Origin: Bacteroides sp.
GTDB lineage: Bacteria; Bacillota; Clostridia; Oscillospirales; Acutalibacteraceae
Length of the DNA: 64,000 nucleotides
NCBI GenBank assembly: GCA_023665085.1
Contig: JAMPEQ010000006.1
Coordinates: forward strand, 1 to 64,000
Reading direction: 5' to 3'
In this document: piece by piece, positions 1-64,000 of the stretch
How positions within the stretch are numbered: position 1 is the first letter of the stretch
Layout: each line of letters starts with the position of its first letter
Notes under the pieces: model-generated
What the model saw: only the letters and a program-made list of their open reading frames with translations
What the model was told of the DNA's origin: nothing
The model's database searches: none
Translations under genes and position numbers: made by a program

Positions 1-2
1 CG

Positions 3-34
3 TGTGCCGCGCGCACAATGCGCACTGCGGCACA
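3..34. repeat. GC-rich palindrome at left edge
   Basis: Positions 3-10 (TGTGCCGC) pair perfectly with 27-34 (GCGGCACA), and GCGC at 11-14 can pair with GCGC at 20-23. The segment is far richer in G+C than the surrounding A/T-rich DNA. Followed by a + strand terminator, it could be the last helix of a structured RNA or the 3' UTR of a + strand gene left of the window. The identity cannot be decided from what is visible. Confidence 0.4.
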
Positions 35-53
35 GGATGCTAAACAATAATTT

Positions 54-82
54 AAGGGACTGTTTTGAACAGTCCCTTTTTA
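54..82 (+). terminator. Intrinsic terminator
   Basis: An 11-bp perfect inverted repeat (AAGGGACTGTT, loop TTG, AACAGTCCCTT) is followed by a T-run on the + strand, so it ends a + strand transcript from outside the window. On the minus strand the T-run is poor, but the hairpin lies just past the carB-dapF stop and may also act there. Confidence 0.8.
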
Positions 83-91
83 TATATTAAA

Positions 92-3000
92 TCAATATTC
101 AATTTCGCCTTTATAAACGAGATTGCAGTCACCTGTCAGCAGAACTTTATCATCTGTATAATTAACAATTAAATCTCCGCCTTTAAGCTTAACGGTGATG
201 TTTTCGCCCTTGCTGCAGTATCCTTTTTCAACTGCACATATAACAGCTGCACATGCACCTGTTCCGCAGGCAAGTGTTTCACCATTGCCTCTTTCCCATA
301 CTCGCATTTTCAGGGTGTTTGAATTAACAACTCTTACAAATTCAGTGTTAATTCTTTCAGGGAAGATATCAGCATTTTCAAACTGCGGTCCTATGCTTTC
401 AAGGTCAAGCATATCAGTATTTTCAACAAATACAACACAGTGAGGATTACCTACAGAACAGCAGTTGATATTGTATTCCTTACCTGCAATGTTTGCTTGG
501 TAATCAATTACTTTTTCTGCCCTAATGCTTACAGGAATGTTTTCAGGCTTCAGCTCAGCCTTACCCATATTTACTGTAACAGAAGAAACCTTACCGTTTC
601 TTGTAAACAGTGAAAGCTCTTTAATTCCAGATGCTGTCAGAATGGTCATATGATTTTTCTTAACGATATCGTTGTCATAAAGGAATTTTCCTACACAGCG
701 GATTGAGTTACCGGCCATTTTTCCTTCTGATCCGTCAATATTGAATATTCTCATTCTGGCATCTGCAACAGAGCTGTTTTCAATAAGCACAATTCCGTCA
801 CCGCCGATACCATGATGCCTTTCAGTAAATTCAATAGCGAAGCTTTCGGGACAGGTGATTATGCCGCATTGGTTATTAAAGAAAATATAGTCATCTCCCG
901 TACCCTCCATTTTAGAGAACTTGAGAATTCCTTTTTCTTTTCTCATGCAATTTATGTCAACCAGCTCTGTATTAGTCTGCTTGTAGCGTGATGCGATAAT
1001 GTCAGCAATAGCATTTGCAGTGTCAAGAGAAGTTATTGCTGCAATACCAAGCTGATTAGCTCTGTTGTGGAGCTTGATGTAGTCTGCAATAGACTTTTTA
1101 TCACTCTTTCCTGTATAAACAATATAATCCAGCTTGCCTGATTCCACAAGCTCCATAATTGAATTATCCTCACGAAGCTTGTTTACAACAGATACATTTA
1201 TGCCGAGGCTTTCAATTGCCTTTGCAGTTTCAGGTGTTGCCCATATATGTGCACCCAAATCAACAAGCTTTTTGGCAAGATTGACTATTTCAAATCTATC
1301 CTGCTTTGTAACAGTAATAAGTACGCCATGCTCTTCACGCTTATGAAAATCTGTTTTGAAGCCTGCAGAAACGAGTCCTTTGAATAATGCTTCAACAAGA
1401 TTTTTACCTACACCCAGCACTTCGCCTGTAGACTTCATTTCAGGACCAAGCTTTGAGTTTACGTCATTCAGCTTTTCAAAGCTGAATACGGGTACTTTAA
1501 CAGCATAATACGGTGGTGTGCGGTATAAGCCTGTGCCGAAACCAAGCTCTTTTAAAGAAGAGCCGACCATGATTTTTGTGGCAAGCTCAACCATAGGTAC
1601 ATCTGTTACCTTACTTATATAAGGAATTGTTCTTGATGCTCTTGGATTAACCTCGATAACATAAAGCTCATTCTGATAAATAAGATACTGAATATTAACA
1701 AGACCTTTAGTTCCCAGAGAAAGAGCTAATTTCTGCGAAATATCGCATACCTTTTCAAGCATCATATCATTGAGATTGTAAGGAGGATATACGGCAATAG
1801 AGTCACCTGAATGAACACCGGCTCTTTCAATATGCTCCATAATACCCGGAATAAGAACATCCTGTCCGTCACTTATACAGTCAACCTCAAGCTCTGTTCC
1901 CATCATATATTTATCAACAAGTACAGGATTTTCAATGCCTTGTGCAAGGATAATCTGCATGTACTGCTCAACGTCATCATCAGTATAGGCAATAGTCATA
2001 TTCTGACCGCCGATTACATAAGACGGGCGCAGAAGAACAGGATATCCGAGTCTGTTGGCTGAAGAAAGTGCTTCGTCAAGAGTCATAACACTTTCACCCT
2101 TTGGTCTGAATATTCCAAAGCGTTCAAGAAGTGTATCAAATCTCTCTCTGTCCTCAGCAACATCAATTGATTCAGCACTTGTACCAAGAATGGTAATATT
2201 GTTATCATCAAGGAATTTTGTGAGCTTAATAGCAGTCTGGCCGCCGAATGCAACAACAACACCCACCGGATTTTCACACTTGATGATGTTCATAACATCT
2301 TCTTCTGTAAGAGGCTCAAAATAAAGTCTGTCACATGTGTCAAAGTCTGTTGAAACTGTTTCGGGATTGTTGTTTATAAGAATAACCTCGTAGCCAAGCT
2401 CTTTAAGCGTCCATACGCAGTGAACAGAAGAATAGTCGAATTCTATACCTTGTCCGATACGAATAGGACCTGAACCGAGAACGATAATCTTTTCCTTGCC
2501 GGAGCTTTCAAGCTCTCTTGCCTCGCAGTGTTTATCATAGGTTGAGTAAAAATAAGGTGTCTCAGCCTTGAATTCTGCACCGCAGGTATCAACCATTTTA
2601 TAAACACAGTCTCTGTGATAGATAAGAGGGGAGCTGCTGATTTTTTCAAGTGCCTTGTCAGTGTAGCCTAGCTTTTTGCCCTTAAGATACATTTCTTCAG
2701 ACAAAGGCTGGTTAGCAATTTCTTTTTCATAATCAGCAAGATTTTTAAGCTTTGAAAGAAACCACTCGTCAATCATTGTAATATTGTGGATTTCTTCAAT
2801 AGATATACCTTCTTTAAGTGCCTTAAAAACAGTGAAAAGTCTTATATCATCCTGATCCTTAAGCTTTTCTTTGATATCAGCACCGTTAAGAGCCTTGTTG
2901 TTAAGTGTATCAAGGCCGATTTCTGCACCGCGGACAGCCTTCATAACTGCCATTTCAAAGTTTGGTGCAATACTCATTACCTCGCCTGTGGCTTTCATCT

Positions 3001-4123
3001 GAGTTCCGAGTTTTCTTGATGCGTTTACAAATTTGTCAAAAGGCCATTTCGGAAGCTTTACAACAACATAGTCAAGCGTTGGCTCAAAGCATGCACAGGT
3101 TTTTCCCGTAATATCATTTTTTATTTCATCAAGAGTATATCCAAGGGCAATTTTTGTGGTTACCTTGGCAATAGGATAGCCTGTAGCTTTTGATGCCAGT
3201 GCCGAAGAACGTGAAACTCTTGGATTAACCTCGATAACAGAATATTCAAAGCTTTCAGGGTTAAGCGCAAACTGGCAGTTGCAGCCTCCTTCAATGCCAA
3301 GCTCGGTTATTATGTCAAGAGAGGCTGAACGAAGCATTTGAAGCTCCTTGTCTGCAAGAGTTACTGCAGGAGCAATAACAATACTGTCTCCTGTATGAAC
3401 ACCGACAGGATCAAAATTTTCCATGGAGCAGACTGCAATAACATTTCCAGCACTGTCTCTCATTACCTCAAATTCTATCTCTTTCCAGCCTGCAATATAT
3501 TTTTCTACAAGCACCTGAGTGATAGGGGAAAGCATCAAGCCGTTTTTTGAAATTACTTCAAGCTCGTGCTCATTGTTTGCAACACCGCCGCCTGCACCGC
3601 CTAGTGTAAATGCAGGTCGTATGATAACAGGGTAACCTATCTTATCAACAATGTTTTTTGCTTCTTCAACAGTTGTTGCAATGTCACTGGGAACAACCGG
3701 CTGATTGAGTTTGACCATTGTGTCGCGGAACATCTGTCTGTCCTCAGCCTTGTCAATAGCCTCTGCATTTGTTCCAAGCAGCTTGACGCCCATTCTGTCA
3801 AGATAACCGTCTTTAGCAAGCTGCATTCCTATAGTAAGTCCTGTCTGTCCGCCGAGACCGCAGAGAATTGAATCAGGACGTTCTTTTTCTATAATTCTCT
3901 TAACAGTGTCTTCAGTAAGCGGTTCAAGATAGATATGATCTGCAAGTGCCTTGTCAGTCATAATTGTAGCGGGATTGGAATTTACTAGAACAACCTCAAT
4001 CCCTTCGTCCTTCAGCACTCGGCAAGCCTGTGCACCGGCGTAGTCAAATTCGGCAGCCTGACCTATAACAATAGGACCTGAACCAATAACGAGTACTTTC
4101 TTAATATCTTTATTAAGAGGCAT
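92..4123 (-). CDS. carB-dapF: Carbamoyl-phosphate synthase large subunit fused to diaminopimelate epimerase
   Basis: A 1343-residue protein with two complete enzymes in one frame. Residues 1 to about 1055 are CarB: two ATP-grasp halves (repeated GSGPI and IGQ..EFDY motifs near residues 15 and 560) and a C-terminal MGS-like allosteric domain from about 925. It makes carbamoyl phosphate from ammonia, bicarbonate and 2 ATP for arginine and pyrimidines. Residues from about 1060 to 1343 are DapF, which epimerises LL- to meso-diaminopimelate for lysine and peptidoglycan; both catalytic cysteines are present (C1143 in GNSIRC, C1286 in ACGTGAC). Met1060 (946-944) would give a normal DapF but has no convincing ribosome site, and no stop separates the halves. 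The start is coupled to carA (TAATG) with GGGAGG at 4138-4133. Usual lengths are about 1070 and 275 residues, so neither part is truncated. Confidence 0.95.
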   Translation of the reverse strand: MPLNKDIKKVLVIGSGPIVIGQAAEFDYAGAQACRVLKDEGIEVVLVNSNPATIMTDKALADHIYLEPLTEDTVKRIIEKERPDSILCGLGGQTGLTIGMQLAKDGYLDRMGVKLLGTNAEAIDKAEDRQMFRDTMVKLNQPVVPSDIATTVEEAKNIVDKIGYPVIIRPAFTLGGAGGGVANNEHELEVISKNGLMLSPITQVLVEKYIAGWKEIEFEVMRDSAGNVIAVCSMENFDPVGVHTGDSIVIAPAVTLADKELQMLRSASLDIITELGIEGGCNCQFALNPESFEYSVIEVNPRVSRSSALASKATGYPIAKVTTKIALGYTLDEIKNDITGKTCACFEPTLDYVVVKLPKWPFDKFVNASRKLGTQMKATGEVMSIAPNFEMAVMKAVRGAEIGLDTLNNKALNGADIKEKLKDQDDIRLFTVFKALKEGISIEEIHNITMIDEWFLSKLKNLADYEKEIANQPLSEEMYLKGKKLGYTDKALEKISSSPLIYHRDCVYKMVDTCGAEFKAETPYFYSTYDKHCEARELESSGKEKIIVLGSGPIRIGQGIEFDYSSVHCVWTLKELGYEVILINNNPETVSTDFDTCDRLYFEPLTEEDVMNIIKCENPVGVVVAFGGQTAIKLTKFLDDNNITILGTSAESIDVAEDRERFDTLLERFGIFRPKGESVMTLDEALSSANRLGYPVLLRPSYVIGGQNMTIAYTDDDVEQYMQIILAQGIENPVLVDKYMMGTELEVDCISDGQDVLIPGIMEHIERAGVHSGDSIAVYPPYNLNDMMLEKVCDISQKLALSLGTKGLVNIQYLIYQNELYVIEVNPRASRTIPYISKVTDVPMVELATKIMVGSSLKELGFGTGLYRTPPYYAVKVPVFSFEKLNDVNSKLGPEMKSTGEVLGVGKNLVEALFKGLVSAGFKTDFHKREEHGVLITVTKQDRFEIVNLAKKLVDLGAHIWATPETAKAIESLGINVSVVNKLREDNSIMELVESGKLDYIVYTGKSDKKSIADYIKLHNRANQLGIAAITSLDTANAIADIIASRYKQTNTELVDINCMRKEKGILKFSKMEGTGDDYIFFNNQCGIITCPESFAIEFTERHHGIGGDGIVLIENSSVADARMRIFNIDGSEGKMAGNSIRCVGKFLYDNDIVKKNHMTILTASGIKELSLFTRNGKVSSVTVNMGKAELKPENIPVSIRAEKVIDYQANIAGKEYNINCCSVGNPHCVVFVENTDMLDLESIGPQFENADIFPERINTEFVRVVNSNTLKMRVWERGNGETLACGTGACAAVICAVEKGYCSKGENITVKLKGGDLIVNYTDDKVLLTGDCNLVYKGEIEY

Positions 4124-5199
4124 TATTTTTTACCTCCCATCATGTCAATAAATTTGTCAAATATAAATCTTGTGTCAAGAGGACCTGAACAAGCCTCAGG
4201 ATGAAACTGAACTGAAAAAGCCTGCTTGTTCTTATAGTCAATACCTTCACAGGTGTTGTCATTGGCGTTTACATAGCTTACACATCCGCCTGCTTTTTCA
4301 ACACTTTCGCTCACAACAGCGTATCCGTGATTCTGAGAGGATATAAATGTTCTGCCTGTTTCAAGATTTTTAACAGGCTGATTAACACCTCTGTGTCCGT
4401 ATTTCAGCTTTGTTGTTTCAGCACCCTGCGATAGAGCCAGAAGCTGATGACCAAGGCAGATGGCAAATATTGGCTTTTTGCCGATAAGCTTTTTCAGCTC
4501 TTCAATGGCTTCAGTGTTTTCCTGCGGATCACCCGGTCCGTTTGAAAGCATAATGCCATCAGGATTTAAGGATAAAATATCTTCAGCCTTTGTGTCATAA
4601 GGCACTACGGCCACGTTGCATCCGCGTTTGTTAAGTTCTCTTACAATATTTTTCTTTGTGCCATAGTCAATTAGAACAACATTATAAATATGATTTTCAG
4701 AAGGGAACATTGCAGGTGCTTTGCAGGAAACGGATTTAACTGCATTTTCAACCTTATATGCCTTTGCTTTGCCAAAATCAACATTGTCAGGATCAGCAGT
4801 TATAACTGCATTCATAACACCATGCTCTCTGATGATTTTTGTAATTTCTCTTGTGTCAATATCGTATACGCCTACAATGTTGTTTGATTTTAAAAATTCA
4901 TCAAGGGTTTTGTCACATCTGAAATTTGATGGATTTTCGCAGTATTCTCGTACTACATATGCACTTACGGCACTTCCGTCACTTTCCATATCCTCATCAA
5001 TAAAACCGTAGTTTCCGATTAATGGAAATGTCTGCATAACAATCTGTCCGAAATAGCTGGGATCAGTAAGGGTTTCAATATATCCGCCCATGCCTGTAGT
5101 AAAAACAAGCTCACCTAAAACCTCACCCTTAGCACCGAAGCTTTTGCCCTCAAATATATTGCCGTCTTCAAGGCAAATGTAAATTTTGTTGTTTTCCAT
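4123..5199 (-). CDS. carA: Carbamoyl-phosphate synthase small subunit
   Basis: The 358-residue glutamine amidotransferase subunit releases ammonia from glutamine and channels it to CarB. The N-terminal small-subunit domain (about 1-165) is followed by a class I glutaminase domain with nucleophile C248 in AICLGHQ and the H333/E335 pair in QFHPE, so it should be active. It lies 23 bp after argF and its stop overlaps the carB start by one base, which implies translational coupling. An AGGAA sequence sits about 10 nt ahead of the ATG. Its place in the arginine operon suggests arginine control of the carbamoyl-phosphate supply. Confidence 0.95.
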   Translation of the reverse strand: MENNKIYICLEDGNIFEGKSFGAKGEVLGELVFTTGMGGYIETLTDPSYFGQIVMQTFPLIGNYGFIDEDMESDGSAVSAYVVREYCENPSNFRCDKTLDEFLKSNNIVGVYDIDTREITKIIREHGVMNAVITADPDNVDFGKAKAYKVENAVKSVSCKAPAMFPSENHIYNVVLIDYGTKKNIVRELNKRGCNVAVVPYDTKAEDILSLNPDGIMLSNGPGDPQENTEAIEELKKLIGKKPIFAICLGHQLLALSQGAETTKLKYGHRGVNQPVKNLETGRTFISSQNHGYAVVSESVEKAGGCVSYVNANDNTCEGIDYKNKQAFSVQFHPEACSGPLDTRFIFDKFIDMMGGKK

Positions 5200-5222
5200 A
5201 ATAACAGTTCCTATAAATTAAA

Positions 5223-6125
5223 TCAGCCAAGAAGCTTAACAAGTACAGCCTTCTGTGCATGTAATCTGTTTTCAGCTTCGTCAAAGATTTCGTCAGCGTG
5301 TTCTTCAAATACCTTTGCAGTAATCTCTTCTTCTCTGTGTGCTGGAAGACAGTGAAGTACCATAGCACCATCATTTGCAGCAGCCATAACTGAATCGTTA
5401 ATCTGATATCCCTTAAAGATTTTTTCTCTTTCTGTCTTTTCGTCTTCCTGTCCCATTGATGCCCATACATCAGTGTAAATAACGTCTGCATTTTTTGCAC
5501 ATTCAAGAATATTTTCACTGCACATAAAGTCGCCGTTTTCTTCTGCCCACTTTATGATTTCAGTATCAGGCTTGTAGCTGTCAGGGCAGGCAATAGCACA
5601 GCTCATTCCCATTTTTATTGCACCTACAATAAGGCTGTTTGCCATGTTGTTACCATCGCCGATATAACAGAACTTAAGTCCTTCAAAGCTTTTTTTGTGC
5701 TCTCTTATTGTCATAAGATCAGCAAGCACCTGGCAAGGATGACAGTAGTCTGTAAGACCGTTGATAATCGGAATAGAGCCGTATTCAGCCAGATCCTCAA
5801 CCTCTTTCTGCTCAAAGGTTCTTATCATGATACCATCAAGATAGCGTGAGAGAACTCTTGCAGTGTCCTGTACAGGCTCGCCTCTGCCAATCTGTAAATC
5901 TCTGTTTGAAAGGAACAGTGCCTGACCACCGAGCTGGTACATGCCTGTTTCAAAGCTTACTCTTGTTCTTGTTGAGCTTTTTTGGAAAATCATACCAAGG
6001 GTTTTTCCCTTAAGATGATGATGCTCAATACCGTGTTTTGTTTCATACTTAAGCTGATCTGCCAAGTTTAAAATATCAAGTATTTCTTTTTGATCTAAAT
6101 CCTGCAGTTTTAATAAATGCTTCAT
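5223..6125 (-). CDS. argF: Ornithine carbamoyltransferase
   Basis: A 300-residue enzyme that joins carbamoyl phosphate and ornithine to give citrulline in the cytoplasm. The carbamoyl-phosphate loop SSTRTR is near residue 50, HPCQ near residue 128, and the ornithine-side HCLPAHR motif near residue 260. Length is normal for the family. The start ATG overlaps the argD stop (ATGA), a coupled arrangement, and carA follows 23 bp downstream, so the enzyme and its substrate supplier are made together. Biosynthetic use is inferred from the operon; no arginine deiminase or carbamate kinase gene is nearby. Confidence 0.95.
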   Translation of the reverse strand: MKHLLKLQDLDQKEILDILNLADQLKYETKHGIEHHHLKGKTLGMIFQKSSTRTRVSFETGMYQLGGQALFLSNRDLQIGRGEPVQDTARVLSRYLDGIMIRTFEQKEVEDLAEYGSIPIINGLTDYCHPCQVLADLMTIREHKKSFEGLKFCYIGDGNNMANSLIVGAIKMGMSCAIACPDSYKPDTEIIKWAEENGDFMCSENILECAKNADVIYTDVWASMGQEDEKTEREKIFKGYQINDSVMAAANDGAMVLHCLPAHREEEITAKVFEEHADEIFDEAENRLHAQKAVLVKLLG

Positions 6126-7282
6126 TTCTCAATTACCTCTTTCAATATTTTAAGACCTCTTTCAAGCTCGCACATACTTATATTCAGTGCAGGGAGAAGT
6201 CTGATTTTTGTTTTTGCCGTAAGTACAAGCAAGCCGTTTTCAATGCATTCGTTTGCAATATCTTTTGCAGGCTTGTCGGTTTCTATTCCAAGCATTAATC
6301 CCATACCGCTTATGGATTTAACACCCTTCACATCTGATAAATAGCTTTTGATGTATTCGCTCTTGCCTCTTACTTCTTCAAGGAATTCATCATCAATTCT
6401 TGAAACTATAGAGCATGCACCTGCCGCACAAACCGGATTACCGCCGAAGGTTGAGCCGTGTGAGCCTGCTGTTACAGTATCTTTTACTTTCTCTCCAAAA
6501 AGCACTGCACCCATAGGAAGACCGCCTGCAAGTCCCTTGGCTGTGGAAACAATGTCAGGCATGATGTCAAAATTCTGATATGCAAAATATCTTCCTGTTC
6601 TTCCGTTACCGGTCTGCACTTCGTCAACAATCATGAGAATATTTTTTTCATTTGCAATGCTTTCGATTGCCTTTACAAAGTCGTAGTCAAGATTGTTTAC
6701 TCCGCCTTCACCCTGAACACACTCAAACATAACAGCACACACATCGTCTGTTGCCATTTTGTTAAGTGTCTCAATATCGTTGGCAGGGCAGTATTTAAAG
6801 CCGTCAGGAAAAGGACCGAATGTTGTGTGAAAGCTGTCTTGTCCTGTTGCAGCAAGTGTAGCAATTGTTCTTCCGTGAAAGGAATTAACAAGAGTAATTA
6901 TTGTGCTTCTGCCTTCACCATATTTGTCAAAAGAATATTTGCGTGCAAATTTAATAGCACACTCATTTGCCTCTGCACCGCTGTTGCCGAAAAATACTTT
7001 TTTCATTCCGCTTTTTTTGCAAAGCATTTCAGCCAGCTTAGCACAAGGCTCTGTATAGTATAAATTGCTGGTGTGCTGAAGCTTATCAAGCTGCATTTCA
7101 ACACTGTTTTTCCATTCATTGTCGCTGAATCCAAAGGCAGTAACACCTATACCTGATCCGAAATCTATGTAAGCCTTGCCGTTTTCATCATACACGGTTG
7201 AGCCCTTTCCGCTCATAAGTGCCAGATCAAATCTGCCATAGGAATGAGCAACATATTCATTATCAAGTTCTTTAATACTCAT
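6122..7282 (-). CDS. argD: Acetylornithine aminotransferase
   Basis: A PLP-dependent class III aminotransferase converting N-acetylglutamate semialdehyde to N-acetylornithine with glutamate as amino donor. Visible motifs are the phosphate-binding GNSGAEANE, SFHGRT, the cofactor aspartate in DEVQTGNGRTG, and the Schiff-base lysine in STAKGLAGG. The frame opens at a TTG at 7291, but AAAGGA at 7299-7294 is correctly spaced (about 11 nt) only for the ATG at 7282, giving 386 residues. It overlaps argF by four bases and follows argB by 20 bp. Related ornithine or succinylornithine aminotransferases look alike; the operon decides the role. Confidence 0.93.
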   Translation of the reverse strand: MSIKELDNEYVAHSYGRFDLALMSGKGSTVYDENGKAYIDFGSGIGVTAFGFSDNEWKNSVEMQLDKLQHTSNLYYTEPCAKLAEMLCKKSGMKKVFFGNSGAEANECAIKFARKYSFDKYGEGRSTIITLVNSFHGRTIATLAATGQDSFHTTFGPFPDGFKYCPANDIETLNKMATDDVCAVMFECVQGEGGVNNLDYDFVKAIESIANEKNILMIVDEVQTGNGRTGRYFAYQNFDIMPDIVSTAKGLAGGLPMGAVLFGEKVKDTVTAGSHGSTFGGNPVCAAGACSIVSRIDDEFLEEVRGKSEYIKSYLSDVKGVKSISGMGLMLGIETDKPAKDIANECIENGLLVLTAKTKIRLLPALNISMCELERGLKILKEVIEK

Positions 7283-7302
7283 ATATCGCAATTCCTTTCA
7301 TT

Positions 7303-8160
7303 TTATCTGCTTCTGAACATTGTTCCCATACCCTCGTCTGTAAGCAGTTCCATAAGAATAGAGTGGGGAACACGTCCGTCAATTATAAATGCTTTTTTTA
7401 CACCTTCACGCAGTGCCTGAGTCATTGAATCAATTTTTGGTATCATACCGCCGCTTATTATTCCCTCGGCAATAAGTGCAGGTGTGTCGCTGATATAAAC
7501 GCGGTGAATGAGAGTTGAATCATCATCCTTGTCGCGAAGAAGTCCTGCAATATCAGTCATAGATACAAGTGCCTCTGCCTTTAATGCACCTGCAATTGCA
7601 GCGGCAGCGGTATCTGCATTGATATTGTAGCAGTTGCCGTTTTCATCATAGCCGATAGTTGATATAACAGGAATCCAGCTTTGGTTAAGTATTTCTTCAA
7701 CAGCATCCATATTTATGTCACAGATTTCACCGACATAGCCGTGGCTTTCGTCAAGGGGCTTGCATTTCAGCATGTTTCCATCCATACCTGAAAGACCTAT
7801 TGCGTGACCGCCTGAATTTCCAATCTGGCATACCAAATCCTTGTTTACTTTTCCTGCAAGCACCATTTGAACAACATCTACAGTCTCTTTGTCAGTAACT
7901 CTGAGTCCGTCTGCAAATTTGCTTTCAATATTCATTTTTTCAAGAGTTTTGTTGATTGCCGGACCTCCGCCGTGAACAAGCACAACCTTAATTCCTACAG
8001 TTGTGAGAAGTACTAAGTCATGCATAACGGCTGCTTTAAGCTCTTCGTTAATCATTGCATTACCGCCGTATTTTACAACAACTGTTTTTTTTCTGTATTT
8101 TTGTATGTGGGGCAGAGCGTGAGCAATTACCTCTGCCTTTTGCTGATTATCAATGTTCAT
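7303..8160 (-). CDS. argB: N-acetylglutamate kinase
   Basis: A 285-residue amino-acid kinase that phosphorylates N-acetylglutamate, the second step of arginine synthesis. The N-terminal KYGGNAM and VLVHGGGPAIN glycine-rich segments bind ATP and substrate, and LRVTD and the later NINADTAAAAIA segment are typical of ArgB. In pathways that use ArgJ, ArgB is often the arginine feedback point. A GGAG precedes the ATG by about 8 nt. It sits between argJ and argD in pathway order. Confidence 0.95.
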   Translation of the reverse strand: MNIDNQQKAEVIAHALPHIQKYRKKTVVVKYGGNAMINEELKAAVMHDLVLLTTVGIKVVLVHGGGPAINKTLEKMNIESKFADGLRVTDKETVDVVQMVLAGKVNKDLVCQIGNSGGHAIGLSGMDGNMLKCKPLDESHGYVGEICDINMDAVEEILNQSWIPVISTIGYDENGNCYNINADTAAAAIAGALKAEALVSMTDIAGLLRDKDDDSTLIHRVYISDTPALIAEGIISGGMIPKIDSMTQALREGVKKAFIIDGRVPHSILMELLTDEGMGTMFRSR

Positions 8161-8209
8161 TTTATTTCTCCGAATTTAATATTTATTCTAAACTTATTGA
8201 ATTGACCGA

Positions 8210-9457
8210 TTAGGTTCTGTAGTCTCCGTTGATTTTTACATAATCGTATGTTAAATCACAGCCCCATGCAGTTGCATCAGCGTCACCGTCGTTGAGATTT
8301 ATATCAATATATATTTCATCTGCAGAAAGTACGGAAGATGCTTTTTCTTCACTGAATTCAATTCCTGCACCGTTACGGCAAACTGACACAGTTCCGTTTT
8401 CTGATCTTAAATCAACGTCAACCTTGTTTATGTCAAATTCCGCATTAGCATATCCTATAGCACAGAGAACTCTTCCCCAGTTTGCATCCTCACCGAACAT
8501 AGCTGCTTTGAAAAGAGAAGAGCAGATGACACTCTTTGCTACTATAATCGCAGTGTCTTGATTCTTAGCACCAAAGCATTTGCATTCAAGAAGCTTGTTG
8601 GCACCCTCTCCGTCTTTTGCAAGCATTCTTGTAAGGTTAGCCATAACTTCATAAAGTGCAGTCTTGAATGTTTCGTAGTTTTCATTTTCTTCGGTTATTT
8701 CTGTATTTTTTGCAAGTCCGTTTGACATCAGGCAAACCATATCATTTGTTGATGTGTCACCGTCAATAGATAAACAGTTATAAGTAATTTTTACAATATC
8801 ACTCAATGCCTTCTGCAAAAGCTCACTGCTGATTGCACAGTCTGTGGTAATAAAATTAAGTGTGGTAGCCATATTCGGATGAATCATACCGGAACCCTTT
8901 GCCATACCGCCGAGATGACAGATTTTGCCGTTGATTTCAAATTCAACAGCATATTCCTTTTTTACTGTGTCAGTTGTCATAATTGCAGTAGCGGCTTCAA
9001 GATTTTTACCATAATCAAGATTTTTAACTAAATCCGGTACAGCATTTTTTATAGGCTCAATAGGAAGTATCTGACCGATTACACCTGTTGATGCAACTAT
9101 TACTTTTTCCTGAGGTATTCCCATTTCCTCTGCTACAAGTCTGCACATTTCGTTTGCTTTTTCTTCACCGTCTGCATTGCAGGTGTTTGCATTTTTTGAA
9201 TTTGCTATAACTGCTATAGCTTTGTTACCGCTTTTTTCAAGATTAGCCTTTGTAACAATAATAGGTGCTCCTTTAACCTTGTTTTGTGTATAAACTGCAG
9301 CTGCATTGCATTCTGTATCACTGGCATAAAGGCAAATATCATTTTTATGCTTTATGTCAGGATTAAAATTTGCTGTATTAGGCTTCTTAATTCCGCAGTA
9401 TGTACCGCTTGCCTTAAAGCCTTTTGATGCGCATATTCCGCCTTCAATATATTTCAT
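8210..9457 (-). CDS. argJ: Glutamate N-acetyltransferase / ornithine acetyltransferase
   Basis: A 415-residue ArgJ, which moves the acetyl group from N-acetylornithine back to glutamate. The self-processing site is recognisable in KGSGMIHPNMATTLNF: cleavage before the threonine after NMA makes the two chains and exposes the nucleophile (the family norm is ATM-L; here ATT-L). It may be mono- or bifunctional. No separate argA or argE is seen in the window, consistent with a cyclic pathway. A GAGAGGA ribosome site precedes the ATG, and argC ends 22 bp upstream. Confidence 0.94.
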   Translation of the reverse strand: MKYIEGGICASKGFKASGTYCGIKKPNTANFNPDIKHKNDICLYASDTECNAAAVYTQNKVKGAPIIVTKANLEKSGNKAIAVIANSKNANTCNADGEEKANEMCRLVAEEMGIPQEKVIVASTGVIGQILPIEPIKNAVPDLVKNLDYGKNLEAATAIMTTDTVKKEYAVEFEINGKICHLGGMAKGSGMIHPNMATTLNFITTDCAISSELLQKALSDIVKITYNCLSIDGDTSTNDMVCLMSNGLAKNTEITEENENYETFKTALYEVMANLTRMLAKDGEGANKLLECKCFGAKNQDTAIIVAKSVICSSLFKAAMFGEDANWGRVLCAIGYANAEFDINKVDVDLRSENGTVSVCRNGAGIEFSEEKASSVLSADEIYIDINLNDGDADATAWGCDLTYDYVKINGDYRT

Positions 9458-9478
9458 TTTATTTCCTCTCTTTGTTTT

Positions 9479-10420
9479 TTAATCTCCAATATTAAGTCCC
9501 GTTGTTTCGTCAATACCCATAGCTATGTTCATGCACTGTATAGCAGCACCTGAAGCACCTTTTCCTAAATTGTCAAATCGTGAGGTGATAAGAATTCGGT
9601 CTTCATTTCCGTTTATTTCAATTTCCATATCATCTCTGTTTTCAAAGGTGTTGGAGGCAATCATTCCATCAGTATATCCAAGCTCTCTTATCTTTACAAC
9701 AGGTGAATTTCCATAATGTTCATTGAACATTTCATATAAGTCTTTTTTTGTGTATTTTTTTGTCATTTTATCAGTGTACAGCGGAATTGTAACCACCATT
9801 CCCTGTGGATAATCGCAAATGACAGGGGAGAATATAGGCTCTTTTGACAGCCCGCTGATTGCTTTCATCTCACGAAGATGCTTGTGCTCCTGTGTAAGAG
9901 CGTAAAGCCGTGGAGAATCAAGCTCACTGTCTCTGTTTTCATCCTCATACTGTGCAATACCCTTTTTGCCTGCACCGGTGTAACCGCTGAGTGCAAAGCA
10001 TACAATGTCATAATTGCTGTCAATAAAACCGTTTTTTACAAGCGGATAAACAATTGAGTTGAATCCGCTGGCATAACATCCGGGAACAGCGATTCTGTTT
10101 GATGCTGAAATCTTGCTTCGGTGTTCATTGCTCAGTTCTGCAAAACCATATGCCCAGTCGGGAAGGGTTCGGTGTGCAGTAGATGTGTCAATGATTTTAA
10201 CCTTATCATTTTCAACAAGTGAAACTGCCTCGATTGATGCAGCGTCAGGAAGGCATAAAAAAGTTATGTCACTTTCGTTTATCAGCCGTGCCCGTTCTTT
10301 TGCATCCTTTCGTTTATCACTGTCAATAAGCAGCAGTTCAATGTCACTTCTGTTTTCAAATCTTTTGTATATTTTAAGTCCGGTAGTACCGTCTTTTCCG
10401 TCAATAAAAATTTTCTTCAT
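9479..10420 (-). CDS. argC: N-acetyl-gamma-glutamyl-phosphate reductase (short type)
   Basis: A 313-residue NADPH-dependent reductase producing N-acetylglutamate semialdehyde. The N-terminal FIDGKDGTTGL nucleotide-binding turn, catalytic cysteine in VPGCYASG, and the short length place it in the type 2 ArgC subfamily rather than the roughly 345-residue type 1 proteins. It is the first gene of the arginine operon; the promoter and ARG-box-like sites lie directly upstream. A GGAG sits about 12 nt before the ATG, slightly long, and there is no better start. Confidence 0.93.
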   Translation of the reverse strand: MKKIFIDGKDGTTGLKIYKRFENRSDIELLLIDSDKRKDAKERARLINESDITFLCLPDAASIEAVSLVENDKVKIIDTSTAHRTLPDWAYGFAELSNEHRSKISASNRIAVPGCYASGFNSIVYPLVKNGFIDSNYDIVCFALSGYTGAGKKGIAQYEDENRDSELDSPRLYALTQEHKHLREMKAISGLSKEPIFSPVICDYPQGMVVTIPLYTDKMTKKYTKKDLYEMFNEHYGNSPVVKIRELGYTDGMIASNTFENRDDMEIEINGNEDRILITSRFDNLGKGASGAAIQCMNIAMGIDETTGLNIGD

Positions 10421-10460
10421 TTTTATACATTACTCCATTTTTATATAAATATCTTAAAAT

Positions 10461-10488
10461 ATTATACACACCTATTATAATAAGTCAA
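10461..10488 (-). promoter_or_regulatory. Sigma-A promoter of the arg-car operon
   Basis: On the minus strand TTGACT (10488-10483), a 16-bp spacer, and TATAAT (10466-10461). It lies about 40 bp ahead of argC and is the only good promoter between argC and the divergent lysis cassette. Confidence 0.75.
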
Positions 10489-10502
10489 TAGAATTTGCAA
10501 AT

Positions 10503-10542
10503 ATTTTATAAATATACAGTGCAGATTGAATAAATATACATA
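10503..10542 (-). promoter_or_regulatory. Two ARG-box-like operators
   Basis: Minus-strand TATGTATATTTATTCAAT (10542-10525) matches 17 of 18 positions of the ArgR/AhrC consensus as I recall it (TNTGAATWWWWATTCANW). A weaker copy, ACTGTATATTTATAAAAT (10520-10503), follows after 4 bp; both share the 11-bp core TGTATATTTAT. Paired 18-bp boxes a few bp apart are the usual ArgR-hexamer arrangement. They are just upstream of the -35 element. Confidence 0.55.
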
Positions 10543-10673
10543 CGTTTTTATGGCAATTATGCACTATATAGCGTATATATAAAGGCAGTTTTTTTGTGCT
10601 GTTACTTGCAAGAAGCCTGTCTCTTACATAATATGAAAATGGAAGAGAACGTCTCAGCTCTTCAGAAAGGGAA

Positions 10674-10928
10674 ATGATTCAGGTTATGAGTAACGATATA
10701 ATTATTGCACTTGTTTCGATGGCAGGTACAATTATAGGTACTTTCGGCGGTATTCTTACTTCCTCAAAACTAACCTCCTATCGCCTGGAAAAGCTGGAGC
10801 AAAAGGTAGATAAGCATAATTCTTTTGCAGAACGTATGCCGGTTCTTGAGGAAAAAATAAAGGTTTTAAATCATCGAATTGAAGATATTGAAGAAATTGA
10901 AAGGGGAAAAAATGATGAAAGCAGATAA
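10674..10928 (+). CDS. Small membrane/coiled-coil protein of the lysis cassette
   Basis: An 84-residue protein with one N-terminal hydrophobic segment (about residues 8-28, glycine-rich) followed by a charged helical stretch with heptad-like leucines (LEKLEQKV, LEEKIKVLNHRI) that should form a coiled coil. Such small proteins are commonly found just before holins in Gram-positive phages; the segment order is opposite to XhlA (coiled coil first). ATG 10674 follows GAAAGGGA closely; ATG 10686 is an alternative. It overlaps the holin by 17 bp. The function is inferred only from position and topology. Confidence 0.7.
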   Translation: MIQVMSNDIIIALVSMAGTIIGTFGGILTSSKLTSYRLEKLEQKVDKHNSFAERMPVLEEKIKVLNHRIEDIEEIERGKNDESR

Positions 10929-11160
10929 AACAACTATTATAAGAACTATTATTTTGTTTGTATCACTTATTAATGTGATACTTCAGATGTTTGGTATAAA
11001 AACTCTTCCTATAGATAATGAACTTATAACAGAAGCAGTTTCTGTTGTATTTTTACTTTGCAGTGCAGTTTCAAGCTGGTGGCACAATAATTCTTTTACA
11101 GAAAAGGCGTGCCTTGCTGATGATTATTTGAAGGAGCTGAAGAAGAATGAAACTGAGTAA
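10912..11160 (+). CDS. SPP1-type phage holin
   Basis: About 82 residues with two hydrophobic segments (about 10-28 and 38-58) and the SPP1-holin-like ending SSWWHNNSFTEKACLAD. Holins open the membrane so that the endolysin reaches the wall. The reading frame is open further upstream, but AAGGGG at 10901-10906 serves ATG 10912 or, with better spacing, ATG 10915. It overlaps the gene before by 17 bp and the endolysin by 14 bp, a tightly coupled cassette. No other phage genes are visible around it. Confidence 0.8.
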   Translation: MMKADKTTIIRTIILFVSLINVILQMFGIKTLPIDNELITEAVSVVFLLCSAVSSWWHNNSFTEKACLADDYLKELKKNETE

Positions 11161-11845
11161 ATTTGTAGAAGAAAATATCGGCAAACAAATCGACTGGGAC
11201 GGCGTTTACGGCTATCAGTGTGTTGACCTTATAGATGCTTATATCGAAGATGTGCTTGAGCTTAAGGTCGGATACTATGGAAATGCAAAAACCTGGTGGG
11301 AAAACAGATCAGATAAATGGATTAAAGCAAATTTTGAAATAATAAAGCCTAAGTACAAGGATAATGAACTTAAAGCAGGAGATATCGGTATCAGGACATC
11401 AGGCACATGGGGGCATATATTTATTGTTGCTGAGCCAACTTCAAATGGCGTAATCAGATATTATGATCAGAATGCTGATGGCAACGGAGCAGCTATGACG
11501 CTAAGAACAAAGGCTTATTCAAAAAGCTATGTGAATGGTATCTTAAGACCAAAGGTACAGTCAAAAATAGGTGCTTCTGCTCCTGTGTTCAAAGCAGGAA
11601 AAAACTATACGCTTACCGAGAATGTAAATGTCAGAAAAGGTGCGGGTATAAATTATTCAAGAAAAAAAAGAAGCCAGCTGACAGCTGACGGCAAAAAAAA
11701 TGCTCAGATGGGCTATTACGCAGTGCTGAAAAAAGGCACACGCTTTACAGCGCTTGAAATAAAAAAAGATTCCGGTGATATCTGGATAAGAATTCCAAGC
11801 GGATGGATATGCGTTTATTATAAAGGTGACAGATACGCAAAATAA
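11147..11845 (+). CDS. CHAP-domain endolysin with C-terminal SH3-like domain
   Basis: A 232-residue peptidoglycan hydrolase. The N-terminal CHAP domain (about 1-140) has nucleophile C25 in YGYQCVDLIDAY and H90 in TWGHIFIV; CHAP enzymes are amidases or endopeptidases. Residues about 155-232 form a bacterial SH3-like wall-binding domain (NVNVRKGAG start, GWICVYY end). There is no signal peptide, so export through the adjacent holin is expected. AAGGAG at 11131-11136 precedes the ATG. It ends at a strong terminator. Confidence 0.88.
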   Translation: MKLSKFVEENIGKQIDWDGVYGYQCVDLIDAYIEDVLELKVGYYGNAKTWWENRSDKWIKANFEIIKPKYKDNELKAGDIGIRTSGTWGHIFIVAEPTSNGVIRYYDQNADGNGAAMTLRTKAYSKSYVNGILRPKVQSKIGASAPVFKAGKNYTLTENVNVRKGAGINYSRKKRSQLTADGKKNAQMGYYAVLKKGTRFTALEIKKDSGDIWIRIPSGWICVYYKGDRYAK

Positions 11846-11903
11846 TATAGCTTGAATAAAATATGTGTATTCAGGTTTAATCAATTATAAGTAAACAAAA
11901 ACG

Positions 11904-11951
11904 AAAAAACCTTGGAAACCTACGTATTACCGCGTGTTTTCAAGGTTTTTT
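11904..11951. terminator. Bidirectional terminator between lysis cassette and tRNA-Thr
   Basis: A 16-bp stem with one mismatch (11904-11919 with 11936-11951) has A-runs on the left and T-runs on the right, so it can end both the + strand lysis cassette and the minus-strand tRNA-Asp/tRNA-Thr transcript. Confidence 0.85.
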
Positions 11952-11954
11952 GCT

Positions 11955-12030
11955 TGGAGCTGATAACCGGACTTGAACCGGTGACCTCATCCTTACCAAG
12001 GATGTGCTCTACCACCTGAGCCATATCAGC
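11955..12030 (-). tRNA. tRNA-Thr (GGU)
   Basis: Minus-strand cloverleaf: acceptor GCTGATA/TATCAGC, anticodon stem CATCC/GGATG with loop TTGGTAA giving anticodon GGT, T-loop TTCAAGT, discriminator U and encoded CCA (11957-11955). It is the second gene after tRNA-Asp in one transcript. The 39-bp gap to tRNA-Asp holds a hairpin (12041-12067) without a T-run, possibly a processing signal. Confidence 0.97.
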
Positions 12031-12068
12031 AAATTATTAAGGGTGATAAGAAAAAATCTTACCACCCA

Positions 12069-12145
12069 TGGCGACCCGGAACGGGCTCGAACCGTCGACC
12101 TCCAGCGTGACAGGCTGGCGTTCTAACCAGCTGAACTACCGGGCC
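12069..12145 (-). tRNA. tRNA-Asp (GUC)
   Basis: Minus-strand cloverleaf: acceptor GGCCCGG/CCGGGTC (one G-U pair), anticodon loop CTGTCAC with anticodon GTC, T-loop TTCGAGC, discriminator G and encoded CCA. It is the first gene after the promoter at 12189-12161. Confidence 0.97.
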
Positions 12146-12160
12146 GTATCTGTGAGTTGT

Positions 12161-12189
12161 ATTATATAGTAAGTTTTCGTTCTTGTCAA
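12161..12189 (-). promoter_or_regulatory. Sigma-A promoter of tRNA-Asp/tRNA-Thr
   Basis: Minus-strand TTGACA (12189-12184), 17-bp spacer, TATAAT (12166-12161): full consensus, typical of stable-RNA promoters. Confidence 0.9.
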
Positions 12190-12215
12190 GATATTTTTAC
12201 AAATTTTTATTTTTC

Positions 12216-12244
12216 TTGAAAGTGTACAGTGTTTCGTGTATAAT
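12216..12244 (+). promoter_or_regulatory. Sigma-A promoter of the M28 peptidase
   Basis: TTGAAA (12216-12221), 17-bp spacer, TATAAT (12239-12244), 34 bp ahead of the start codon. Confidence 0.8.
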
Positions 12245-12278
12245 AAAATCATTAAATATATAAATTGGAGGTAAGGTT

Positions 12279-13577
12279 ATGCGATTGACTAATGGCGCAA
12301 AGGAAAGTACCTATAAATATATGGTTGACGGTATTCGATATGTTTGCGAAAATTTTAAAGATCGTGGTCCGGGTACACACAGTGAAAGAAAAGCTCAGAG
12401 ATTTTTGAAAGGTGAGCTTGAGCAATGGGCTGATGAAGTTGAAATGGAGGACTTTGATCTTCATCCTGCAGCTTTTATGGGGTGGATTATTCCTGCAGGC
12501 TTAATTGGTATTTTATCTGTACTGTTTTATTGGATAACTTATAAGAGTGCATATCCTAATGTTGCTTTGCCGATTATTGCAACTGTACTTACTTTATTTG
12601 CACTTTCATGTCTTGTAATTGAATTTCTTATGTACAGAGAGTATGTTGATTTTCTGTTTCCCAAGAAAACATCTCGTAATGTTATGGCGAGAAGAAAACC
12701 TACAGGAGAGGTTAAACGAAGAATTGTTTTCTGCGGTCATACTGATGCTGCAAACGAGTGGACTTATTCTCTTCATGGCGGATTAAAGTCTCTTGCTCCG
12801 GTTATGGGCGGATCAATAGGCGGCCTTATTGGAATTTCTATATTTAATATTGTATGGACTATATACAGTCTTACAGGTGGACGTTATGAGTCGAAATTCT
12901 GGCTGGTTATGGGTATTATTCAGCTGATTTTAGTTCCTTTCTTTATTGCAATTCTCTTCTTTATAAACTGGAGAGTTATTGTAGACGGTGCTAATGATAA
13001 TCTTACTGCCGATTATATTTCTATGGCTGTACTTAAAGAAATGGCTGAAAATGATAAACGATATGAAAATACAGAGGTCTGCTGTCTCCTGACAGGCTCA
13101 GAGGAAGCAGGTCTTCGCGGTGCTGTTGCATATGCAAAACGTCATCAGCAGGAATTAAAAGAAATTGAAACTGTTATAATTTCTATGGATACTATGCGCG
13201 AAATTGAACAGCTTCAGATTTATACACAGGGCTGTACAGGTACACAGAAAAATTCAAACGCAGTTGGCGAGCTTTTGTATGAAGCAGGTGTAAACTGCGG
13301 TATAGAAATGAAGGAAACAGACATTTATCCGGGTGCCGTTGATGCTGAGGGATTTTCAAGATACGGCATTGAAGCTGTAGGCTTCTGCGGCGTTAATCAT
13401 GATCCTAAAACATATTATCATACACGTCTTGATACTCCTGATAATATGAGTGAGGAATGTATCAATCTTTCTCTTGATATTTGCCTTGAAACAGCTGAGC
13501 TTTATGATCAGAGAGGCGGTATTGAAAGCTTTAGAGAAGAAGGCAAGAAACGCTTTAAGAAGGGTTATAATAAGTAA
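12279..13577 (+). CDS. Membrane-anchored M28 family zinc peptidase
   Basis: A 432-residue protein with four predicted membrane segments in two pairs (about 66-88 and 95-118; about 183-203 and 212-236) and an M28 aminopeptidase fold. Di-zinc ligands are visible as H in FCGHTDAANEW, D in DGANDNLTADY, EE in TGSEEAGLRGA (first E catalytic), D in ISMDTM and H in YYHTRLDTPDNM. The substrate is unknown. The inserted second hairpin between the first zinc histidine and the DGANDN aspartate is unusual for soluble M28 enzymes, so the active site may sit at the membrane surface. It is monocistronic, with its own promoter and terminator and a GGAGG ribosome site. Confidence 0.85.
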   Translation: MRLTNGAKESTYKYMVDGIRYVCENFKDRGPGTHSERKAQRFLKGELEQWADEVEMEDFDLHPAAFMGWIIPAGLIGILSVLFYWITYKSAYPNVALPIIATVLTLFALSCLVIEFLMYREYVDFLFPKKTSRNVMARRKPTGEVKRRIVFCGHTDAANEWTYSLHGGLKSLAPVMGGSIGGLIGISIFNIVWTIYSLTGGRYESKFWLVMGIIQLILVPFFIAILFFINWRVIVDGANDNLTADYISMAVLKEMAENDKRYENTEVCCLLTGSEEAGLRGAVAYAKRHQQELKEIETVIISMDTMREIEQLQIYTQGCTGTQKNSNAVGELLYEAGVNCGIEMKETDIYPGAVDAEGFSRYGIEAVGFCGVNHDPKTYYHTRLDTPDNMSEECINLSLDICLETAELYDQRGGIESFREEGKKRFKKGYNK

Positions 13578-13591
13578 ATAATACTATTATT

Positions 13592-13630
13592 AGGACTGTC
13601 TTATTTTATGCTAGACAGTCCTTTTTCTTT
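13592..13630 (+). terminator. Terminator after the M28 peptidase gene
   Basis: The 10-bp perfect stem AGGACTGTCT/AGACAGTCCT is followed by TTTTCTTTT on the + strand. Confidence 0.88.
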
Positions 13631-13652
13631 TACCTTAGTATTAGGTTGACTC

Positions 13653-13681
13653 TTGATACTTCGCCATTTTTGTTTTATAAT
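13653..13681 (+). promoter_or_regulatory. Sigma-A promoter of the PHP gene
   Basis: TTGATA (13653-13658), 17-bp spacer, TATAAT (13676-13681). Transcription would start near 13688, only about 9 nt before the ATG, and the promoter excludes any upstream start codon. Confidence 0.75.
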
Positions 13682-13696
13682 ATTCTTGGTGATGTT

Positions 13697-14464
13697 ATGA
13701 AGGATTTACATATTCATATTGAACGCGGTCCGTATACAGTGGAGTGGATTGAAAGATTTATAGAAAAAGCTGCCGCAGAAAATCTTGATGAAATATGTCT
13801 TTTAGAGCATAGTATACGTTTTAAGGAGTTTCATCCTACATTTAAAGAGGCGAGGGAATATAACCTATATCAGCAAAAATGGTTTGAGGGTAAGAAAAAA
13901 TCTGCACACTCACTTGATGAATTTAAAATTCTGGCGGATAAAATCAGAGCCAAAAGCTATCCGATAAAAGTATCCTTCGGTCTGGAAATATGCTATTTTG
14001 AACAGCATCAGGACAAAATAAGGGAGCTTGTATCTGACGGCTTTTTCGATTATCTTTTAGGCTCGGTTCATTGGGTGGATAATTGGACATTTAATCAGCG
14101 TAAATATCAATGGCTTGGTAAAGATTTTAATCATATATATAAACGCTATTTTGAACTTCAGAATTCTCTGGTGGAAAGTGAAATTTTTGATATAATTGCT
14201 CATCCTGATTTGATTACATGCCATGGTTTGTATCCCGATTATAATCTTGAAGATACATATAAAAAGCTCTGTGAAAATATTAAATCGCATAATATGATGC
14301 TTGAAATGAATACTTCAAAGGGACTTGGCATTAATAAGCAATTTTTTGATACGGCAAAAAATATTGGTGTAACATTCTCTACAGGCTCAGATGCTCACAG
14401 GGTAGAGGATGTAGGACGAAAAATCAAAGAGGTTACAGAGCTTATATGCCGTAAGTATAACTGA
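13697..14464 (+). CDS. PHP-domain phosphoesterase (histidinol-phosphatase-like)
   Basis: A 255-residue PHP-family metal-dependent phosphoesterase. Metal ligands: DLHIHIERG at the N-terminus, E in LLEHS, GLEICYF, H in GSVHWVD, AHPD and the closing GSDAH. The pattern and size fit the HisJ/YtvP histidinol-phosphatase group, but no other histidine gene is nearby, so the substrate is open. The start at 13697 is fixed by the promoter, whose -10 ends at 13681, and by GGTGAT 5 nt before the ATG. Its 3' end overlaps the convergent DUF6512 gene by 23 bp. Confidence 0.85.
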   Translation: MKDLHIHIERGPYTVEWIERFIEKAAAENLDEICLLEHSIRFKEFHPTFKEAREYNLYQQKWFEGKKKSAHSLDEFKILADKIRAKSYPIKVSFGLEICYFEQHQDKIRELVSDGFFDYLLGSVHWVDNWTFNQRKYQWLGKDFNHIYKRYFELQNSLVESEIFDIIAHPDLITCHGLYPDYNLEDTYKKLCENIKSHNMMLEMNTSKGLGINKQFFDTAKNIGVTFSTGSDAHRVEDVGRKIKEVTELICRKYN

Positions 14465-14963
14465 TTGGATCACGAAACAAAGGTATAAACGGCGGAGCAA
14501 ATGTGAATATAAAAAACAATAGTGCCATAGCAGTGAATAATATTATTGCTATGGTATTTTTGTGCTTAACAAATTTTTTTGAATTGATAAGTGAATAATC
14601 TATAGCAAAAGCAGTGAAAATACCTATAAAAAATGATGCTATATTAAAAATTTCTATACTGACACCCAAAATTCCTGTATAAGTATAAAAGAAAGTGAGT
14701 ATGGAAAACATTCCTGATATCACGCCGAAAAATTTAGACAGAAGCAAGCCTGCTTGCTTTTTTAGTAAAATCCATTCAATAATACTCCAAATAAAATAGG
14801 GAAAGAATATCATTTTTAAATGCTCCCAACAGCTTTCATTAATCGGGCAGAGTATACCTGTAAATGTATTATTACATGACCACTCATACACAAAATGTGA
14901 CAGTGTTCCCAAAAAGCTTGTAAATACAAATCCGATGATACTGTATTTTAATAATGTTTTCAT
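14442..14963 (-). CDS. DUF6512 family membrane protein
   Basis: A 173-residue integral membrane protein with about five hydrophobic segments. The conserved block HFVYEW.....F.GI.CPINESCWEHLK after the first segment marks the DUF6512 family; its function is not known. The longer frame starts at 15059, but GGTGAT sits 5 nt before ATG 14963, and a TACAAT -10-like box lies about 14 nt upstream of that site. It is convergent with, and overlaps by 23 bp, the PHP gene. Confidence 0.8.
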   Translation of the reverse strand: MKTLLKYSIIGFVFTSFLGTLSHFVYEWSCNNTFTGILCPINESCWEHLKMIFFPYFIWSIIEWILLKKQAGLLLSKFFGVISGMFSILTFFYTYTGILGVSIEIFNIASFFIGIFTAFAIDYSLINSKKFVKHKNTIAIILFTAMALLFFIFTFAPPFIPLFRDPISYTYGI

Positions 14964-15051
14964 ATTATCACCACTATATTGTATGAGAATGATAAATAAA
15001 ATAATTCCGACTCTTGATAAACTGATATTTATGAAAATTTCAGAATAAATG

Positions 15052-15087
15052 AAAAACACCGTAATTCGATTGAATTACGGTGTTTTT
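15052..15087 (-). terminator. Terminator of tRNA-Ser(GCU)
   Basis: A 16-bp perfect stem (15052-15067 with 15072-15087), loop GATT, with T-run in the minus direction directly after the tRNA CCA. Confidence 0.9.
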
Positions 15088-15088
15088 C

Positions 15089-15179
15089 TGGCGCAGAAGG
15101 AGAGACTCGAACTCTCGCGCCGGTTGCCCGACCTACGCCCTTAGCAGGGGCGCCTCGTCACCAACTTGAGTACTTCTGC
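15089..15179 (-). tRNA. tRNA-Ser (GCU)
   Basis: A minus-strand class II tRNA with long variable arm: acceptor GCAGAAG/CTTCTGC, anticodon loop CTGCTAA (anticodon GCT), T-loop TTCGAGT, discriminator G, encoded CCA at 15091-15089. Confidence 0.97.
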
Positions 15180-15232
15180 AAGCTGACGGGTTTTACCTGT
15201 CAAGATATTTCGCACCAATCAGGTGCTTTAAT

Positions 15233-15261
15233 ATTCTATCATAAGAATTAAAAAAAGTCAA
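15233..15261 (-). promoter_or_regulatory. Sigma-A promoter of tRNA-Ser(GCU)
   Basis: Minus-strand TTGACT (15261-15256), 17-bp spacer, TAGAAT (15238-15233). Confidence 0.8.
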
Positions 15262-15365
15262 GAGCATTTTTTATTTTATTTGTGTTTTTATTGTTTTATT
15301 AATGTTTAATATATAACAATTATTCACTTTGTTATATACCAGATTAACTATATCAAAGGTAAAAT

Positions 15366-15399
15366 AAAAAACACATCCACAAAAACGGATGTGTTTTTT
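15366..15399 (-). terminator. Terminator of tRNA-Ser(UGA)
   Basis: A 13-bp perfect stem AAAAAACACATCC/GGATGTGTTTTTT with an 8-nt loop, immediately after the tRNA 3' end in the minus direction. Confidence 0.9.
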
Positions 15400-15400
15400 A

Positions 15401-15489
15401 TGGCGCAGAGGGTGGGATTCGAACCCACGCGCCCTTTCGGACAAACGGTTTTCAAGACCGCCTCGTTATGACCACTTCGATACCTCTGC
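15401..15489 (-). tRNA. tRNA-Ser (UGA)
   Basis: A minus-strand class II tRNA: acceptor GCAGAGG/CCTCTGC, anticodon stem GCGGT/ACCGT with loop CTTGAAA (anticodon TGA), long variable arm with TTTGTCCGAAAGGGC, T-loop TTCGAAT, discriminator G, encoded CCA. Confidence 0.97.
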
Positions 15490-15504
15490 GTTTGGTGCTC
15501 AATA

Positions 15505-15533
15505 ATATTAACACAAGCTATGATATATGTCAA
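15505..15533 (-). promoter_or_regulatory. Sigma-A promoter of tRNA-Ser(UGA)
   Basis: Minus-strand TTGACA (15533-15528), 17-bp spacer, TAATAT (15510-15505). Confidence 0.85.
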
Positions 15534-15638
15534 GTCTTTTTTTGAAATTTTTGCAAAAAATAAAACCACTGAAATTATATCTAAATAAAATCTCAATGGC
15601 TTTACTCACATTTAATTATTATAATTTATTCTTCTTTA

Positions 15639-15914
15639 TTATTCAGCATTTTTTGCTGCGAAGCATTCACTACAATAAACAGGGCGCTCACCATTTGGAA
15701 TGAATGGTACTTTGCACTCTTTGCCGCACTGTGCACATACTGCATCATGATACTCTCTTGGAGCTTTTGCAGCTGCTTTTCTCTTGTCACGGCACTCTTT
15801 GCATCTCTGCGGCTCGTTTGTAAAGCCTTTTTCAGCAAAGAACTCTTGCTCGCCTGCAGTAAAAACAAAGTCGTTACCGCAATCTTTGCAAGTCAGTGTT
15901 TTGTCTTCAAACAT
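15639..15914 (-). CDS. Zinc-ribbon protein
   Basis: A 91-residue protein with two metal-binding modules: CKDCG near residue 9 paired with CKECRDK near 38, and CAQCGKEC near 60 paired with CSEC near 81. The first half resembles the probable zinc-ribbon domain (zf-trcl) often found next to CxxC-type small proteins. No catalytic motif is seen; a nucleic-acid or protein-binding role is possible but not shown. AGAGGT precedes the ATG. It lies 39 bp after the sigma-factor gene on the same strand and is probably cotranscribed. Confidence 0.8.
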   Translation of the reverse strand: MFEDKTLTCKDCGNDFVFTAGEQEFFAEKGFTNEPQRCKECRDKRKAAAKAPREYHDAVCAQCGKECKVPFIPNGERPVYCSECFAAKNAE

Positions 15915-15953
15915 TTTTTTAACCTCTCAATCTAAAAATTTTGCCTTGGGTAT

Positions 15954-16535
15954 TTATTTGAAATCCGTAAAAAAACCTGAAAGTTTATTACGAACCCGTT
16001 GCAATGCATTGTCAATTGCCTTTGGCGTTTTGTTCAGCCTGTCTGCAATCTCATTGTAACTGCATCCTACAATATGTAATCTTAATACCTCATTTTCAAA
16101 TCGAGAAAGCCGTTTGTTAAGAATTTCTGTCAGCCTTAAAACATTTTCCTGAGCGATAAAATCATCCTCAGCACTTCTGACACTGTTTTGCACAGTTAGC
16201 TCATCATCAAGATATTCAACAAGGTTGTTATTAGGGATGTCCTTTTTTCTGGTGCTTTTTCCGATAGCATTTTGAATAGAGTTTTCTATACATCTTGAAG
16301 CATATGTTTTAAAGCTTGCTCCTTTTGTGCTGTTATAAGATTTTACAGCAGCAAGAAGTCCTATCATTCCCTCTTGAACTAAATCTTCAGTTTCAACAGG
16401 AGAGTTTATGTAGCTTTTTGCAATAGCTTCAACAGATTTGATATAGCTCTTGATAATGTAATCAAGTTTCTTTCCATTGTCGGATTGGGCATCACTAATC
16501 ATTTGATTGCTGATATTAGGGAATAATTTCGACAT
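15954..16535 (-). CDS. SigH-like sigma-70 family factor
   Basis: A 193-residue sigma factor with region 2 (ETEDLVQEGMIGLLAAVKSY, then TYASRCIENSIQNAI) and region 4 (LSRFENEVLRLH, YNEIADRLNKTPKAIDNALQ), and no region 1 or 3. KAIDNALQRVRNKL at the end is characteristic of SigH-type factors, which direct transition-phase and sporulation genes. It is not in the usual SigH neighbourhood (rpmG-secE-nusG), so it may be a second family member. The frame is open to an ATG at 16559, but that lies at the -10 box; GGGAGAGG before ATG 16535 fixes the start. Confidence 0.85.
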   Translation of the reverse strand: MSKLFPNISNQMISDAQSDNGKKLDYIIKSYIKSVEAIAKSYINSPVETEDLVQEGMIGLLAAVKSYNSTKGASFKTYASRCIENSIQNAIGKSTRKKDIPNNNLVEYLDDELTVQNSVRSAEDDFIAQENVLRLTEILNKRLSRFENEVLRLHIVGCSYNEIADRLNKTPKAIDNALQRVRNKLSGFFTDFK

Positions 16536-16557
16536 ATTCCTCTCCCACCTTAATTTC

Positions 16558-16586
16558 ATAATAACAAAAAAATATTAAATAGTCAA
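16558..16586 (-). promoter_or_regulatory. Sigma-A promoter of the SigH-like gene
   Basis: Minus-strand TTGACT (16586-16581), 17-bp spacer, TATTAT (16563-16558), about 22 bp before the start codon. Confidence 0.7.
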
Positions 16587-16665
16587 TAAAAAACTATCAA
16601 AAAAGCACAAAATAATTTAACATTGTATTGATTTATTGACAAATTTCAACAAATGTCTAAATATA

Positions 16666-17760
16666 TTACACATTGAATCTAAATAATACAATGTCTCCGT
16701 CCTTCATAACATATTCCTTGCCTTCTGAACGAACAAGGCCTTTGTCCTTCGCCGCATTCATGCTTCCGCAAGTCATTAAATCATCAAAGCTTACAACTTC
16801 TGCTCTGATAAATCCGCGTTCAAAATCAGTATGAATTTTACCGGCAGCCTGCGGAGCTTTTGTGCCCTCTTTGATTGTCCATGCTCTTACTTCAGGCTTG
16901 CCTGCTGTAAGATATGAAATAAGGCCAAGCAGAGCATAGCTCTTTTTGATAAGTCTGTCGAGACCGCTTTTTTCAAGTCCCATGTCTGCCAGAAACATTT
17001 CTTTTTCTTCTTCGTCAAGCTGAGCAATTTCTGCTTCCATCTCGGCACAAATAGGAAGAGTTTCTGCACCTTCAAGTTTTGCGATTTCCTGCACCTTTAC
17101 AAAATATTCATTATTCTCTATTCCTGCATTAAAATCATCTTCACCCATATTGCAGGCATATATTACAGGCTTAATTGTGAGCAGTGAAACTTCTTTTAGA
17201 TATTCTTCCTCATCTTCACTGATTTCAACACTTCTTGCCGTTTTTCCCTGCTCCATTTCAGCCTGAAGTCTTTCAAGAAATGCTACCTCTGAGGCAAGGG
17301 TTTTATCACCTTTCATTGCCTTTTTTCTGCTGTCAATTCGTCTTGCTAAAATGTCGAGATCAGACAGCACAAGCTCAAGATTGATTGTTTCAATATCTCT
17401 CGCAGGATCAACATTGCCGTCAACATGAGTAATATCATCATTCTCAAAGCATCTCACCACATGAATAACGGCATCAACCTCACGTATGTGTGACAGGAAT
17501 TTGTTGCCTAATCCTTCACCCTTTGATGCGCCTTTTACAAGGCCGGCAATATCAACAAATTCAATTGTTGCAGGTGTAAACTTGTCCGGCTGATACATTT
17601 CTGTCAGTTTGTCAAGTCTTTCGTCAGGAACGCTTACCATGCCCACGTTAGGCTCAATAGTGCAGAATGGATAATTGGCACTTTGTGCTCCTGCATTAGT
17701 TATAGCGTTAAAAAGTGTACTCTTACCAACATTGGGCAAGCCTACCATACCTAATTTCAT
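16666..17760 (-). CDS. ychF: Ribosome-binding ATPase YchF
   Basis: A 364-residue Obg-family P-loop protein: G1 [10 protein letters not shown]3 [12 protein letters not shown], the G4-like CNMGED, and a C-terminal TGS-like domain ([20 protein letters not shown]). YchF prefers ATP to GTP, binds ribosomes and affects stress responses. Length matches the family (about 363). AAGGAG precedes the ATG and a consensus promoter is upstream; it is divergent from ilvB. Confidence 0.96.
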
Positions 17761-17828
17761 ATTACAATTCTCCTTTTATTTATGCTGAATCTCAATAAAT
17801 ACAGCATTATCTCATAATAATTTAACTT

Positions 17829-17857
17829 ATTATATACCAAAAATTATCTATTATCAA
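17829..17857 (-). promoter_or_regulatory. Sigma-A promoter of ychF
   Basis: Minus-strand TTGATA (17857-17852), 17-bp spacer, TATAAT (17834-17829). Confidence 0.85.
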
Positions 17858-17882
17858 GAGTAATTTAAGTGCATATTAGCTA

Positions 17883-17911
17883 TTGACTTTAAGATGTAAA
17901 TAATATATTAT
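17883..17911 (+). promoter_or_regulatory. Sigma-A promoter of ilvB operon
   Basis: TTGACT (17883-17888), 17-bp spacer, TATTAT (17906-17911). Only about 70 nt separate it from ilvB and no T-box or peptide attenuator is visible in that leader. Confidence 0.65.
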
Positions 17912-17987
17912 ATCTTTAAATATTTTTGACTTTGTATTTTGGTCATTGATTTTAGTGATTTTCTATTATGAAATGAGAGGCGAGATT

Positions 17988-19649
17988 ATGAAACTCAATG
18001 GTTCACAGATAGTTCTTGAGGTTCTTAAAGAACAGGGAGTTGACACAATTTTCGGTTATCCCGGCGGAACTATTCTTAATATTTTTGATGAGCTTTATAA
18101 GTATGGTGATACATTCAATCATATACTTACAGCTCACGAGCAGGGGGCATCTCACGCTGCTGACGGTTACGCAAGAGCAACAGGCAAGGTTGGTGTATGC
18201 TTTGCAACATCAGGTCCTGGTGCAACAAACCTTGTAACAGGTATTGCCACTGCTTACATGGATTCAATCCCTGTAGTTGCTATTACCTGTAACTATGCAA
18301 CATCAGGTCTTGGCAGGGATTCTTTCCAGGAGATTGATATTACCGGTGTGACAATGCCTATCACTAAGCATAACTTTATGGTTAAGAATGTTGAGGAACT
18401 TGCTCCTGCAATTCGCCGTGCTTTTCTTATTGCACAGAGCGGAAGAAAAGGTCCTGTTCTTGTTGATATTCCAAAGGATATTACTGCAGCAATGTGTGAG
18501 TATAATCCTGAGCCTAAGGTGGAGGCTGAACCTTTTAAGCTTCCTAAGCAGAGATGTGTAGACAGAGCAGTTGAACTTTTGAAAAACAGCAAAAAGCCTG
18601 TTATTTATGTAGGAGGCGGTGCAATTCTTTCAAATGCCAGTGAAGAGTTGATTACTTTTGCAGAAAAAATTGACGCTCCTGTTGTATCTTCTCTTATGGG
18701 ACTTGGTGCATTTCCTAATGGTCATCCGCTCCATCTGGGACTTATCGGTATGCATGGTCATTATGAATGCAATAAGGCAGCTCATGACTGTGATGTTCTT
18801 ATTGTAGCAGGTGCAAGATTTTCTGACAGAGTTGCAGGAAACAGAGCAAAATTTGCTCCTAATGCAGAAATTTTACATATTGATATTGATTCAGCAGAAA
18901 TGGACAAGAATATTGTCTCTAACTACCACTTAAGAGGTGATTTGGCAAGTGTTCTTCCGATTCTTACTCACTCTGTTGAACAGCTTGATCATTCCGACTG
19001 GAAGAGTGAAATTGACGGTTTCAAGCGTCCTTTCAATCAGCTTCAGATTGGTGATTATGTAAATCCGCAGACTCTTATTGAAAGAATTGATGCTGTTACA
19101 GCTGATGATACAATTGTTGTTACCGATGTAGGTCAGCATCAGCTTTGGGCAGCTCAGTTTTATAAATATACTCAGCCAAGAACACTTCTTTCTTCAGGTG
19201 GTCTCGGCACAATGGGATATTCAATGGGTGCTGCAATGGGCGGACAGGTTGGATGTCCTGATAAGCAGGTTGTTATGTTTGCAGGTGATGGCGGTTTCCA
19301 CATGAATTTATCTGAGCTTGCAACAATGGCTTCATATAATATTCCTGTTAAAATGTTTATTATGAATAATACTGTTCTCGGTATGGTTAGACAGTGGCAG
19401 AAGATTTTTTACGGAAATCGTTTTGCTGATACAGATCCTCACCGAGCAACTGATTTTGTAAAGGTTGCGGAGGCATTTGGTGTTAAAGGAATGCGTATTA
19501 ATAATAATGATGAAATAGATGAGGTTCTGAAAGAGGCATTCAGTACAGACGGACCTGTACTTATTGACTGCAGAATTTCGCCTGATTCAAATGTACTGCC
19601 TATGATTCCGCCGGGCGGATCAGTAGCAGATATTAAGGAGGAAATGTAA
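17988..19649 (+). CDS. ilvB: Acetolactate synthase large subunit
   Basis: A 553-residue thiamine-diphosphate enzyme making acetolactate or acetohydroxybutyrate, the first common step of valine, leucine and isoleucine synthesis. The N-terminal PYR domain carries GYPGGTI and the activating glutamate in AHEQGASHAADGYARAT, a central FAD/DHAP-like domain follows, and the C-terminal PP domain carries GDGGFHMNLSEL...NN. The frame extends upstream to 17946, but GAGAGG at 17975-17980 selects ATG 17988. The ilvN gene follows after 2 bp, marking this as the biosynthetic, regulated AHAS rather than catabolic AlsS. Confidence 0.95.
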   Translation: MKLNGSQIVLEVLKEQGVDTIFGYPGGTILNIFDELYKYGDTFNHILTAHEQGASHAADGYARATGKVGVCFATSGPGATNLVTGIATAYMDSIPVVAITCNYATSGLGRDSFQEIDITGVTMPITKHNFMVKNVEELAPAIRRAFLIAQSGRKGPVLVDIPKDITAAMCEYNPEPKVEAEPFKLPKQRCVDRAVELLKNSKKPVIYVGGGAILSNASEELITFAEKIDAPVVSSLMGLGAFPNGHPLHLGLIGMHGHYECNKAAHDCDVLIVAGARFSDRVAGNRAKFAPNAEILHIDIDSAEMDKNIVSNYHLRGDLASVLPILTHSVEQLDHSDWKSEIDGFKRPFNQLQIGDYVNPQTLIERIDAVTADDTIVVTDVGQHQLWAAQFYKYTQPRTLLSSGGLGTMGYSMGAAMGGQVGCPDKQVVMFAGDGGFHMNLSELATMASYNIPVKMFIMNNTVLGMVRQWQKIFYGNRFADTDPHRATDFVKVAEAFGVKGMRINNNDEIDEVLKEAFSTDGPVLIDCRISPDSNVLPMIPPGGSVADIKEEM

Positions 19650-19651
19650 TT

Positions 19652-20164
19652 ATGGCAGAAGAAAAGCTTGTATTATCCGTCTTGGTTGATAACGTTTCAG
19701 GTGTTCTTCAGCGTGTTGCAAGCCTTTTTTCAAGAAGAGGCTACAACATCAGTTCTCTTACAGTAAGTGAAACAGAGGATGTTAATTTCTCCAGAATGAC
19801 AATTGAAACATATACCGAGCCTGAAAATTTCAGACAGATTAAAGCTCAGCTTTTAAAGCTTGAAATTGTAAAAAAGGTTGCAGAGCTTACCGAAGAAAAA
19901 TCAGTTTCTTCTGAATTACTTCTTATTAAGGTAAAGGCAGCAGGCGTTGAGTGCAAGAATGCACTGCTTGCACTGAATATGCGCTATGGTGCAAGAGTTT
20001 TAGATGTTTCAATGACAACTATGACTCTTGAATTTACAGGCGCAGGTGCAACTATTGATATGTTTGTTGAGGAGCTTGAAAAAGATTTTGGTATCGTTGA
20101 GCTTGCACGTACAGGTGTAACATCACTTGAACGCGGTGAAGGCTCATTTACCGATGATATTTAA
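19652..20164 (+). CDS. ilvN: Acetolactate synthase regulatory subunit
   Basis: A 170-residue regulatory subunit with an N-terminal ACT domain (LSVLVDNVSGVLQRVASLFS, then GYNISSLTV) and a C-terminal dimer domain. It activates IlvB and confers branched-chain amino-acid feedback. A GGAGG site overlaps the end of ilvB, and the genes are 2 bp apart. Length is standard. Confidence 0.95.
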   Translation: MAEEKLVLSVLVDNVSGVLQRVASLFSRRGYNISSLTVSETEDVNFSRMTIETYTEPENFRQIKAQLLKLEIVKKVAELTEEKSVSSELLLIKVKAAGVECKNALLALNMRYGARVLDVSMTTMTLEFTGAGATIDMFVEELEKDFGIVELARTGVTSLERGEGSFTDDI

Positions 20165-20182
20165 TGGAAAAGGGTGATAATT

Positions 20183-21445
20183 ATGGGTATGACTATGACT
20201 CAAAAAATATTGGCTGATCATGCAGGGCTTGATAAAGTCGAAGCCGGTCAGCTGATAGAAGCAAATCTTGATATGGTGCTGGGTAATGACGTAACATCAC
20301 CGGTTGCCATTAATGAAATGAATAAGTTCGGCAAAACTTCTGTCTTTGATAAGACAAGAATTTCTCTTGTAATGGATCATTTTACACCTAACAAGGATAT
20401 TCAGTCTGCCGAAAACTGTAAGCAGGTAAGAGAGTTTGCCAAGAAAAATGATATTCTGCATTATTATGATGTAGGAAATATGGGTATTGAGCATGCTCTT
20501 CTTCCTGAAAAAGGTATTGTTACCTGCGGTGACTGCATAATCGGTGCAGATTCACACACATGTACATATGGTGCTGTAGGCGCTTTTTCAACCGGTGTAG
20601 GCTCAACCGATATGGCAGCAGGTATGGTAACAGGTAAAGCATGGTTTAAAGTTCCTTCTGCAATTAAGGTTGTAATCACAGGCAAAAAAGCACCTTGCAT
20701 CAGCGGTAAGGATGTTATTCTTCATCTTATCGGTATGATTGGTGTTGACGGCGCACTTTATAAATCACTTGAATTTACAGGTGACGGCATAAAAGAGCTT
20801 TCTATGGATGATCGTCTTTGCATTTCAAACATGGCTATTGAATGCGGTGCAAAGAACGGAATTTTCCCGGTTGATGATGTTACACTTGATTATGTAAACG
20901 GCAGAAGTATAAGAGATTATAAGATTTATGAAGCTGATGAGGATGCTGAATATGACAGTGTTGTTGAAATTAATCTCAGCACCTTGAAGCCGACAGTTGC
21001 ATGTCCGCACCTGCCTGAAAATACTAAGACTATTGATGAGCTTGATAAAATTGAAATCGATCAGGTAGTTATAGGCTCATGTACAAACGGCAGAATGGAA
21101 GATATGCGTGCGGCTTACGAAATAATTAAAGGCAAGAAAATTGCAAAAGGTGTTCGCTGTATTGTAATTCCTGCAACACAGGCAATTTATCTTCAGTGTA
21201 TTAAAGAAGGTATTGTTGAAGCATTTATCGAAGCAGGTGCTATAGTTTCTACTTCAACATGCGGTCCGTGTCTTGGTGGTCACATGGGTATTCTTGCTTC
21301 AGGTGAAAAAGCAGTTTCAACCTCTAACAGAAATTTTGTTGGCAGAATGGGACATACTAAGTCAGAAATTTATCTTGCATCACCGGCAGTAGCTGCAGCG
21401 TCAGCTGTAAAAGGCTATATTGCTGATCCAAGAGAGGAGGCATAA
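20183..21445 (+). CDS. leuC: 3-Isopropylmalate dehydratase large subunit
   Basis: A 420-residue aconitase-family subunit holding the catalytic 4Fe-4S cluster; cluster cysteines are in [13 protein letters not shown] and [11 protein letters not shown], and [15 protein letters not shown] is the substrate loop. With LeuD it isomerises 2- to 3-isopropylmalate. The short (about 420) form is the type seen in archaea and many Clostridia. The frame opens at GTG 20174, but AAAGGGTGA points to ATG 20183. The leuA and leuB genes are not in the window. Confidence 0.93.
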
Positions 21446-21447
21446 TT

Positions 21448-21930
21448 ATGAAAGCAAAAGGTTTGGTACATAAGTTTGGCGACAATGTTGATACGGATGT
21501 AATTATTCCTGCGCGTTATCTTAATAAAAGTGACGAAGCTTGGCTTGCCTCTCATTGTATGGAGGATATTGATGCTGATTTCGTTAATAAAGTAAAAGAA
21601 GGCGACATTATGGTTGCTGAGGCTAATTTTGGATGTGGTTCTTCACGTGAGCATGCACCTATTGCTATAAAAGCATCAGGCATTTCATGTGTAATTGCAT
21701 CAACATTTGCACGTATTTTTTACCGCAATGCTATTAATATCGGTCTTGCTATTCTTGAATGTGATGAAGCTGCAAAAGATATTAAGGCAAATGATGAGGT
21801 TGAGGTTGATTTTGACAGCGGTATAATTACCAACTGCACAACCGGAAAAACATATCAGGCACAGCCTTTTCCGCCTTTTATTCAGAATATTATTAAAAAT
21901 GGCGGTTTAATGAATTCAATTAATAAATAA
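21448..21930 (+). CDS. leuD: 3-Isopropylmalate dehydratase small subunit
   Basis: The 160-residue swivel-domain partner of LeuC, with the substrate-binding [12 protein letters not shown] loop near residue 60 and [14 protein letters not shown] after it. A GGAGG site precedes the ATG and leuC ends 2 bp upstream. Length matches the short LeuD type that accompanies the 420-residue LeuC. Confidence 0.94.
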
Positions 21931-21941
21931 GAGGATATGAA

Positions 21942-22331
21942 ATGAAGCTAATAGTTGATTCAAAGGTGCTTCAGCAGATTTGGGGAGCATCTACTGAATT
22001 TTGGTTTTCCAGAACCGATTACTCAATTTATAATGAGGTTGACTTGCCGAGTGATGATGCATCCAAGCTGTTTGAAACCGGTTTTATTCCTTTTGTAAGC
22101 GTTTCAAATGAAGAATTGATCAGAGCATATGTAGCATCATTGGATAACAAAAAAATCACTGCTGTCCTCGATAAGCTTAATGGTGAAGCGTATATTGAAA
22201 CTTTCTGGAAATATTTTAATGCCTATAAAGAGGTTTCTGACGGCTTTGATGAATTTGAAAAGTCATATGTTATAAATAAGCTTGCCGAATGGTGCGGTGA
22301 TAATTCAATCGAATACAAAATAGCAGATTAA
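21942..22331 (+). CDS. Hypothetical protein, UPF0158-like
   Basis: 129 residues, acidic, with no signal or membrane segment. The second half (YIETFWKYFNAYKEV...FEKSYVINKLAEWCGDNSI) recalls the UPF0158 family pattern, whose function is unknown. It follows leuD by 11 bp with its own GAGG site, so it is likely transcribed with ilvBN-leuCD, and a strong terminator comes next. Any link to branched-chain synthesis is only positional. Confidence 0.65.
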   Translation: MKLIVDSKVLQQIWGASTEFWFSRTDYSIYNEVDLPSDDASKLFETGFIPFVSVSNEELIRAYVASLDNKKITAVLDKLNGEAYIETFWKYFNAYKEVSDGFDEFEKSYVINKLAEWCGDNSIEYKIAD

Positions 22332-22361
22332 TTGAATAATAGTCAAACGAGAGTCGAATAG

Positions 22362-22401
22362 AAAGAGCAGTTGATTGCCTATAATCAACTGCTCTTTTTG
22401 T
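22362..22401 (+). terminator. Terminator of the ilv-leu operon
   Basis: A 15-bp perfect stem AAAGAGCAGTTGATT/AATCAACTGCTCTTT with a 6-nt loop, then TTGTTTG; A-rich on the left side, so it can also serve the convergent cation efflux gene. Confidence 0.88.
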
Positions 22402-22432
22402 TTGTATAAAATCGTTTCATATTACTGAATTT

Positions 22433-23599
22433 TTATACAAAAGAATGCTCTACTGTTACAACAATATTAAGCTGTTTATCCTTTTCTTTAAATGCTTTTC
22501 TTAATTCCTTTATAGTATCACCGTGTTTTTTGTTCTTTTCAAAAGGCGTTACCAAATCAAAAATCAGATTAATATGTGTCTCTCCATATACAACCTTAAA
22601 ATCATGAAATTTGTATTCCGGATTTACTTCATTAATAATATTCTGGGTTAAACTGCGGTACTTTTCCACAATTTCATCATCCATAACAATTGGATCTATA
22701 TGAATACACATGGCAACATTAAGCTTTTTTGTTATTTCTTTTTCTGCATTGTCTATAATGTCGTGAATTTCTACCACATTTGCGGTTGACGGAATTTCTG
22801 CATGTGCTGATGCAATGATTCTGCTTGGTCCATAGTCGTGTACAATTAAATCATGTACGCCCACAATTTCTTCATAAGATAAAATTATGTCTTCAATACC
22901 ATTCACAAGCTCCGGTGATGGAGGCTGACCTAACAGTTTTCCTGTAATGTCTTTAACAATGCTTATTCCTGATGCGATAATTACAGCTGATACAGCAAGA
23001 CCGATTATGCCGTCAGCTCTGTTGAATGATGTAAGTGATGAAATAATCAGTGCCGCAATAGTGGCTGCTGTTGCAACGCAGTCGTTCAGGCTGTCCTGCC
23101 GTACTGCTTTAAGGTTTACATTATTTGTCAGCTTGAACAAAATATTGTTGTAGTAAGCCATAAACAGCTTTATTAAAATTGTTGCCGTAAGGATTACTGT
23201 AAGCCATGGATTAAAGCTGATGTCACTTGGATTTATAATCTTTTCAACAGAGCTTTTTCCGAGCTCAAAACCCATAAGAAATATGAAAAATGATATAATT
23301 AATGCCGAAATATATTCAATTCTTCCATGTCCGAAGGGGTGCTCCTCATCCATAGGTTTGTTTGATAGCTTTGTTCCTGCTATCGTGACAATTCCTGCTC
23401 CTGCATCGGATAAATTGTTTACAGCATCAGCAGTAATTGATACTGCACCCGTCAGAGAGCCTATTACAAATTTTGTGATGCAAAGTATTATATTGCATAG
23501 GATTGAGAAAATACCGCTGTGAATACCAAGTGTTTCTCGTGCTTTTTCTTTGCTCAATGAATTTTTGTTTATAAATTTTTCGTATTTTTGTTTAATCAT
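22433..23599 (-). CDS. Cation diffusion facilitator family transporter
   Basis: A 388-residue CDF transporter, which exchanges Zn, Mn or Fe(II) for protons. Six membrane segments between about 30 and 215 carry the metal-site pairs: D in ADAVNNLSDAG (TM2, with the following D) and DSLNDCVAT (TM5). The HPFGHGR loop follows TM2, and the C-terminal cytoplasmic ferredoxin-like domain contains paired histidines. Metal specificity cannot be read. ATG 23599 is preferred over the GTG at 23608, which lies too close to the AGG. It is long for the family (about 300) because of an extended C-terminus (about 90 extra residues). Confidence 0.9.
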   Translation of the reverse strand: MIKQKYEKFINKNSLSKEKARETLGIHSGIFSILCNIILCITKFVIGSLTGAVSITADAVNNLSDAGAGIVTIAGTKLSNKPMDEEHPFGHGRIEYISALIISFFIFLMGFELGKSSVEKIINPSDISFNPWLTVILTATILIKLFMAYYNNILFKLTNNVNLKAVRQDSLNDCVATAATIAALIISSLTSFNRADGIIGLAVSAVIIASGISIVKDITGKLLGQPPSPELVNGIEDIILSYEEIVGVHDLIVHDYGPSRIIASAHAEIPSTANVVEIHDIIDNAEKEITKKLNVAMCIHIDPIVMDDEIVEKYRSLTQNIINEVNPEYKFHDFKVVYGETHINLIFDLVTPFEKNKKHGDTIKELRKAFKEKDKQLNIVVTVEHSFV

Positions 23600-23737
23600 A
23601 AATATCACTGCCTAACTAATTTTTGTTATAACATATTTGTCTCTTCAAAACAAGATGGAGCAGATGATTTCTGCAGCTTTTTTATTATATATGTGGTTAC
23701 ATAAAATTATTATAATATATAATTTATATATTATATA

Positions 23738-23766
23738 TTGCTTATTTATTCTTGTTATGGTATAAT
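23738..23766 (+). promoter_or_regulatory. Sigma-A promoter of the ruvC operon
   Basis: TTGCTT (23738-23743), 17-bp spacer, TATAAT (23761-23766); it lies inside the upstream open frame and so supports the later ruvC start. Confidence 0.75.
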
Positions 23767-23794
23767 TAAGCAACTATATTGTGGAGAAGTATGT

Positions 23795-24295
23795 ATGATT
23801 ATTCTTGGTATTGATCCCGGATACGCAATTGTCGGCTGGGGAGTTTTGGAATATAAGGCAAACAGATTTCGTGTGCTGGGCTACGGCGCTATCACAACTG
23901 ATGCTCATACACCTTTTCCGCTGAGACTGCAGACTATTTATAATGATATGTGCTATATTTTTGAAAAATATAAGCCTGACGTTATGAGTATGGAAAAGCT
24001 GTTCTATAATAACAATGCCAAAACCGTTATAGATGTTGCTCAGGCAAGGGGAGTAATCACTTTGTCAGCACAAAATTATAATGTTGATATTTATGAATAC
24101 ACACCCCTGCAGGTAAAACAGTCAGTTGTCGGTTACGGCCGAGCCGAAAAAAAACAGGTTATGGAAATGACAAGAGTTATGCTTAATCTTGAAAAAGTAC
24201 CGAAGCCTGATGATACTGCTGATGCTCTGGCAATGGCAATCTGTCACGGTCACTGCAGCGGCTCTATTATGGGAAAGCTGAATAATTATAGGTGA
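23795..24295 (+). CDS. ruvC: Holliday junction resolvase RuvC
   Basis: A 166-residue RNase-H-fold nuclease that cuts Holliday junctions. Catalytic acids: D7 (ILGIDPG), E67 (MSMEKLF), D140 and D143 (PDDTADALA). GGAG about 9 nt upstream and the promoter position select ATG 23795 rather than the earlier in-frame codon. It is followed by ruvA (4 bp) and ruvB, the complete resolvasome in one operon. Confidence 0.96.
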   Translation: MIILGIDPGYAIVGWGVLEYKANRFRVLGYGAITTDAHTPFPLRLQTIYNDMCYIFEKYKPDVMSMEKLFYNNNAKTVIDVAQARGVITLSAQNYNVDIYEYTPLQVKQSVVGYGRAEKKQVMEMTRVMLNLEKVPKPDDTADALAMAICHGHCSGSIMGKLNNYR

Positions 24296-24299
24296 TATT

Positions 24300-24908
24300 A
24301 TGTTGTATAATTTAAGAGGAACATTAACTGTCAGTGATCCTGCCTTTGTAGTGGTTGAATGCGGCGGAGTAGGCTTTAAATGCTTTACTACTCTTAATAC
24401 TGTTCAGTCTCTGGGAAGAATAGGTGATGAAGTAAATATTTTTACACATCTTGCTGTCCGTGAGGATGCTATGGATTTGTACGGATTTGCCTCAATGGCA
24501 GAGCTTGATGCATTCAAGCTGTTGATAACAGTTTCCGGAATAGGTCCAAAGGCTGCAGTGTCTATACTTTCCGAGCTAACACCTGACAAGCTGGCAATCT
24601 GTATTGCATCAGGTGATGCAAAGGCTTTGACTAAGGCACAGGGAGTAGGCAAAAAAACAGCAGAAAGAGTTGTTCTTGAACTTAAGGATAAAATGGCAGG
24701 CATAGCAGTCAGCGAAAGCTCACAAAGTGCTGTACAAGGAGCTGTTTCGGTAAGTGATAGTGCAGGTGCAGGCGAAGCAGTAGAGGCTCTTGTTGCTCTT
24801 GGCTATTCTCAGTCGGATGCGGCTGTTGTTGTTGGTGCTATGGATAAATCGCTTTCTGTTGATGAAATGATAAGACAAGGTTTAAAACAGCTTGCCAGAA
24901 ATTTATAG
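24300..24908 (+). CDS. ruvA: Holliday junction branch-migration protein RuvA
   Basis: A 202-residue tetrameric junction-binding protein: N-terminal OB domain (MLYNLRGTLTV), two helix-hairpin-helix motifs (VSGIGPKAAVSILSEL and AQGVGKKTAERVVLEL), and the C-terminal RuvB-contacting three-helix domain (EAVEALVALGYSQSDA). GGTGAT precedes the ATG. It lies between ruvC and ruvB. Confidence 0.96.
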   Translation: MLYNLRGTLTVSDPAFVVVECGGVGFKCFTTLNTVQSLGRIGDEVNIFTHLAVREDAMDLYGFASMAELDAFKLLITVSGIGPKAAVSILSELTPDKLAICIASGDAKALTKAQGVGKKTAERVVLELKDKMAGIAVSESSQSAVQGAVSVSDSAGAGEAVEALVALGYSQSDAAVVVGAMDKSLSVDEMIRQGLKQLARNL

Positions 24909-24921
24909 GAGGTAATCAGTA

Positions 24922-25956
24922 ATGCAGGAAACTGAAATGGATTTTGAAAACAGAATAATTACTGCGGATTATACTCCGGATGATAATGATATAGAAAATT
25001 CTTTACGACCTAAAACTCTTGATGATTATATAGGTCAGGATAAGGTTAAGGAAAATTTAAAAATATATATCGAGGCTGCAAGAGGCAGAGGAGATGCGCT
25101 TGATCATGTTCTTCTCTACGGACCTCCCGGTCTCGGCAAAACAACTCTTGCAGGTATTATAGCTAATGAAATGGGCGTAAATATAAGAGTGACAAGCGGT
25201 CCAGCAATTGAAAAACAGGGAGATCTTGCTGCACTTCTTACTAATTTGCAGGAGGGAGACGTGCTTTTTATTGACGAAATTCACCGCCTCAACAGACAGG
25301 TTGAAGAGGTGCTTTATCCCGCTATGGAGGACGGTGCTCTTGATATAATTATCGGCAAAGGTCCGTCAGCACGTTCAATTCGTCTTGATTTGCCTCATTT
25401 TACTCTTATTGGTGCTACTACAAGAGCAGGTCAGCTTTCTGCACCGCTGCGTGACAGATTTGGTGTTATATTCAGATTGGAAATGTATTCCGATGAACAG
25501 CTTGCTACTATAGTTAAGCGCAGTGCGGGTATTCTTGAAATGCCTGTTTGTGATGATGGTGCTTTTGAAATTGCTTCACGCTCACGAGGAACTCCGCGTA
25601 TTGCTAATCGTCTTCTTAAAAGAAGTCGTGATTTTGCACAGGTAAAATATGATGGAGTAATCAGCAAAGATGCCGCAGTTGATGCTTTAAGCCGTATGGA
25701 AATAGACAGTCTCGGTCTTGATAATATCGACAGAATTCTTCTTGAAACTATGATAAAAAATTATAACGGAGGTCCTGTAGGTCTTGAGACTATAGCAGCA
25801 GCTATCGGTGAAGAAGCAGTAACAATTGAAGATGTTTATGAGCCGTATTTAATGCAAATCGGTTTTCTTTCAAGAACTCCGCGAGGCAGAATGGCAACAG
25901 CTCTTGCATATAAGCATTTAGGTTATGAGCAAGACGGTCAGCAATCATTAATATAA
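24922..25956 (+). CDS. ruvB: Holliday junction helicase RuvB
   Basis: A 344-residue AAA+ motor for branch migration: Walker [12 protein letters not shown], Walker [10 protein letters not shown], sensor 1 ATTRAG, arginine finger region PLRDRFG, and a C-terminal winged helix ending with [17 protein letters not shown] site lies 9 nt before the ATG. Complete and of standard length. Confidence 0.97.
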
Positions 25957-25983
25957 ATAAAATTTTAAAGGATAAGTGATTTT

Positions 25984-27336
25984 ATGGGCAGATTATTTGG
26001 TACTGATGGTGTAAGAGGAATTGCGAACGAAAGTCTTACATCTGAACTGGCACTGCAGATAGGAAGAGCTGCAGCAATGGTACTTATAAAGGAAAGTAAA
26101 TCTTCAAAGCCTACTGTGCTTATAGGAAGAGATACAAGAGCATCAGGGGATATGCTTGAGGCTGCACTTACAGCAGGATTAACATCTGTCGGCTGTAATG
26201 TACTTTCTGTTGGTGTTGTTCCTACGCCGGCAGTTGCATATTTGGTAGTAAAGTATGGTTGTGAAGCAGGTGTTATGATTTCTGCATCACATAATCCATG
26301 TGAGTATAACGGCATAAAAATATTTCAGAAAACTGGTTACAAACTGGATGATGCTATTGAGGATGAAATTGAAGCAATAATTCTTGATAATACTGAGAAA
26401 ATCCCTGTTAAGCTTGGCGGCGAGGTTGGTAACAGGTTATTCTGTAAAACCGCAGTTAAAGATTACGTTGATCATGTTATTTCAACTGCATCTGTGAGAT
26501 TTGACGGTCTTTCTATTGCTCTTGACTGTGCAAACGGCAGTGCGTCAGTTTGTGCTAAGGATATATTTACAGGACTTGGCGCTAAGTGCCTTATGCTTTC
26601 AGATACTCCTGACGGCACTAATATCAATGAAAACTGCGGTTCAACTCATCCGGAAGAGCTCATGAATTTTGTAAAAAATGCTTCGCTTGATTTAGGTCTT
26701 GCCTTTGATGGTGATGCCGACAGGATGCTGGCTGTTGATGAAAACGGCGAGCTTGTTGACGGTGATAAGGTAATTGCAATTTGTTCTAAACGCATGAAGG
26801 AAGAGGGAAGGCTTGCAAAGAATACTGCCGTTGTTACCGTTATGAGCAATATGGGATTTTTCAAATTCTGCAGTGATAACGATATTGAATGTAAAAAAAC
26901 TGCTGTCGGTGACAGATATGTTCTTGAAAAAATGCTTAAAGAGGGATATAACATAGGCGGTGAACAAAGCGGTCATGTTATTTTTCTTGATTATGCATCA
27001 ACGGGTGACGGTGAGCTTTCAGGCGTTCAGCTTGTTGAAACAGTAGTTAAATCGGGAAAGAAGCTTTCTGAACTCGCGAAGATTATGAAGGTTTATCCGC
27101 AGGTGCTTATTAATGTAAATGTTACCCCTGAGGGAAAGAAAAAATATAATAATGATGAATATATTATTTCTGCAGTGCAGCAGGCTGAAATGGAGCTTTC
27201 AGGCGACGGAAGAGTTCTTGTTCGTGTAAGCGGTACAGAGCCTCTTGTACGTGTTATGCTTGAAGGTGCTGATATAGAGCAGATTACTAAGCTTGGCAAT
27301 GAAATTGCAGATGTTGTAAAAGAAAGATTATCGTAG
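25984..27336 (+). CDS. glmM: Phosphoglucosamine mutase
   Basis: A 450-residue enzyme converting glucosamine-6-phosphate to glucosamine-1-phosphate for UDP-GlcNAc and wall synthesis. Four-domain phosphohexomutase: FGTDGVRG start, catalytic serine in ISASHNP, Mg-binding DGDADRM, sugar loop GGEQSGH, and phosphate-binding RVSGTEPLVRVM at the end. GlmM rather than phosphoglucomutase or phosphomannomutase is indicated by the length and the DGDADR and GEQSGH wording. Confidence 0.94.
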   Translation: MGRLFGTDGVRGIANESLTSELALQIGRAAAMVLIKESKSSKPTVLIGRDTRASGDMLEAALTAGLTSVGCNVLSVGVVPTPAVAYLVVKYGCEAGVMISASHNPCEYNGIKIFQKTGYKLDDAIEDEIEAIILDNTEKIPVKLGGEVGNRLFCKTAVKDYVDHVISTASVRFDGLSIALDCANGSASVCAKDIFTGLGAKCLMLSDTPDGTNINENCGSTHPEELMNFVKNASLDLGLAFDGDADRMLAVDENGELVDGDKVIAICSKRMKEEGRLAKNTAVVTVMSNMGFFKFCSDNDIECKKTAVGDRYVLEKMLKEGYNIGGEQSGHVIFLDYASTGDGELSGVQLVETVVKSGKKLSELAKIMKVYPQVLINVNVTPEGKKKYNNDEYIISAVQQAEMELSGDGRVLVRVSGTEPLVRVMLEGADIEQITKLGNEIADVVKERLS

Positions 27337-27353
27337 AAGGATTATTAGTTTAA

Positions 27354-28223
27354 ATGAGATATTCAAAGGATTGGAAGGATTATGAGCTTATAGACTGCTC
27401 ATCGGGCGAGAAGCTTGAACGCTGGACAAGAGAAATATTGGTTAGACCTGATCCTCAGGTTATCTGGAAAAGTGAAAAGGAGCATCGTCTCTGGTATCAG
27501 CCTGATGCTAAATATGTGCGTTCGCGTACAGGCGGAGGAAAATGGCAGGTGTATAAGCGTATTCCTGAAGCGTGGCAGGTAAGATATAAGGATTTGACCT
27601 TTAATATTAAAACCATGGGCTTTAAGCATACCGGTTTATTTCCCGAACAGGCTGTGAACTGGGATTACACCAGAGAGCTTATTCGCAAAAGCGGACGCGA
27701 TGATGTCAAAGTACTTAATCTTTTTGCTTATACAGGTGCGGCGACAGTTGCCTGCCTTAAAGAAGGTGCGTCGGTTGTTCACGTTGATGCGTCTAAGGGT
27801 ATGGTTTCATGGGCAAAGGAAAATGCAAAACTTTCCGGTGTTGCAGACGAGGATGTGCGCTGGATTGTTGATGACTGCATAAAATTTGTTCAGCGTGAAA
27901 TCAGAAGAGGTAATAAGTATGATATTATAATTCTTGATCCCCCCAGTTACGGCAGGGGACCAAAGGGCGAAATTTGGCATCTTGAAGACAGTATTTATGA
28001 TTTTGTAAAGCTGGTTGCTCAGGTGCTTTCGGATGATCCGATTATGATTCTTCTTAATTCATATACTACAGGACTTTCAGCTTCTGTTATGAAATATATA
28101 CTTGATGATGTTGTTACAAAGGAAAAAGGCGGTAAGGTAGAGGCTGACGAAATAGGACTTCCTGTTTCTTCAAAAGATCAGGTGCTTCCCTGTGGTTCTT
28201 CTGCTATCTGGACTAAAAATTAA
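27354..28223 (+). CDS. Class I SAM-dependent methyltransferase (RlmI-like)
   Basis: A 289-residue methyltransferase. SAM-binding motif I is NLFAYTGAAT near residue 122, the acidic ribose-binding position is VDASKG, and the catalytic-type motif IV is DPPSYGRGPKGE near residue 198, as in 23S rRNA m5C methyltransferases of the RlmI/RlmK type. The N-terminal PUA domain of RlmI is absent; the first 100 residues form the RumA-like strand-rich lead. The target RNA is unknown. Its stop overlaps the ecfA1 start by one base (TAATG). Confidence 0.82.
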   Translation: MRYSKDWKDYELIDCSSGEKLERWTREILVRPDPQVIWKSEKEHRLWYQPDAKYVRSRTGGGKWQVYKRIPEAWQVRYKDLTFNIKTMGFKHTGLFPEQAVNWDYTRELIRKSGRDDVKVLNLFAYTGAATVACLKEGASVVHVDASKGMVSWAKENAKLSGVADEDVRWIVDDCIKFVQREIRRGNKYDIIILDPPSYGRGPKGEIWHLEDSIYDFVKLVAQVLSDDPIMILLNSYTTGLSASVMKYILDDVVTKEKGGKVEADEIGLPVSSKDQVLPCGSSAIWTKN

Positions 28224-29083
28224 TGAATATTATTGAATTTAAAAATGTTAATTTTTCTTATGATGCTGACGGCAGCGAGGATACTGCTGCAATAGGCGAT
28301 GCAGAAAAATTAGTTCTTGAAAATCTAAATTTGAATATAGAAAAAGGCTCTTTTGTGGCAGTTTTAGGTCATAACGGCTCCGGTAAATCGACTATTGCCA
28401 AGCTTACCAATGGTATACTTTTTTCTACAAGCGGTAAGGTCTTTGTTGGCGGGCAGGAGGTTAAAGATGACGATACCATTTTTGATGTAAGAAAAAAGGT
28501 CGGAATGGTATTTCAAAATCCTGATAATCAGATTGTTTCTTCCATTGTAGAAGAAGATGTTGCTTTCGGTGTAGAAAATCTTGGCATTCCTCCAAAAGAG
28601 TGCAGACAGCGTGTTGATGATGCTTTGAAGACAGTCGGAATGTATGACTACAGAACTAAGTCTCCGAATAAGCTTTCTGGCGGACAAAAGCAGAGAGTTG
28701 CAGTTGCAGGCATAATTGCGATGAAGCCCCAGTGTATTGTTTTGGATGAGCCTACTGCTATGCTTGATCCAAGCGGAAGAAAAGAGGTTATTGAAACCGT
28801 TAAAAAGCTTAATAAGCAGGAGGGCATTACGATTGTTTTGATTACTCATTATATGGATGAGGCTGTGCAGGCAGATCGAGTTGTTGTTATTGACGGCGGC
28901 AAAATAAAAATGGATGATACCCCTGCAAATGTTTTTTGCAGAGTAGACGAGCTTAAAAGCTTAGGTCTTGATGTGCCTCAGTCCACAGAGCTTGTGTATC
29001 GTCTGGGATTGAAAAGTGAAAAAACAATTCTTAACGCCGATGATTGTGTTAAGCTTATTAAATCAAGGCTGGAGGTAGAATAA
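28223..29083 (+). CDS. ecfA1: ECF transporter ATPase A1
   Basis: A 286-residue ABC ATPase of the energy-coupling-factor module: Walker A GHNGSGKST, Q-loop FQNPDNQ, signature LSGGQKQRV, Walker B IVLDEPTAMLD, switch histidine ITHYMDE. It pairs with EcfA2 and EcfT to drive several vitamin or metal S-components. There is no S-component gene beside it, which fits a group II (shared) module. The start overlaps the methyltransferase stop by one base. Confidence 0.93.
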   Translation: MNIIEFKNVNFSYDADGSEDTAAIGDAEKLVLENLNLNIEKGSFVAVLGHNGSGKSTIAKLTNGILFSTSGKVFVGGQEVKDDDTIFDVRKKVGMVFQNPDNQIVSSIVEEDVAFGVENLGIPPKECRQRVDDALKTVGMYDYRTKSPNKLSGGQKQRVAVAGIIAMKPQCIVLDEPTAMLDPSGRKEVIETVKKLNKQEGITIVLITHYMDEAVQADRVVVIDGGKIKMDDTPANVFCRVDELKSLGLDVPQSTELVYRLGLKSEKTILNADDCVKLIKSRLEVE

Positions 29084-29955
29084 TGGCTTATCTTGTTTGC
29101 GACAGCTTAAAATATCTTTACAGCATAGGAACACCTTTTGAAACTGCAGCCCTTGATGATGTGAATATTTCTGTTGACGAGGGTGAGCTTGTTGGAATTA
29201 TAGGTCATACAGGCTCGGGAAAATCAACACTCATTCAGCATTTTAACGGACTTCTTCAGCCACACAAAGGGAAGGTTTTTGTTGACGGTAAGGACATCTG
29301 GAGTAAAGAAAATAAAAAAAATATCCGACAGGTTAGATTTGCTGTTGGTCTTTGCTTTCAGTATCCTGAATATCAGATATTTGAGGAAAGTGTATACAAA
29401 GAAATTGCCTTCGGTCCTAAGCAGATGGGGCTTGACGAGCTGGATATAGATAAGCGTGTTAAGTCGAGTATGGATTTTGTCGGCATACCGCAGGATATTG
29501 CCTCACAGTCACCCTTTGATCTTTCAGGAGGTCAGAAGCGCAGAGTTGCCATTGCATCTATTCTTGCGATGCAGCCAAAGGTTCTCATACTTGATGAGCC
29601 ATGTGCAGGACTTGATCCAAGGGGAAGAGAGGTTATACTGGAGCTTATAAAAAATTATCAGAAGAAAATGGGCAATACTGTTATTCTTGTATCACACTCT
29701 ATGGAGGATGTGGCAAAGCTTTGCAGTAAAGTTCTTGTTATGAACAAAGGAAAGGTTGCAATGTACGGCACTGTGGATGAAGTTTATTCTCACGGTGCAG
29801 AGCTGAAGGCAATGGGATTGAATGTTCCTGAAATAACTGACATTTTTCTTAAGCTTAAAGAGCAGGGGATTGAATGTAATACAAACATCTATACTGTAGA
29901 TCAGGGTGTTAAGGAGTTTAACAGATTACTGGGAGGTGCTGAAAATGATAACTGA
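29083..29955 (+). CDS. ecfA2: ECF transporter ATPase A2
   Basis: The 290-residue partner ATPase: Walker A GHTGSGKST, Q-loop FQYPEYQ (typical of EcfA2), signature LSGGQKRRV, Walker B LILDEPCAGLD, H in VSHSMED. The start overlaps the ecfA1 stop (TAATG) and its 3' end overlaps ecfT by 11 bp. Confidence 0.93.
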   Translation: MAYLVCDSLKYLYSIGTPFETAALDDVNISVDEGELVGIIGHTGSGKSTLIQHFNGLLQPHKGKVFVDGKDIWSKENKKNIRQVRFAVGLCFQYPEYQIFEESVYKEIAFGPKQMGLDELDIDKRVKSSMDFVGIPQDIASQSPFDLSGGQKRRVAIASILAMQPKVLILDEPCAGLDPRGREVILELIKNYQKKMGNTVILVSHSMEDVAKLCSKVLVMNKGKVAMYGTVDEVYSHGAELKAMGLNVPEITDIFLKLKEQGIECNTNIYTVDQGVKEFNRLLGGAENDN

Positions 29956-30757
29956 TATCACTATCGGGCAGTATTTTCCGGGTGTTTCACCTATTCATAA
30001 AATGGATGCAAGAATGAAAATAATTCTTACACTTGTATTGATTGTAACAATATTTATCTGCAAAAATATATTTTCACTGCTTGCTTTTATATTTTTTACT
30101 ATGGCAGTTATAGGTGTTTCAAAAATACCCTTCAAAACAATAGGCAAAAGCATTAAGCCCCTTGCAATAATTATAGTTATTACAGCACTGCTGAATTTAT
30201 TTTATGGTCAGGGTGAGCCTTTAGTTGAGCTTGGCATGTTAAAAATAACCAGATCGGGTATTGAAACTGCAGTGTTTATGGCAATACGTATTATTACTCT
30301 TGTAGTTATAAGCTCCTTGCTTACTTACACTACCTCACCGACAGAACTTACGGATGCTCTTGAGCGGCTGCTCAGACCGCTTAAGATATTTAAGATAGAT
30401 GTTCATTCTATATCTATGACTATGACAATTGCACTCCGCTTTATTCCGACCTTGGTTGAGGAAATAGATAAGATTATGTCTGCCCAGAAGTCACGCGGTG
30501 CAGAAATGGATTCCGGCGGACTTATTCACAGAGCCAAGGCACTTATACCTGTTCTTATACCGCTTTTTGTTTCAGCCTTCAGAAGAGCAAATGAGCTGGC
30601 TTATGCAATGGAATGCAGATGCTACCGGGGCGGAGAGGGAAGAACAAAAATGAAAGTCATGAAAATGGCTTCAAGGGATTATATTTCCCTGGTAATTGTT
30701 CTTTTATTTATGGCAGTAATTATAGTAATGAATCATTTTTTGAAGAATGTAATTTAA
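29945..30757 (+). CDS. ecfT: ECF transporter T component
   Basis: A 270-residue membrane scaffold with five or six hydrophobic segments (clusters at about 25-75, 85-110, 120-145 and the C-terminus). The two coupling-helix motifs that touch the ATPases are AQKSRGAEMDSGG and AMECRCYRGGEGRT; the second is usually ARG-type, here C-R-C. GGGAGG precedes ATG 29945, which overrides the earlier frame opening at 29906. It is the last gene of ecfA1-A2-T. Confidence 0.92.
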   Translation: MITDITIGQYFPGVSPIHKMDARMKIILTLVLIVTIFICKNIFSLLAFIFFTMAVIGVSKIPFKTIGKSIKPLAIIIVITALLNLFYGQGEPLVELGMLKITRSGIETAVFMAIRIITLVVISSLLTYTTSPTELTDALERLLRPLKIFKIDVHSISMTMTIALRFIPTLVEEIDKIMSAQKSRGAEMDSGGLIHRAKALIPVLIPLFVSAFRRANELAYAMECRCYRGGEGRTKMKVMKMASRDYISLVIVLLFMAVIIVMNHFLKNVI

Positions 30758-30764
30758 AGATTAT

Positions 30765-31499
30765 ATGAGAAATTTGCTTGTTACAATTAAATATGACGGA
30801 TCTTCATATCACGGCTGGCAGGTGCAGTCTAATGCTCTGACAGTGCAGGAGGTTTTTCAAAACGCTGTTGAAAAAGTGTTTTTAAAGCGCCTTGATGTTA
30901 TCGGCTGCAGCAGGACTGATTCGGGTGTGCATGCCAATATGTACTGCCTTACCATTAAGACGGATATGAATATAAGCTGTTACGGTGTGGTTATGGCACT
31001 TAATACTTATCTTCCAAAGGATGTTGCGGCGGTTGACTGTGTCGAGGTTGATGATGATTTTCATCCCAGATATTCCTGTAGTTCAAAGGAGTATTTGTAT
31101 AAGGTCTACAACGGTAAAATTAAAGATCCATTTACTGCTGATTATGCCTTGCATTATAAATATCCCATAGATGCAGATTATCTTAATAATGAGGCACAGG
31201 CTTTTGTAGGTAAATATGATTACTGTGGCTTTTGTTCTTCAAAAAGTGACGTTGAAGATACCGTAAGATATGTTAAAGCGTTCAGCGTTTGGCGTGAAGG
31301 TGATTTTGTTTATTTCAAAGTCGAAGCAGACGGATTCCTTTACAATATGGTGCGGATTATGATAGGTACTTTGCTTTTTGTGGCAGAAGGTAAAATCAAA
31401 TCGGGTACGCTTAAGGAAATTATCTTGTCTAAGGACAGAAAAAGGGCAGGTAAAACTGCTTCGCCAAAAGGCTTGTATTTGAATAAGGTTAATTATTAA
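30765..31499 (+). CDS. truA: tRNA pseudouridine(38-40) synthase
   Basis: A 244-residue enzyme that isomerises uridines 38-40 of tRNA anticodon arms. Catalytic aspartate in GCSRTDSGVHA near residue 50, N-terminal KYDGSSYHGWQVQ, and the C-terminal FLYNMVRIMIGTL block are diagnostic. It follows ecfT by 7 bp, a gene pair frequent in Firmicutes. The ribosome site is weak, suggesting translation coupled to ecfT. Confidence 0.95.
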   Translation: MRNLLVTIKYDGSSYHGWQVQSNALTVQEVFQNAVEKVFLKRLDVIGCSRTDSGVHANMYCLTIKTDMNISCYGVVMALNTYLPKDVAAVDCVEVDDDFHPRYSCSSKEYLYKVYNGKIKDPFTADYALHYKYPIDADYLNNEAQAFVGKYDYCGFCSSKSDVEDTVRYVKAFSVWREGDFVYFKVEADGFLYNMVRIMIGTLLFVAEGKIKSGTLKEIILSKDRKRAGKTASPKGLYLNKVNY

Positions 31500-31538
31500 T
31501 GTTTTATATATTTAAGTTATTTCTAAGGTGGTGATTTA

Positions 31539-32729
31539 ATGGAGGATAATCAAAGAAAAAACAGACGCAGAGAAAAGCGTTTGAAAAAGGACAGAAGAAA
31601 TAAAATAATTATTTGGTCAATTCTTGCAGTAATAGTTATTATTCTTGTAATAATGAGAGTGTGTGAAATCAATATAAATTCGGTAAAAGATCATTTTACT
31701 GATGAAAACGGTAACTTTAGCCTTACGGATGGCGTTGTTAATGACAATTTTCCTTATTCTATTGATTCTGCGGAAAGAGTAATTTTAAGAAATTGCAATA
31801 ACAGACTTGGAATTCTGACACCAAGCAGCTTTACTGTTATTAATTGCAGTAAAGGCGAAACTGAATATGAATTTGAACACGGATATTCAAATCCTGTAGT
31901 TGCCAATTCAGGCGTATATACACTTATATACGATCAAAGTTCAAAGGGTTATCGTCTTGACACTACAAGCAGTGAAATTTATAAAGAGGAAAGCGAAAAT
32001 TCTATTTTTTGCGGAGATGTCAGCAAAAACGGTACAGTTGCCCTTGCCACAACATCTTCAAAAAAACAGTGCGAAATTACAGTGTATAAAGAATCCTTAA
32101 AGGTATTATTTAATACTGCTTTTTCTGACGGATATGTTATTAATATGGCGCTTATGGAAAATTCAAATAAACTCGCAGTTGCAAAAGTCAGCAGTAAAAA
32201 TGCTTCTTTAGTTACAACAATCTGCATATATAATGTAGGTAACGGTGAGCTTTTGAGCAGTGTTGTTCTGCCTGAAGGAGCACTGGTTGATATTAAGTAT
32301 AGCGGAAGTAATCTCTATGTTGTTGGTGACAGCTATATCGGTGTTATCAAAGGAGATGATACTTACGTTGAAGTATATAAAGCAGGTAGTATTTCAACAG
32401 TCAGCTTTGACTATACTCCTTCAGGGGATTTGATTGCTGCACATAATGCCTTTGATAAGTCTACAGAAAATACGATTTCTGTCATTAAAGCAAGCGGAAA
32501 AATCAAGAATGAAATTACTGTAACAGGCAATATTAAGGATGTTTCTGCCACTTCAAGTCTTGTTTCCGTTCTTGCAGGCGGTAATATATACAGTTATTCA
32601 ATAAGCAGCGGTGATGAAAAAGGTGTAATTACATCAGATGAGTCTGCAAAATCAATTTGCCGTTTAGGCAGTGAGGTGTTTTTACATAAACAGTCAATTA
32701 TTGAAAAAAGTGAGGCCGATAATAAGTGA
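31539..32729 (+). CDS. DUF5711-type membrane-anchored beta-propeller protein
   Basis: 396 residues: a very basic cytoplasmic tail (KNRRREKRLKKDRRNK), one membrane segment (about 26-46), then about 345 extracytoplasmic residues of short beta-strands with repeated G-(V/T)-(L/V)-T patterns, fitting a beta-propeller as in the DUF5711 family. No catalytic residues are recognised. It overlaps the CvpA-like gene (GTGA) and precedes pgsA, so an envelope-related role is plausible but unproven. Confidence 0.7.
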   Translation: MEDNQRKNRRREKRLKKDRRNKIIIWSILAVIVIILVIMRVCEININSVKDHFTDENGNFSLTDGVVNDNFPYSIDSAERVILRNCNNRLGILTPSSFTVINCSKGETEYEFEHGYSNPVVANSGVYTLIYDQSSKGYRLDTTSSEIYKEESENSIFCGDVSKNGTVALATTSSKKQCEITVYKESLKVLFNTAFSDGYVINMALMENSNKLAVAKVSSKNASLVTTICIYNVGNGELLSSVVLPEGALVDIKYSGSNLYVVGDSYIGVIKGDDTYVEVYKAGSISTVSFDYTPSGDLIAAHNAFDKSTENTISVIKASGKIKNEITVTGNIKDVSATSSLVSVLAGGNIYSYSISSGDEKGVITSDESAKSICRLGSEVFLHKQSIIEKSEADNK

Positions 32730-33409
32730 CAGTAAATTATGTTGATATTGCTATTCTTGCTTTGTCACTGATTATGATATTAATCAGCGCAAGAAAGGGC
32801 ATACTTATCGCTTTGACAGGTATGACAAGAGTGCTTGTGGGAGTTCCTGTTTCATTTTATGTCAGTGACAATTATAATAAAATGATTTATAATGATTATG
32901 TCAAAGATACTGTTATAAAAAAGCTTGAAGAGGAGATTGCCCGTCAGGGAACAGTATCCTCATTTATTAGCAGTATTCAGGAAACGGTCGATACCCTGCC
33001 TGCTTTTCTTACAAAGAACTTTAATACAGCCCCGCTGGAAAGTTTAAGCGTAAAAAGAACTGCTGAATATTTTGAAGTTAATCTGGTTAGGCCTATAGCG
33101 GAAATTACAATTGAAATTGTGCTTTTTTTAGCTGTATTTATTATCTTTTTAATCATTACCGGAATTATTATTCAAATTCTTAAAATAAGAAATAGGCATG
33201 ATGATACACCTCTCAGAAAGGCAGATATCATTCTCGGTGCAGTATTCGGATTGCTGAAAGCAGCTGTGCTGGTGTTTGCAGTATGCACTCTTGCAGGCAT
33301 GGCAGCAGATGTTTTGCCAAAAGAGTATATAGCTTCAAATTCGTTTGTTAATCAATTGGAAACAAGTAAAATAATAAGTACGGTTAATGAATTTAATCCG
33401 TTTATTTAA
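32726..33409 (+). CDS. CvpA-like membrane protein
   Basis: A 227-residue membrane protein with an N-terminal pair of hydrophobic segments (about 8-28 and 32-48), a soluble insert (about 50-115), and two further segments (about 125-148 and 172-195). DIAILALSLIMILISARKG at the start fits the CvpA family (YVDI.....AYKG pattern). The start is GTG, overlapping the previous stop by four bases. Confidence 0.7.
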   Translation: MTVNYVDIAILALSLIMILISARKGILIALTGMTRVLVGVPVSFYVSDNYNKMIYNDYVKDTVIKKLEEEIARQGTVSSFISSIQETVDTLPAFLTKNFNTAPLESLSVKRTAEYFEVNLVRPIAEITIEIVLFLAVFIIFLIITGIIIQILKIRNRHDDTPLRKADIILGAVFGLLKAAVLVFAVCTLAGMAADVLPKEYIASNSFVNQLETSKIISTVNEFNPFI

Positions 33410-33421
33410 CAGGAGGAGAAT

Positions 33422-34057
33422 ATGAGCAAATTTGATGAAAACGTAAAAGAATTATTTGATAATTGGAATACTATTCCTAACTGGCTGTGCTTTTTAAGAA
33501 TAGCACTTATACCTGTTTTTTCAGTTCTTTTTATAAAAGAATATTATATCGTTGCTTTTGTAACAATGATAGCAGCAGCACTTACAGATTTGTTTGACGG
33601 CAAAATTGCAAGAAAATACAATATGGTTTCAAATCTCGGCAAGATTTTAGATCCTATCGCTGATAAGCTTTCTCAGATTGCGATTGTAATAATTCTTCTG
33701 GTGAAATTCTGGAGCTCTTTTCCTATGCTTAAATATGTTTTGTTCCTGTTTATTCTTAAGGAACTGCTTATGGTGTGCGGCGGTGCTCTGCTTATGGCAA
33801 AGGGTATGAGACCTGTTGCTGCTGAAATATGGGGAAAGCTTGCTACGACAGTTTTCTATATATTCATGATTGTTATTATTGCAATTGGCCCAAGCGGTGC
33901 ACTTATAGGTATTCCGTTTTTCGCATCTCTTGAACTGTCAAATACAGTTGTTATGATTTTAGTGGTTATATCTGCAGTGCTCGCTTTTGCATCTTTGTTT
34001 GGATATGCCCCGGGATTCTTCCGCCAATTGAAAGAAAATAAAAAAGAAAATAAATAA
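33422..34057 (+). CDS. pgsA: CDP-alcohol phosphatidyltransferase (phosphatidylglycerophosphate synthase)
   Basis: A 211-residue integral membrane enzyme that makes phosphatidylglycerophosphate from CDP-diacylglycerol and glycerol-3-phosphate. The complete CDP-alcohol transferase motif DG..AR........G...D...D reads DGKIARKYNMVSNLGKILD, continuing PIADK. Hydrophobic segments cover most of the rest. A GGAGG site precedes the ATG. PgsA is the common type; other CDP-alcohol transferases share the motif. Confidence 0.88.
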   Translation: MSKFDENVKELFDNWNTIPNWLCFLRIALIPVFSVLFIKEYYIVAFVTMIAAALTDLFDGKIARKYNMVSNLGKILDPIADKLSQIAIVIILLVKFWSSFPMLKYVLFLFILKELLMVCGGALLMAKGMRPVAAEIWGKLATTVFYIFMIVIIAIGPSGALIGIPFFASLELSNTVVMILVVISAVLAFASLFGYAPGFFRQLKENKKENK

Positions 34058-34129
34058 TATTACATTGTTTTTACAATTTAATGTTTTATATATTGTTATT
34101 AAAACTATTTATAAACCAGAGGTGATTTA

Positions 34130-36439
34130 ATGAAAAGACAAATGTGCTCACGCTGCGGTGAGAGACCTGCTGTTATATTCATTCAAAAAATGGATGGCGA
34201 CAATATTGTTCCTGAAGGACTTTGCATAAAATGTGCAAGAGAAATGAATGTAGGCTCTATTAATCAGATGATTGACAAAATGGGTATATCTGATGAAGAG
34301 CTTGAAATGGCATCAGAGCAGATGACATCTTTTATGGAAAATATGGGTGATTTTGATTTCGGCAATCTCGGCGAAATGTTTAATCCGGATAATATGGACG
34401 GCGCTCAGACAATGTCGTTTGCTGATATGTTCGGAAGCGGAGAAAATCCGCTTGTTGATAAAGGTAATGACAAGAATAATAAAGGCAAGCGTTCTAAGAG
34501 AGGCAAGAAAAACTCTCAGGATGAAAGCAGAAAATTTCTTAATACCTATTGTAATAATCTGACTGACCGTGCTAAGCAAGGCAAAATTGATAATATTATA
34601 GGCAGAGAAAGCGAGATTGAAAGAGCAATACAGATTCTTTGCAGAAGAACAAAAAATAATCCATGCCTTATTGGTGAGCCCGGTGTAGGCAAAACTGCAA
34701 TTGCCGAAGGTCTCGCTATAAAAATAGCTAAGGGACAAGTGCCTGCACGTTTGGCAGACAAGGAAATTTATCTTCTTGACCTGACTGCTCTTGTTGCTGG
34801 AACACAGTTCAGAGGTCAGTTTGAAGGCAGAATAAAAGGTCTTGTAGATGAGGTTAAGCATGAGGGAAATATAATACTCTTTATTGATGAAGTCCATAAT
34901 CTTGTAGGAACAGGGGACAGCGAGGGCACTATGAATGCCGCTAATATTCTTAAGCCTGCTTTATCGCGCGGAGAAATACAGGTTATTGGTGCAACTACTT
35001 TTAATGAGTACAGAAAATATATAGAAAAGGATGCAGCTCTCGAGCGTCGTTTTCAGCCGATTAAAATTGAAGAGCCTTCAATTGAAGATGCTTATCGCAT
35101 GCTCCTTGGTATAAAAAGCTATTATGAGGATTATCATAAGGTGCAGATCAGTGACACACTTGTTTATAAAGCAGTAACTATGTCTGAACGCTTTGTTACA
35201 GATCGATATCTGCCTGATAAAGCGATAGATTTACTTGATGAGAGCTGTACATCGGCTAATTTACGTAATCCTGCTATAAGTAAGCATCAGATGGCTCTGC
35301 AAAGAAAAACAATGATTGAGGAGCATATAGAAAAGCTGTCGTCACCCGAAGAAAATGAAGTAATAGACTGGGAGCTTATTACAAAGCTCAAGGGTGAGCT
35401 TGTGCAGCTTAACGGTGAAATTGACGGCCTTGCTGTAAAGGCAAAGGATAATCAGGTTTTAGAGGCAGATTTGGCTAAGGTTATTTCTCTGTGGACAGGA
35501 ATACCTGCCTCTAAGGTTGAGCAGACTGACATCAAAAAGCTTGCTTCTCTTGAAAAAGAACTTAAGGAGCATATTATAGGTCAGGATAATGCTATTGCAA
35601 AAGTGTCAAATGCCGTAAGACGCGGCAGAATACAGATCAGTCCTAAGAAAAGACCGCAGTCATTTATCTTTGTCGGTCCTACAGGTGTTGGTAAAACAGA
35701 GCTTGTTAAAAGGCTTGCAGATGCACTTTTTGACAGTCCCGATAATCTTATTCGTCTTGATATGAGTGAGTTTATGGAAAAATTCAGTGTTTCAAGAATT
35801 ATAGGCTCTCCTCCTGGTTATGTAGGCTACGATGATGCAGGACAGCTTACTGAAAAGGTAAGGAGAAAGCCTTACAGTGTAATACTGTTTGACGAGATTG
35901 AAAAGGCTCATAAGGATGTTTTAAATATTCTTCTGCAAATTCTTGACGAAGGCAGAATTACAGATGCACAGGGAAGAACAGTTAATTTTGAAAATACTGT
36001 TATTATCATGACTTCTAATGCCGGCTCAACTGATTCTGCTTCTCTTGGATTTGGAAAAACATCAGGTGATATTAATACTGAAGTTACAATGAAAGCTCTC
36101 GAAAGATTTTTGCGTCCCGAATTTCTTGGCAGGGTAGATGAAATAATTGTTTTCAATGAGCTTACTCATGATAACTATGAGAAAATAGCAGTCTTGATGC
36201 TTGAAGAATTAGTTGAAAGCCTTAAGGATAAGGCAATTGATCTTAAGTATGATAAAACAGTTTCTGTTTATCTTGCTAAAGAGGCATATGGATCAAAGAA
36301 AAATGCAAGAGGACTTCGTGACGCAGTAAGAAGACAGGTTGAAGAAGAGCTGGCAAATGCTATTGTCTTTAACGAAGGCGAACCTATTAAAACTATTTTG
36401 CTTACAGCTGATAAAAAAATTAATTTATTTGTAAACTAA
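34130..36439 (+). CDS. clpE: ClpE-type Clp ATPase
   Basis: A 769-residue Hsp100 chaperone. An N-terminal zinc finger (C6-X2-C9-X22-C32-X2-C35) and acidic linker replace the usual ClpC N domain, as in ClpE. AAA1: Walker A GEPGVGKTA, Walker B LFIDEVHNL. A short coiled-coil middle domain lies at about 415-470. AAA2: Walker A GPTGVGKTE, Walker B VILFDEIEKA, and an LGFG loop (SASLGFGKT) that should dock ClpP. It unfolds damaged proteins for ClpP degradation. No CtsR repeat is visible upstream; an AGAGGTGAT ribosome site is present. It lies directly before the tRNA cluster. Confidence 0.9.
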   Translation: MKRQMCSRCGERPAVIFIQKMDGDNIVPEGLCIKCAREMNVGSINQMIDKMGISDEELEMASEQMTSFMENMGDFDFGNLGEMFNPDNMDGAQTMSFADMFGSGENPLVDKGNDKNNKGKRSKRGKKNSQDESRKFLNTYCNNLTDRAKQGKIDNIIGRESEIERAIQILCRRTKNNPCLIGEPGVGKTAIAEGLAIKIAKGQVPARLADKEIYLLDLTALVAGTQFRGQFEGRIKGLVDEVKHEGNIILFIDEVHNLVGTGDSEGTMNAANILKPALSRGEIQVIGATTFNEYRKYIEKDAALERRFQPIKIEEPSIEDAYRMLLGIKSYYEDYHKVQISDTLVYKAVTMSERFVTDRYLPDKAIDLLDESCTSANLRNPAISKHQMALQRKTMIEEHIEKLSSPEENEVIDWELITKLKGELVQLNGEIDGLAVKAKDNQVLEADLAKVISLWTGIPASKVEQTDIKKLASLEKELKEHIIGQDNAIAKVSNAVRRGRIQISPKKRPQSFIFVGPTGVGKTELVKRLADALFDSPDNLIRLDMSEFMEKFSVSRIIGSPPGYVGYDDAGQLTEKVRRKPYSVILFDEIEKAHKDVLNILLQILDEGRITDAQGRTVNFENTVIIMTSNAGSTDSASLGFGKTSGDINTEVTMKALERFLRPEFLGRVDEIIVFNELTHDNYEKIAVLMLEELVESLKDKAIDLKYDKTVSVYLAKEAYGSKKNARGLRDAVRRQVEEELANAIVFNEGEPIKTILLTADKKINLFVN

Positions 36440-36452
36440 TTAAAAAAAAGTC

Positions 36453-36481
36453 TTGACATTGCCTCGTTCATTATGTATAAT
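36453..36481 (+). promoter_or_regulatory. Consensus sigma-A promoter of the tRNA cluster
   Basis: TTGACA (36453-36458), 17-bp spacer, TATAAT (36476-36481), a perfect consensus 14 bp upstream of tRNA-Gly. Confidence 0.93.
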
Positions 36482-36495
36482 AATGAACGTCGCAT

Positions 36496-36569
36496 GCGGG
36501 TGTAGTTCAATGGTAGAATCCCAGCCTTCCAAGCTGGTTGTGTGGGTTCGATTCCCATCACCCGCTCCA
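36496..36569 (+). tRNA. tRNA-Gly (UCC)
   Basis: Acceptor GCGGGTG/CACCCGC, anticodon stem CCAGC/GCTGG with loop CTTCCAA (anticodon TCC), T-loop TTCGATT, discriminator U, encoded CCA. First of five. Confidence 0.97.
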
Positions 36570-36575
36570 TAATGT

Positions 36576-36652
36576 GCGCTGATAGCTCAGCTGGATAGAG
36601 CATCTGCCTTCTAAGCAGAGGGTCGGGGGTTCGAGTCCCTCTCAGCGTACCA
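36576..36652 (+). tRNA. tRNA-Arg (UCU)
   Basis: Acceptor GCGCTGA/TCAGCGT (G-U first pair), anticodon stem TCTGC/GCAGA with loop CTTCTAA (anticodon TCT), T-loop TTCGAGT, discriminator A, encoded CCA. Confidence 0.96.
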
Positions 36653-36667
36653 AATTTAATAAGTAAC

Positions 36668-36684
36668 AGCACTTCGGTGCTTTT
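36668..36684 (+). other. UUCG tetraloop hairpin inside tRNA cluster
   Basis: AGCAC-TTCG-GTGCT followed by TTTT. The stem is only 5 bp, so it is more likely a weak attenuator or processing signal between tRNA-Arg and tRNA-His than a full terminator. Confidence 0.5.
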
Positions 36685-36692
36685 ACATATAT

Positions 36693-36770
36693 GGTGGGAT
36701 TAGTTCAGTTGGTTAGAGCGCCAGTTTGTGGCACTGGAGGTCATCGGTTCGAATCCGATATCCCACCCCA
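36693..36770 (+). tRNA. tRNA-His (GUG)
   Basis: Acceptor GTGGGAT/ATCCCAC with encoded extra G at position -1 opposite C73, anticodon loop TTTGTGG (anticodon GTG), T-loop TTCGAAT, encoded CCA. Confidence 0.97.
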
Positions 36771-36789
36771 TTTTACCCTATTTTTACAT

Positions 36790-36864
36790 TGGGGTGTAGC
36801 CAAGCGGTAAGGCAACGGACTTTGACTCCGTCATGCGTGGGTTCGAATCCCGCCTCCCCAGCCA
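36790..36864 (+). tRNA. tRNA-Gln (UUG)
   Basis: Anticodon stem ACGGA/TCCGT with loop CTTTGAC (anticodon TTG), T-loop TTCGAAT, discriminator G, encoded CCA. The acceptor TGGGGTG/CTCCCCA has a T-T mismatch at pair 6-67, otherwise normal. Confidence 0.95.
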
Positions 36865-36894
36865 ACACTCTGATATAAAGGGTAGTAAATATGT

Positions 36895-36970
36895 GAGCCA
36901 TTAGCTCAGGTGGCAGAGCACTTGACTTTTAATCAAGGTGTCCGGGGTTCGAATCCCCGATGGCTCACCA
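36895..36970 (+). tRNA. tRNA-Lys (UUU)
   Basis: Acceptor GAGCCAT/ATGGCTC, anticodon stem CTTGA/TCAAG with loop CTTTTAA (anticodon TTT), T-loop TTCGAAT, discriminator A, encoded CCA. Last of the cluster. Confidence 0.97.
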
Positions 36971-36996
36971 TATTAACTGACAAAATATGTGTCAGC

Positions 36997-37024
36997 AAAA
37001 ACTTCGAGTACGTCGGAGTTTTTT
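36997..37024 (+). terminator. Terminator of the tRNA cluster
   Basis: Stem AAAAACTTCGA / TCGGAGTTTTT (one G-U) followed by a T-run. Confidence 0.75.
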
Positions 37025-37047
37025 ATTTTATGTAAGAAATTAAAGAT

Positions 37048-37085
37048 AAGCCTCCTAAGATTCAATTGAATCTTAGGAGGCTTTT
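37048..37085. terminator. Bidirectional terminator
   Basis: A 16-bp perfect stem AAGCCTCCTAAGATTC / GAATCTTAGGAGGCTT with AATT loop, T-run on the + side; it lies 5 bp beyond the stop of the minus-strand transglutaminase gene. Confidence 0.85.
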
Positions 37086-37089
37086 TATC

Positions 37090-37962
37090 CTACTTTTTTG
37101 TAGTAACAGCTTTAGCTTTGCTCCAATTACCATAAACAAAAGTTCCGTTTACCTTTTTGTAAGCTCTTATTCTAACATAATACTTTTTCTTAGCCTTAAG
37201 CTTTGAAATTGATTTTGATGTTGTTTTGCTGTTGCTGACAGTTATCGTTTTAGCATTTTGTGTGAATTTATTGTTTGTAGCATGCTGAATCTGATATCCT
37301 GTTATTCCTGTTACTTTAGCCCATTTTACTGTGATTTTTTTTGACGCAGGAGTAACTTTTTTGAGTGCTACTGCTTTAGGCTTTGCAGGAGTTGTAACAG
37401 CACTTGCAGCACTCCAATTACCATATACAGTACTGCTGTTTGCTGTTTTATAAGCTCTTATTCTTACATAATATTTTTTATTATCTTTCAGATTTGAAAT
37501 AGATTGTGATGTTGCTTTGCTTTTGCTGACAGTTATCGTTTTAGTATTTTGTGTGAATTTATTGTTTGTAGCATACTGAATTTGATATCCGGTTATTCCG
37601 TCAACGCTATTCCATTTTATTGTGAATTTTTTTGCCGCAGCAGTAACTGATTTCAGAGTAACTGTTTTTGGAACTGCAAGAGTTGTAACATAGCTTGCGG
37701 CACTCCATTCTCCATATTCAGTATTGCCGTTTACTGTTTTATAAGCTCTTATTCTTACATAATATTTTTTATTATTCTGCAGATTTGAGACTGAATTCGA
37801 TGTTGTGCTGTTATTGCTTACAGTTATTGTTTTTGCATTTTCTGTGAATTTATTGTTTGTAGCATATTGAATCTGATATCCTGTTATTCCTGTTGTTTTA
37901 GTCCATTTTACTGTGAAGCCTTTTGACAAAGGCGTAAGGGCAGGGGATTTTACTGCAGGAAC
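37090..37962 (-). repeat. Three tandem 291-bp repeats coding fibronectin III domains
   Basis: The segment starting gttatcgttttag (plus strand) recurs at 37241, 37532 and, slightly diverged, 37823: an exact 291-bp (97-codon) period. The copies are clearly homologous at DNA level and could expand or contract by recombination. Confidence 0.85.
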
Positions 37963-38994
37963 TATGATTTCTGTTGATTCAAGGTCTGAACAATTTCTCA
38001 TTCTTGCTCTGCTTGCTGTGAATATACATTCAGAGGTCATATTATACCTGATATTGAAAGCATTGGTCATATATTCCGGCTCTCTGTTGTGATTTTCAAA
38101 GTGAACAGGGCATTTAAGAAAATAGGAGTACTCGTAACCTCTATCATAATTGCTGTCATCCCATGTTGCATCAACGTTATAATATTTGCCGTCAATTTCA
38201 ACAATATTCCATGAATGATCTGTGCTTGTAATTATTTTATTATCAATACCTGCATCCTCAAGCATTCTGTAAAGAAGAGTTGAGTAACCCTGGCATACAG
38301 CTGATCCGTCAATCAAAGCACCATATGCTGTGAATTTTTTATAATCCTTTGAATTTGAATAATCATAGTTGCAAACTTTGCACACATAATCATAGATATT
38401 CTTTATCTTTTCATATGTGGTTAAGTTTTTTATATTCATACTGTCAAGTGCTTTATTTACTGCCTGTGTAACTTTGCTTTCCTGATTTGCAGTTGTATAA
38501 TAAGAAATATTAAAGGTAAAGCTGTAGCTGTAGATACCATTCGTAATTTCTGCAGTGCCTGAATAACGATATTCTTTATAATGCCAGGCAAGATAATCTC
38601 CTGCAGCAGATGAGTTTGCAAAATCCTTGCTGATAGCAAGTTTGAAAATTTCTGAAACAAGTGCAGCATAGTTCTGACTTGGACTATTAATGTTAATTGT
38701 AAATGTGCTTTTGCGAGCTACCATATTATCTCTTATTTTAGTAGCCGCTTCTTTCTTTTCTTTTGTGTCGGCAGTATTTTGATATTTTATTTCGTTAATA
38801 TAACTTCCGATTATTTCATTATCATTGAAACTATTACTGTTGTAAAGTGGGTTTGTATATGAACCCGAAAAACTGATTATTTCATTATTTGAGCTCTCGA
38901 ACGCATAAACAGCTGATTCCAAAGAACAAATTGAAATAATTATAACCAAAAGCATAGCAATGCTTTTTTTTAAATAACTAAAAAACTTTTTCAT
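37090..38994 (-). CDS. Secreted transglutaminase-like protein with three fibronectin type III domains
   Basis: 634 residues. A signal peptide (KKFFSYLKKS, hydrophobic core, likely cut after AVYA near residue 31) exports it. After an N-terminal region (about 32-190) comes a transglutaminase-like domain with the cysteine-protease triad C234 (SAVCQGYST), H260 (DHSWN) and D275 (NVDATWD). Three fibronectin-III domains of 97 residues each follow (about 346-440, 441-537, 538-634), lysine-rich toward the end. No LPXTG or other wall anchor is seen. Such proteins may cross-link or cleave wall or surface proteins; the substrate is unknown. AAGGAG lies about 10 nt before the ATG. Two c-di-GMP riboswitches precede it, implying c-di-GMP control of a surface function. 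Confidence 0.88.
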   Translation of the reverse strand: MKKFFSYLKKSIAMLLVIIISICSLESAVYAFESSNNEIISFSGSYTNPLYNSNSFNDNEIIGSYINEIKYQNTADTKEKKEAATKIRDNMVARKSTFTININSPSQNYAALVSEIFKLAISKDFANSSAAGDYLAWHYKEYRYSGTAEITNGIYSYSFTFNISYYTTANQESKVTQAVNKALDSMNIKNLTTYEKIKNIYDYVCKVCNYDYSNSKDYKKFTAYGALIDGSAVCQGYSTLLYRMLEDAGIDNKIITSTDHSWNIVEIDGKYYNVDATWDDSNYDRGYEYSYFLKCPVHFENHNREPEYMTNAFNIRYNMTSECIFTASRARMRNCSDLESTEIIVPAVKSPALTPLSKGFTVKWTKTTGITGYQIQYATNNKFTENAKTITVSNNSTTSNSVSNLQNNKKYYVRIRAYKTVNGNTEYGEWSAASYVTTLAVPKTVTLKSVTAAAKKFTIKWNSVDGITGYQIQYATNNKFTQNTKTITVSKSKATSQSISNLKDNKKYYVRIRAYKTANSSTVYGNWSAASAVTTPAKPKAVALKKVTPASKKITVKWAKVTGITGYQIQHATNNKFTQNAKTITVSNSKTTSKSISKLKAKKKYYVRIRAYKKVNGTFVYGNWSKAKAVTTKK

Positions 38995-39099
38995 TAAGAT
39001 TTACTCCTTGTGTTGCTTTCATTGTTGTTATAAACATTACTCCAAGAACGCCAATCTTTGTTTATCAGCTTTTAGTTTTTCAGACTTACGACATCTTAA

Positions 39100-39178
39100 A
39101 CGGCAACTGGCTGTCATATCCGTCAGGACTTAGACCCTTTAGCTTTGCGTCATCAATTTTCATTGATTTTGCTATTGG
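39100..39178 (-). ncRNA. c-di-GMP-I (GEMM) riboswitch, gene-proximal copy
   Basis: Minus strand shows the class I signature: AGCAAA, a P2 hairpin ATCAAT-GAAA-ATTGAT with GNRA tetraloop, the conserved GACGCAAAGCTA, AGGGTCTAAG, a variable P3 loop, and ATGACAGCCAGTTGCCG. The base before CAAA is G (position 20 in Vc2 numbering), predicting c-di-GMP rather than cGAMP. It ends about 106 nt before the start codon. TTAAGAT just after the aptamer (39099-39093) is complementary to ATCTTAA between ribosome site and start (39000-38994), a possible translational switch. Confidence 0.9.
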
Positions 39179-39254
39179 TGTTCTATAATGTTAAATAATT
39201 ATTTCTAATTTATTTTATGTATTATTTTTTTATTTGATATTTTATAAAGAAAAT

Positions 39255-39303
39255 AAAAAAACAGTCTATCCTCCTTTATGTGAATTCTAAAGGGGCTAAA
39301 CTG
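39255..39303 (-). terminator. Riboswitch-linked intrinsic terminator
   Basis: Minus-strand hairpin: CAGTTTA...CCTTTA pairs with TAAAGG...TAGACTG around a 9-nt loop, followed by seven T. It lies between the two riboswitches, about 46 nt after the distal aptamer. Its 5' arm (CCCTTTAG) is complementary over 8 nt to the aptamer core CTAAAGGG (39391-39384), which suggests an antiterminator. Confidence 0.8.
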
Positions 39304-39348
39304 CAGAATGATGCCTGATAAGGCAATATAATATTATGAAAACATCAC

Positions 39349-39428
39349 ACGGCAACTGGCTGTCATATCTGCTAAGACTTAGACCCTTTAGCTTTGCGTC
39401 ATCAACTTTCGTTGACTTTGCTATTAAC
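39349..39428 (-). ncRNA. c-di-GMP-I (GEMM) riboswitch, promoter-proximal copy
   Basis: Nearly the same sequence as the gene-proximal copy: AGCAAA, GTCAAC-GAAA-GTTGAT hairpin, GACGCAAAGCTA, AGGGTCTAAG, ATGACAGCCAGTTGCCG. Compensating changes in the P2 stem (A-T pairs replaced by G-T and C-G) support the structure. G at the ligand-selecting position again indicates c-di-GMP. It begins about 12 nt after the likely transcription start. Confidence 0.92.
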
Positions 39429-39446
39429 ATTATTTTCTTCACTTGT

Positions 39447-39475
39447 ATATTATCACAATCAATTTTAAATTGCAA
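39447..39475 (-). promoter_or_regulatory. Sigma-A promoter of the riboswitch-controlled gene
   Basis: Minus-strand TTGCAA (39475-39470), 17-bp spacer, TAATAT (39452-39447); predicted start near 39440. Confidence 0.75.
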
Positions 39476-39516
39476 GTGTTTTACATAAAATGTTTAAAAA
39501 TATAGGTGAATATTGC

Positions 39517-39550
39517 AAAAAAAGAGCAGGGAAGACTCCCTGCTCTTTTT
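39517..39550 (-). terminator. Terminator of tRNA-Leu
   Basis: A 14-bp stem AAAAAGAGCAGGGA/TCCCTGCTCTTTTT with AGAC loop; its outer end abuts the tRNA CCA. T-runs on both strands. Confidence 0.88.
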
Positions 39551-39632
39551 GGTGCGCCTGACAGGACTTGAACCTGCACCCTCACGGATCGGTTCCTAAA
39601 ACCGACGTGTCTGCCTATTCCACCACAGGCGC
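39550..39632 (-). tRNA. tRNA-Leu (UAG)
   Basis: A minus-strand class II tRNA: acceptor GCGCCTG/CAGGCGC, anticodon stem TCGGT/ACCGA with loop TTTAGGA (anticodon TAG), short-paired variable arm, T-loop TTCAAGT, discriminator A, encoded CCA. Confidence 0.96.
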
Positions 39633-39681
39633 TTATATCAAATTTTTTGCTTTTTTATTGTGAATTAAGATATATATTAAT

Positions 39682-40131
39682 TCAAAGTTTATCATTCACA
39701 TAAGTCATTGCTTCGTGTGTGATTGTGTAACACAAACATTCATTATTATTATCAACAAAGCCTATATCATCAAGTCCAAAATCACATCTGTTTTGATAGC
39801 TTTCAAACTGTTTTAACAAACACTCTCTGTGAAAAAATGTTTCAAATGAACTTAAAAAATCAAAGAATTGTTCTCTATCATTATAATTCTCAATAGAAAA
39901 AATATACTGCAGATGCTCAGATGAAGCTTTATCTTTACCGAAAAGAGTATCAGCAGTTCTTTTTTCAATAAGCTTCAGATTATCGTTACAATATTCCAAA
40001 ATGAAATCATGATGTTCATCATTCAACGGACAGCCAACATACAAATAAATATACTTAGTTTTGAATTTCAATTTATTTAACAAATCAAGATATTCTTTGT
40101 GATTTTCAATCCAAACTAATTTATGCGACAT
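39682..40131 (-). CDS. Hypothetical protein between tRNA-Leu and a broken tRNA-Leu
   Basis: 149 residues, soluble, rich in aromatic and acidic residues, with no signal peptide or membrane segment. I do not recognise a family. A CxxC is absent; cysteines are scattered (C34, C48, C104, C115, C133). The ATG has no convincing ribosome site (GGTATAGTT upstream). It would be transcribed from the tRNA-Leu promoter at 40312-40284, through the tRNA fragment and into the intact tRNA-Leu. It could be cargo left by an element that entered the tRNA gene. Confidence 0.6.
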   Translation of the reverse strand: MSHKLVWIENHKEYLDLLNKLKFKTKYIYLYVGCPLNDEHHDFILEYCNDNLKLIEKRTADTLFGKDKASSEHLQYIFSIENYNDREQFFDFLSSFETFFHRECLLKQFESYQNRCDFGLDDIGFVDNNNECLCYTITHEAMTYVNDKL

Positions 40132-40176
40132 AACTATACCAATACCGAAATGTGTTTACACCTATGTAGCATCAGC

Positions 40177-40212
40177 GAAATCTAGCGCGTCTGCCAGTTA
40201 CGCCACAGGTGC
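40177..40212 (-). pseudogene. tRNA-Leu pseudogene (5' half only)
   Basis: Minus-strand GCACCTGTGGCGTAACTGGC followed by AGACGCGCTAGATTT matches the acceptor 5' strand, D-arm and anticodon 5' stem of a bacterial tRNA-Leu and aligns with the intact tRNA-Leu nearby (GCGCCTGTGG....GGCAGAC). It stops in the anticodon loop; the 3' half, T-arm and CCA are absent. Its promoter is still present upstream. Confidence 0.75.
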
Positions 40213-40219
40213 TTATATG

Positions 40220-40247
40220 AAAACAGATATGATTAAATCTGTTTTTT
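40220..40247. terminator. Hairpin with T-run upstream of the tRNA fragment
   Basis: AAAACAGAT/ATCTGTTTT stem (9 bp, 8-nt loop) with TTTTTT on the + side and TTTTC on the minus side. In the minus direction it lies between the promoter and the tRNA fragment and might attenuate that transcript. No + strand gene needs it here. Confidence 0.55.
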
Positions 40248-40283
40248 ATTAATATTTTACTTGTGTTTGTCTAATTCTTTGAT

Positions 40284-40312
40284 ATGATACCACTAAATAG
40301 ATATTTTTGCAA
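40284..40312 (-). promoter_or_regulatory. Sigma-A promoter ahead of the broken tRNA-Leu
   Basis: Minus-strand TTGCAA (40312-40307), 17-bp spacer, TATCAT (40289-40284). Confidence 0.65.
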
Positions 40313-40393
40313 GTATTTTTATATCTTTTTTTCATTACAAACATAGTATGAATTAGGTTGTTATAACCAATTTAATTGTAAGGAGAAATGTTT

Positions 40394-41062
40394 ATGAGTT
40401 GTTCAAAGCGAAATCTTAGAAATATGGATACAACCATTTATAGAGAAACAAGCAATTGCTGCGGCTGCGATGATTATTCTGCTGATGCCCAGTCTGATGA
40501 TATGTTTGTAAACAGCCTGTCAAATTATTCAAAACCTGTTTATCAAGTTACACGTCAGTACTCACGTCCTTGCTGTCCAGTATGCCCTCCAGTACCTCCA
40601 TTGTATCCTCCGATTCCACCAATTACACCGCCGGTCAATGTAAGTAATCCTACAACGGATTATGCGTTGTTTTACAGTACTCCTGCAACAGACGCAACTT
40701 ATGCAGCAGGAACAACAATTCCTGTCCCTACAACACTTTATAATACTGCAATAGATAGTATTTTAAATAATCCTGCAGGTACTATAATGCTTTTAGGCGG
40801 ACCAACCGGAAGAACTTTTCTTGTAAATTATCAGGTTAGCGGTACAAATAGCGGTACTACTCTTGGATTGAATGTTAATGGAACTGTTCCGGCAAATTCA
40901 TATGTAGCTGCGCTTGACGGTGCCTCAACAGTAAGCGGAAGATATATAGTTGATGTTCCTGCTAACTCGGCAACCAGCATTGCATTACAGGTCGTTGCCG
41001 GTACTCTTACCACTACAGCAGATACTGCATCTACAAATTTAAGTGTAGTAAGAATCAGATAA
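40394..41062 (+). CDS. Cys/Pro-rich surface protein with BclA/TNF-like C-terminal domain
   Basis: 222 residues. The N-terminus is cysteine-rich (CSKRN, NCCGCDD), then a proline run at about 60-82 (PCCPVCPPVPPLYPPIPP), then a Thr/Ser/Ala/Gly-rich beta domain (about 90-222: FYSTP, IPVPTTL, GRTFLVNYQVSG, ending TNLSVVRIR). This layout recalls exosporium/coat glycoproteins and TNF-like BclA C-terminal domains, but without collagen-like G-X-Y repeats. No signal peptide, as expected for a mother-cell-made spore-surface protein. AGGAG at 40381-40385 favours ATG 40394 over 40388. CATAGTAT at 40342 could be a sporulation-sigma -10, weakly supported. Function inferred. Confidence 0.65.
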   Translation: MSCSKRNLRNMDTTIYRETSNCCGCDDYSADAQSDDMFVNSLSNYSKPVYQVTRQYSRPCCPVCPPVPPLYPPIPPITPPVNVSNPTTDYALFYSTPATDATYAAGTTIPVPTTLYNTAIDSILNNPAGTIMLLGGPTGRTFLVNYQVSGTNSGTTLGLNVNGTVPANSYVAALDGASTVSGRYIVDVPANSATSIALQVVAGTLTTTADTASTNLSVVRIR

Positions 41063-41069
41063 ATAAATC

Positions 41070-41089
41070 AGGTATGGCTTGCCATACCT
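41070..41089 (+). terminator. Hairpin after the Cys/Pro-rich gene
   Basis: AGGTATGGC-TT-GCCATACCT, a perfect 9-bp stem 7 bp past the stop codon. The following T-run is poor, so termination efficiency is uncertain. Confidence 0.55.
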
Positions 41090-41093
41090 ACAT

Positions 41094-41128
41094 AAAAATA
41101 CACCCAGCAGAGTGCTTCAGCTGAGTGT
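41094..41128 (-). terminator. Terminator of the CoA-transferase operon
   Basis: Minus-strand ACACTCAGC ... GCTGGGTGT stem (one G-U) then ATTTTTA, just past the stop of the acyltransferase gene. Confidence 0.7.
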
Positions 41129-41143
41129 AAATATTTTACAATA

Positions 41144-42064
41144 TTATTTCCATTGATGAATTATTTCCGGATTCTTTAATAATTCATCAAGCTTTTCCAT
41201 AAATGGCACGATATCACCATAGTCTAGGGCTCTGTGGTCAATAGCAATGGTAATAGGCATAATAAGTCTTACTTCAATGCTGTCGTTACCATTTTCGTCG
41301 GTAACTACTACAGCACGTTTTTGTGCCGCATCTATCGCAAAGGCTGTGGTTTGCGGAGGTATAATTTCCAAAAGAGCACAGACACCTTTATGACCTCTGT
41401 AAATTGAGCCGATATTTGATATTGTTGTTGTTCCTTGTTCAATATCATGCTTGGTAAGTCTTTTTGTTGCAGGAATAGAATAATAATCCTTTTTTGCCTT
41501 ACCGGAAAGGGTTTTAATTTTATGCTTTCCGGTTTTTGAACCGTATAGTCTGCGAAGAGTCTGAAGAATTTTTCCCTGCTTTAAACCTGTTAGGGTGTTG
41601 TCAAGTGATACTTCATACATAACTTCTTCCATATTTGAGCCTCTTGCTCTCATAGCAGTGTTGTTTATGGCTTCTGTCATTTCTGAAAGACTTTTATTTC
41701 CCATATCATGCATGTTTACAGTCATCATTTCACCTGTTGGTAAAATCATGGGCATTGATATGTCTATATTATCGAAATATTTGAGACATCCGCGGACAAG
41801 TTTTTTGTTAAATTCAAGATGAGTGTTCATCTTTGGAGCAGCTTTTAACCCTTCACACATTATTTTTAGCATAACTGTATTGATAGTTATTTTTTTGCTT
41901 TTATCTGTGCAGCCTTCATTTAATTTTTTGCATTGAGCAAAAAGCTCGGTAACATCGGCTTCGTATGTTACTGTGGCGTGGGGGATATCCCTCCAGCTTT
42001 CCGTTGTCATGTTGGATACGATTTTTCGAGCAATTCCAAAATGCTCTTCTTTGATTAGTGACAT
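41144..42064 (-). CDS. Stand-alone 2-oxoacid-dehydrogenase E2-type acyltransferase domain
   Basis: A 306-residue protein corresponding only to the catalytic (chloramphenicol-acetyltransferase-like) domain of E2 components. The active-site HxxxD is visible in ITIAIDHRALDYGD (usual DHRxxDG). There is no N-terminal lipoyl domain and no E1/E3-binding domain, and no E1 or E3 gene is nearby. It may move acyl groups between CoA and an unknown acceptor. AAGGAG precedes the ATG, and the CoA-transferase gene ends 12 bp upstream, so the two are cotranscribed and probably act on the same acyl-CoA. Confidence 0.8.
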   Translation of the reverse strand: MSLIKEEHFGIARKIVSNMTTESWRDIPHATVTYEADVTELFAQCKKLNEGCTDKSKKITINTVMLKIMCEGLKAAPKMNTHLEFNKKLVRGCLKYFDNIDISMPMILPTGEMMTVNMHDMGNKSLSEMTEAINNTAMRARGSNMEEVMYEVSLDNTLTGLKQGKILQTLRRLYGSKTGKHKIKTLSGKAKKDYYSIPATKRLTKHDIEQGTTTISNIGSIYRGHKGVCALLEIIPPQTTAFAIDAAQKRAVVVTDENGNDSIEVRLIMPITIAIDHRALDYGDIVPFMEKLDELLKNPEIIHQWK

Positions 42065-42076
42065 TGAGTTCTCCTT

Positions 42077-43486
42077 TTATGCTTTGTCTGGTAATAGCTT
42101 TGATAAAACATCATCTTTAAGGCGTTCTTTTGCCTCGGCAACATGCTGTTTTACATCGCCGATATATTCCTTTAGCTCCTCCTTAGAGAACGGATCTTCA
42201 TTAAATCTTTTTCTGTATTCAATGGTGAGATGAGGTCTGAATTTTGGATGAGCTATTGAAATTAATGCTTTTGCTCTTTGCTTGAGCGTTTTTCCTTTCA
42301 GCTGTGCAATTCCGTATTCTGTAACGACATAGTTTACATCATTTCTTGGTGTAGTAACTGCACTGCCTTCTGTAATAAGAGGAACAATTCGCGATATTAA
42401 TCCTTTTTTGGCTGTTGACGGCATTGCAATAATTGATTTTCCGCCATTGCTCATTGTTGCACCTCTTACAAAGTCTACCTGTCCGCCTACGGCAGAAAAC
42501 TGGTTAAGTCCTACAGTATCTGAAACTACCTGACCAAGAAGATCAACTTGAAGACAAGAGTTTATAGATACCATATTGTCATTCTTTGCAATTTCAATTG
42601 GATTGTTTACATAGTCAATAGGATGTAATTCTACTGATGGATTATTGTTAATATAGTTATTAAGCTTATCAGATCCAAAGGCAGCACCTATAACAGTTCT
42701 TCCTGTATTTGTTTGCTTGCATTTATTGTTGATAATTCCTGCTTCAAGCAAGTCAACAACACCATCACCAACAAGCTCGCTGTGCAGTCCAAGATTTTTC
42801 TTATCCAGCAGCTGTACACATACTGCATTTGGTATACCGCCTATACCAAGCTGAAGGCAATCTCCGTCATTAATAAGTGATGCACAATATTTTCCGATTT
42901 TCATTTCTGTGTCAGTAATTTCAACATTTTCAACCTGTGGAAGAGGTTCGTCAATCTCTACAAAATATGTAAAATCTCTTACATGCTTTATGCTGTTTCC
43001 AAATGTTCGTGGCATATATTTATTGACTTGGGCAATCACAACCTCACAGTAATCGGTTGTGCCTCTTGTATAATCAACAGTAGTTCCAAATGATACATAA
43101 CCGTGTTCATCAGGAGGGGATACCATAACTATCGAAACTCTTGGACACATGTGATTTTTTATTATTTCAGGTATCTCATAAAAATGAGATGTAGTGAATT
43201 CACTTGTTCCGTTTGATATAGCTTTTCTGTTGCTTTGTGATGCAAACAGGCAGTTAAGAGTAAAATGACCTTTCATTTCAGGATTGCACCATGGAGAATC
43301 ACCCAGTGTAAGCATGCTAATTATCTCAACATTGTGATAATTTCGGTAATTATTAACTAAAGCTCTTTCGATACCAAAAGGCTCGCCGCATGCAAAGCCG
43401 GTAACAACTGTATCATTATCTTTTATTACTTTTATGGCTTCCTCGGCAGAGACAAGCTTACTGTTATATATATCTTTCCAGTTCAT
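42077..43486 (-). CDS. Acetyl-CoA hydrolase/transferase family CoA-transferase
   Basis: A 469-residue CoA-transferase close to 4-hydroxybutyrate or butyryl-CoA:acetate CoA-transferases. The catalytic glutamate is in LHSELVGDGVVDL; oxyanion/CoA-binding GIGGIPNAV and GGQVDFVRGA are present. It exchanges CoA between acyl-CoA and a carboxylate such as acetate, typically the last step in butyrate formation. Exact substrate cannot be told from sequence; the wording GGQVDFVRGATMSNGGKS is nearer the 4-hydroxybutyrate type. A GGAGG lies 7 nt before the ATG. It is the first gene of a two-gene operon. Confidence 0.88.
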   Translation of the reverse strand: MNWKDIYNSKLVSAEEAIKVIKDNDTVVTGFACGEPFGIERALVNNYRNYHNVEIISMLTLGDSPWCNPEMKGHFTLNCLFASQSNRKAISNGTSEFTTSHFYEIPEIIKNHMCPRVSIVMVSPPDEHGYVSFGTTVDYTRGTTDYCEVVIAQVNKYMPRTFGNSIKHVRDFTYFVEIDEPLPQVENVEITDTEMKIGKYCASLINDGDCLQLGIGGIPNAVCVQLLDKKNLGLHSELVGDGVVDLLEAGIINNKCKQTNTGRTVIGAAFGSDKLNNYINNNPSVELHPIDYVNNPIEIAKNDNMVSINSCLQVDLLGQVVSDTVGLNQFSAVGGQVDFVRGATMSNGGKSIIAMPSTAKKGLISRIVPLITEGSAVTTPRNDVNYVVTEYGIAQLKGKTLKQRAKALISIAHPKFRPHLTIEYRKRFNEDPFSKEELKEYIGDVKQHVAEAKERLKDDVLSKLLPDKA

Positions 43487-43574
43487 TTGGTATCCTCCAT
43501 ACTTTTATACAAATCACCATATATGTATAATAAACTAATTCATATATAATTGTCAATAAAATATTAATTAATTG

Positions 43575-43603
43575 TTGATAAAGTTTTGGTTGTAATGTAT
43601 AAT
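43575..43603 (+). promoter_or_regulatory. Sigma-A promoter of the GH110-like gene
   Basis: TTGATA (43575-43580), 17-bp spacer, TATAAT (43598-43603). Transcription would begin near 43610, leaving a very short leader with GGAGGG at 43612-43617. Confidence 0.8.
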
Positions 43604-43623
43604 GTCTTGGTGGAGGGATGTTT

Positions 43624-45123
43624 GTGATAATAAAAATTTCTGATTATTGCAATGGAAATAATGCTTCGATAGGTGTTAAAGAAGCAATAAAAAATGCAAA
43701 TGACGGTGACACTGTTTTTTTTGAAAAAGGTGTTTATCATTTTTATAAGGATTACAGTGAGCACAAAGTTTATCATATGACTAATACAGACTCATTTGTT
43801 AAACCTGATAAATATTTTGCAATTCTTCTTGAAAATAAGAAGGGAATTACTATAGATGGTAATGACAGTATTTTTGTGATTCATGGCGATATGTGCTCAC
43901 TTTCACTTATTAAGTGCAATAATATCATTTTGAAAAATTTTACCATTAAATACAATTCCCCCACTAATTTTGAAATGACAGTCAAAGAAAAAAAGAAAAA
44001 TAGAATTGTTTACTCAATTCCAGAGGGTACTTCTTTTTCAGTAAGAGGTAATACCATTAAATTCTTTGAACAAAGTCCTTTTACAAAAAAAAATTATTAT
44101 TCACACACTAATAATAGGAATTGTTACTGCAATGTTATTCACAGAGATAACGAGGTTTTCAGAACTCAGTATTCACCGATAAGAGCAAGAATTAAAATGA
44201 AACGTCTTAATAAAACAGACGTTGAATGTACTTATATTATTCCTCCTGAATTTCGCCTCGGTGATACTATTGCTATGTCAGAAAACCGCTGCAGAGACAA
44301 CTGCGGTCTGTTTTTCTGGGAGAGCAGTAATATTATAAGTGAAAATATCACAGTTAATTATATGCACGGCTTCGGTTGGCTTTCTCAGATGTGTGAAAAT
44401 CTTACATTTGATAAAATCAGCTTTACACCTGATAAGGAAAGGGGATATCGCGTTTCTTCCTTTGCAGATTGTATTCATGTATGCGGTTGTAAAGGATATG
44501 TAAAAATCAATGAGTGCTTTTTTGAACATCCGCATGATGACGGTATAAATATCCACGGCGCATTCCTGCGTTTAAAAAAGCAGATAGATGCACATACGGC
44601 TTTGTTTGAATTTGTACATAAGCAGCAGGGCGGTTATAAAAACTTTTTTAGGGGTGATAAGGTAAAGCTTTATTCAAGAATGGATTTAAGCGAAATCACC
44701 GGAGTTTATACAGTAAAAAATACAGATGATTATATCAATAAAAAACTTGTAACTGTAGTTTTTGAAGAAGAGCTTCCTATTCTTACACCAAAAATGGTTG
44801 TGGCAGAAAATATTACATACAACCCAAAGGTTTCTATAACCAACTGCACTTTCCTGAATATTCCGACAAGGGGTATTCTGTGTACTACCACTGAAGAAAG
44901 TGATGTAAGCTGTAATAAATTCAAAAATTTAAAAATGCCTGATATTTTTATCTCCTGTGACTGCAGGGATTGGTATGAGTCAGGTCCGTGTAAATCAATG
45001 AAAATTCACAACAATGTCTTTTCACAGAAAAATCCGATTAAATTTGAGCCTATCTGTATTGGCAAACCTGTTGAGAATGTTCACGAAAATATAGAAATAT
45101 TTGATAATAAAGAGGAAATTTAA
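43624..45123 (+). CDS. GH110-like alpha-galactosidase (right-handed beta-helix)
   Basis: 499 residues of parallel beta-helix. The blocks GDTVFFEKGVYHFY, NRCRDNCGLFFWESSNII, MHGFGWLSQMCENLTF, SSFADCIHVCGCKGYVKI and HPHDDGINIHG fit glycoside hydrolase family 110, enzymes that remove alpha-1,3-linked galactose; the paired aspartates D305/D306 are the likely catalytic region. There is no signal peptide, so it would act on imported oligosaccharides. GGAGG at 43612 is 7 nt from GTG 43624 but only 1 nt from ATG 43618, so GTG is taken as start. The next gene, a PPi-phosphofructokinase, begins at the following base. Confidence 0.72.
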   Translation: MIIKISDYCNGNNASIGVKEAIKNANDGDTVFFEKGVYHFYKDYSEHKVYHMTNTDSFVKPDKYFAILLENKKGITIDGNDSIFVIHGDMCSLSLIKCNNIILKNFTIKYNSPTNFEMTVKEKKKNRIVYSIPEGTSFSVRGNTIKFFEQSPFTKKNYYSHTNNRNCYCNVIHRDNEVFRTQYSPIRARIKMKRLNKTDVECTYIIPPEFRLGDTIAMSENRCRDNCGLFFWESSNIISENITVNYMHGFGWLSQMCENLTFDKISFTPDKERGYRVSSFADCIHVCGCKGYVKINECFFEHPHDDGINIHGAFLRLKKQIDAHTALFEFVHKQQGGYKNFFRGDKVKLYSRMDLSEITGVYTVKNTDDYINKKLVTVVFEEELPILTPKMVVAENITYNPKVSITNCTFLNIPTRGILCTTTEESDVSCNKFKNLKMPDIFISCDCRDWYESGPCKSMKIHNNVFSQKNPIKFEPICIGKPVENVHENIEIFDNKEEI

Positions 45124-46368
45124 ATGGCAAAAAATATGATAATTGGTCAGTCGGGAGGTCCTACCGCGGTTATAAATGCAAGTCTTGCAGGTGCTATTGA
45201 GTATGCCTTTGGCTGTGAAGAGATAGATAGAGTATATGGAATGGTGCATGGTATTCAGGGACTTCTTGAAGATAATATAAAAGATCTCACTGAGCATTTC
45301 GGAAACAGACCTTCAAGATTAAACAGACTTAGAATGACTCCTGCAATGTTTCTCGGATCATGCAGATTTAAGCTGAATAATACAGAAGAGCAGTATAAGC
45401 AGATAATTGCTCAGCTCAAAAAGTATAATATAGGTTATTTTTTCTATATCGGCGGAAATGACTCTATGGATACAGTGGACAAGCTTTCAAAGTATATCAC
45501 TATGAACAATATTGATATTAAGGTTGTAGGTATTCCAAAAACAATTGACAATGATCTGGTTGGTATTGATCATTCACCCGGATATGCAAGTGCAGCAAAA
45601 TATATTGCTCTTGCCGTTCGTAATGTTGCATATGATACAGCAATTTACAGCATAAAGAGTGTACATATTATCGAAGCAATGGGCAGAGATGCCGGATGGC
45701 TTGCCGCTTCGTCAGCACTTTGCAGAGACAGTAAAAATGTAGCTCCCCATTTGATTTATTTACCTGAAATTCCTTTTTCAGTAGAAAAATTTGTAAATGA
45801 CGTCAGGGAAAAGCTTGAAGAATTCAACTCTGTAATAGTTGTTGTAAGTGAAGGTGTAAGAGATAAAGAAGGAAAATATATTTCTTCAAGAGGCGATAAA
45901 TTAGATAAATTCGGTCATGTAATGCTTTCAGGTACAGCGTCTTATCTTAAAGATGTTGTTGAAGAACAAATAGGCTGTAAGGTAAGAGCGCTTGAGCCAA
46001 GTGTTCTTCAGAGAAGTGCAGGCCATACAGCATCGCTTACAGATATTACAGAGGCTCAAAATCTTGGCTCTGTTGCTGTTCAGGCAGCATTAAAAGGAGA
46101 GAGCGGTGTTTTTTCAACTCTCAGAAGAACATCAAATAACCCTTATACTGTCGAATATTCAACAGAACGTGTTTCTGTTGTTGCCAATGCAGTTAAAACT
46201 GTTCCTCTTGAGTGGATTACACCGTCAGAAAACGACGTTACAAAGGATATGGTTGATTATATAAAACCTCTTGTAAAAGGTGTTCCGCAGATTCCTTACC
46301 GTGATGGTTTACCTGATTATGTAAATGTTTCTTATCTTGACAAGAAGGAGCAGAAATACAAGAACTGA
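45124..46368 (+). CDS. pfp: Pyrophosphate-dependent 6-phosphofructokinase
   Basis: A 414-residue phosphofructokinase. IGGNDSMDT has aspartate where ATP enzymes have glycine (GGDG), and PKTIDNDL carries the lysine seen in PPi-using enzymes, so PPi is the expected phosphoryl donor and the reaction is reversible. MGRDAGWLAA and the GxxR substrate motifs are present. It starts immediately after the GH110-like stop with no gap, suggesting galactose release and glycolysis are coexpressed. It ends at a strong terminator. Confidence 0.92.
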   Translation: MAKNMIIGQSGGPTAVINASLAGAIEYAFGCEEIDRVYGMVHGIQGLLEDNIKDLTEHFGNRPSRLNRLRMTPAMFLGSCRFKLNNTEEQYKQIIAQLKKYNIGYFFYIGGNDSMDTVDKLSKYITMNNIDIKVVGIPKTIDNDLVGIDHSPGYASAAKYIALAVRNVAYDTAIYSIKSVHIIEAMGRDAGWLAASSALCRDSKNVAPHLIYLPEIPFSVEKFVNDVREKLEEFNSVIVVVSEGVRDKEGKYISSRGDKLDKFGHVMLSGTASYLKDVVEEQIGCKVRALEPSVLQRSAGHTASLTDITEAQNLGSVAVQAALKGESGVFSTLRRTSNNPYTVEYSTERVSVVANAVKTVPLEWITPSENDVTKDMVDYIKPLVKGVPQIPYRDGLPDYVNVSYLDKKEQKYKN

Positions 46369-46380
46369 ATATAATTAAAT

Positions 46381-46426
46381 AAAAGCAATGCACATCAGTT
46401 TTAGTTAATGTGCATTGCTTTTATTA
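46381..46426. terminator. Bidirectional terminator
   Basis: A 15-bp perfect stem AAAAGCAATGCACAT/ATGTGCATTGCTTTT between convergent genes (pfp and the DUF2974 gene), A/T-runs on both sides. Confidence 0.88.
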
Positions 46427-46440
46427 TTTTAGTGATATTT

Positions 46441-47580
46441 TTAAACATTAGTATCAAAAATTTCTTGAAACTTATTGTTTAGCTTTTCTTTATACATCAA
46501 ATGTGAAAATTCTTTAATTGCACTTTTTACAGTTTCTTCAATAAGTTTTTGCTGTTCCTCATTAATTGATTTTAATGAATTAATTGCTTTTATCAGCTTT
46601 GCTAAATCCAGCTTTTTAAAATCGTCAATCTCTTTTACTCCCGCATCCTCCAGCAGATTGAATATAGTCTCAAATACCTCTTCAATATTTTCTTCACCTA
46701 TTTCATCACTTAGCTTTTTGAGATATTTGTCAATAAATTTGCTTACACTATCAGTTTCTTTAACAAGCACCAGATGATTGTTTTCTATTTGCCATGAGCT
46801 TACCTGATGCTGTTTTAAATTTTCATTTTCACTGTTTACAACTTTAAGCGATGCATCATGGTACAGCATTCTGCCTATGATGGAACGCTGAGGAATATAG
46901 GCAAATATTTTATCTTTAATTTGAGTATAATCATACCTTGAAATGATTTCTTTCGGAAATCCCGGAGCATCAAATTCATATATGCCGATAATTTTACGCT
47001 TTGTAGCATTTGAGCAGTTAAAGCCTGCAAAGGTTGCAAGATTACCTCCTTTTGAGTGACCGCATATCACAATATTTCTGTCGGCAATCAATGCACTTTC
47101 CTGAAAATAATATAAGGACTCTATCTGTGCAGGAACGGGGAACATATAGCTAAGCATGGCAGATTCTTTAATTCCTGTAAGTGTGGTGTCCGTACCTCTG
47201 AATGCAATAACAGCAAGACTGCTGTTTATGTAAAAGTTTATTGCCGAAAACTGTTTGTCTATCCTTTCATTTACATTGTTTACAAACTTTAAAAGCTTTA
47301 TATCAGCGTATCTTTTTGTTTTTGCACACTGTTTTAAGAGCTCTGCAGATTTTGCAGCAATAGATATCAATGATTCTATATAATTTTCGTTGTAAATATT
47401 AAAAAATTCCTCTGCAACCTCTTTGAGAGAAATTTTAACATCACTGTCAAATTTACATACAAGTCCTGAAAAATCAGTGTAAATTAACTGAGAGAAAATA
47501 AGTGCATCTACCTCATTAAAAGGCATTTCATCAAAATTTTTGTCCCCGAATTCTAATATATAATCATTAATGTCAGCCAT
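46441..47580 (-). CDS. DUF2974 (Mbeg1-like) alpha/beta hydrolase
   Basis: A 379-residue lipase-like serine hydrolase. Nucleophile elbow GHSKGGNLA near residue 190, an AFRGTD block before it (oxyanion region), and FDAPGF after it fit DUF2974/Mbeg1-like proteins. The last 100 residues are a helical tail with leucine-rich heptads. No signal peptide. GGAGG lies 6 nt before ATG 47580, so the earlier in-frame ATG at 47604 is rejected. Substrate unknown. Confidence 0.83.
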   Translation of the reverse strand: MADINDYILEFGDKNFDEMPFNEVDALIFSQLIYTDFSGLVCKFDSDVKISLKEVAEEFFNIYNENYIESLISIAAKSAELLKQCAKTKRYADIKLLKFVNNVNERIDKQFSAINFYINSSLAVIAFRGTDTTLTGIKESAMLSYMFPVPAQIESLYYFQESALIADRNIVICGHSKGGNLATFAGFNCSNATKRKIIGIYEFDAPGFPKEIISRYDYTQIKDKIFAYIPQRSIIGRMLYHDASLKVVNSENENLKQHQVSSWQIENNHLVLVKETDSVSKFIDKYLKKLSDEIGEENIEEVFETIFNLLEDAGVKEIDDFKKLDLAKLIKAINSLKSINEEQQKLIEETVKSAIKEFSHLMYKEKLNNKFQEIFDTNV

Positions 47581-47678
47581 TTTTACCTCCATATCGGCAT
47601 CCATAAAAATACTTTATTCATTTCCTTGTCTGTTTTTTGCTTTATAAATACATACATCTGCTTTTAAAAAGAAATTTT

Positions 47679-48200
47679 TTAATCAAAACTGTTATATTTT
47701 ACCATTTCTTCAATTGTAATTCTTTTTGTGTGCAGAGGGCTTATTTTAACATCATCTGCAGGGTATCCTGTTGGAAGAAAAGCAAGTATTTCAAAATTTT
47801 CGGGAACATTGAAGATCTCTCTTGCTTTGTCTGGATCAAATGCCATTACCCATGTAGTGCCAAGTCCAAGCTCATGTGCCTGAAGCATCATATGAGTCAC
47901 CGCAATGCTTCCGTCAATATCTGCAGAATTCTTTTGATCATATCCTCTTGAGTATGCAAGGCTTTTGTCAGTGCAGATCATAAAGCAAAGAGGAGCATCA
48001 AAATCATATTTTGTGCATTCTTTTAAATTTAATAGCCTTTCTTTATCTGTGAGAACAAGAATTCTGAACGGTTGTTTATTTACTGCTGTAGGAGCAGCCT
48101 GTGCCGCTTCAAGAATTTTGTCTATTTTTTCCTGTTCAACTTTGATGCTTTTGAAGCTTCTGCAGGAAAAGCGTTCTTTGATAAGATCTGAAAAATTCAT
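47679..48200 (-). CDS. Nitroreductase family FMN protein
   Basis: A 173-residue nitroreductase-fold protein. FSCRSFK near the N-terminus and AAPTAVNKQPF are FMN-contacting motifs; GLGTTWVMAF and AFLPTGYPADD close the fold. Usually dimeric, using NAD(P)H on quinones, nitroaromatics or flavins; the real substrate cannot be assigned. A GGGAGG site precedes the ATG. The 98-bp gap to the DUF2974 gene holds nothing obvious. Confidence 0.9.
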   Translation of the reverse strand: MNFSDLIKERFSCRSFKSIKVEQEKIDKILEAAQAAPTAVNKQPFRILVLTDKERLLNLKECTKYDFDAPLCFMICTDKSLAYSRGYDQKNSADIDGSIAVTHMMLQAHELGLGTTWVMAFDPDKAREIFNVPENFEILAFLPTGYPADDVKISPLHTKRITIEEMVKYNSFD

Positions 48201-48355
48201 AGTTTTACCTCCCGATAATTATTAACAGTATATTATCAAATTATTTTCATTATTACAATAATTTAGCTTTATTTTTTTGATTAAATCTGTTAGAATGTTC
48301 ACGTTAATATAAATAGATACTATATAGTTTAACTGTTATGCTGAAAGGATTTTAT

Positions 48356-50503
48356 ATGAATATTAATTTAAAATTGTGTCAGGAATTTAATCTCAAGCCG
48401 TGGCAGGTTGAAAATACTGTTGCATTAATTGATGACGGAAATACTATTCCGTTTATAGCAAGATACAGAAAAGAAGCCACAGGTTCATTGGATGACCAGC
48501 TTCTTCGATCTCTCTGCGACAGACTTATTTATCTGCGTAATATGGAAGAGCAAAAAGAAAAAATAATTTCTTCTATTGAAGAACAGGAGCTCATGACTGA
48601 TGAGATTATGAGTTCTATTGAAAAAGCTGCTACACTTACAGAGCTTGAAGATATTTACAGACCTTTCCGACCAAAGCGCAAAACCAGAGCTTCAGTTGCG
48701 AAGGCAAAAGGACTCCAGGGACTTGCTGACGCAATTTATGCACAGGAGTTAAACAGCGATTCACCATCAGAGCTGGCAGCTGGTTATATTAATGATGAGG
48801 TGCCTGATGTTGAAGATGCGATAAACGGCGCAAGAGACATAATTGCAGAGCTTGTGTCAGATGATCCGGCCGGTCGTAAGATGCTTCGTTATTCTATAAA
48901 AAATAATGGTATGATTGTTGTAAACGGTACTCAGGATGATTTGGGTGTTTACAGTATGTATGAGGAATACAGCGAGCCAGTTAAATCAATTGCATCTCAC
49001 AGAGTTCTTGCAGTAAACAGAGGAGAAAAGGAAGGTTTTCTCAAAGTAAGCATTGACTATGATAAAATAACCGGTCTTAATCTTCTCAAAAATCTTCATA
49101 TTAAGGAAAATGCACCGACAACACAGATAGTGCTTGATGCCATTGAAGATTCATATACAAGACTTATTTTTCCGTCAATTGAAAGAGAAATAAGAAATTT
49201 ACTGACAGATACAGCAAGTGAAAGTGCAATTGAGGTGTTTGCAAAAAATACCCGTCAGCTTTTAATGCAGCCGCCTGTAAAAAATAAAGTCACATTGGGA
49301 CTTGATCCAGGCTATCGTACCGGATGTAAGGTTGCTGTCGTAGATGAAACAGGCAAGGTGCTTGATACAGGCGTTATTTATCCTGTTCCTCCTCATAACA
49401 AGATTGATGAAGCAAAGAAAATTATAAAAAATCTTGTAAAAAAGCATAATGTAAAAATGTTTTCAATAGGAAATGGCACGGCATCCCACGAAACAGAGGT
49501 GTTTGCCGCTGAAGTAATTAAAGAGCTTGATTGTGGAATAACCTATATGGTAGTCAGTGAGGCAGGTGCTTCTGTTTATTCAGCATCAAAACTTGCGGCA
49601 GAAGAATTTCCTGACTATGATGTTTCCTTAAGAAGTGCTGTATCTATAGCCAGACGCTTGCAGGATCCTCTTGCCGAGCTTGTTAAAATTGATCCTAAAG
49701 CCATAGGCGTCGGACAGTATCAGCACGACATGCCTCAAAACAGACTTTCATCTGCACTTGACGGTGTAGTTGAGGACTGTGTAAACTCAGTCGGTGTTGA
49801 TCTTAATACTGCATCAGCACAGCTTCTTAACAGAGTAGCAGGTGTTACATCGGGTATTGCTAACAATATTGTTGAATACAGGCAGGAAAATGGTGCATTT
49901 AAATCCAGACAGGAGATATTGAAGGTTAAAAAGCTTGGACCTAAGGCTTTTGAGCAGTGTGCAGGATTTTTGAGAGTTGCTGAAAGTAAAAATGTTCTTG
50001 ATAATACAGCAGTTCATCCTGAAAGCTATGAAGCAGCAGGCAAGCTTCTTGAACTGTGCGGTGTTACTGATGACGATGTAAGAAGCGGTAATGTTTCTTC
50101 AGTTCAGACCTATGTTAAAACAGTTGGTACATCTGCTCTTGCTAAAGAACTCGGAATAGGTGAGCCTACTCTGATAGATATTTCAAACGAAATTGCAAAG
50201 CCGGGACGTGATCCCCGTGATGAACTTCCTGCTCCTCTTCTGCGTACGGATGTCATGGGCATGGAAGATTTAAAAGTTGGTATGGAGATGAAAGGCACAG
50301 TCAGAAATGTAATTGACTTTGGTGCATTTGTAGATATCGGTGTTCATCAGGACGGATTAGTGCATATTTCTCAGATTTCAAATAAATTTATTAAGCATCC
50401 AAGTGATGTGCTTAAGGTTGGGGATATTATTACTGTTTGGGTGCTTTCTCTGGACCTTGAGCGAAAGAAAATCGGTTTAACAATGAAAGAACCAAAAAAA
50501 TAA
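48356..50503 (+). CDS. tex: Tex-like RNA-binding protein
   Basis: A 715-residue Tex/YhgF protein: helical N-terminus, YqgF/RNase-H-like domain (TLGLDPGYRTGCKVAVVD), helix-hairpin-helix pairs (LLNRVAGVTSGIANNIVEYR), and C-terminal S1 domain (GTVRNVIDFGAFVDIGVHQD). It binds RNA and influences transcription. AAAGGA 8 nt upstream selects ATG 48356 over 48338. A weak TTCACG-17-TATATA promoter lies at about 48299-48327. Confidence 0.95.
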   Translation: MNINLKLCQEFNLKPWQVENTVALIDDGNTIPFIARYRKEATGSLDDQLLRSLCDRLIYLRNMEEQKEKIISSIEEQELMTDEIMSSIEKAATLTELEDIYRPFRPKRKTRASVAKAKGLQGLADAIYAQELNSDSPSELAAGYINDEVPDVEDAINGARDIIAELVSDDPAGRKMLRYSIKNNGMIVVNGTQDDLGVYSMYEEYSEPVKSIASHRVLAVNRGEKEGFLKVSIDYDKITGLNLLKNLHIKENAPTTQIVLDAIEDSYTRLIFPSIEREIRNLLTDTASESAIEVFAKNTRQLLMQPPVKNKVTLGLDPGYRTGCKVAVVDETGKVLDTGVIYPVPPHNKIDEAKKIIKNLVKKHNVKMFSIGNGTASHETEVFAAEVIKELDCGITYMVVSEAGASVYSASKLAAEEFPDYDVSLRSAVSIARRLQDPLAELVKIDPKAIGVGQYQHDMPQNRLSSALDGVVEDCVNSVGVDLNTASAQLLNRVAGVTSGIANNIVEYRQENGAFKSRQEILKVKKLGPKAFEQCAGFLRVAESKNVLDNTAVHPESYEAAGKLLELCGVTDDDVRSGNVSSVQTYVKTVGTSALAKELGIGEPTLIDISNEIAKPGRDPRDELPAPLLRTDVMGMEDLKVGMEMKGTVRNVIDFGAFVDIGVHQDGLVHISQISNKFIKHPSDVLKVGDIITVWVLSLDLERKKIGLTMKEPKK

Positions 50504-50505
50504 TT

Positions 50506-51015
50506 ATGGATTATCAATTAATAAGAAGTGACAGAAAGTCAGTAAGTATTTCTGTAAGCGACGATTTACAGATTATTATAAGAGCACCCAAGAAATTACC
50601 GCAGTCGGAAATAGATAAGATATTTAACAGCAATATTAATGCAGTAAAACGAATGCTTGAAGCGAAGAAAAAAGCTGTTCAAAAATATAATATCAGTGAT
50701 GAGGAGCTGAATAATCTTATAAAATGTGCAAAACAGATAATTCCTGACAGAGTAGAATATTATTCTGATTTGATGAATCTTAAGCCATCGTCTGTAAAAA
50801 TTACAAAGGCAAAAAAACGTTTTGGTTCATGCAGCGGCAAAAATGGTATTTGCTTTTCTTGCTATCTTATGATGTATCCTGCCGAAGCTGTGGATTATGT
50901 TGTGGTTCATGAGCTGGCACATATTAAGCATCATAATCATGGTAAAGAATTCTACGAACTTATTGAAAAATATATTCCGGATTACAGGAAAAGAGAAAAA
51001 CTTTTGAAAAACTAA
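50506..51015 (+). CDS. YgjP-like M48-type metal-dependent hydrolase
   Basis: 169 residues with the zinc motif HELAHIKHHNHGKEFY (HExxH plus third histidine) and RFGSCSGKNGICFSCYLMMYP before it, as in the YgjP/DUF45 family. Members are usually about 230 residues; here the N-terminal beta domain is shortened. It lies 2 bp after tex with no ribosome site of its own, so translation is probably coupled. It ends at a terminator. Confidence 0.85.
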   Translation: MDYQLIRSDRKSVSISVSDDLQIIIRAPKKLPQSEIDKIFNSNINAVKRMLEAKKKAVQKYNISDEELNNLIKCAKQIIPDRVEYYSDLMNLKPSSVKITKAKKRFGSCSGKNGICFSCYLMMYPAEAVDYVVVHELAHIKHHNHGKEFYELIEKYIPDYRKREKLLKN

Positions 51016-51038
51016 AAAGCCGGCAATGCCGGCTTTTT
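51014..51038. terminator. Bidirectional terminator
   Basis: AAAAAGCCGGC-AAT-GCCGGCTTTTT, an 11-bp perfect stem shared by the convergent YgjP-like and metallophosphoesterase genes; it overlaps the last codons of both. Confidence 0.9.
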
Positions 51039-51873
51039 AGTTTTTATTTACATTAATTATAACTATTTCCGGATGATTGAACAGCCGTAAAGGAAATTCA
51101 GAATTTCCTAAGCCCCTGCTGATTATAAGGCGTGGCTTGTCGCCAAAAGTTCCTCGCGCATATTTGGGCAGAATGCCTTGCCCCGGTGAAAATAGCGGAC
51201 CTATAAATGGCATTATCCATTGACCGCCGTGAGCGTGTCCTGAAAGCTGCAGATCAAAATCATACTGTGAATAATTTAATTCAGAAATACCTTCAAAATT
51301 TTCAGGGAAATGACACAACACAAGTCGAAAACCATTGAGATTTTCAAGCATCTCAAAATATCTGCTCATATCTTTATATACAAATGTTCCGTTTCGTCTT
51401 GCCTTATAATCTTTAAAATCTGCTTGGTTTTCATCAAGTCCGAGTATTGTGCAGTATTCGTTTTCTGTAATATCATTCAGCAGCACATTAAATCCTATTT
51501 TGCTCAGCTCACTCATTATTTCATCGAAGCAGTTAATTCTTCTTTCATGATTACCTGTTATATAGTATACAGGTGCAATTTCTGTAAGCATTTTTCCAAG
51601 AACAAGCATTTTTTCTTTGTTTTTGCATTTGTCGTTGATGTAATCACCGGTTATGCAAATGATATCAGGTTTTTCCGATAAAAGTTTTGGCAAGATTTTT
51701 TTGAATGGCTTTGAGTGCAGGTCGGACAAATGTGCAATTTTAAAGCTTTTATCTGTACTTTTGCTTTTTATATGATATTTTGTTATATCAATTTTATTGT
51801 TCTGGAAATAGCAGAACATCAAAAATAAAATCAAAACGAGTAATATTATAATTGTGATTTCAACAGCATTCAT
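51037..51873 (-). CDS. Membrane-anchored metallophosphoesterase
   Basis: 278 residues: an N-terminal membrane segment (about 5-24) and a calcineurin-like domain with metal ligands in HLSDLHSK, CITGDYIND, ITGNHE, VLCHFPEN and SGHAHGGQ. The group includes YkuE-type lipid-related hydrolases. AAGGAG immediately abuts ATG 51882, so ATG 51873 (9 nt away) is the better start. Substrate unknown. Confidence 0.88.
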   Translation of the reverse strand: MNAVEITIIILLVLILFLMFCYFQNNKIDITKYHIKSKSTDKSFKIAHLSDLHSKPFKKILPKLLSEKPDIICITGDYINDKCKNKEKMLVLGKMLTEIAPVYYITGNHERRINCFDEIMSELSKIGFNVLLNDITENEYCTILGLDENQADFKDYKARRNGTFVYKDMSRYFEMLENLNGFRLVLCHFPENFEGISELNYSQYDFDLQLSGHAHGGQWIMPFIGPLFSPGQGILPKYARGTFGDKPRLIISRGLGNSEFPLRLFNHPEIVIINVNKN

Positions 51874-51997
51874 CTTATTCATCTCCTTAAAATTATAATA
51901 TATTTTGTTTGTAGTTTAGTCAATACAAAAAAATATTGAAATTAAAAAGGGATTTATTCAGTTTTTATGTATATATAGTATTGAAAGGGTGAACTTT

Positions 51998-52999
51998 TTG
52001 GAACAAAGTATGCGAATTTTAGCAGAAGAAAACGAAAAAAAGATTTTATGTGAAAGAGCTTGCCTTGCATGCAATTCCAAGGGCAGAGTTAAGCCGGAAA
52101 AGGAATGTGAAATACGCACCTGCTTTCAAAGGGACAGAGACAGAATCATACACTGTCAGTCATTTCGAAGACTAAAACATAAAACACAGGTTTTTCTTGC
52201 TCCCAGCGGAGACCATTACAGAACAAGACTTACTCATACGCTTGAAGTTTCTCAGATTGCTCGAACTATTGCCAGAGCACTTAGACTTAATGAAGATTTA
52301 ACCGAAGCCATTGCACTTGGTCATGATTTAGGTCATACTCCTTTCGGACATGCCGGGGAACGTGCTCTTGACAGCCTTTGCAGCTGCGGCTTTAAGCATT
52401 ATGAGCAAAGTGTCAGAGTTGTTGACAGGCTTGAAAAATATGGCTGCGGATTAAATCTTACTGATGAAGTAAAAAACGGAATTCTTTGCCATACAAAAGG
52501 TAAGGAGGCGTATACTCTTGAGGGACAGATTATACGTATTGCGGATAAAATTGCTTACATAAACCATGATATTGATGATGCAATCCGCGCCGATATTTTG
52601 GTGGAAGAAGATATTCCTTTAAGTCTGCGTATGCAGCTTGGCATGACAAAATCGCAAAGAATCAATAATATGGTGCTTGATGTTATAAATAACAGTATAG
52701 ACAAAATCAGAATGAGTGACGACTGCTACGAAGGCTTTATGGATCTTCATAATTTCATGTTTGCTGCCGTTTATACTAATCCTATTTGTAAGGGAGAAGA
52801 AAGTAAGGCAGTTGATATGCTCTGTAAAATTTATTCCTATTATAGAAAGCATATTGATGAAATGCCTGAAGAATTTGTAAGAATTGCTGAAAATGATGGT
52901 GAAGAGAGAGCTGTTTGCGACTATATTGCCGGCATGAGTGATAATTATGCATTAAAGATTTTTAACAAGCTTTTTGTTCCGATGTTCTGGATAGATTAA
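51998..52999 (+). CDS. dgt: Deoxyguanosinetriphosphate triphosphohydrolase-like protein
   Basis: A 333-residue HD-domain hydrolase: [31 protein letters not shown] and a later D in AYINHDIDD give the H..HD..D metal set. It cleaves dNTPs to nucleoside and triphosphate. AAAGGG is best spaced (about 8 nt) for the TTG at 51998 rather than the GTG at 51989. It precedes dnaG and rpoD, a conserved order in Clostridia. Confidence 0.88.
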
Positions 53000-53032
53000 T
53001 TAGTTTTATTTTAGCTGAAAGGAGTTGAAATT

Positions 53033-54775
53033 ATGCCGTTAAGTGAATCTTTTTTACAGGAACTAAGATTGAAAACTGATATAGAAGACGTAATTTCAGC
53101 TTACGTCAGCTTGAAAAAAAGAGGTTCAACTTCTATAGGGCTTTGTCCGTTTCATAATGAAAAGACACCTTCATTTACCGTATATCATGATACTCAGTCT
53201 TTCTATTGTTTCGGCTGCGGTGCAGGCGGTGAGGCAATTACTTTTATAAGAAAAATTGAAAATCTTGATTATATTGATGCAGTTAAGCTGCTCGCTCAAA
53301 GAGCCGGTTTGCAGATGCCTGAGGATAATTTTGACGACAGCCTTTCAAAGAAGCGCAGAAGAATTCTTGAAATTAACAGGGAAACGGCACGATTTTTTCA
53401 CAGTGTTCTTAAAAGCGAGCAGGGAAGAGCCGGACTTGATTATTTCATAAATCGAGGACTTACACCGAATACTATAAAAAGGTTTGGACTTGGTTATGCT
53501 CCTGACAGCTGGAATGCTTTATTTAATCATTTAAAAAAATGCGGATTTAAACCCAGTGAAATGCTGGAAGCTGGAGTAGTTAGGTTAAGTACTAAAAATC
53601 AGAGCAGTTATTATGATACTTTCAGAAACCGTGTAATGACTCCCATAATTGATGTAAGAGGAAATGTTATTGCTTTCGGAGGAAGAGTGCTTGATGACAG
53701 CAAGCCCAAATATATTAATACCAATGATACGCTTGTTTATAAAAAAACATATGAGGTTTTCGGCTTGAATCTTGCAAAGGACAGCGGCAAGGACAGTCTT
53801 ATACTATGTGAAGGTTATATGGATGTAATTGCCATGAATCAGGCAGGTTTTACTAATGCTGTTGCAGGATGCGGCACTGCGCTTACAAGTGAGCAGGTCA
53901 GATTAATAGGCAGATATGCTAACGAGGTAATACTTGCCTATGACGCTGATGAGGCAGGTCAGAAGGCTCTTAATAAAGCAATATCACTTTTTAAGCAGAC
54001 AGATATAAAAATTAAAGTTCCTGCCTTGGTAGGCGGAAAAGATCCTGATGAAATTATCAAAAAATACGGCAGAGATAAATTCAAAGGAATGCTTGATGGT
54101 GCTTCAAATGATATTGAGTTTCATCTTCTTGATTTGAAGAAAAATTATAATTTCAATTCTACTCAGGGTAAAATTGATTTTCTAAAAGAAGCACTGAAGA
54201 TTTTGGCTGATACATCTCCTATTGAGCAGGATATATATATGTCACGGCTCTCAAATGAACTTGGGGTGGACAAGTCAAGTATCAAGCTGCAGCTTGATAC
54301 TTTAGTAAGAAATAAAAAAAGAAGGCAAAAAACAGGGGAGTTTAATTCGATTGTAAATGATTCAATCAAACAGAGTCATAAGCAGACAATCGAGGCAAAC
54401 GCTTCAGTGAGACAGCTGAAGGCTGAGGAACGAGCGATAGGCCTTTTAATTAAATACCCTTCATGTTATAGATTGTGTGAAGATTTCGATTCAAATCTTA
54501 TGACTGAAGGATTTTCAAGAAAAGTATTTAATTTAATTACAGAGCGTCTCAAAAATAATCTTGATATTGAGCTGATTAATTTAAGCTCGTTTTTAACAGA
54601 TTATGAGATGAGTGTTCTGTCAAGAATTACTGCTCAGAACGAAATCAGTAATGATTATAAAAAGGAATTTAAGGATTGTATTGAAATTATCAAGACAAAA
54701 AGCGTTGAAAGGGTTGTTCCAACCTCAGAGCTTAGTGATGATGAGTTCAGAAATCTTTTTAAGAAGAATAATTAA
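53033..54775 (+). CDS. dnaG: DNA primase
   Basis: A 580-residue replication primase. N-terminal zinc-binding domain (CPFHNEKTPSF...YCFGCGAGG), RNA polymerase core, TOPRIM domain with LCEGYMDVI and YDADEAGQKA, and a C-terminal helicase-interaction region (about 440-580). AAAGGAG precedes the ATG. It lies within dgt-dnaG-rpoD, the macromolecular-synthesis operon core. Confidence 0.96.
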   Translation: MPLSESFLQELRLKTDIEDVISAYVSLKKRGSTSIGLCPFHNEKTPSFTVYHDTQSFYCFGCGAGGEAITFIRKIENLDYIDAVKLLAQRAGLQMPEDNFDDSLSKKRRRILEINRETARFFHSVLKSEQGRAGLDYFINRGLTPNTIKRFGLGYAPDSWNALFNHLKKCGFKPSEMLEAGVVRLSTKNQSSYYDTFRNRVMTPIIDVRGNVIAFGGRVLDDSKPKYINTNDTLVYKKTYEVFGLNLAKDSGKDSLILCEGYMDVIAMNQAGFTNAVAGCGTALTSEQVRLIGRYANEVILAYDADEAGQKALNKAISLFKQTDIKIKVPALVGGKDPDEIIKKYGRDKFKGMLDGASNDIEFHLLDLKKNYNFNSTQGKIDFLKEALKILADTSPIEQDIYMSRLSNELGVDKSSIKLQLDTLVRNKKRRQKTGEFNSIVNDSIKQSHKQTIEANASVRQLKAEERAIGLLIKYPSCYRLCEDFDSNLMTEGFSRKVFNLITERLKNNLDIELINLSSFLTDYEMSVLSRITAQNEISNDYKKEFKDCIEIIKTKSVERVVPTSELSDDEFRNLFKKNN

Positions 54776-54793
54776 ATGAAAAGAGGAATTGTT

Positions 54794-55924
54794 ATGAAGA
54801 ATGTTAATCAGGCTGCACAAGGTGTAACAGAGGATAAAAAACAGGCTGCTTTTAAAAAGCTTATTGAAAAGGGTAAGCAAACAGGTCGTTTAACAACTCA
54901 GGAAATTGATAATCTTATTGTTGAGCTGGATCTTGATGTAGAAGAGCTTGAAAAGCTTAATGAGCAGATAGATTCGGCAAATATCAATATTATTGATGAT
55001 TTCTCTGCTGAAGCCCTGGACAGCATCAATCTTGAGGTTAATCTTCCTAAAGAAACAGATGCCGCAGATACAGTTGCAGTTAATGATAATGCTGCTATGG
55101 ATGATCCTGTAAAGGTTTATCTTAAGGAGATAGGTAAAGTACCGCTTCTTACACCGGAAGAGGAAATTGAGCTTGCTATACGTATATCAGATAATGATGA
55201 AAATGCCAAAAAACGTCTTGCAGAAGCTAACCTTCGTCTTGTTGTAAGCATTGCAAAGCGTTATGTAGGCAGAGGATTGCAGTTCCTTGACTTAATACAG
55301 GAGGGTAATTTAGGTCTTATCAAGGCTGTTGATAAATTTGATTATACAAAGGGCTTTAAATTTTCTACCTACGCAACATGGTGGATTAGACAGGCTATTA
55401 CAAGAGCTATTGCCGATCAGGCAAGAACAATAAGAATTCCGGTTCATATGGTTGAAACAATTAACAAGGTAAAAAAAGCAAGCAGTCAGCTTCTTCATCT
55501 GAATGGCAGAGAGCCCACACCTGATGAAATTGCAGAGTATCTTGACGATATGTCTGTTGATAAGGTAAGAGAAATTTTAAGAGTAGCGCAAGAGCCTGTA
55601 TCTCTTGAAACTCCTATAGGTGAAGAGGAGGATTCTCATTTGGGTGACTTTATTCCTGATGATGAGGCATTAGCTCCTGCTGATGCAGCTTCAATGAGTC
55701 TGCTTAAAGAACAGCTTTCTGAAGTGCTTAAAACTCTTACACCAAGAGAAGAAAAGGTGCTTTCTCTCAGATTTGGTTTAAAAGACGGTAACCCTAAAAC
55801 ACTTGAAGAGGTTGGTAAAGAATTCAATGTAACTCGTGAGCGTATTCGTCAGATTGAGGCTAAAGCCCTCAGAAAGCTTCGCCATCCAAGCAGAAGCAAA
55901 AAGCTTCGCGATTTCTTAGACTAA
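54794..55924 (+). CDS. rpoD: Primary sigma factor
   Basis: A 376-residue sigma-A. Short region 1.1 (about 1-90), [16 protein letters not shown] (1.2), [20 protein letters not shown] (2.1-2.2), [20 protein letters not shown] (2.3-2.4), region 3, and 4.2 ([20 protein letters not shown]). AGAGGA before ATG 54794 overrides the upstream ATG at 54776. It accounts for the many TTGACA-17-TATAAT promoters seen in the window. Confidence 0.96.
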
Positions 55925-55942
55925 GCAAAAGCAGGTGTATTT

Positions 55943-56155
55943 ATGACACAGGAAAAAATTAATAGAATTAATGAGCTGGCTCACAAAGCGAAAGAGGCGG
56001 GACTGACTGATGAGGAAAAAAAAGAGCAGGCACAGCTTCGAAGAGAGTATATCGATTCTTTTAAAGCAAGTCTAATAGGTCAGCTTGAAAATACCTATAT
56101 TGTTGACGAAAAAGGCAATAAGAAAAAAGTACAAAGGAAGCATGACAATGGCTAA
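55943..56155 (+). CDS. DUF896 family small protein
   Basis: 70 residues with the DUF896 pattern: INRINELAHKAKEAGLTDEE followed by QAQLRREYIDSFKASL. Homologues such as YnzC and SosA-neighbour proteins are helical, of unclear function. It lies 18 bp after rpoD and overlaps the kinase gene by 8 bp. Confidence 0.9.
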   Translation: MTQEKINRINELAHKAKEAGLTDEEKKEQAQLRREYIDSFKASLIGQLENTYIVDEKGNKKKVQRKHDNG

Positions 56156-56813
56156 GCTTATTATTATTGAAGGCTTGGACGGCTGCGGAAAATCAACCCA
56201 GACTGAGCTTATAGAAAAGTATTTTAATAATCAGAATATCAGCTACAGAAAGATAAAGCTTCCCGATTATGACAGCAAGTCAAGCGAGTTGGTAAAAATG
56301 TATCTTAATGGTGATTTCGGCAGTTCAGCCGATGATGTAAACGCCTATGCAGCAGGTGCATTTTATGCTGTTGACAGATTTGCCTCATATATGCTTGAAT
56401 GGAAAAAGGATTATGAGAATAAAGATATTATTCTTGCTGACAGATATGCAACCTCTAATTCTATTTACCAGATGGAAAAAATTGATGAAGTTGATTGGGA
56501 TAAATATCTTGAGTGGTCTGCTGATTTTGAATATGAGAAAATCGGTATACCAAAACCTGATCTTGTAATTTATCTTGACATGCCTATAGAGATTTCTCAG
56601 AAACTTATGACATCAAGATATAATGGTGATGAAGAAAAAAAAGATGTTCACGAGGCTGATGTTGAATTTTTGCAAAAATGCAGAAAATCTGCTTTGTATA
56701 CTGCAAAAAAACAAGGCTGGGCAGTTATTCCGTGTTCAGATGGTGAGTCACCTTTGCCAATAGATGAAATACATAATACAATTATTGATTTTATTAAGAG
56801 GGAAATTAAATAA
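56148..56813 (+). CDS. Thymidylate kinase-like nucleoside monophosphate kinase
   Basis: A 221-residue P-loop kinase: IIEGLDGCGKSTQ (Walker A), DRYATSN (DR(Y/H) motif), and PDLVIYLDMP. It should phosphorylate dTMP, although the lid region (SRYNGDEEKKDVHE) is longer than in standard Tmk and a second tmk may exist elsewhere. AAAGGA is spaced for ATG 56148; the first ATG (56142) is too close. It overlaps DUF896 by 8 bp. Confidence 0.82.
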   Translation: MAKLIIIEGLDGCGKSTQTELIEKYFNNQNISYRKIKLPDYDSKSSELVKMYLNGDFGSSADDVNAYAAGAFYAVDRFASYMLEWKKDYENKDIILADRYATSNSIYQMEKIDEVDWDKYLEWSADFEYEKIGIPKPDLVIYLDMPIEISQKLMTSRYNGDEEKKDVHEADVEFLQKCRKSALYTAKKQGWAVIPCSDGESPLPIDEIHNTIIDFIKREIK

Positions 56814-57700
56814 TGTTGGAATTTAAAATACCTTCTGTTGAGGACAAGCAGTGGGTTGATGAATGTTTGAGTAATGTAAACAGCTTTAACTGTGAATATA
56901 CATTTGGCAATGTTTATGTCTGGCATACGGCATACTCTACACAGATTTGCCATTATAATGATTTCTTTATTTGCAGATGGGGAAGGGGTAAGGATATAAT
57001 TTATTCTCTCCCGATTGGCTGCGGTAATTTCAAAGAAGCAGTTGAAGAAATTATAGCAGATGCTAAGTCTTTAGGAGTTACTCCTGTAATTTATGGTGTT
57101 ACTGCAAATTATAAGAAGCTTCTTGATGAACATTTTGCAGGAAAATTCAGCTTTGAATATGATGATGGAATAAATGATTATATTTATTCTGTTGAGAAAA
57201 TGGCATCACTCTCCGGTAAAAAATATCATGGAAAGAGAAATCATATAACTAATTTTAAAAAGAATAATTCTGAATGGAGCTTTGAGGTTATCAGCAAAGA
57301 AAATATCAATGACTGTATAGAGCTTCATTCAAACTGGATTAATGATCGTGAAGATGACGAAGATTATTCTTATGAATTTGAGGCTGTTTTGACTGCATTT
57401 GAAAATTACGAAAAGCTTGGCTTTGTTGGCGGACTTTTAAGAGTTGACGGCAAAGCAATTGCCTATACCTTTGGTGAAAGGCATAGTGACCGGCTTTTTG
57501 TAACACATTTTGAAAAAGCTCCTTCATTTGTTCAGGGAGCGTATCCTATTATTAATCAGGAGTTTACAAAGAATTGTCTTATGGAGTATGAATTTGTAAA
57601 CAGGGAAGAGGATTTAGGTATTGAGGGATTGCGAAAGGCAAAGCAGTCATATAATCCTGAAATAATATTGAAAAAGTGTGTGGCAACATATAATGAGTAA
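56813..57700 (+). CDS. DUF2156 acyltransferase-like protein
   Basis: 295 residues fitting DUF2156, the two-GNAT fold related to the lysyl-phosphatidylglycerol synthase C-terminal domain and to FemX-like aminoacyl transferases. Visible pieces: GKKYHGKRNHITNFKK, GGLLRVDGKAIAYTFGER, and the ending REEDLGIEGLRKAKQSYNP. No membrane part. The start overlaps the kinase stop (TAATG). It and the next GNAT gene form an acyltransferase pair; acceptor unknown. Confidence 0.82.
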   Translation: MLEFKIPSVEDKQWVDECLSNVNSFNCEYTFGNVYVWHTAYSTQICHYNDFFICRWGRGKDIIYSLPIGCGNFKEAVEEIIADAKSLGVTPVIYGVTANYKKLLDEHFAGKFSFEYDDGINDYIYSVEKMASLSGKKYHGKRNHITNFKKNNSEWSFEVISKENINDCIELHSNWINDREDDEDYSYEFEAVLTAFENYEKLGFVGGLLRVDGKAIAYTFGERHSDRLFVTHFEKAPSFVQGAYPIINQEFTKNCLMEYEFVNREEDLGIEGLRKAKQSYNPEIILKKCVATYNE

Positions 57701-58160
57701 AATAATTGAAACAAAAAAATTTGATGATGAATCTATAATATCACTTTGGCGTGAAGCTTTTGGTGATACGAGAGAGGAAATTGAATTCTTTCTTGACAAC
57801 TGTGAAAATAAATCTGTACTTTGCTATTATAAAAACAATGAATTATTGTCAATGCTGTTTTTAGTAGATTGTACTGTCTCAAATGAGAGATATAAGTACA
57901 TTTATGCTGCATGTACTAGAAAAAGAGCAAGAAAATCAGGTGTAATGACAGAACTTCTTGATTTTGCTAAAGAATGCTATTCCGGAATTCTTTTAATACC
58001 TGCCGATGAGAAACTTTCAAAATATTACAAAAAAAGAGGCTTTACACACAAGATTGAAATTGATTTCATAAGATTTTATGAAATCGAGGATGTTATAGAA
58101 TATCTTTTTGAAGGCTGTGAACTTAGCAGGCCATATGCGCTTGCATATATAGGAGACTAA
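57693..58160 (+). CDS. GNAT family N-acetyltransferase
   Basis: A 155-residue protein with GNAT features: IYAACTRKRARKSGVMTELL (motif A region with an R/K..G pattern) and YYKKRGFTHK. ATG 57693 overlaps the previous stop by 8 bp; an in-frame GTG at 57678 has no ribosome site. Acceptor unknown; its partner is probably the DUF2156 protein by coexpression. Confidence 0.78.
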   Translation: MSKIIETKKFDDESIISLWREAFGDTREEIEFFLDNCENKSVLCYYKNNELLSMLFLVDCTVSNERYKYIYAACTRKRARKSGVMTELLDFAKECYSGILLIPADEKLSKYYKKRGFTHKIEIDFIRFYEIEDVIEYLFEGCELSRPYALAYIGD

Positions 58161-58162
58161 TT

Positions 58163-58702
58163 ATGGTATATTTATTTTTAGCTGATGGATTTGAAATAAT
58201 AGAAGCATTATCACCTGTCGATATGCTCAGAAGAGCAAATATAGATGTTAAAACAGTAGGTGTAACAGGAAAAAATGTAACATCATCCTGCGGAATTACT
58301 GTTTCAGCTGATATAGATATTACTGACGTTGATATGAATGCTATTGACGCTGTGATTCTGCCGGGAGGTGCAGAGGGCGTAGAAAACCTGGATAACAATA
58401 ATGCTGTTCATCTGGCAATTGATACGGCAGTGAATGAAGATAAGTATGTATGTGCAATTTGTGCCGCTCCGTCTATTCTGGGAAAAAAAGGAATTCTTGA
58501 TGGTGTAGAGGCAACAGCTTACCCGACATTTATGAAGTATCTGAAAAATGCATCTGCAAGCGAGAAGTATGTTGTAACCGATGGAAAATTTATAACTGCA
58601 AGAGGTGCAGGTGTTTCTGTGGAATTCGGTCTTGAAATTGTAAAGGCTCTTTCAGGTGATGAAGAAGCAAACAGAGTAAAGGATTCAATACAATGTCTGT
58701 AA
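58163..58702 (+). CDS. DJ-1/PfpI family protein
   Basis: A 179-residue DJ-1-like protein. The nucleophilic cysteine sits in ICAAPSILG near residue 100, a glutamate near the N-terminus (GFEIIEA) fits the DJ-1 pair, and VILPGGAEG is the oxyanion turn. DJ-1 proteins act as glyoxalase III or deglycase-like stress factors. GGAG precedes the ATG. It overlaps the following gene by 10 bp. Confidence 0.9.
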   Translation: MVYLFLADGFEIIEALSPVDMLRRANIDVKTVGVTGKNVTSSCGITVSADIDITDVDMNAIDAVILPGGAEGVENLDNNNAVHLAIDTAVNEDKYVCAICAAPSILGKKGILDGVEATAYPTFMKYLKNASASEKYVVTDGKFITARGAGVSVEFGLEIVKALSGDEEANRVKDSIQCL

Positions 58703-59253
58703 AATCTGATTTAAGAAAAAAGCTTATATCAAAAAGGAAAAATATAAAAAGTAAAACAGAAAAAGATAATAATATCTGCAATAATTTACTGAATTCAAAA
58801 ATATATATAGAATGTAAACAGATTTTGATCTTTGCATCATTAAGTGATGAAATCAACACGGATTTTCTCATTAAACAATCATTGAATGAACAAAAGAAGG
58901 TTGCACTTCCAAAGTGCCTTGACAGTAATGGCAATATGGAATTTTTCTATATTGATTCAATTTCTGATTTAAAGTGCGGTGCTTTTAATGTCAGAGAGCC
59001 TGTCCCCGATAACAGTACACTTGTTACTGATTTCAGCTGTGCACTGTGTGTTGTGCCTGCCTTATCATATGATAAAAACGGGTTTAGAATTGGATATGGT
59101 AAGGGTTATTATGACAGATTTTTAGAAAAATTTTCTTCCATTTCTGTCGGTCTGTGTTATAATGAGCTAATAAGTGATGAAATTCCTGCAGACAAATATG
59201 ATTTGCCTGTTGATTATATCGTAACTGAAGACGGCATTATTTGCTGTCAGTAA
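58693..59253 (+). CDS. 5-Formyltetrahydrofolate cyclo-ligase
   Basis: A 186-residue ATP-dependent enzyme making 5,10-methenyl-THF from 5-formyl-THF. Basic N-terminus with SDLRKKLISKRKNI, and the signature GFRIGYGKGYYDRF near residue 135. Known as YqgN/FAU1 type in Firmicutes. It overlaps the DJ-1 gene by 10 bp, and mltG starts 11 bp after its stop. Confidence 0.92.
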   Translation: MSVKSDLRKKLISKRKNIKSKTEKDNNICNNLLNSKIYIECKQILIFASLSDEINTDFLIKQSLNEQKKVALPKCLDSNGNMEFFYIDSISDLKCGAFNVREPVPDNSTLVTDFSCALCVVPALSYDKNGFRIGYGKGYYDRFLEKFSSISVGLCYNELISDEIPADKYDLPVDYIVTEDGIICCQ

Positions 59254-59264
59254 AGGAGGATAAA

Positions 59265-60539
59265 GTGAATAACGATGAATTTAAGTTGGAAGAAGCAGGA
59301 ATCAATCCTGTTGCTACCGCCAACGAAAAAAATGATTTTTATTTTTCTAATGTAGATACGCCTGATGAAAAAATATCTTCACAGAGAACTCAGTCAGCAG
59401 TGAAAAAAGCTCCTCATAAAAAGCCAAAATCAAAAGGTGTAGCAAGCACATATTTGTTTTTTCTTGTTGTTATAGTTCTTTCGATGATACTTTCAATTTA
59501 TGCTGTATTATGCATGAATGATGTTCTTGCAATAACTAAGACAACGTCAAATGTTACTGTAAATCTCAGTGAACAGCTTAATGATATGAACGAAGCAGTT
59601 GATATTCTTGCAGATAACGGACTTATTAAGTGTAAAAACTTCTGCAAACTCTTTGCAAAGTTCAGGGAATCACAGGTTGGACCTCAGTGGAGAAATGGCG
59701 TTTATTTTGAGGATAAGGGATATGAAGCAGGTGTATATTATCTTAACGCAAAAATGGGGCTTGAGGGTATGCTGCAGACTCTTCAGGGCAACGCCACAAC
59801 TGCTGAAACAGTTACCTTAACCTTCCCTGAGGGTTATACTGTTCCTGAAATTGTGGACAAGCTTGTGGCAAATGAAGTTTGTGATAAAGCTGCTTTGTTA
59901 GCAGTAATCGAAACAACTGATTTCAGCTATTCATTAGTTAATTCTCTCGAAGCTAAGGAAGAGGTTCCGTATAGGCTTGAGGGCTATCTTTTCCCTGACA
60001 CATATGATTTCTATGTGGGTGAAAGTGCTTCCTCCGCACTCAAAAAATTTCTTTCAAATGGTGATTCCAAGGTCACAGAAAAATATCGAAATCGCGCAAA
60101 AGAGCTTGGCTATTCCATGCACGAGATTATGACTATCGCTTCTATTATCCAGATGGAAGCAGGCAGTGATGCACAGATGAAAGAAATTTCTTCGGTTATT
60201 CATAACAGAATTTCGGACAAGGCTAATTTCCCGTATCTTGGATGCGAGTCAACAACTGATTATATCAAAAATAAGGTTGCGCCTTCTCTCGCGTCAACTT
60301 CTGCACACACATCTGAATATTATCTTAATTACTATAATACCAACCAGATGGCTGTGGGCTTGCCTGCAGGACCAATATGTAACCCCGGTGTTGCAGCTAT
60401 TAATGCAGCACTGTACCCTGATGATACAGACTACTATTATTTCTTCCATGATATCAAGGGTAATTTGTACACTGCTAAAAGCTTTAGTGAATTTAACGAA
60501 AAAATACAGGCTTATGCGCCTTATCTGAATGCGAACTGA
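59265..60539 (+). CDS. mltG: Endolytic transglycosylase MltG-like
   Basis: A 424-residue YceG-like protein: a long cytoplasmic N-terminus (about 1-60), one membrane segment (about 62-85), and the periplasmic-type domain with FPEGYTVPEIVDKL, LEGYLFPDTYDF, the catalytic-glutamate region ASIIQMEAGSD (usual ASIIEKEA; the conserved second Glu is kept), and AVGLPAGPICNPGV. It cuts nascent glycan strands. GGAGG selects GTG 59265. The U32 gene follows, a conserved neighbour. Confidence 0.92.
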   Translation: MNNDEFKLEEAGINPVATANEKNDFYFSNVDTPDEKISSQRTQSAVKKAPHKKPKSKGVASTYLFFLVVIVLSMILSIYAVLCMNDVLAITKTTSNVTVNLSEQLNDMNEAVDILADNGLIKCKNFCKLFAKFRESQVGPQWRNGVYFEDKGYEAGVYYLNAKMGLEGMLQTLQGNATTAETVTLTFPEGYTVPEIVDKLVANEVCDKAALLAVIETTDFSYSLVNSLEAKEEVPYRLEGYLFPDTYDFYVGESASSALKKFLSNGDSKVTEKYRNRAKELGYSMHEIMTIASIIQMEAGSDAQMKEISSVIHNRISDKANFPYLGCESTTDYIKNKVAPSLASTSAHTSEYYLNYYNTNQMAVGLPAGPICNPGVAAINAALYPDDTDYYYFFHDIKGNLYTAKSFSEFNEKIQAYAPYLNAN

Positions 60540-60541
60540 TT

Positions 60542-61768
60542 ATGAGAAATATAGAATTACTGTCACCGGCAGGTGATTTTGAAAGATTAAAACTTGCACT
60601 TAAATTTGGTGCTGATGCTGTTTATTTGGGTGGTGAGCAGTTTGGTATGCGTACCAATCCATCAAATTTCAATGCAGATCAGCTCAAGTCGGCAGTTGAG
60701 CTTGCACATGGTATGGGTAAAAAAGTTTATCTCACCTGCAATACTCTGCCAAGAAATAATGAAATAGAATTTCTGCCTGATTTTCTTAAGTATGCTGAAA
60801 AAATTGGTATTGATGCCTTTATAATTGCCGATATAGGTGTCATGTCTATGGCAAAAAAATATGCTCCTTCTGTTGAAATTCATATGTCAACACAAGTCGG
60901 CATAGTTAATTATCAAACAGCTAATGCTCTTTATGATCTCGGTGCAAGACGAATTGTTACTGCCAGAGAGCTTTCTCTTGATGATATTAAAACAATCAGG
61001 GAAAAAATACCTGATGATATGCAGATTGAAGTATTTGTTCACGGTGCAATGTGCATGAGCTTTTCGGGAAGATGTATTCTTTCAGATTATATGGTTGGCA
61101 GAGATGCTAACAGAGGTGATTGTGCCCAGCCGTGCAGATGGAAATATCATTTGGTTGAAGAAACAAGACCAGGTCAGTATTTTCCTGTAAATCAGGATGA
61201 AAATGGAACATATATATTCAATTCACGTGATCTTTGTATGATTGAGCATATTCCTGAACTTGTTGACGCAGGTGTTGATTCATTTAAAATCGAAGGTAGA
61301 GCAAAAAGCGAATATTATACTGCAATAGTTACCTATGCCTATAGAAATGCTATTGATGAGTATATTAAAAATCCTTCACCTGATTTCAAAGTGCCTCAGT
61401 GGATACTTGATGAGATGGAGAAAATGAGCCATAGAGAGTATACAACAGGCTTTAATTTCGGTCCTATGAAAAACGGTCAGGTTCTCGATACAGGCGGATA
61501 TATAAGAAACTGGGATGTCTGTGCATTGTATAATAACTATAAAGACGGCAGACTGATTGTTGACCAGCGTAACCGCTTTTATGAAGGCGAAGAATTAGAA
61601 GTTGTTGAGCCCGAGAAAAAACCATATAAAATAGTTGTTGAAGATTTATATAACCTTTCGGACGATGAAAAGACTGATGTTGCAAATAAAGCAACCAACA
61701 CCTATTCATTTAAGTGTGATGTGCCTGTTTCATCCGATGCGATTTTCAGAAGAAAAAGAATTGATTAA
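60542..61768 (+). CDS. U32 family protein (TrhP/RlhA-type)
   Basis: A 408-residue peptidase-U32 family protein: ELLSPAGDFERLKLAL start, GADAVYLGG, the FVHGAMCMSFSGRCILS signature, and a cysteine set (C in GAMC, GRC, GDCAQPC, DLC) expected to hold an Fe-S cluster. Despite the name, relatives (TrhP, RlhA) hydroxylate tRNA U34 or 23S rRNA. The size suggests the TrhP-like tRNA role. It is 2 bp after mltG. Confidence 0.88.
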   Translation: MRNIELLSPAGDFERLKLALKFGADAVYLGGEQFGMRTNPSNFNADQLKSAVELAHGMGKKVYLTCNTLPRNNEIEFLPDFLKYAEKIGIDAFIIADIGVMSMAKKYAPSVEIHMSTQVGIVNYQTANALYDLGARRIVTARELSLDDIKTIREKIPDDMQIEVFVHGAMCMSFSGRCILSDYMVGRDANRGDCAQPCRWKYHLVEETRPGQYFPVNQDENGTYIFNSRDLCMIEHIPELVDAGVDSFKIEGRAKSEYYTAIVTYAYRNAIDEYIKNPSPDFKVPQWILDEMEKMSHREYTTGFNFGPMKNGQVLDTGGYIRNWDVCALYNNYKDGRLIVDQRNRFYEGEELEVVEPEKKPYKIVVEDLYNLSDDEKTDVANKATNTYSFKCDVPVSSDAIFRRKRID

Positions 61769-61811
61769 AAAATGCATCCCTTGTTAAAAATAACAGGGGA
61801 TGTGTTTTTTT
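61767..61811 (+). terminator. Terminator-like hairpin overlapping the PBP ribosome site
   Basis: 61767-61786 pairs with 61791-61810 (about 20 bp with G-U and one or two mismatches, 4-nt loop) and ends in a T-run. Its 3' arm contains AGGGG, the only ribosome site for the next gene, whose ATG begins at 61812. It may be an attenuator. Confidence 0.7.
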
Positions 61812-63278
61812 ATGCTTAAAAGATGCCAGTCATTAATAATTGTATTTGTACTTATGTTTACAAGTATTGCAGGCAGATGCGGATATATTGCTATGAGTAA
61901 TTACTATACTGTTTCTGAAAGCTATAATTCATATACAATTGATGTCGGAGAACTGTATACAAATATTTTTGACAGATACGGCAGGCTTTTAAATAACTAT
62001 AAAAGTGAAAAAATTGCCGTGATTTCAACTAATGAAAAAGCGTTAAGCGAGCTTGATAAATTGTTTTACAGCAGTGAGGTTACTGAAATAAGAGAAGAGC
62101 TGTCAAAGGGATATCCTGTTAAAAGAAAAGTAAGTAAAAATTCATCATCAAAATATATTTCTCAGTTTGACAGAATAATACAGAATCCTGATGATATGCC
62201 TGCCAGAAATCTTCTTGATAAAACCTATGGCGGTCTCGAAAATTATGTTGATAAAAAAATAGGGGAGCTTTCGGTGAATTTTGCTGTCGATGCCAGAGGC
62301 AGACTCTTAAACGGAGACAGCGTAACAGTCAATGATGATAACTATGACTCCAGAGAAGGCGTGATTATAACCTTAGACAGTAAGCTGCAAAAAATTGCAG
62401 AGGATGCTTCAAAATATATTCAAAAAGGTGCAGTTATTATTCTTGATACTTCAACATCTCAGATTCTAGCTTCTGTAAGCCGTGGAAATGATTATGTAAA
62501 CAGGGCAGTTTCTTCGTATAGCGTCGGCTCGGTATTCAAGCTTGTGGTTTGTGCTTGTGCACTTGAGAATAATGTCAATATTAAATACGACTGCAAAAGC
62601 AGTATTACCGTTGGCGATACAACCTTTAATTGCCAGAAAAAGCATTCTCACGGATATCAGAATATGGAAGAGGCACTTGCAAATTCCTGTAACTGCTATT
62701 TTGTCAATCTTGCCTTGCACCTTGGTGCTGATAAAATTTGTGACACTGCCAAAAATCTCGGCTTTGGTGATTCTTATACTATTTATAATAACTGGAATAT
62801 AAATGCAGGCGCTTTTCCCGAAAATGATGTACTGGCTAATTCTAAAGGTCAGCTGGCTTTAATCGGATTCGGTCAGGGAATGCTTACAGACAGCCCTATG
62901 CATTTTGCATCGGTCATATCATGTATTGCAAACGGCGGAAAATATAATTCTCCAACGCTGGATTTTAATGAAAGCACATCTAAAAATACTCTTAGTGCCC
63001 GGACCTGCAGAATTCTCAGAAAGTATATGCATAATGTTGTCGTTAACGGTACCGGATATTTCGCAGATTATAAAAATTCTACCGCAGGCAAAACTGCCAC
63101 GGCGCAGAGCGGAGTTTTTGTTGACGGCAAAGAAATTCTTAACACTTGGTTTGCCGGCTTTTATCCATATAATAATCCCAAATATGCAATAGTAGTTATG
63201 CAGGAGGATGGTACGACAGGCTCTGAAAATTGCTGTCCCGTTTTTCGTACAATTGTTGAAAAAATAGACGAGCTGTAG
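61812..63278 (+). CDS. Class B penicillin-binding protein with altered KTG motif
   Basis: 488 residues: a membrane anchor (about 7-28), a dimerisation region (about 40-180), and a transpeptidase domain with S240-V-F-K243 (acylation motif), S292-C-N294, and K427-T-A429 where the third motif is normally KTG. No PASTA domain. It is related to FtsI/SpoVD/PBP2-type enzymes and sits near mltG, so a wall-synthesis or spore-cortex role is likely. ATG 61812 rather than 61800 is favoured because AGGGG abuts 61800, though 12 nt to 61812 is long. Confidence 0.82.
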   Translation: MLKRCQSLIIVFVLMFTSIAGRCGYIAMSNYYTVSESYNSYTIDVGELYTNIFDRYGRLLNNYKSEKIAVISTNEKALSELDKLFYSSEVTEIREELSKGYPVKRKVSKNSSSKYISQFDRIIQNPDDMPARNLLDKTYGGLENYVDKKIGELSVNFAVDARGRLLNGDSVTVNDDNYDSREGVIITLDSKLQKIAEDASKYIQKGAVIILDTSTSQILASVSRGNDYVNRAVSSYSVGSVFKLVVCACALENNVNIKYDCKSSITVGDTTFNCQKKHSHGYQNMEEALANSCNCYFVNLALHLGADKICDTAKNLGFGDSYTIYNNWNINAGAFPENDVLANSKGQLALIGFGQGMLTDSPMHFASVISCIANGGKYNSPTLDFNESTSKNTLSARTCRILRKYMHNVVVNGTGYFADYKNSTAGKTATAQSGVFVDGKEILNTWFAGFYPYNNPKYAIVVMQEDGTTGSENCCPVFRTIVEKIDEL

Positions 63279-63300
63279 TATAATATATGCGGGTGATTTT

Positions 63301-64000
63301 ATGGAGAAAAAACAAACGTCAAAAATTAAAACTTTGCTGATTTATCAGCTTCTTGAAAAATACAGTGATGAGGATAATCCCTTGTCCTCAACAGACCTTA
63401 TTGAAATGCTGGCTGAAAGAGGTATTCCCTGCGAGAGAAAAGCGGTCTACGCTGATGTAGAGGCTCTCAATTCAATCGGATGTGATATTCTTTCTGTAAA
63501 AAGTCCCAAGCGTGGCTTTTTTATGGCAGGGCGTAAGTTTGAGATACCTGAAGTTATGCTTCTTATCGATGCAGTTTCAAGTGCAGGCTTTATTACTCCT
63601 AAAAAAACAAACATTCTTGTGGATAAGCTGAAAACACTTGTGTCTGAAGAGCAGGCAAAATCACTTGTCAGTCAGGTTTATGTGGATTCTCCCTCTGCCA
63701 AATGTGATAATGAAGAAATCTATATTACTATAGATCATCTTCATGGTGCTATACAGTCAGGTAAAAAGGTTAAATTTGTCTATAAACGCAGAAGTATTGA
63801 TGTCGCAAATAAAAAGAGGCATACTGAAAAAACTTTTGTCGTTTCACCTTATGCTCTTATATGGAAAAGTGACCATTACTATTTAATCTGTAATAATGAA
63901 AAATATGATAACCTTCTTAATCTCAGAATAGACAGAATGAAAAAACTGCAGATTCTTGATGAAAACTGCAGAGATTTATCGGAAGTGTCATCATATACTG
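63301..64000 (+). CDS. WYL-domain transcriptional regulator (partial)
   Basis: The first 233 residues of a regulator cut by the window edge. A winged-helix domain (about 5-75: TLLIYQLLEKYSDE, LIEMLAERGIPCERKAVYAD) is followed by a linker and a WYL-type ligand domain beginning near 150 (GAIQSGKKVKFVYKRR, then VVSPYALIWKSDHYYLICNN). WYL proteins sense nucleic-acid or nucleotide ligands and regulate DNA-repair or defence genes. GGGTGA precedes ATG 63301 by 5 nt. The target is unknown. Confidence 0.85.
   Translation, partial: MEKKQTSKIKTLLIYQLLEKYSDEDNPLSSTDLIEMLAERGIPCERKAVYADVEALNSIGCDILSVKSPKRGFFMAGRKFEIPEVMLLIDAVSSAGFITPKKTNILVDKLKTLVSEEQAKSLVSQVYVDSPSAKCDNEEIYITIDHLHGAIQSGKKVKFVYKRRSIDVANKKRHTEKTFVVSPYALIWKSDHYYLICNNEKYDNLLNLRIDRMKKLQILDENCRDLSEVSSYT

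Follow-up and report, generated by a model that had tools for sequence, protein, structure and literature searches.

A tandem pair of A20 c-di-GMP-I riboswitches, with a predicted two-level OFF mechanism, upstream of a secreted transglutaminase gene

Two c-di-GMP-I (GEMM-I) aptamers lie in series upstream of a gene for a secreted transglutaminase-like protein, and the locus raises the question of which ligand the two units sense and at which step of gene expression each of them would act. It is found in a 64,000-nucleotide stretch of DNA (the window; contig JAMPEQ010000006.1 of assembly GCA_023665085.1, deposited as Bacteroides sp. and placed by GTDB in the Acutalibacteraceae). The window lies on contig C29 of a genome (G000) of 2.34 Mb in 32 contigs that is 99.9% complete.

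Two aptamers precede a secreted transglutaminase gene

We scanned the window with cmscan, which gave two RF01051 (c-di-GMP-I/GEMM-I) matches on the minus strand, in series upstream of the transglutaminase gene. Aptamer 1 (39348-39432) scored 74.5 bits (E 9e-13) and aptamer 2 (39099-39183) scored 72.6 bits (E 2.6e-12), against a gathering score of 35, and both match the model over its full length (positions 1-87 of 87). The GNRA loop on P2 is GAAA in both aptamers, and both contain the motifs GACGCAAAGCTA, AGGGTCTAAG and CAGCCAGTTGCCG on the minus strand. The equivalents of the pocket bases A47 (39395 in aptamer 1, 39146 in aptamer 2) and C92 (39352 and 39103) are present in both copies, and position 20 is occupied by A (39422 and 39173). 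These positions were assigned from the model position and from Bc1/Vc2 numbering, in which G11, A38 and C81 of Bc1 are G20, A47 and C92 (PMC11218506); Vc2 position 20 is model position 11, and its spacing to A47 of 27 nt matches Bc1. An earlier, sequence-only reading of this DNA had claimed the riboswitch class, the tandem order and the output gene, had named the motifs above, and had proposed the covariance scan as a check; these claims were borne out, and both copies scored above the threshold. It had also described the P2 differences between the copies as compensatory. This holds for one of the two differing P2 positions, a two-sided change of C-G to U-A, but not for the other, where G-U becomes A-U on one side only. 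P3b contains one more two-sided change, U-A to C-G. That the locus contains two real c-di-GMP-I aptamers in tandem is virtually certain.

Upstream of aptamer 1, we read from the sequence a candidate promoter, TTGCAA-17-TAATAT (39447-39475, minus strand), which has 8 of 12 consensus bases and falls below the threshold of the promoter scan. Further upstream lies a tRNA-Leu (39550-39632, minus strand), followed by its own terminator hairpin. A degenerate tRNA-like remnant at 40141-40215 resembles this tRNA-Leu and received no ARAGORN call. Downstream, ~105 bases separate the end of aptamer 2 from the start codon (38994-38992), which is preceded by the Shine-Dalgarno sequence AAGGAG (39004-39009, minus strand). 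The output gene (37090-38994, minus strand) encodes a 634-aa protein with a signal-peptide-like N-terminus, a Transglut_core domain (E 7.5e-9) and three fibronectin type III (fn3) domains, so that the Pfam scan agrees with the earlier description of the product as a secreted transglutaminase carrying three fibronectin domains. The Cys, His and Asp of the transglutaminase-like core are visible in AVCQGYS, TDHSWN and NVDATWD. On the plus strand, a 224-aa ORF (40388-41062) contains a proline-rich stretch and shows a weak match to the BclA C-terminal domain (24.9 bits, below the Pfam cut-off).

We gathered relatives by genome search and by the aptamer pattern; a DNA-pattern search of genome contigs with the transglutaminase gave no relatives. 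The same tandem precedes an orthologue (53% identical) in the MAG Eubacterium sp. HAN014 (G031, locus L166). Between the window and G031, the most conserved parts are aptamer 2 (90.6% identity) and the next 60 nt (87%), compared to 77.6% for aptamer 1, 67% for both the region between the aptamers and the coding DNA, and 44% for the 44 nt immediately upstream of the start. In Lachnoclostridium UBA1308 (L167), the order is aptamer, terminator, terminator-less aptamer and gene, without the GAACACCAAU-type pairing described below. A Clostridia MAG (L169) and Proteocatella sphenisci (L170) each contain a single A20 aptamer with a U-run close behind, then a transglutaminase-like secreted protein that was recognised by eye. 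A tree of the aptamers contained no well-supported branch, and thus we claim no duplication history.

The genome contains nine RF01051 aptamers, arranged as four doublets and one lone copy. One doublet (C22:248790-249098, L013) is an A20 tandem in which both units have terminators, situated before a SipW-type signal peptidase operon. This operon encodes a pair of SipW-like signal peptidases, together with small secreted proteins and a DUF285/leucine-rich repeat protein of 1147 aa, and resembles a TasA-type operon for surface fibres. The lone copy (C22:180032-180116, L012) is identical to aptamer 1 of this doublet, runs directly into a gene fragment similar to one of the genes in that operon, and is a truncated duplicate. 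Contig C28 (C28:60864-61941, L014) has two near-identical c-di-GMP-I doublets, ~776 bp apart, the first preceding a short ORF and the second the gene for a BspA-type leucine-rich repeat protein of 422 aa. Across the genus, RF01051 was found in 13 of 80 genomes and GGDEF in 23 of 80. No flagellin was found in the window genome, and the suggestion that the switch fits motile/sessile transitions is therefore left without support from flagella.

Predicted switching of the two units

An intrinsic terminator lies between the aptamers (39255-39304, minus strand), comprised of a hairpin (39304-39262) and seven U (39261-39255), with an energy of -16.6 kcal/mol and a z of -4.55 versus shuffles. In folding calculations its probability was 0.09 when unconstrained and 0.92 with aptamer 1 formed. 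Unconstrained folding paired the aptamer 1 strand CUAAAGGG..CUAAG to the 5' arm of the terminator, and this antiterminator, formed by CCCUUUAG (39287-39294, minus strand) and CUAAAGGG (39391-39384), had a probability of 1.00 at all sampled transcript lengths, from 148 to 168 nt. The duplex between aptamer 1 and its platform (-30.9, shuffle mean -19.6) was equalled by 2 of 500 shuffles. Pairing of the terminator 5' arm with the aptamer also appeared in five other platforms (G031, C28, C22 twice and G033), at 0.40-0.81 in transcripts truncated ahead of the 3' arm. The duplex energy was clearly beyond chance in the window alone, since 24 of 500 shuffles equalled it in C22_2 and 64 of 500 in G031, and the rest were ordinary. 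In G031 and G033, the terminator was formed in both states at equilibrium.

On this folding model, the CUAAAGGG..CUAAG strand would pair with the terminator 5' arm in the absence of ligand and allow read-through. Bound ligand would lead the aptamer to retain this strand, such that the terminator forms and transcription is turned OFF. An OFF sign is predicted because the terminator hairpin lies wholly downstream of the aptamer, with the aptamer in competition with that hairpin. Riboswitch 1 is probably an OFF terminator switch, and its predicted control of transcription termination, through a terminator and a competing antiterminator, is that of the first unit in a bi-mechanism tandem.

From aptamer 2 to the start codon we found no hairpin with a U-run, and hence no intrinsic terminator. 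The locus therefore has a terminator after aptamer 1 only, and not one for each aptamer as in a pseudo-cooperative tandem. The 5' strand of aptamer 2, GAACACCAAU (39174-39183, minus strand), pairs in P1 and J1/2 or, alternatively, with the platform segment AUUGGCGUUC (39046-39055, minus strand), which overlaps the anti-Shine-Dalgarno sequence UUCUUG (39048-39043). All three terminator-less second aptamers that were fully read in the genus (window, G031 and the paralogous array of C28) begin with GAACACCAAU, and its complement adjoins the anti-Shine-Dalgarno sequence in all three platforms, as AUUGGCGUUC or, in C28, as GGUUGGUAGUUC. The complementarity has p values of 0.010 (window), 0.013 (G031) and 0.001 (C28), compared to 0.12-0.98 for nine other aptamers, the pairing having been noticed in the folds before the statistics were run; the three are not independent cases, because the window and G031 are orthologous. 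Pairing of the 3' strand of aptamer 2 (GCCAGUU) with GAUUGGC was also considered as a switch and was dropped, with a folding probability of only 0.08-0.13.

When the alternative pairing was enforced, the Shine-Dalgarno sequence was unpaired with a probability of 0.38 in the window and 0.66 in G031, versus 0.04 and 0.05 with the aptamer and P1 enforced. For C28, the start region was unpaired at 0.83 with the alternative pairing versus 0.12 with the aptamer formed. Thus, accessibility of the start region falls when the aptamer is formed, from which ligand would be expected to hide it. The probability of the alternative pairing at full-length equilibrium was 0.00 in the window, 0.58 in G031 and 0.20 in C28. 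As regards the second unit of a bi-mechanism tandem, what we observe is a conserved competing pairing next to the anti-Shine-Dalgarno sequence that is not favoured at equilibrium in the window, and switching by riboswitch 2 would therefore need co-transcriptional folding.

We propose that riboswitch 2 would act on transcripts that escape riboswitch 1, most likely via translation. Without ligand, GAACACCAAU would pair with AUUGGCGUUC just upstream of the ribosome-binding site. With ligand, GAACACCAAU would be engaged in P1 and J1/2, and the freed AUUGGCGUUC segment would cover the Shine-Dalgarno sequence and stop translation. We give about an even chance to riboswitch 2 being a translational OFF switch. 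The pair as a whole may equally turn out, or fail to turn out, to be a two-level (transcription and translation) c-di-GMP OFF pair of natural A20 GEMM-I riboswitches, for which the ligand, the OFF sign and the translational step are predicted. On this model, c-di-GMP from the sole REC-HD-GYP-GGDEF protein of the genome would feed both riboswitches, and the pair would sharply shut off the secreted transglutaminase-fibronectin protein at high c-di-GMP. Of the steeper or two-input response put forward in the sequence-only reading, the steeper response is plausible, while two inputs are unlikely because both pockets share the key bases A20, A47 and C92.

Other accounts of the pair differ in what they assign to aptamer 2 and in the sign of the response. 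Riboswitch 2 may work without translational control, through RNA stability or Rho-dependent termination, or may mainly support riboswitch 1 in a simple pseudo-cooperative doublet. Such a role is possible though doubtful: the full window transcript at equilibrium hides the Shine-Dalgarno sequence in both states (0.04 unpaired), as this account would have it, but no untranslated part other than the aptamer is as well conserved as the platform after aptamer 2, and a segment competing with the aptamer adjoins the anti-Shine-Dalgarno sequence in three arrays. The existence of duplicated and truncated leaders in the genome (the lone copy at C22:180032 and the duplicated doublet of C28) lends some colour to aptamer 2 being a decaying, functionless duplicate. 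We regard this as highly improbable, given that aptamer 2 is more conserved between the species than aptamer 1 (91% vs 78%) and retains all pocket bases except for the shared A20. As to the sign, the Bc3-5 tandem of Bacillus thuringiensis is ON (PMC4759541), and the window pair might be expected to follow it. However, the Bc4 terminator takes up the 3' strand of its own aptamer, whereas the window hairpin is wholly downstream with the aptamer competing, which points to OFF and makes an ON pair improbable. The two-level OFF pair is the reading we carry forward.

Pocket base A20 and the ligand

Position 20 is A in both window aptamers and in all nine RF01051 aptamers of the genome. The G of c-di-GMP-selective aptamers is thus replaced by the A of GEMM-Ib, a base that marks cGAMP-responsive aptamers (PMC9481103). 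Within the genus, A20 occurs in the window genome, G031 and G033 (with C in a single copy of the latter), and the other genomes have G20. In other genera of the family, where the base was read at the covariance-model coordinates of each aptamer, A20 was found in 15 of 67 aptamers, and is thus a scattered natural variant. C or T at position 20 was observed in GEMM-I aptamers at L029 (1501-1583 of G033:C41), L123 and L124 (G089 and G267) and L102 (G274). The first P2 pair of the window aptamers is G21-C46, as in c-di-GMP aptamers, and differs from the C-G pair described for the cGAMP aptamer of PMC6274999, the one structure on which this comparison with GEMM-Ib is based.

We looked for a source of either ligand. 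The genome encodes one GGDEF protein, with REC, HD-GYP-like and GGDEF domains and the canonical Asp at the guanine-reading position. Hypr enzymes have Ser in place of this Asp. A Hypr-type Ser or Thr was found in 0 of 48 GGDEF domains, a set that includes part of the GGDEFs of nine A20-only genomes outside the genus and of G000, G031 and G033. No match to a CD-NTase (SMODS family) was obtained in the window genome, nor among 13 A20 genomes. Neither of the cGAMP synthases that would accompany GEMM-Ib, a Hypr GGDEF with Ser or a CD-NTase, was therefore found in the genome. The cyclase has His at the equivalent of PleD Arg300, a column assigned by counting and alignment; G033 shares this His, and Arg is found in G031, which has the same A20 tandem. 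This position is tied to substrate preference and is Arg in 94% of diguanylate cyclases, where the Arg favours guanine across the dimer (PMC6456294).

We consider c-di-GMP the likely physiological ligand, because the sole GGDEF protein is canonical, no CD-NTase was matched, A20 is scattered, 0 of 48 GGDEF domains are Hypr-like, and P2 opens with G21-C46. The A20 pocket may perhaps bind c-di-GMP with altered affinity. We dropped the inference of cGAMP from the A20 base by itself once the cyclase sequences and the CD-NTase search had been examined. It is unlikely, on balance, that the ligand of the A20 aptamers is 3',3'-cGAMP, alone or together with c-di-GMP, which would give this Bacillota lineage a regulon of cGAMP or mixed type. 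This account would explain the cGAMP-recognition base in all nine aptamers (PMC9481103), and the His of the sole cyclase at so conserved an Arg position is in keeping with it. Nevertheless, the cyclase retains the Asp that Hypr enzymes replace, the A20 tandem of G031 is accompanied by Arg at 300, the 13 A20 genomes gave no SMODS-family CD-NTase, the opening G21-C46 pair differs from the C-G pair of the cGAMP aptamer (PMC6274999), and binding of c-di-GMP by cGAMP riboswitches, through a protonated adenine, has been reported (PMC9262584). The fuller version, in which the whole regulon of nine A20 aptamers runs on cGAMP or a c-di-GMP/cGAMP mix made by the His-for-Arg, Asp-keeping REC-HD-GYP-GGDEF protein or by an unknown synthase, is more improbable still. 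We therefore retain c-di-GMP as the ligand of the proposed pair.

Relation to known tandem riboswitches

The arrangement of a c-di-GMP-I doublet before a transglutaminase gene is already known. Doublets of this class are common (347 doublets and 12 triplets; PMC9481103), and tandem c-di-GMP-I riboswitches before COG1305 transglutaminase genes are catalogued as enriched in Bacillota in the accessible part of PMC12452182. These share the riboswitch class, doublet, gene family and phylum with the window; that part of the source is a statistical catalogue and gives neither expression platforms nor the pocket base. The best-studied c-di-GMP-I tandem, the triple Bc3-5 of Bacillus thuringiensis, likewise lines up complete riboswitches of this class ahead of genes for surface proteins, but its units are all transcriptional and ON, whereas the first window unit is predicted to be OFF and the second is terminator-less (PMC4759541).

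Doublets that combine transcriptional with translational control have been described for SAM classes (PMC9481103). In the bi-mechanism SAM-II/SAM-V tandem, the first unit terminates transcription and the second acts at the ribosome-binding site in response to one ligand, similar to our reading of the window, although that tandem mixes aptamer classes and both window units are c-di-GMP-I (PMC9481103). Bc1 combines transcriptional and translational regulation in one leader, as we propose here, but does so with a single aptamer, a long platform and two terminators (PMC11218506). Class I c-di-GMP riboswitches of C. difficile are OFF by transcription termination, as predicted for riboswitch 1, and the accessible part of PMC11477304 describes them as transcriptional, without a two-level doublet. 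The Geobacter GEMM-Ib cGAMP riboswitches share A at position 20 with the window, whereas the first P2 pair is G-C in the window and its genome has no Hypr cyclase (PMC6456294, PMC8835794). We found no literature case of a mixed transcription-translation c-di-GMP-I doublet, in a search that covered the primary literature incompletely. Beyond what is known, the locus adds an A20 pocket in a genome where no known cGAMP synthase was found, and a predicted two-level OFF mechanism that can be tested.

If the two-level reading is true, a c-di-GMP-I doublet would block first the transcription and then the translation of one gene, an architecture listed in PMC9481103 for SAM classes only. If instead the regulon runs on cGAMP, or on a c-di-GMP/cGAMP mixture, Bacillota would have riboswitch-based cGAMP signalling although no known synthase of cGAMP is present. 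The genome has one cyclase, lacks any known synthase of cGAMP and carries nine A20 aptamers that include four doublets; it provides a small system in which to study what A20 GEMM-I aptamers outside Geobacter sense. Since A20 occurs in 15 of the 67 family aptamers, the answer affects how riboswitches annotated as c-di-GMP-I are to be read.
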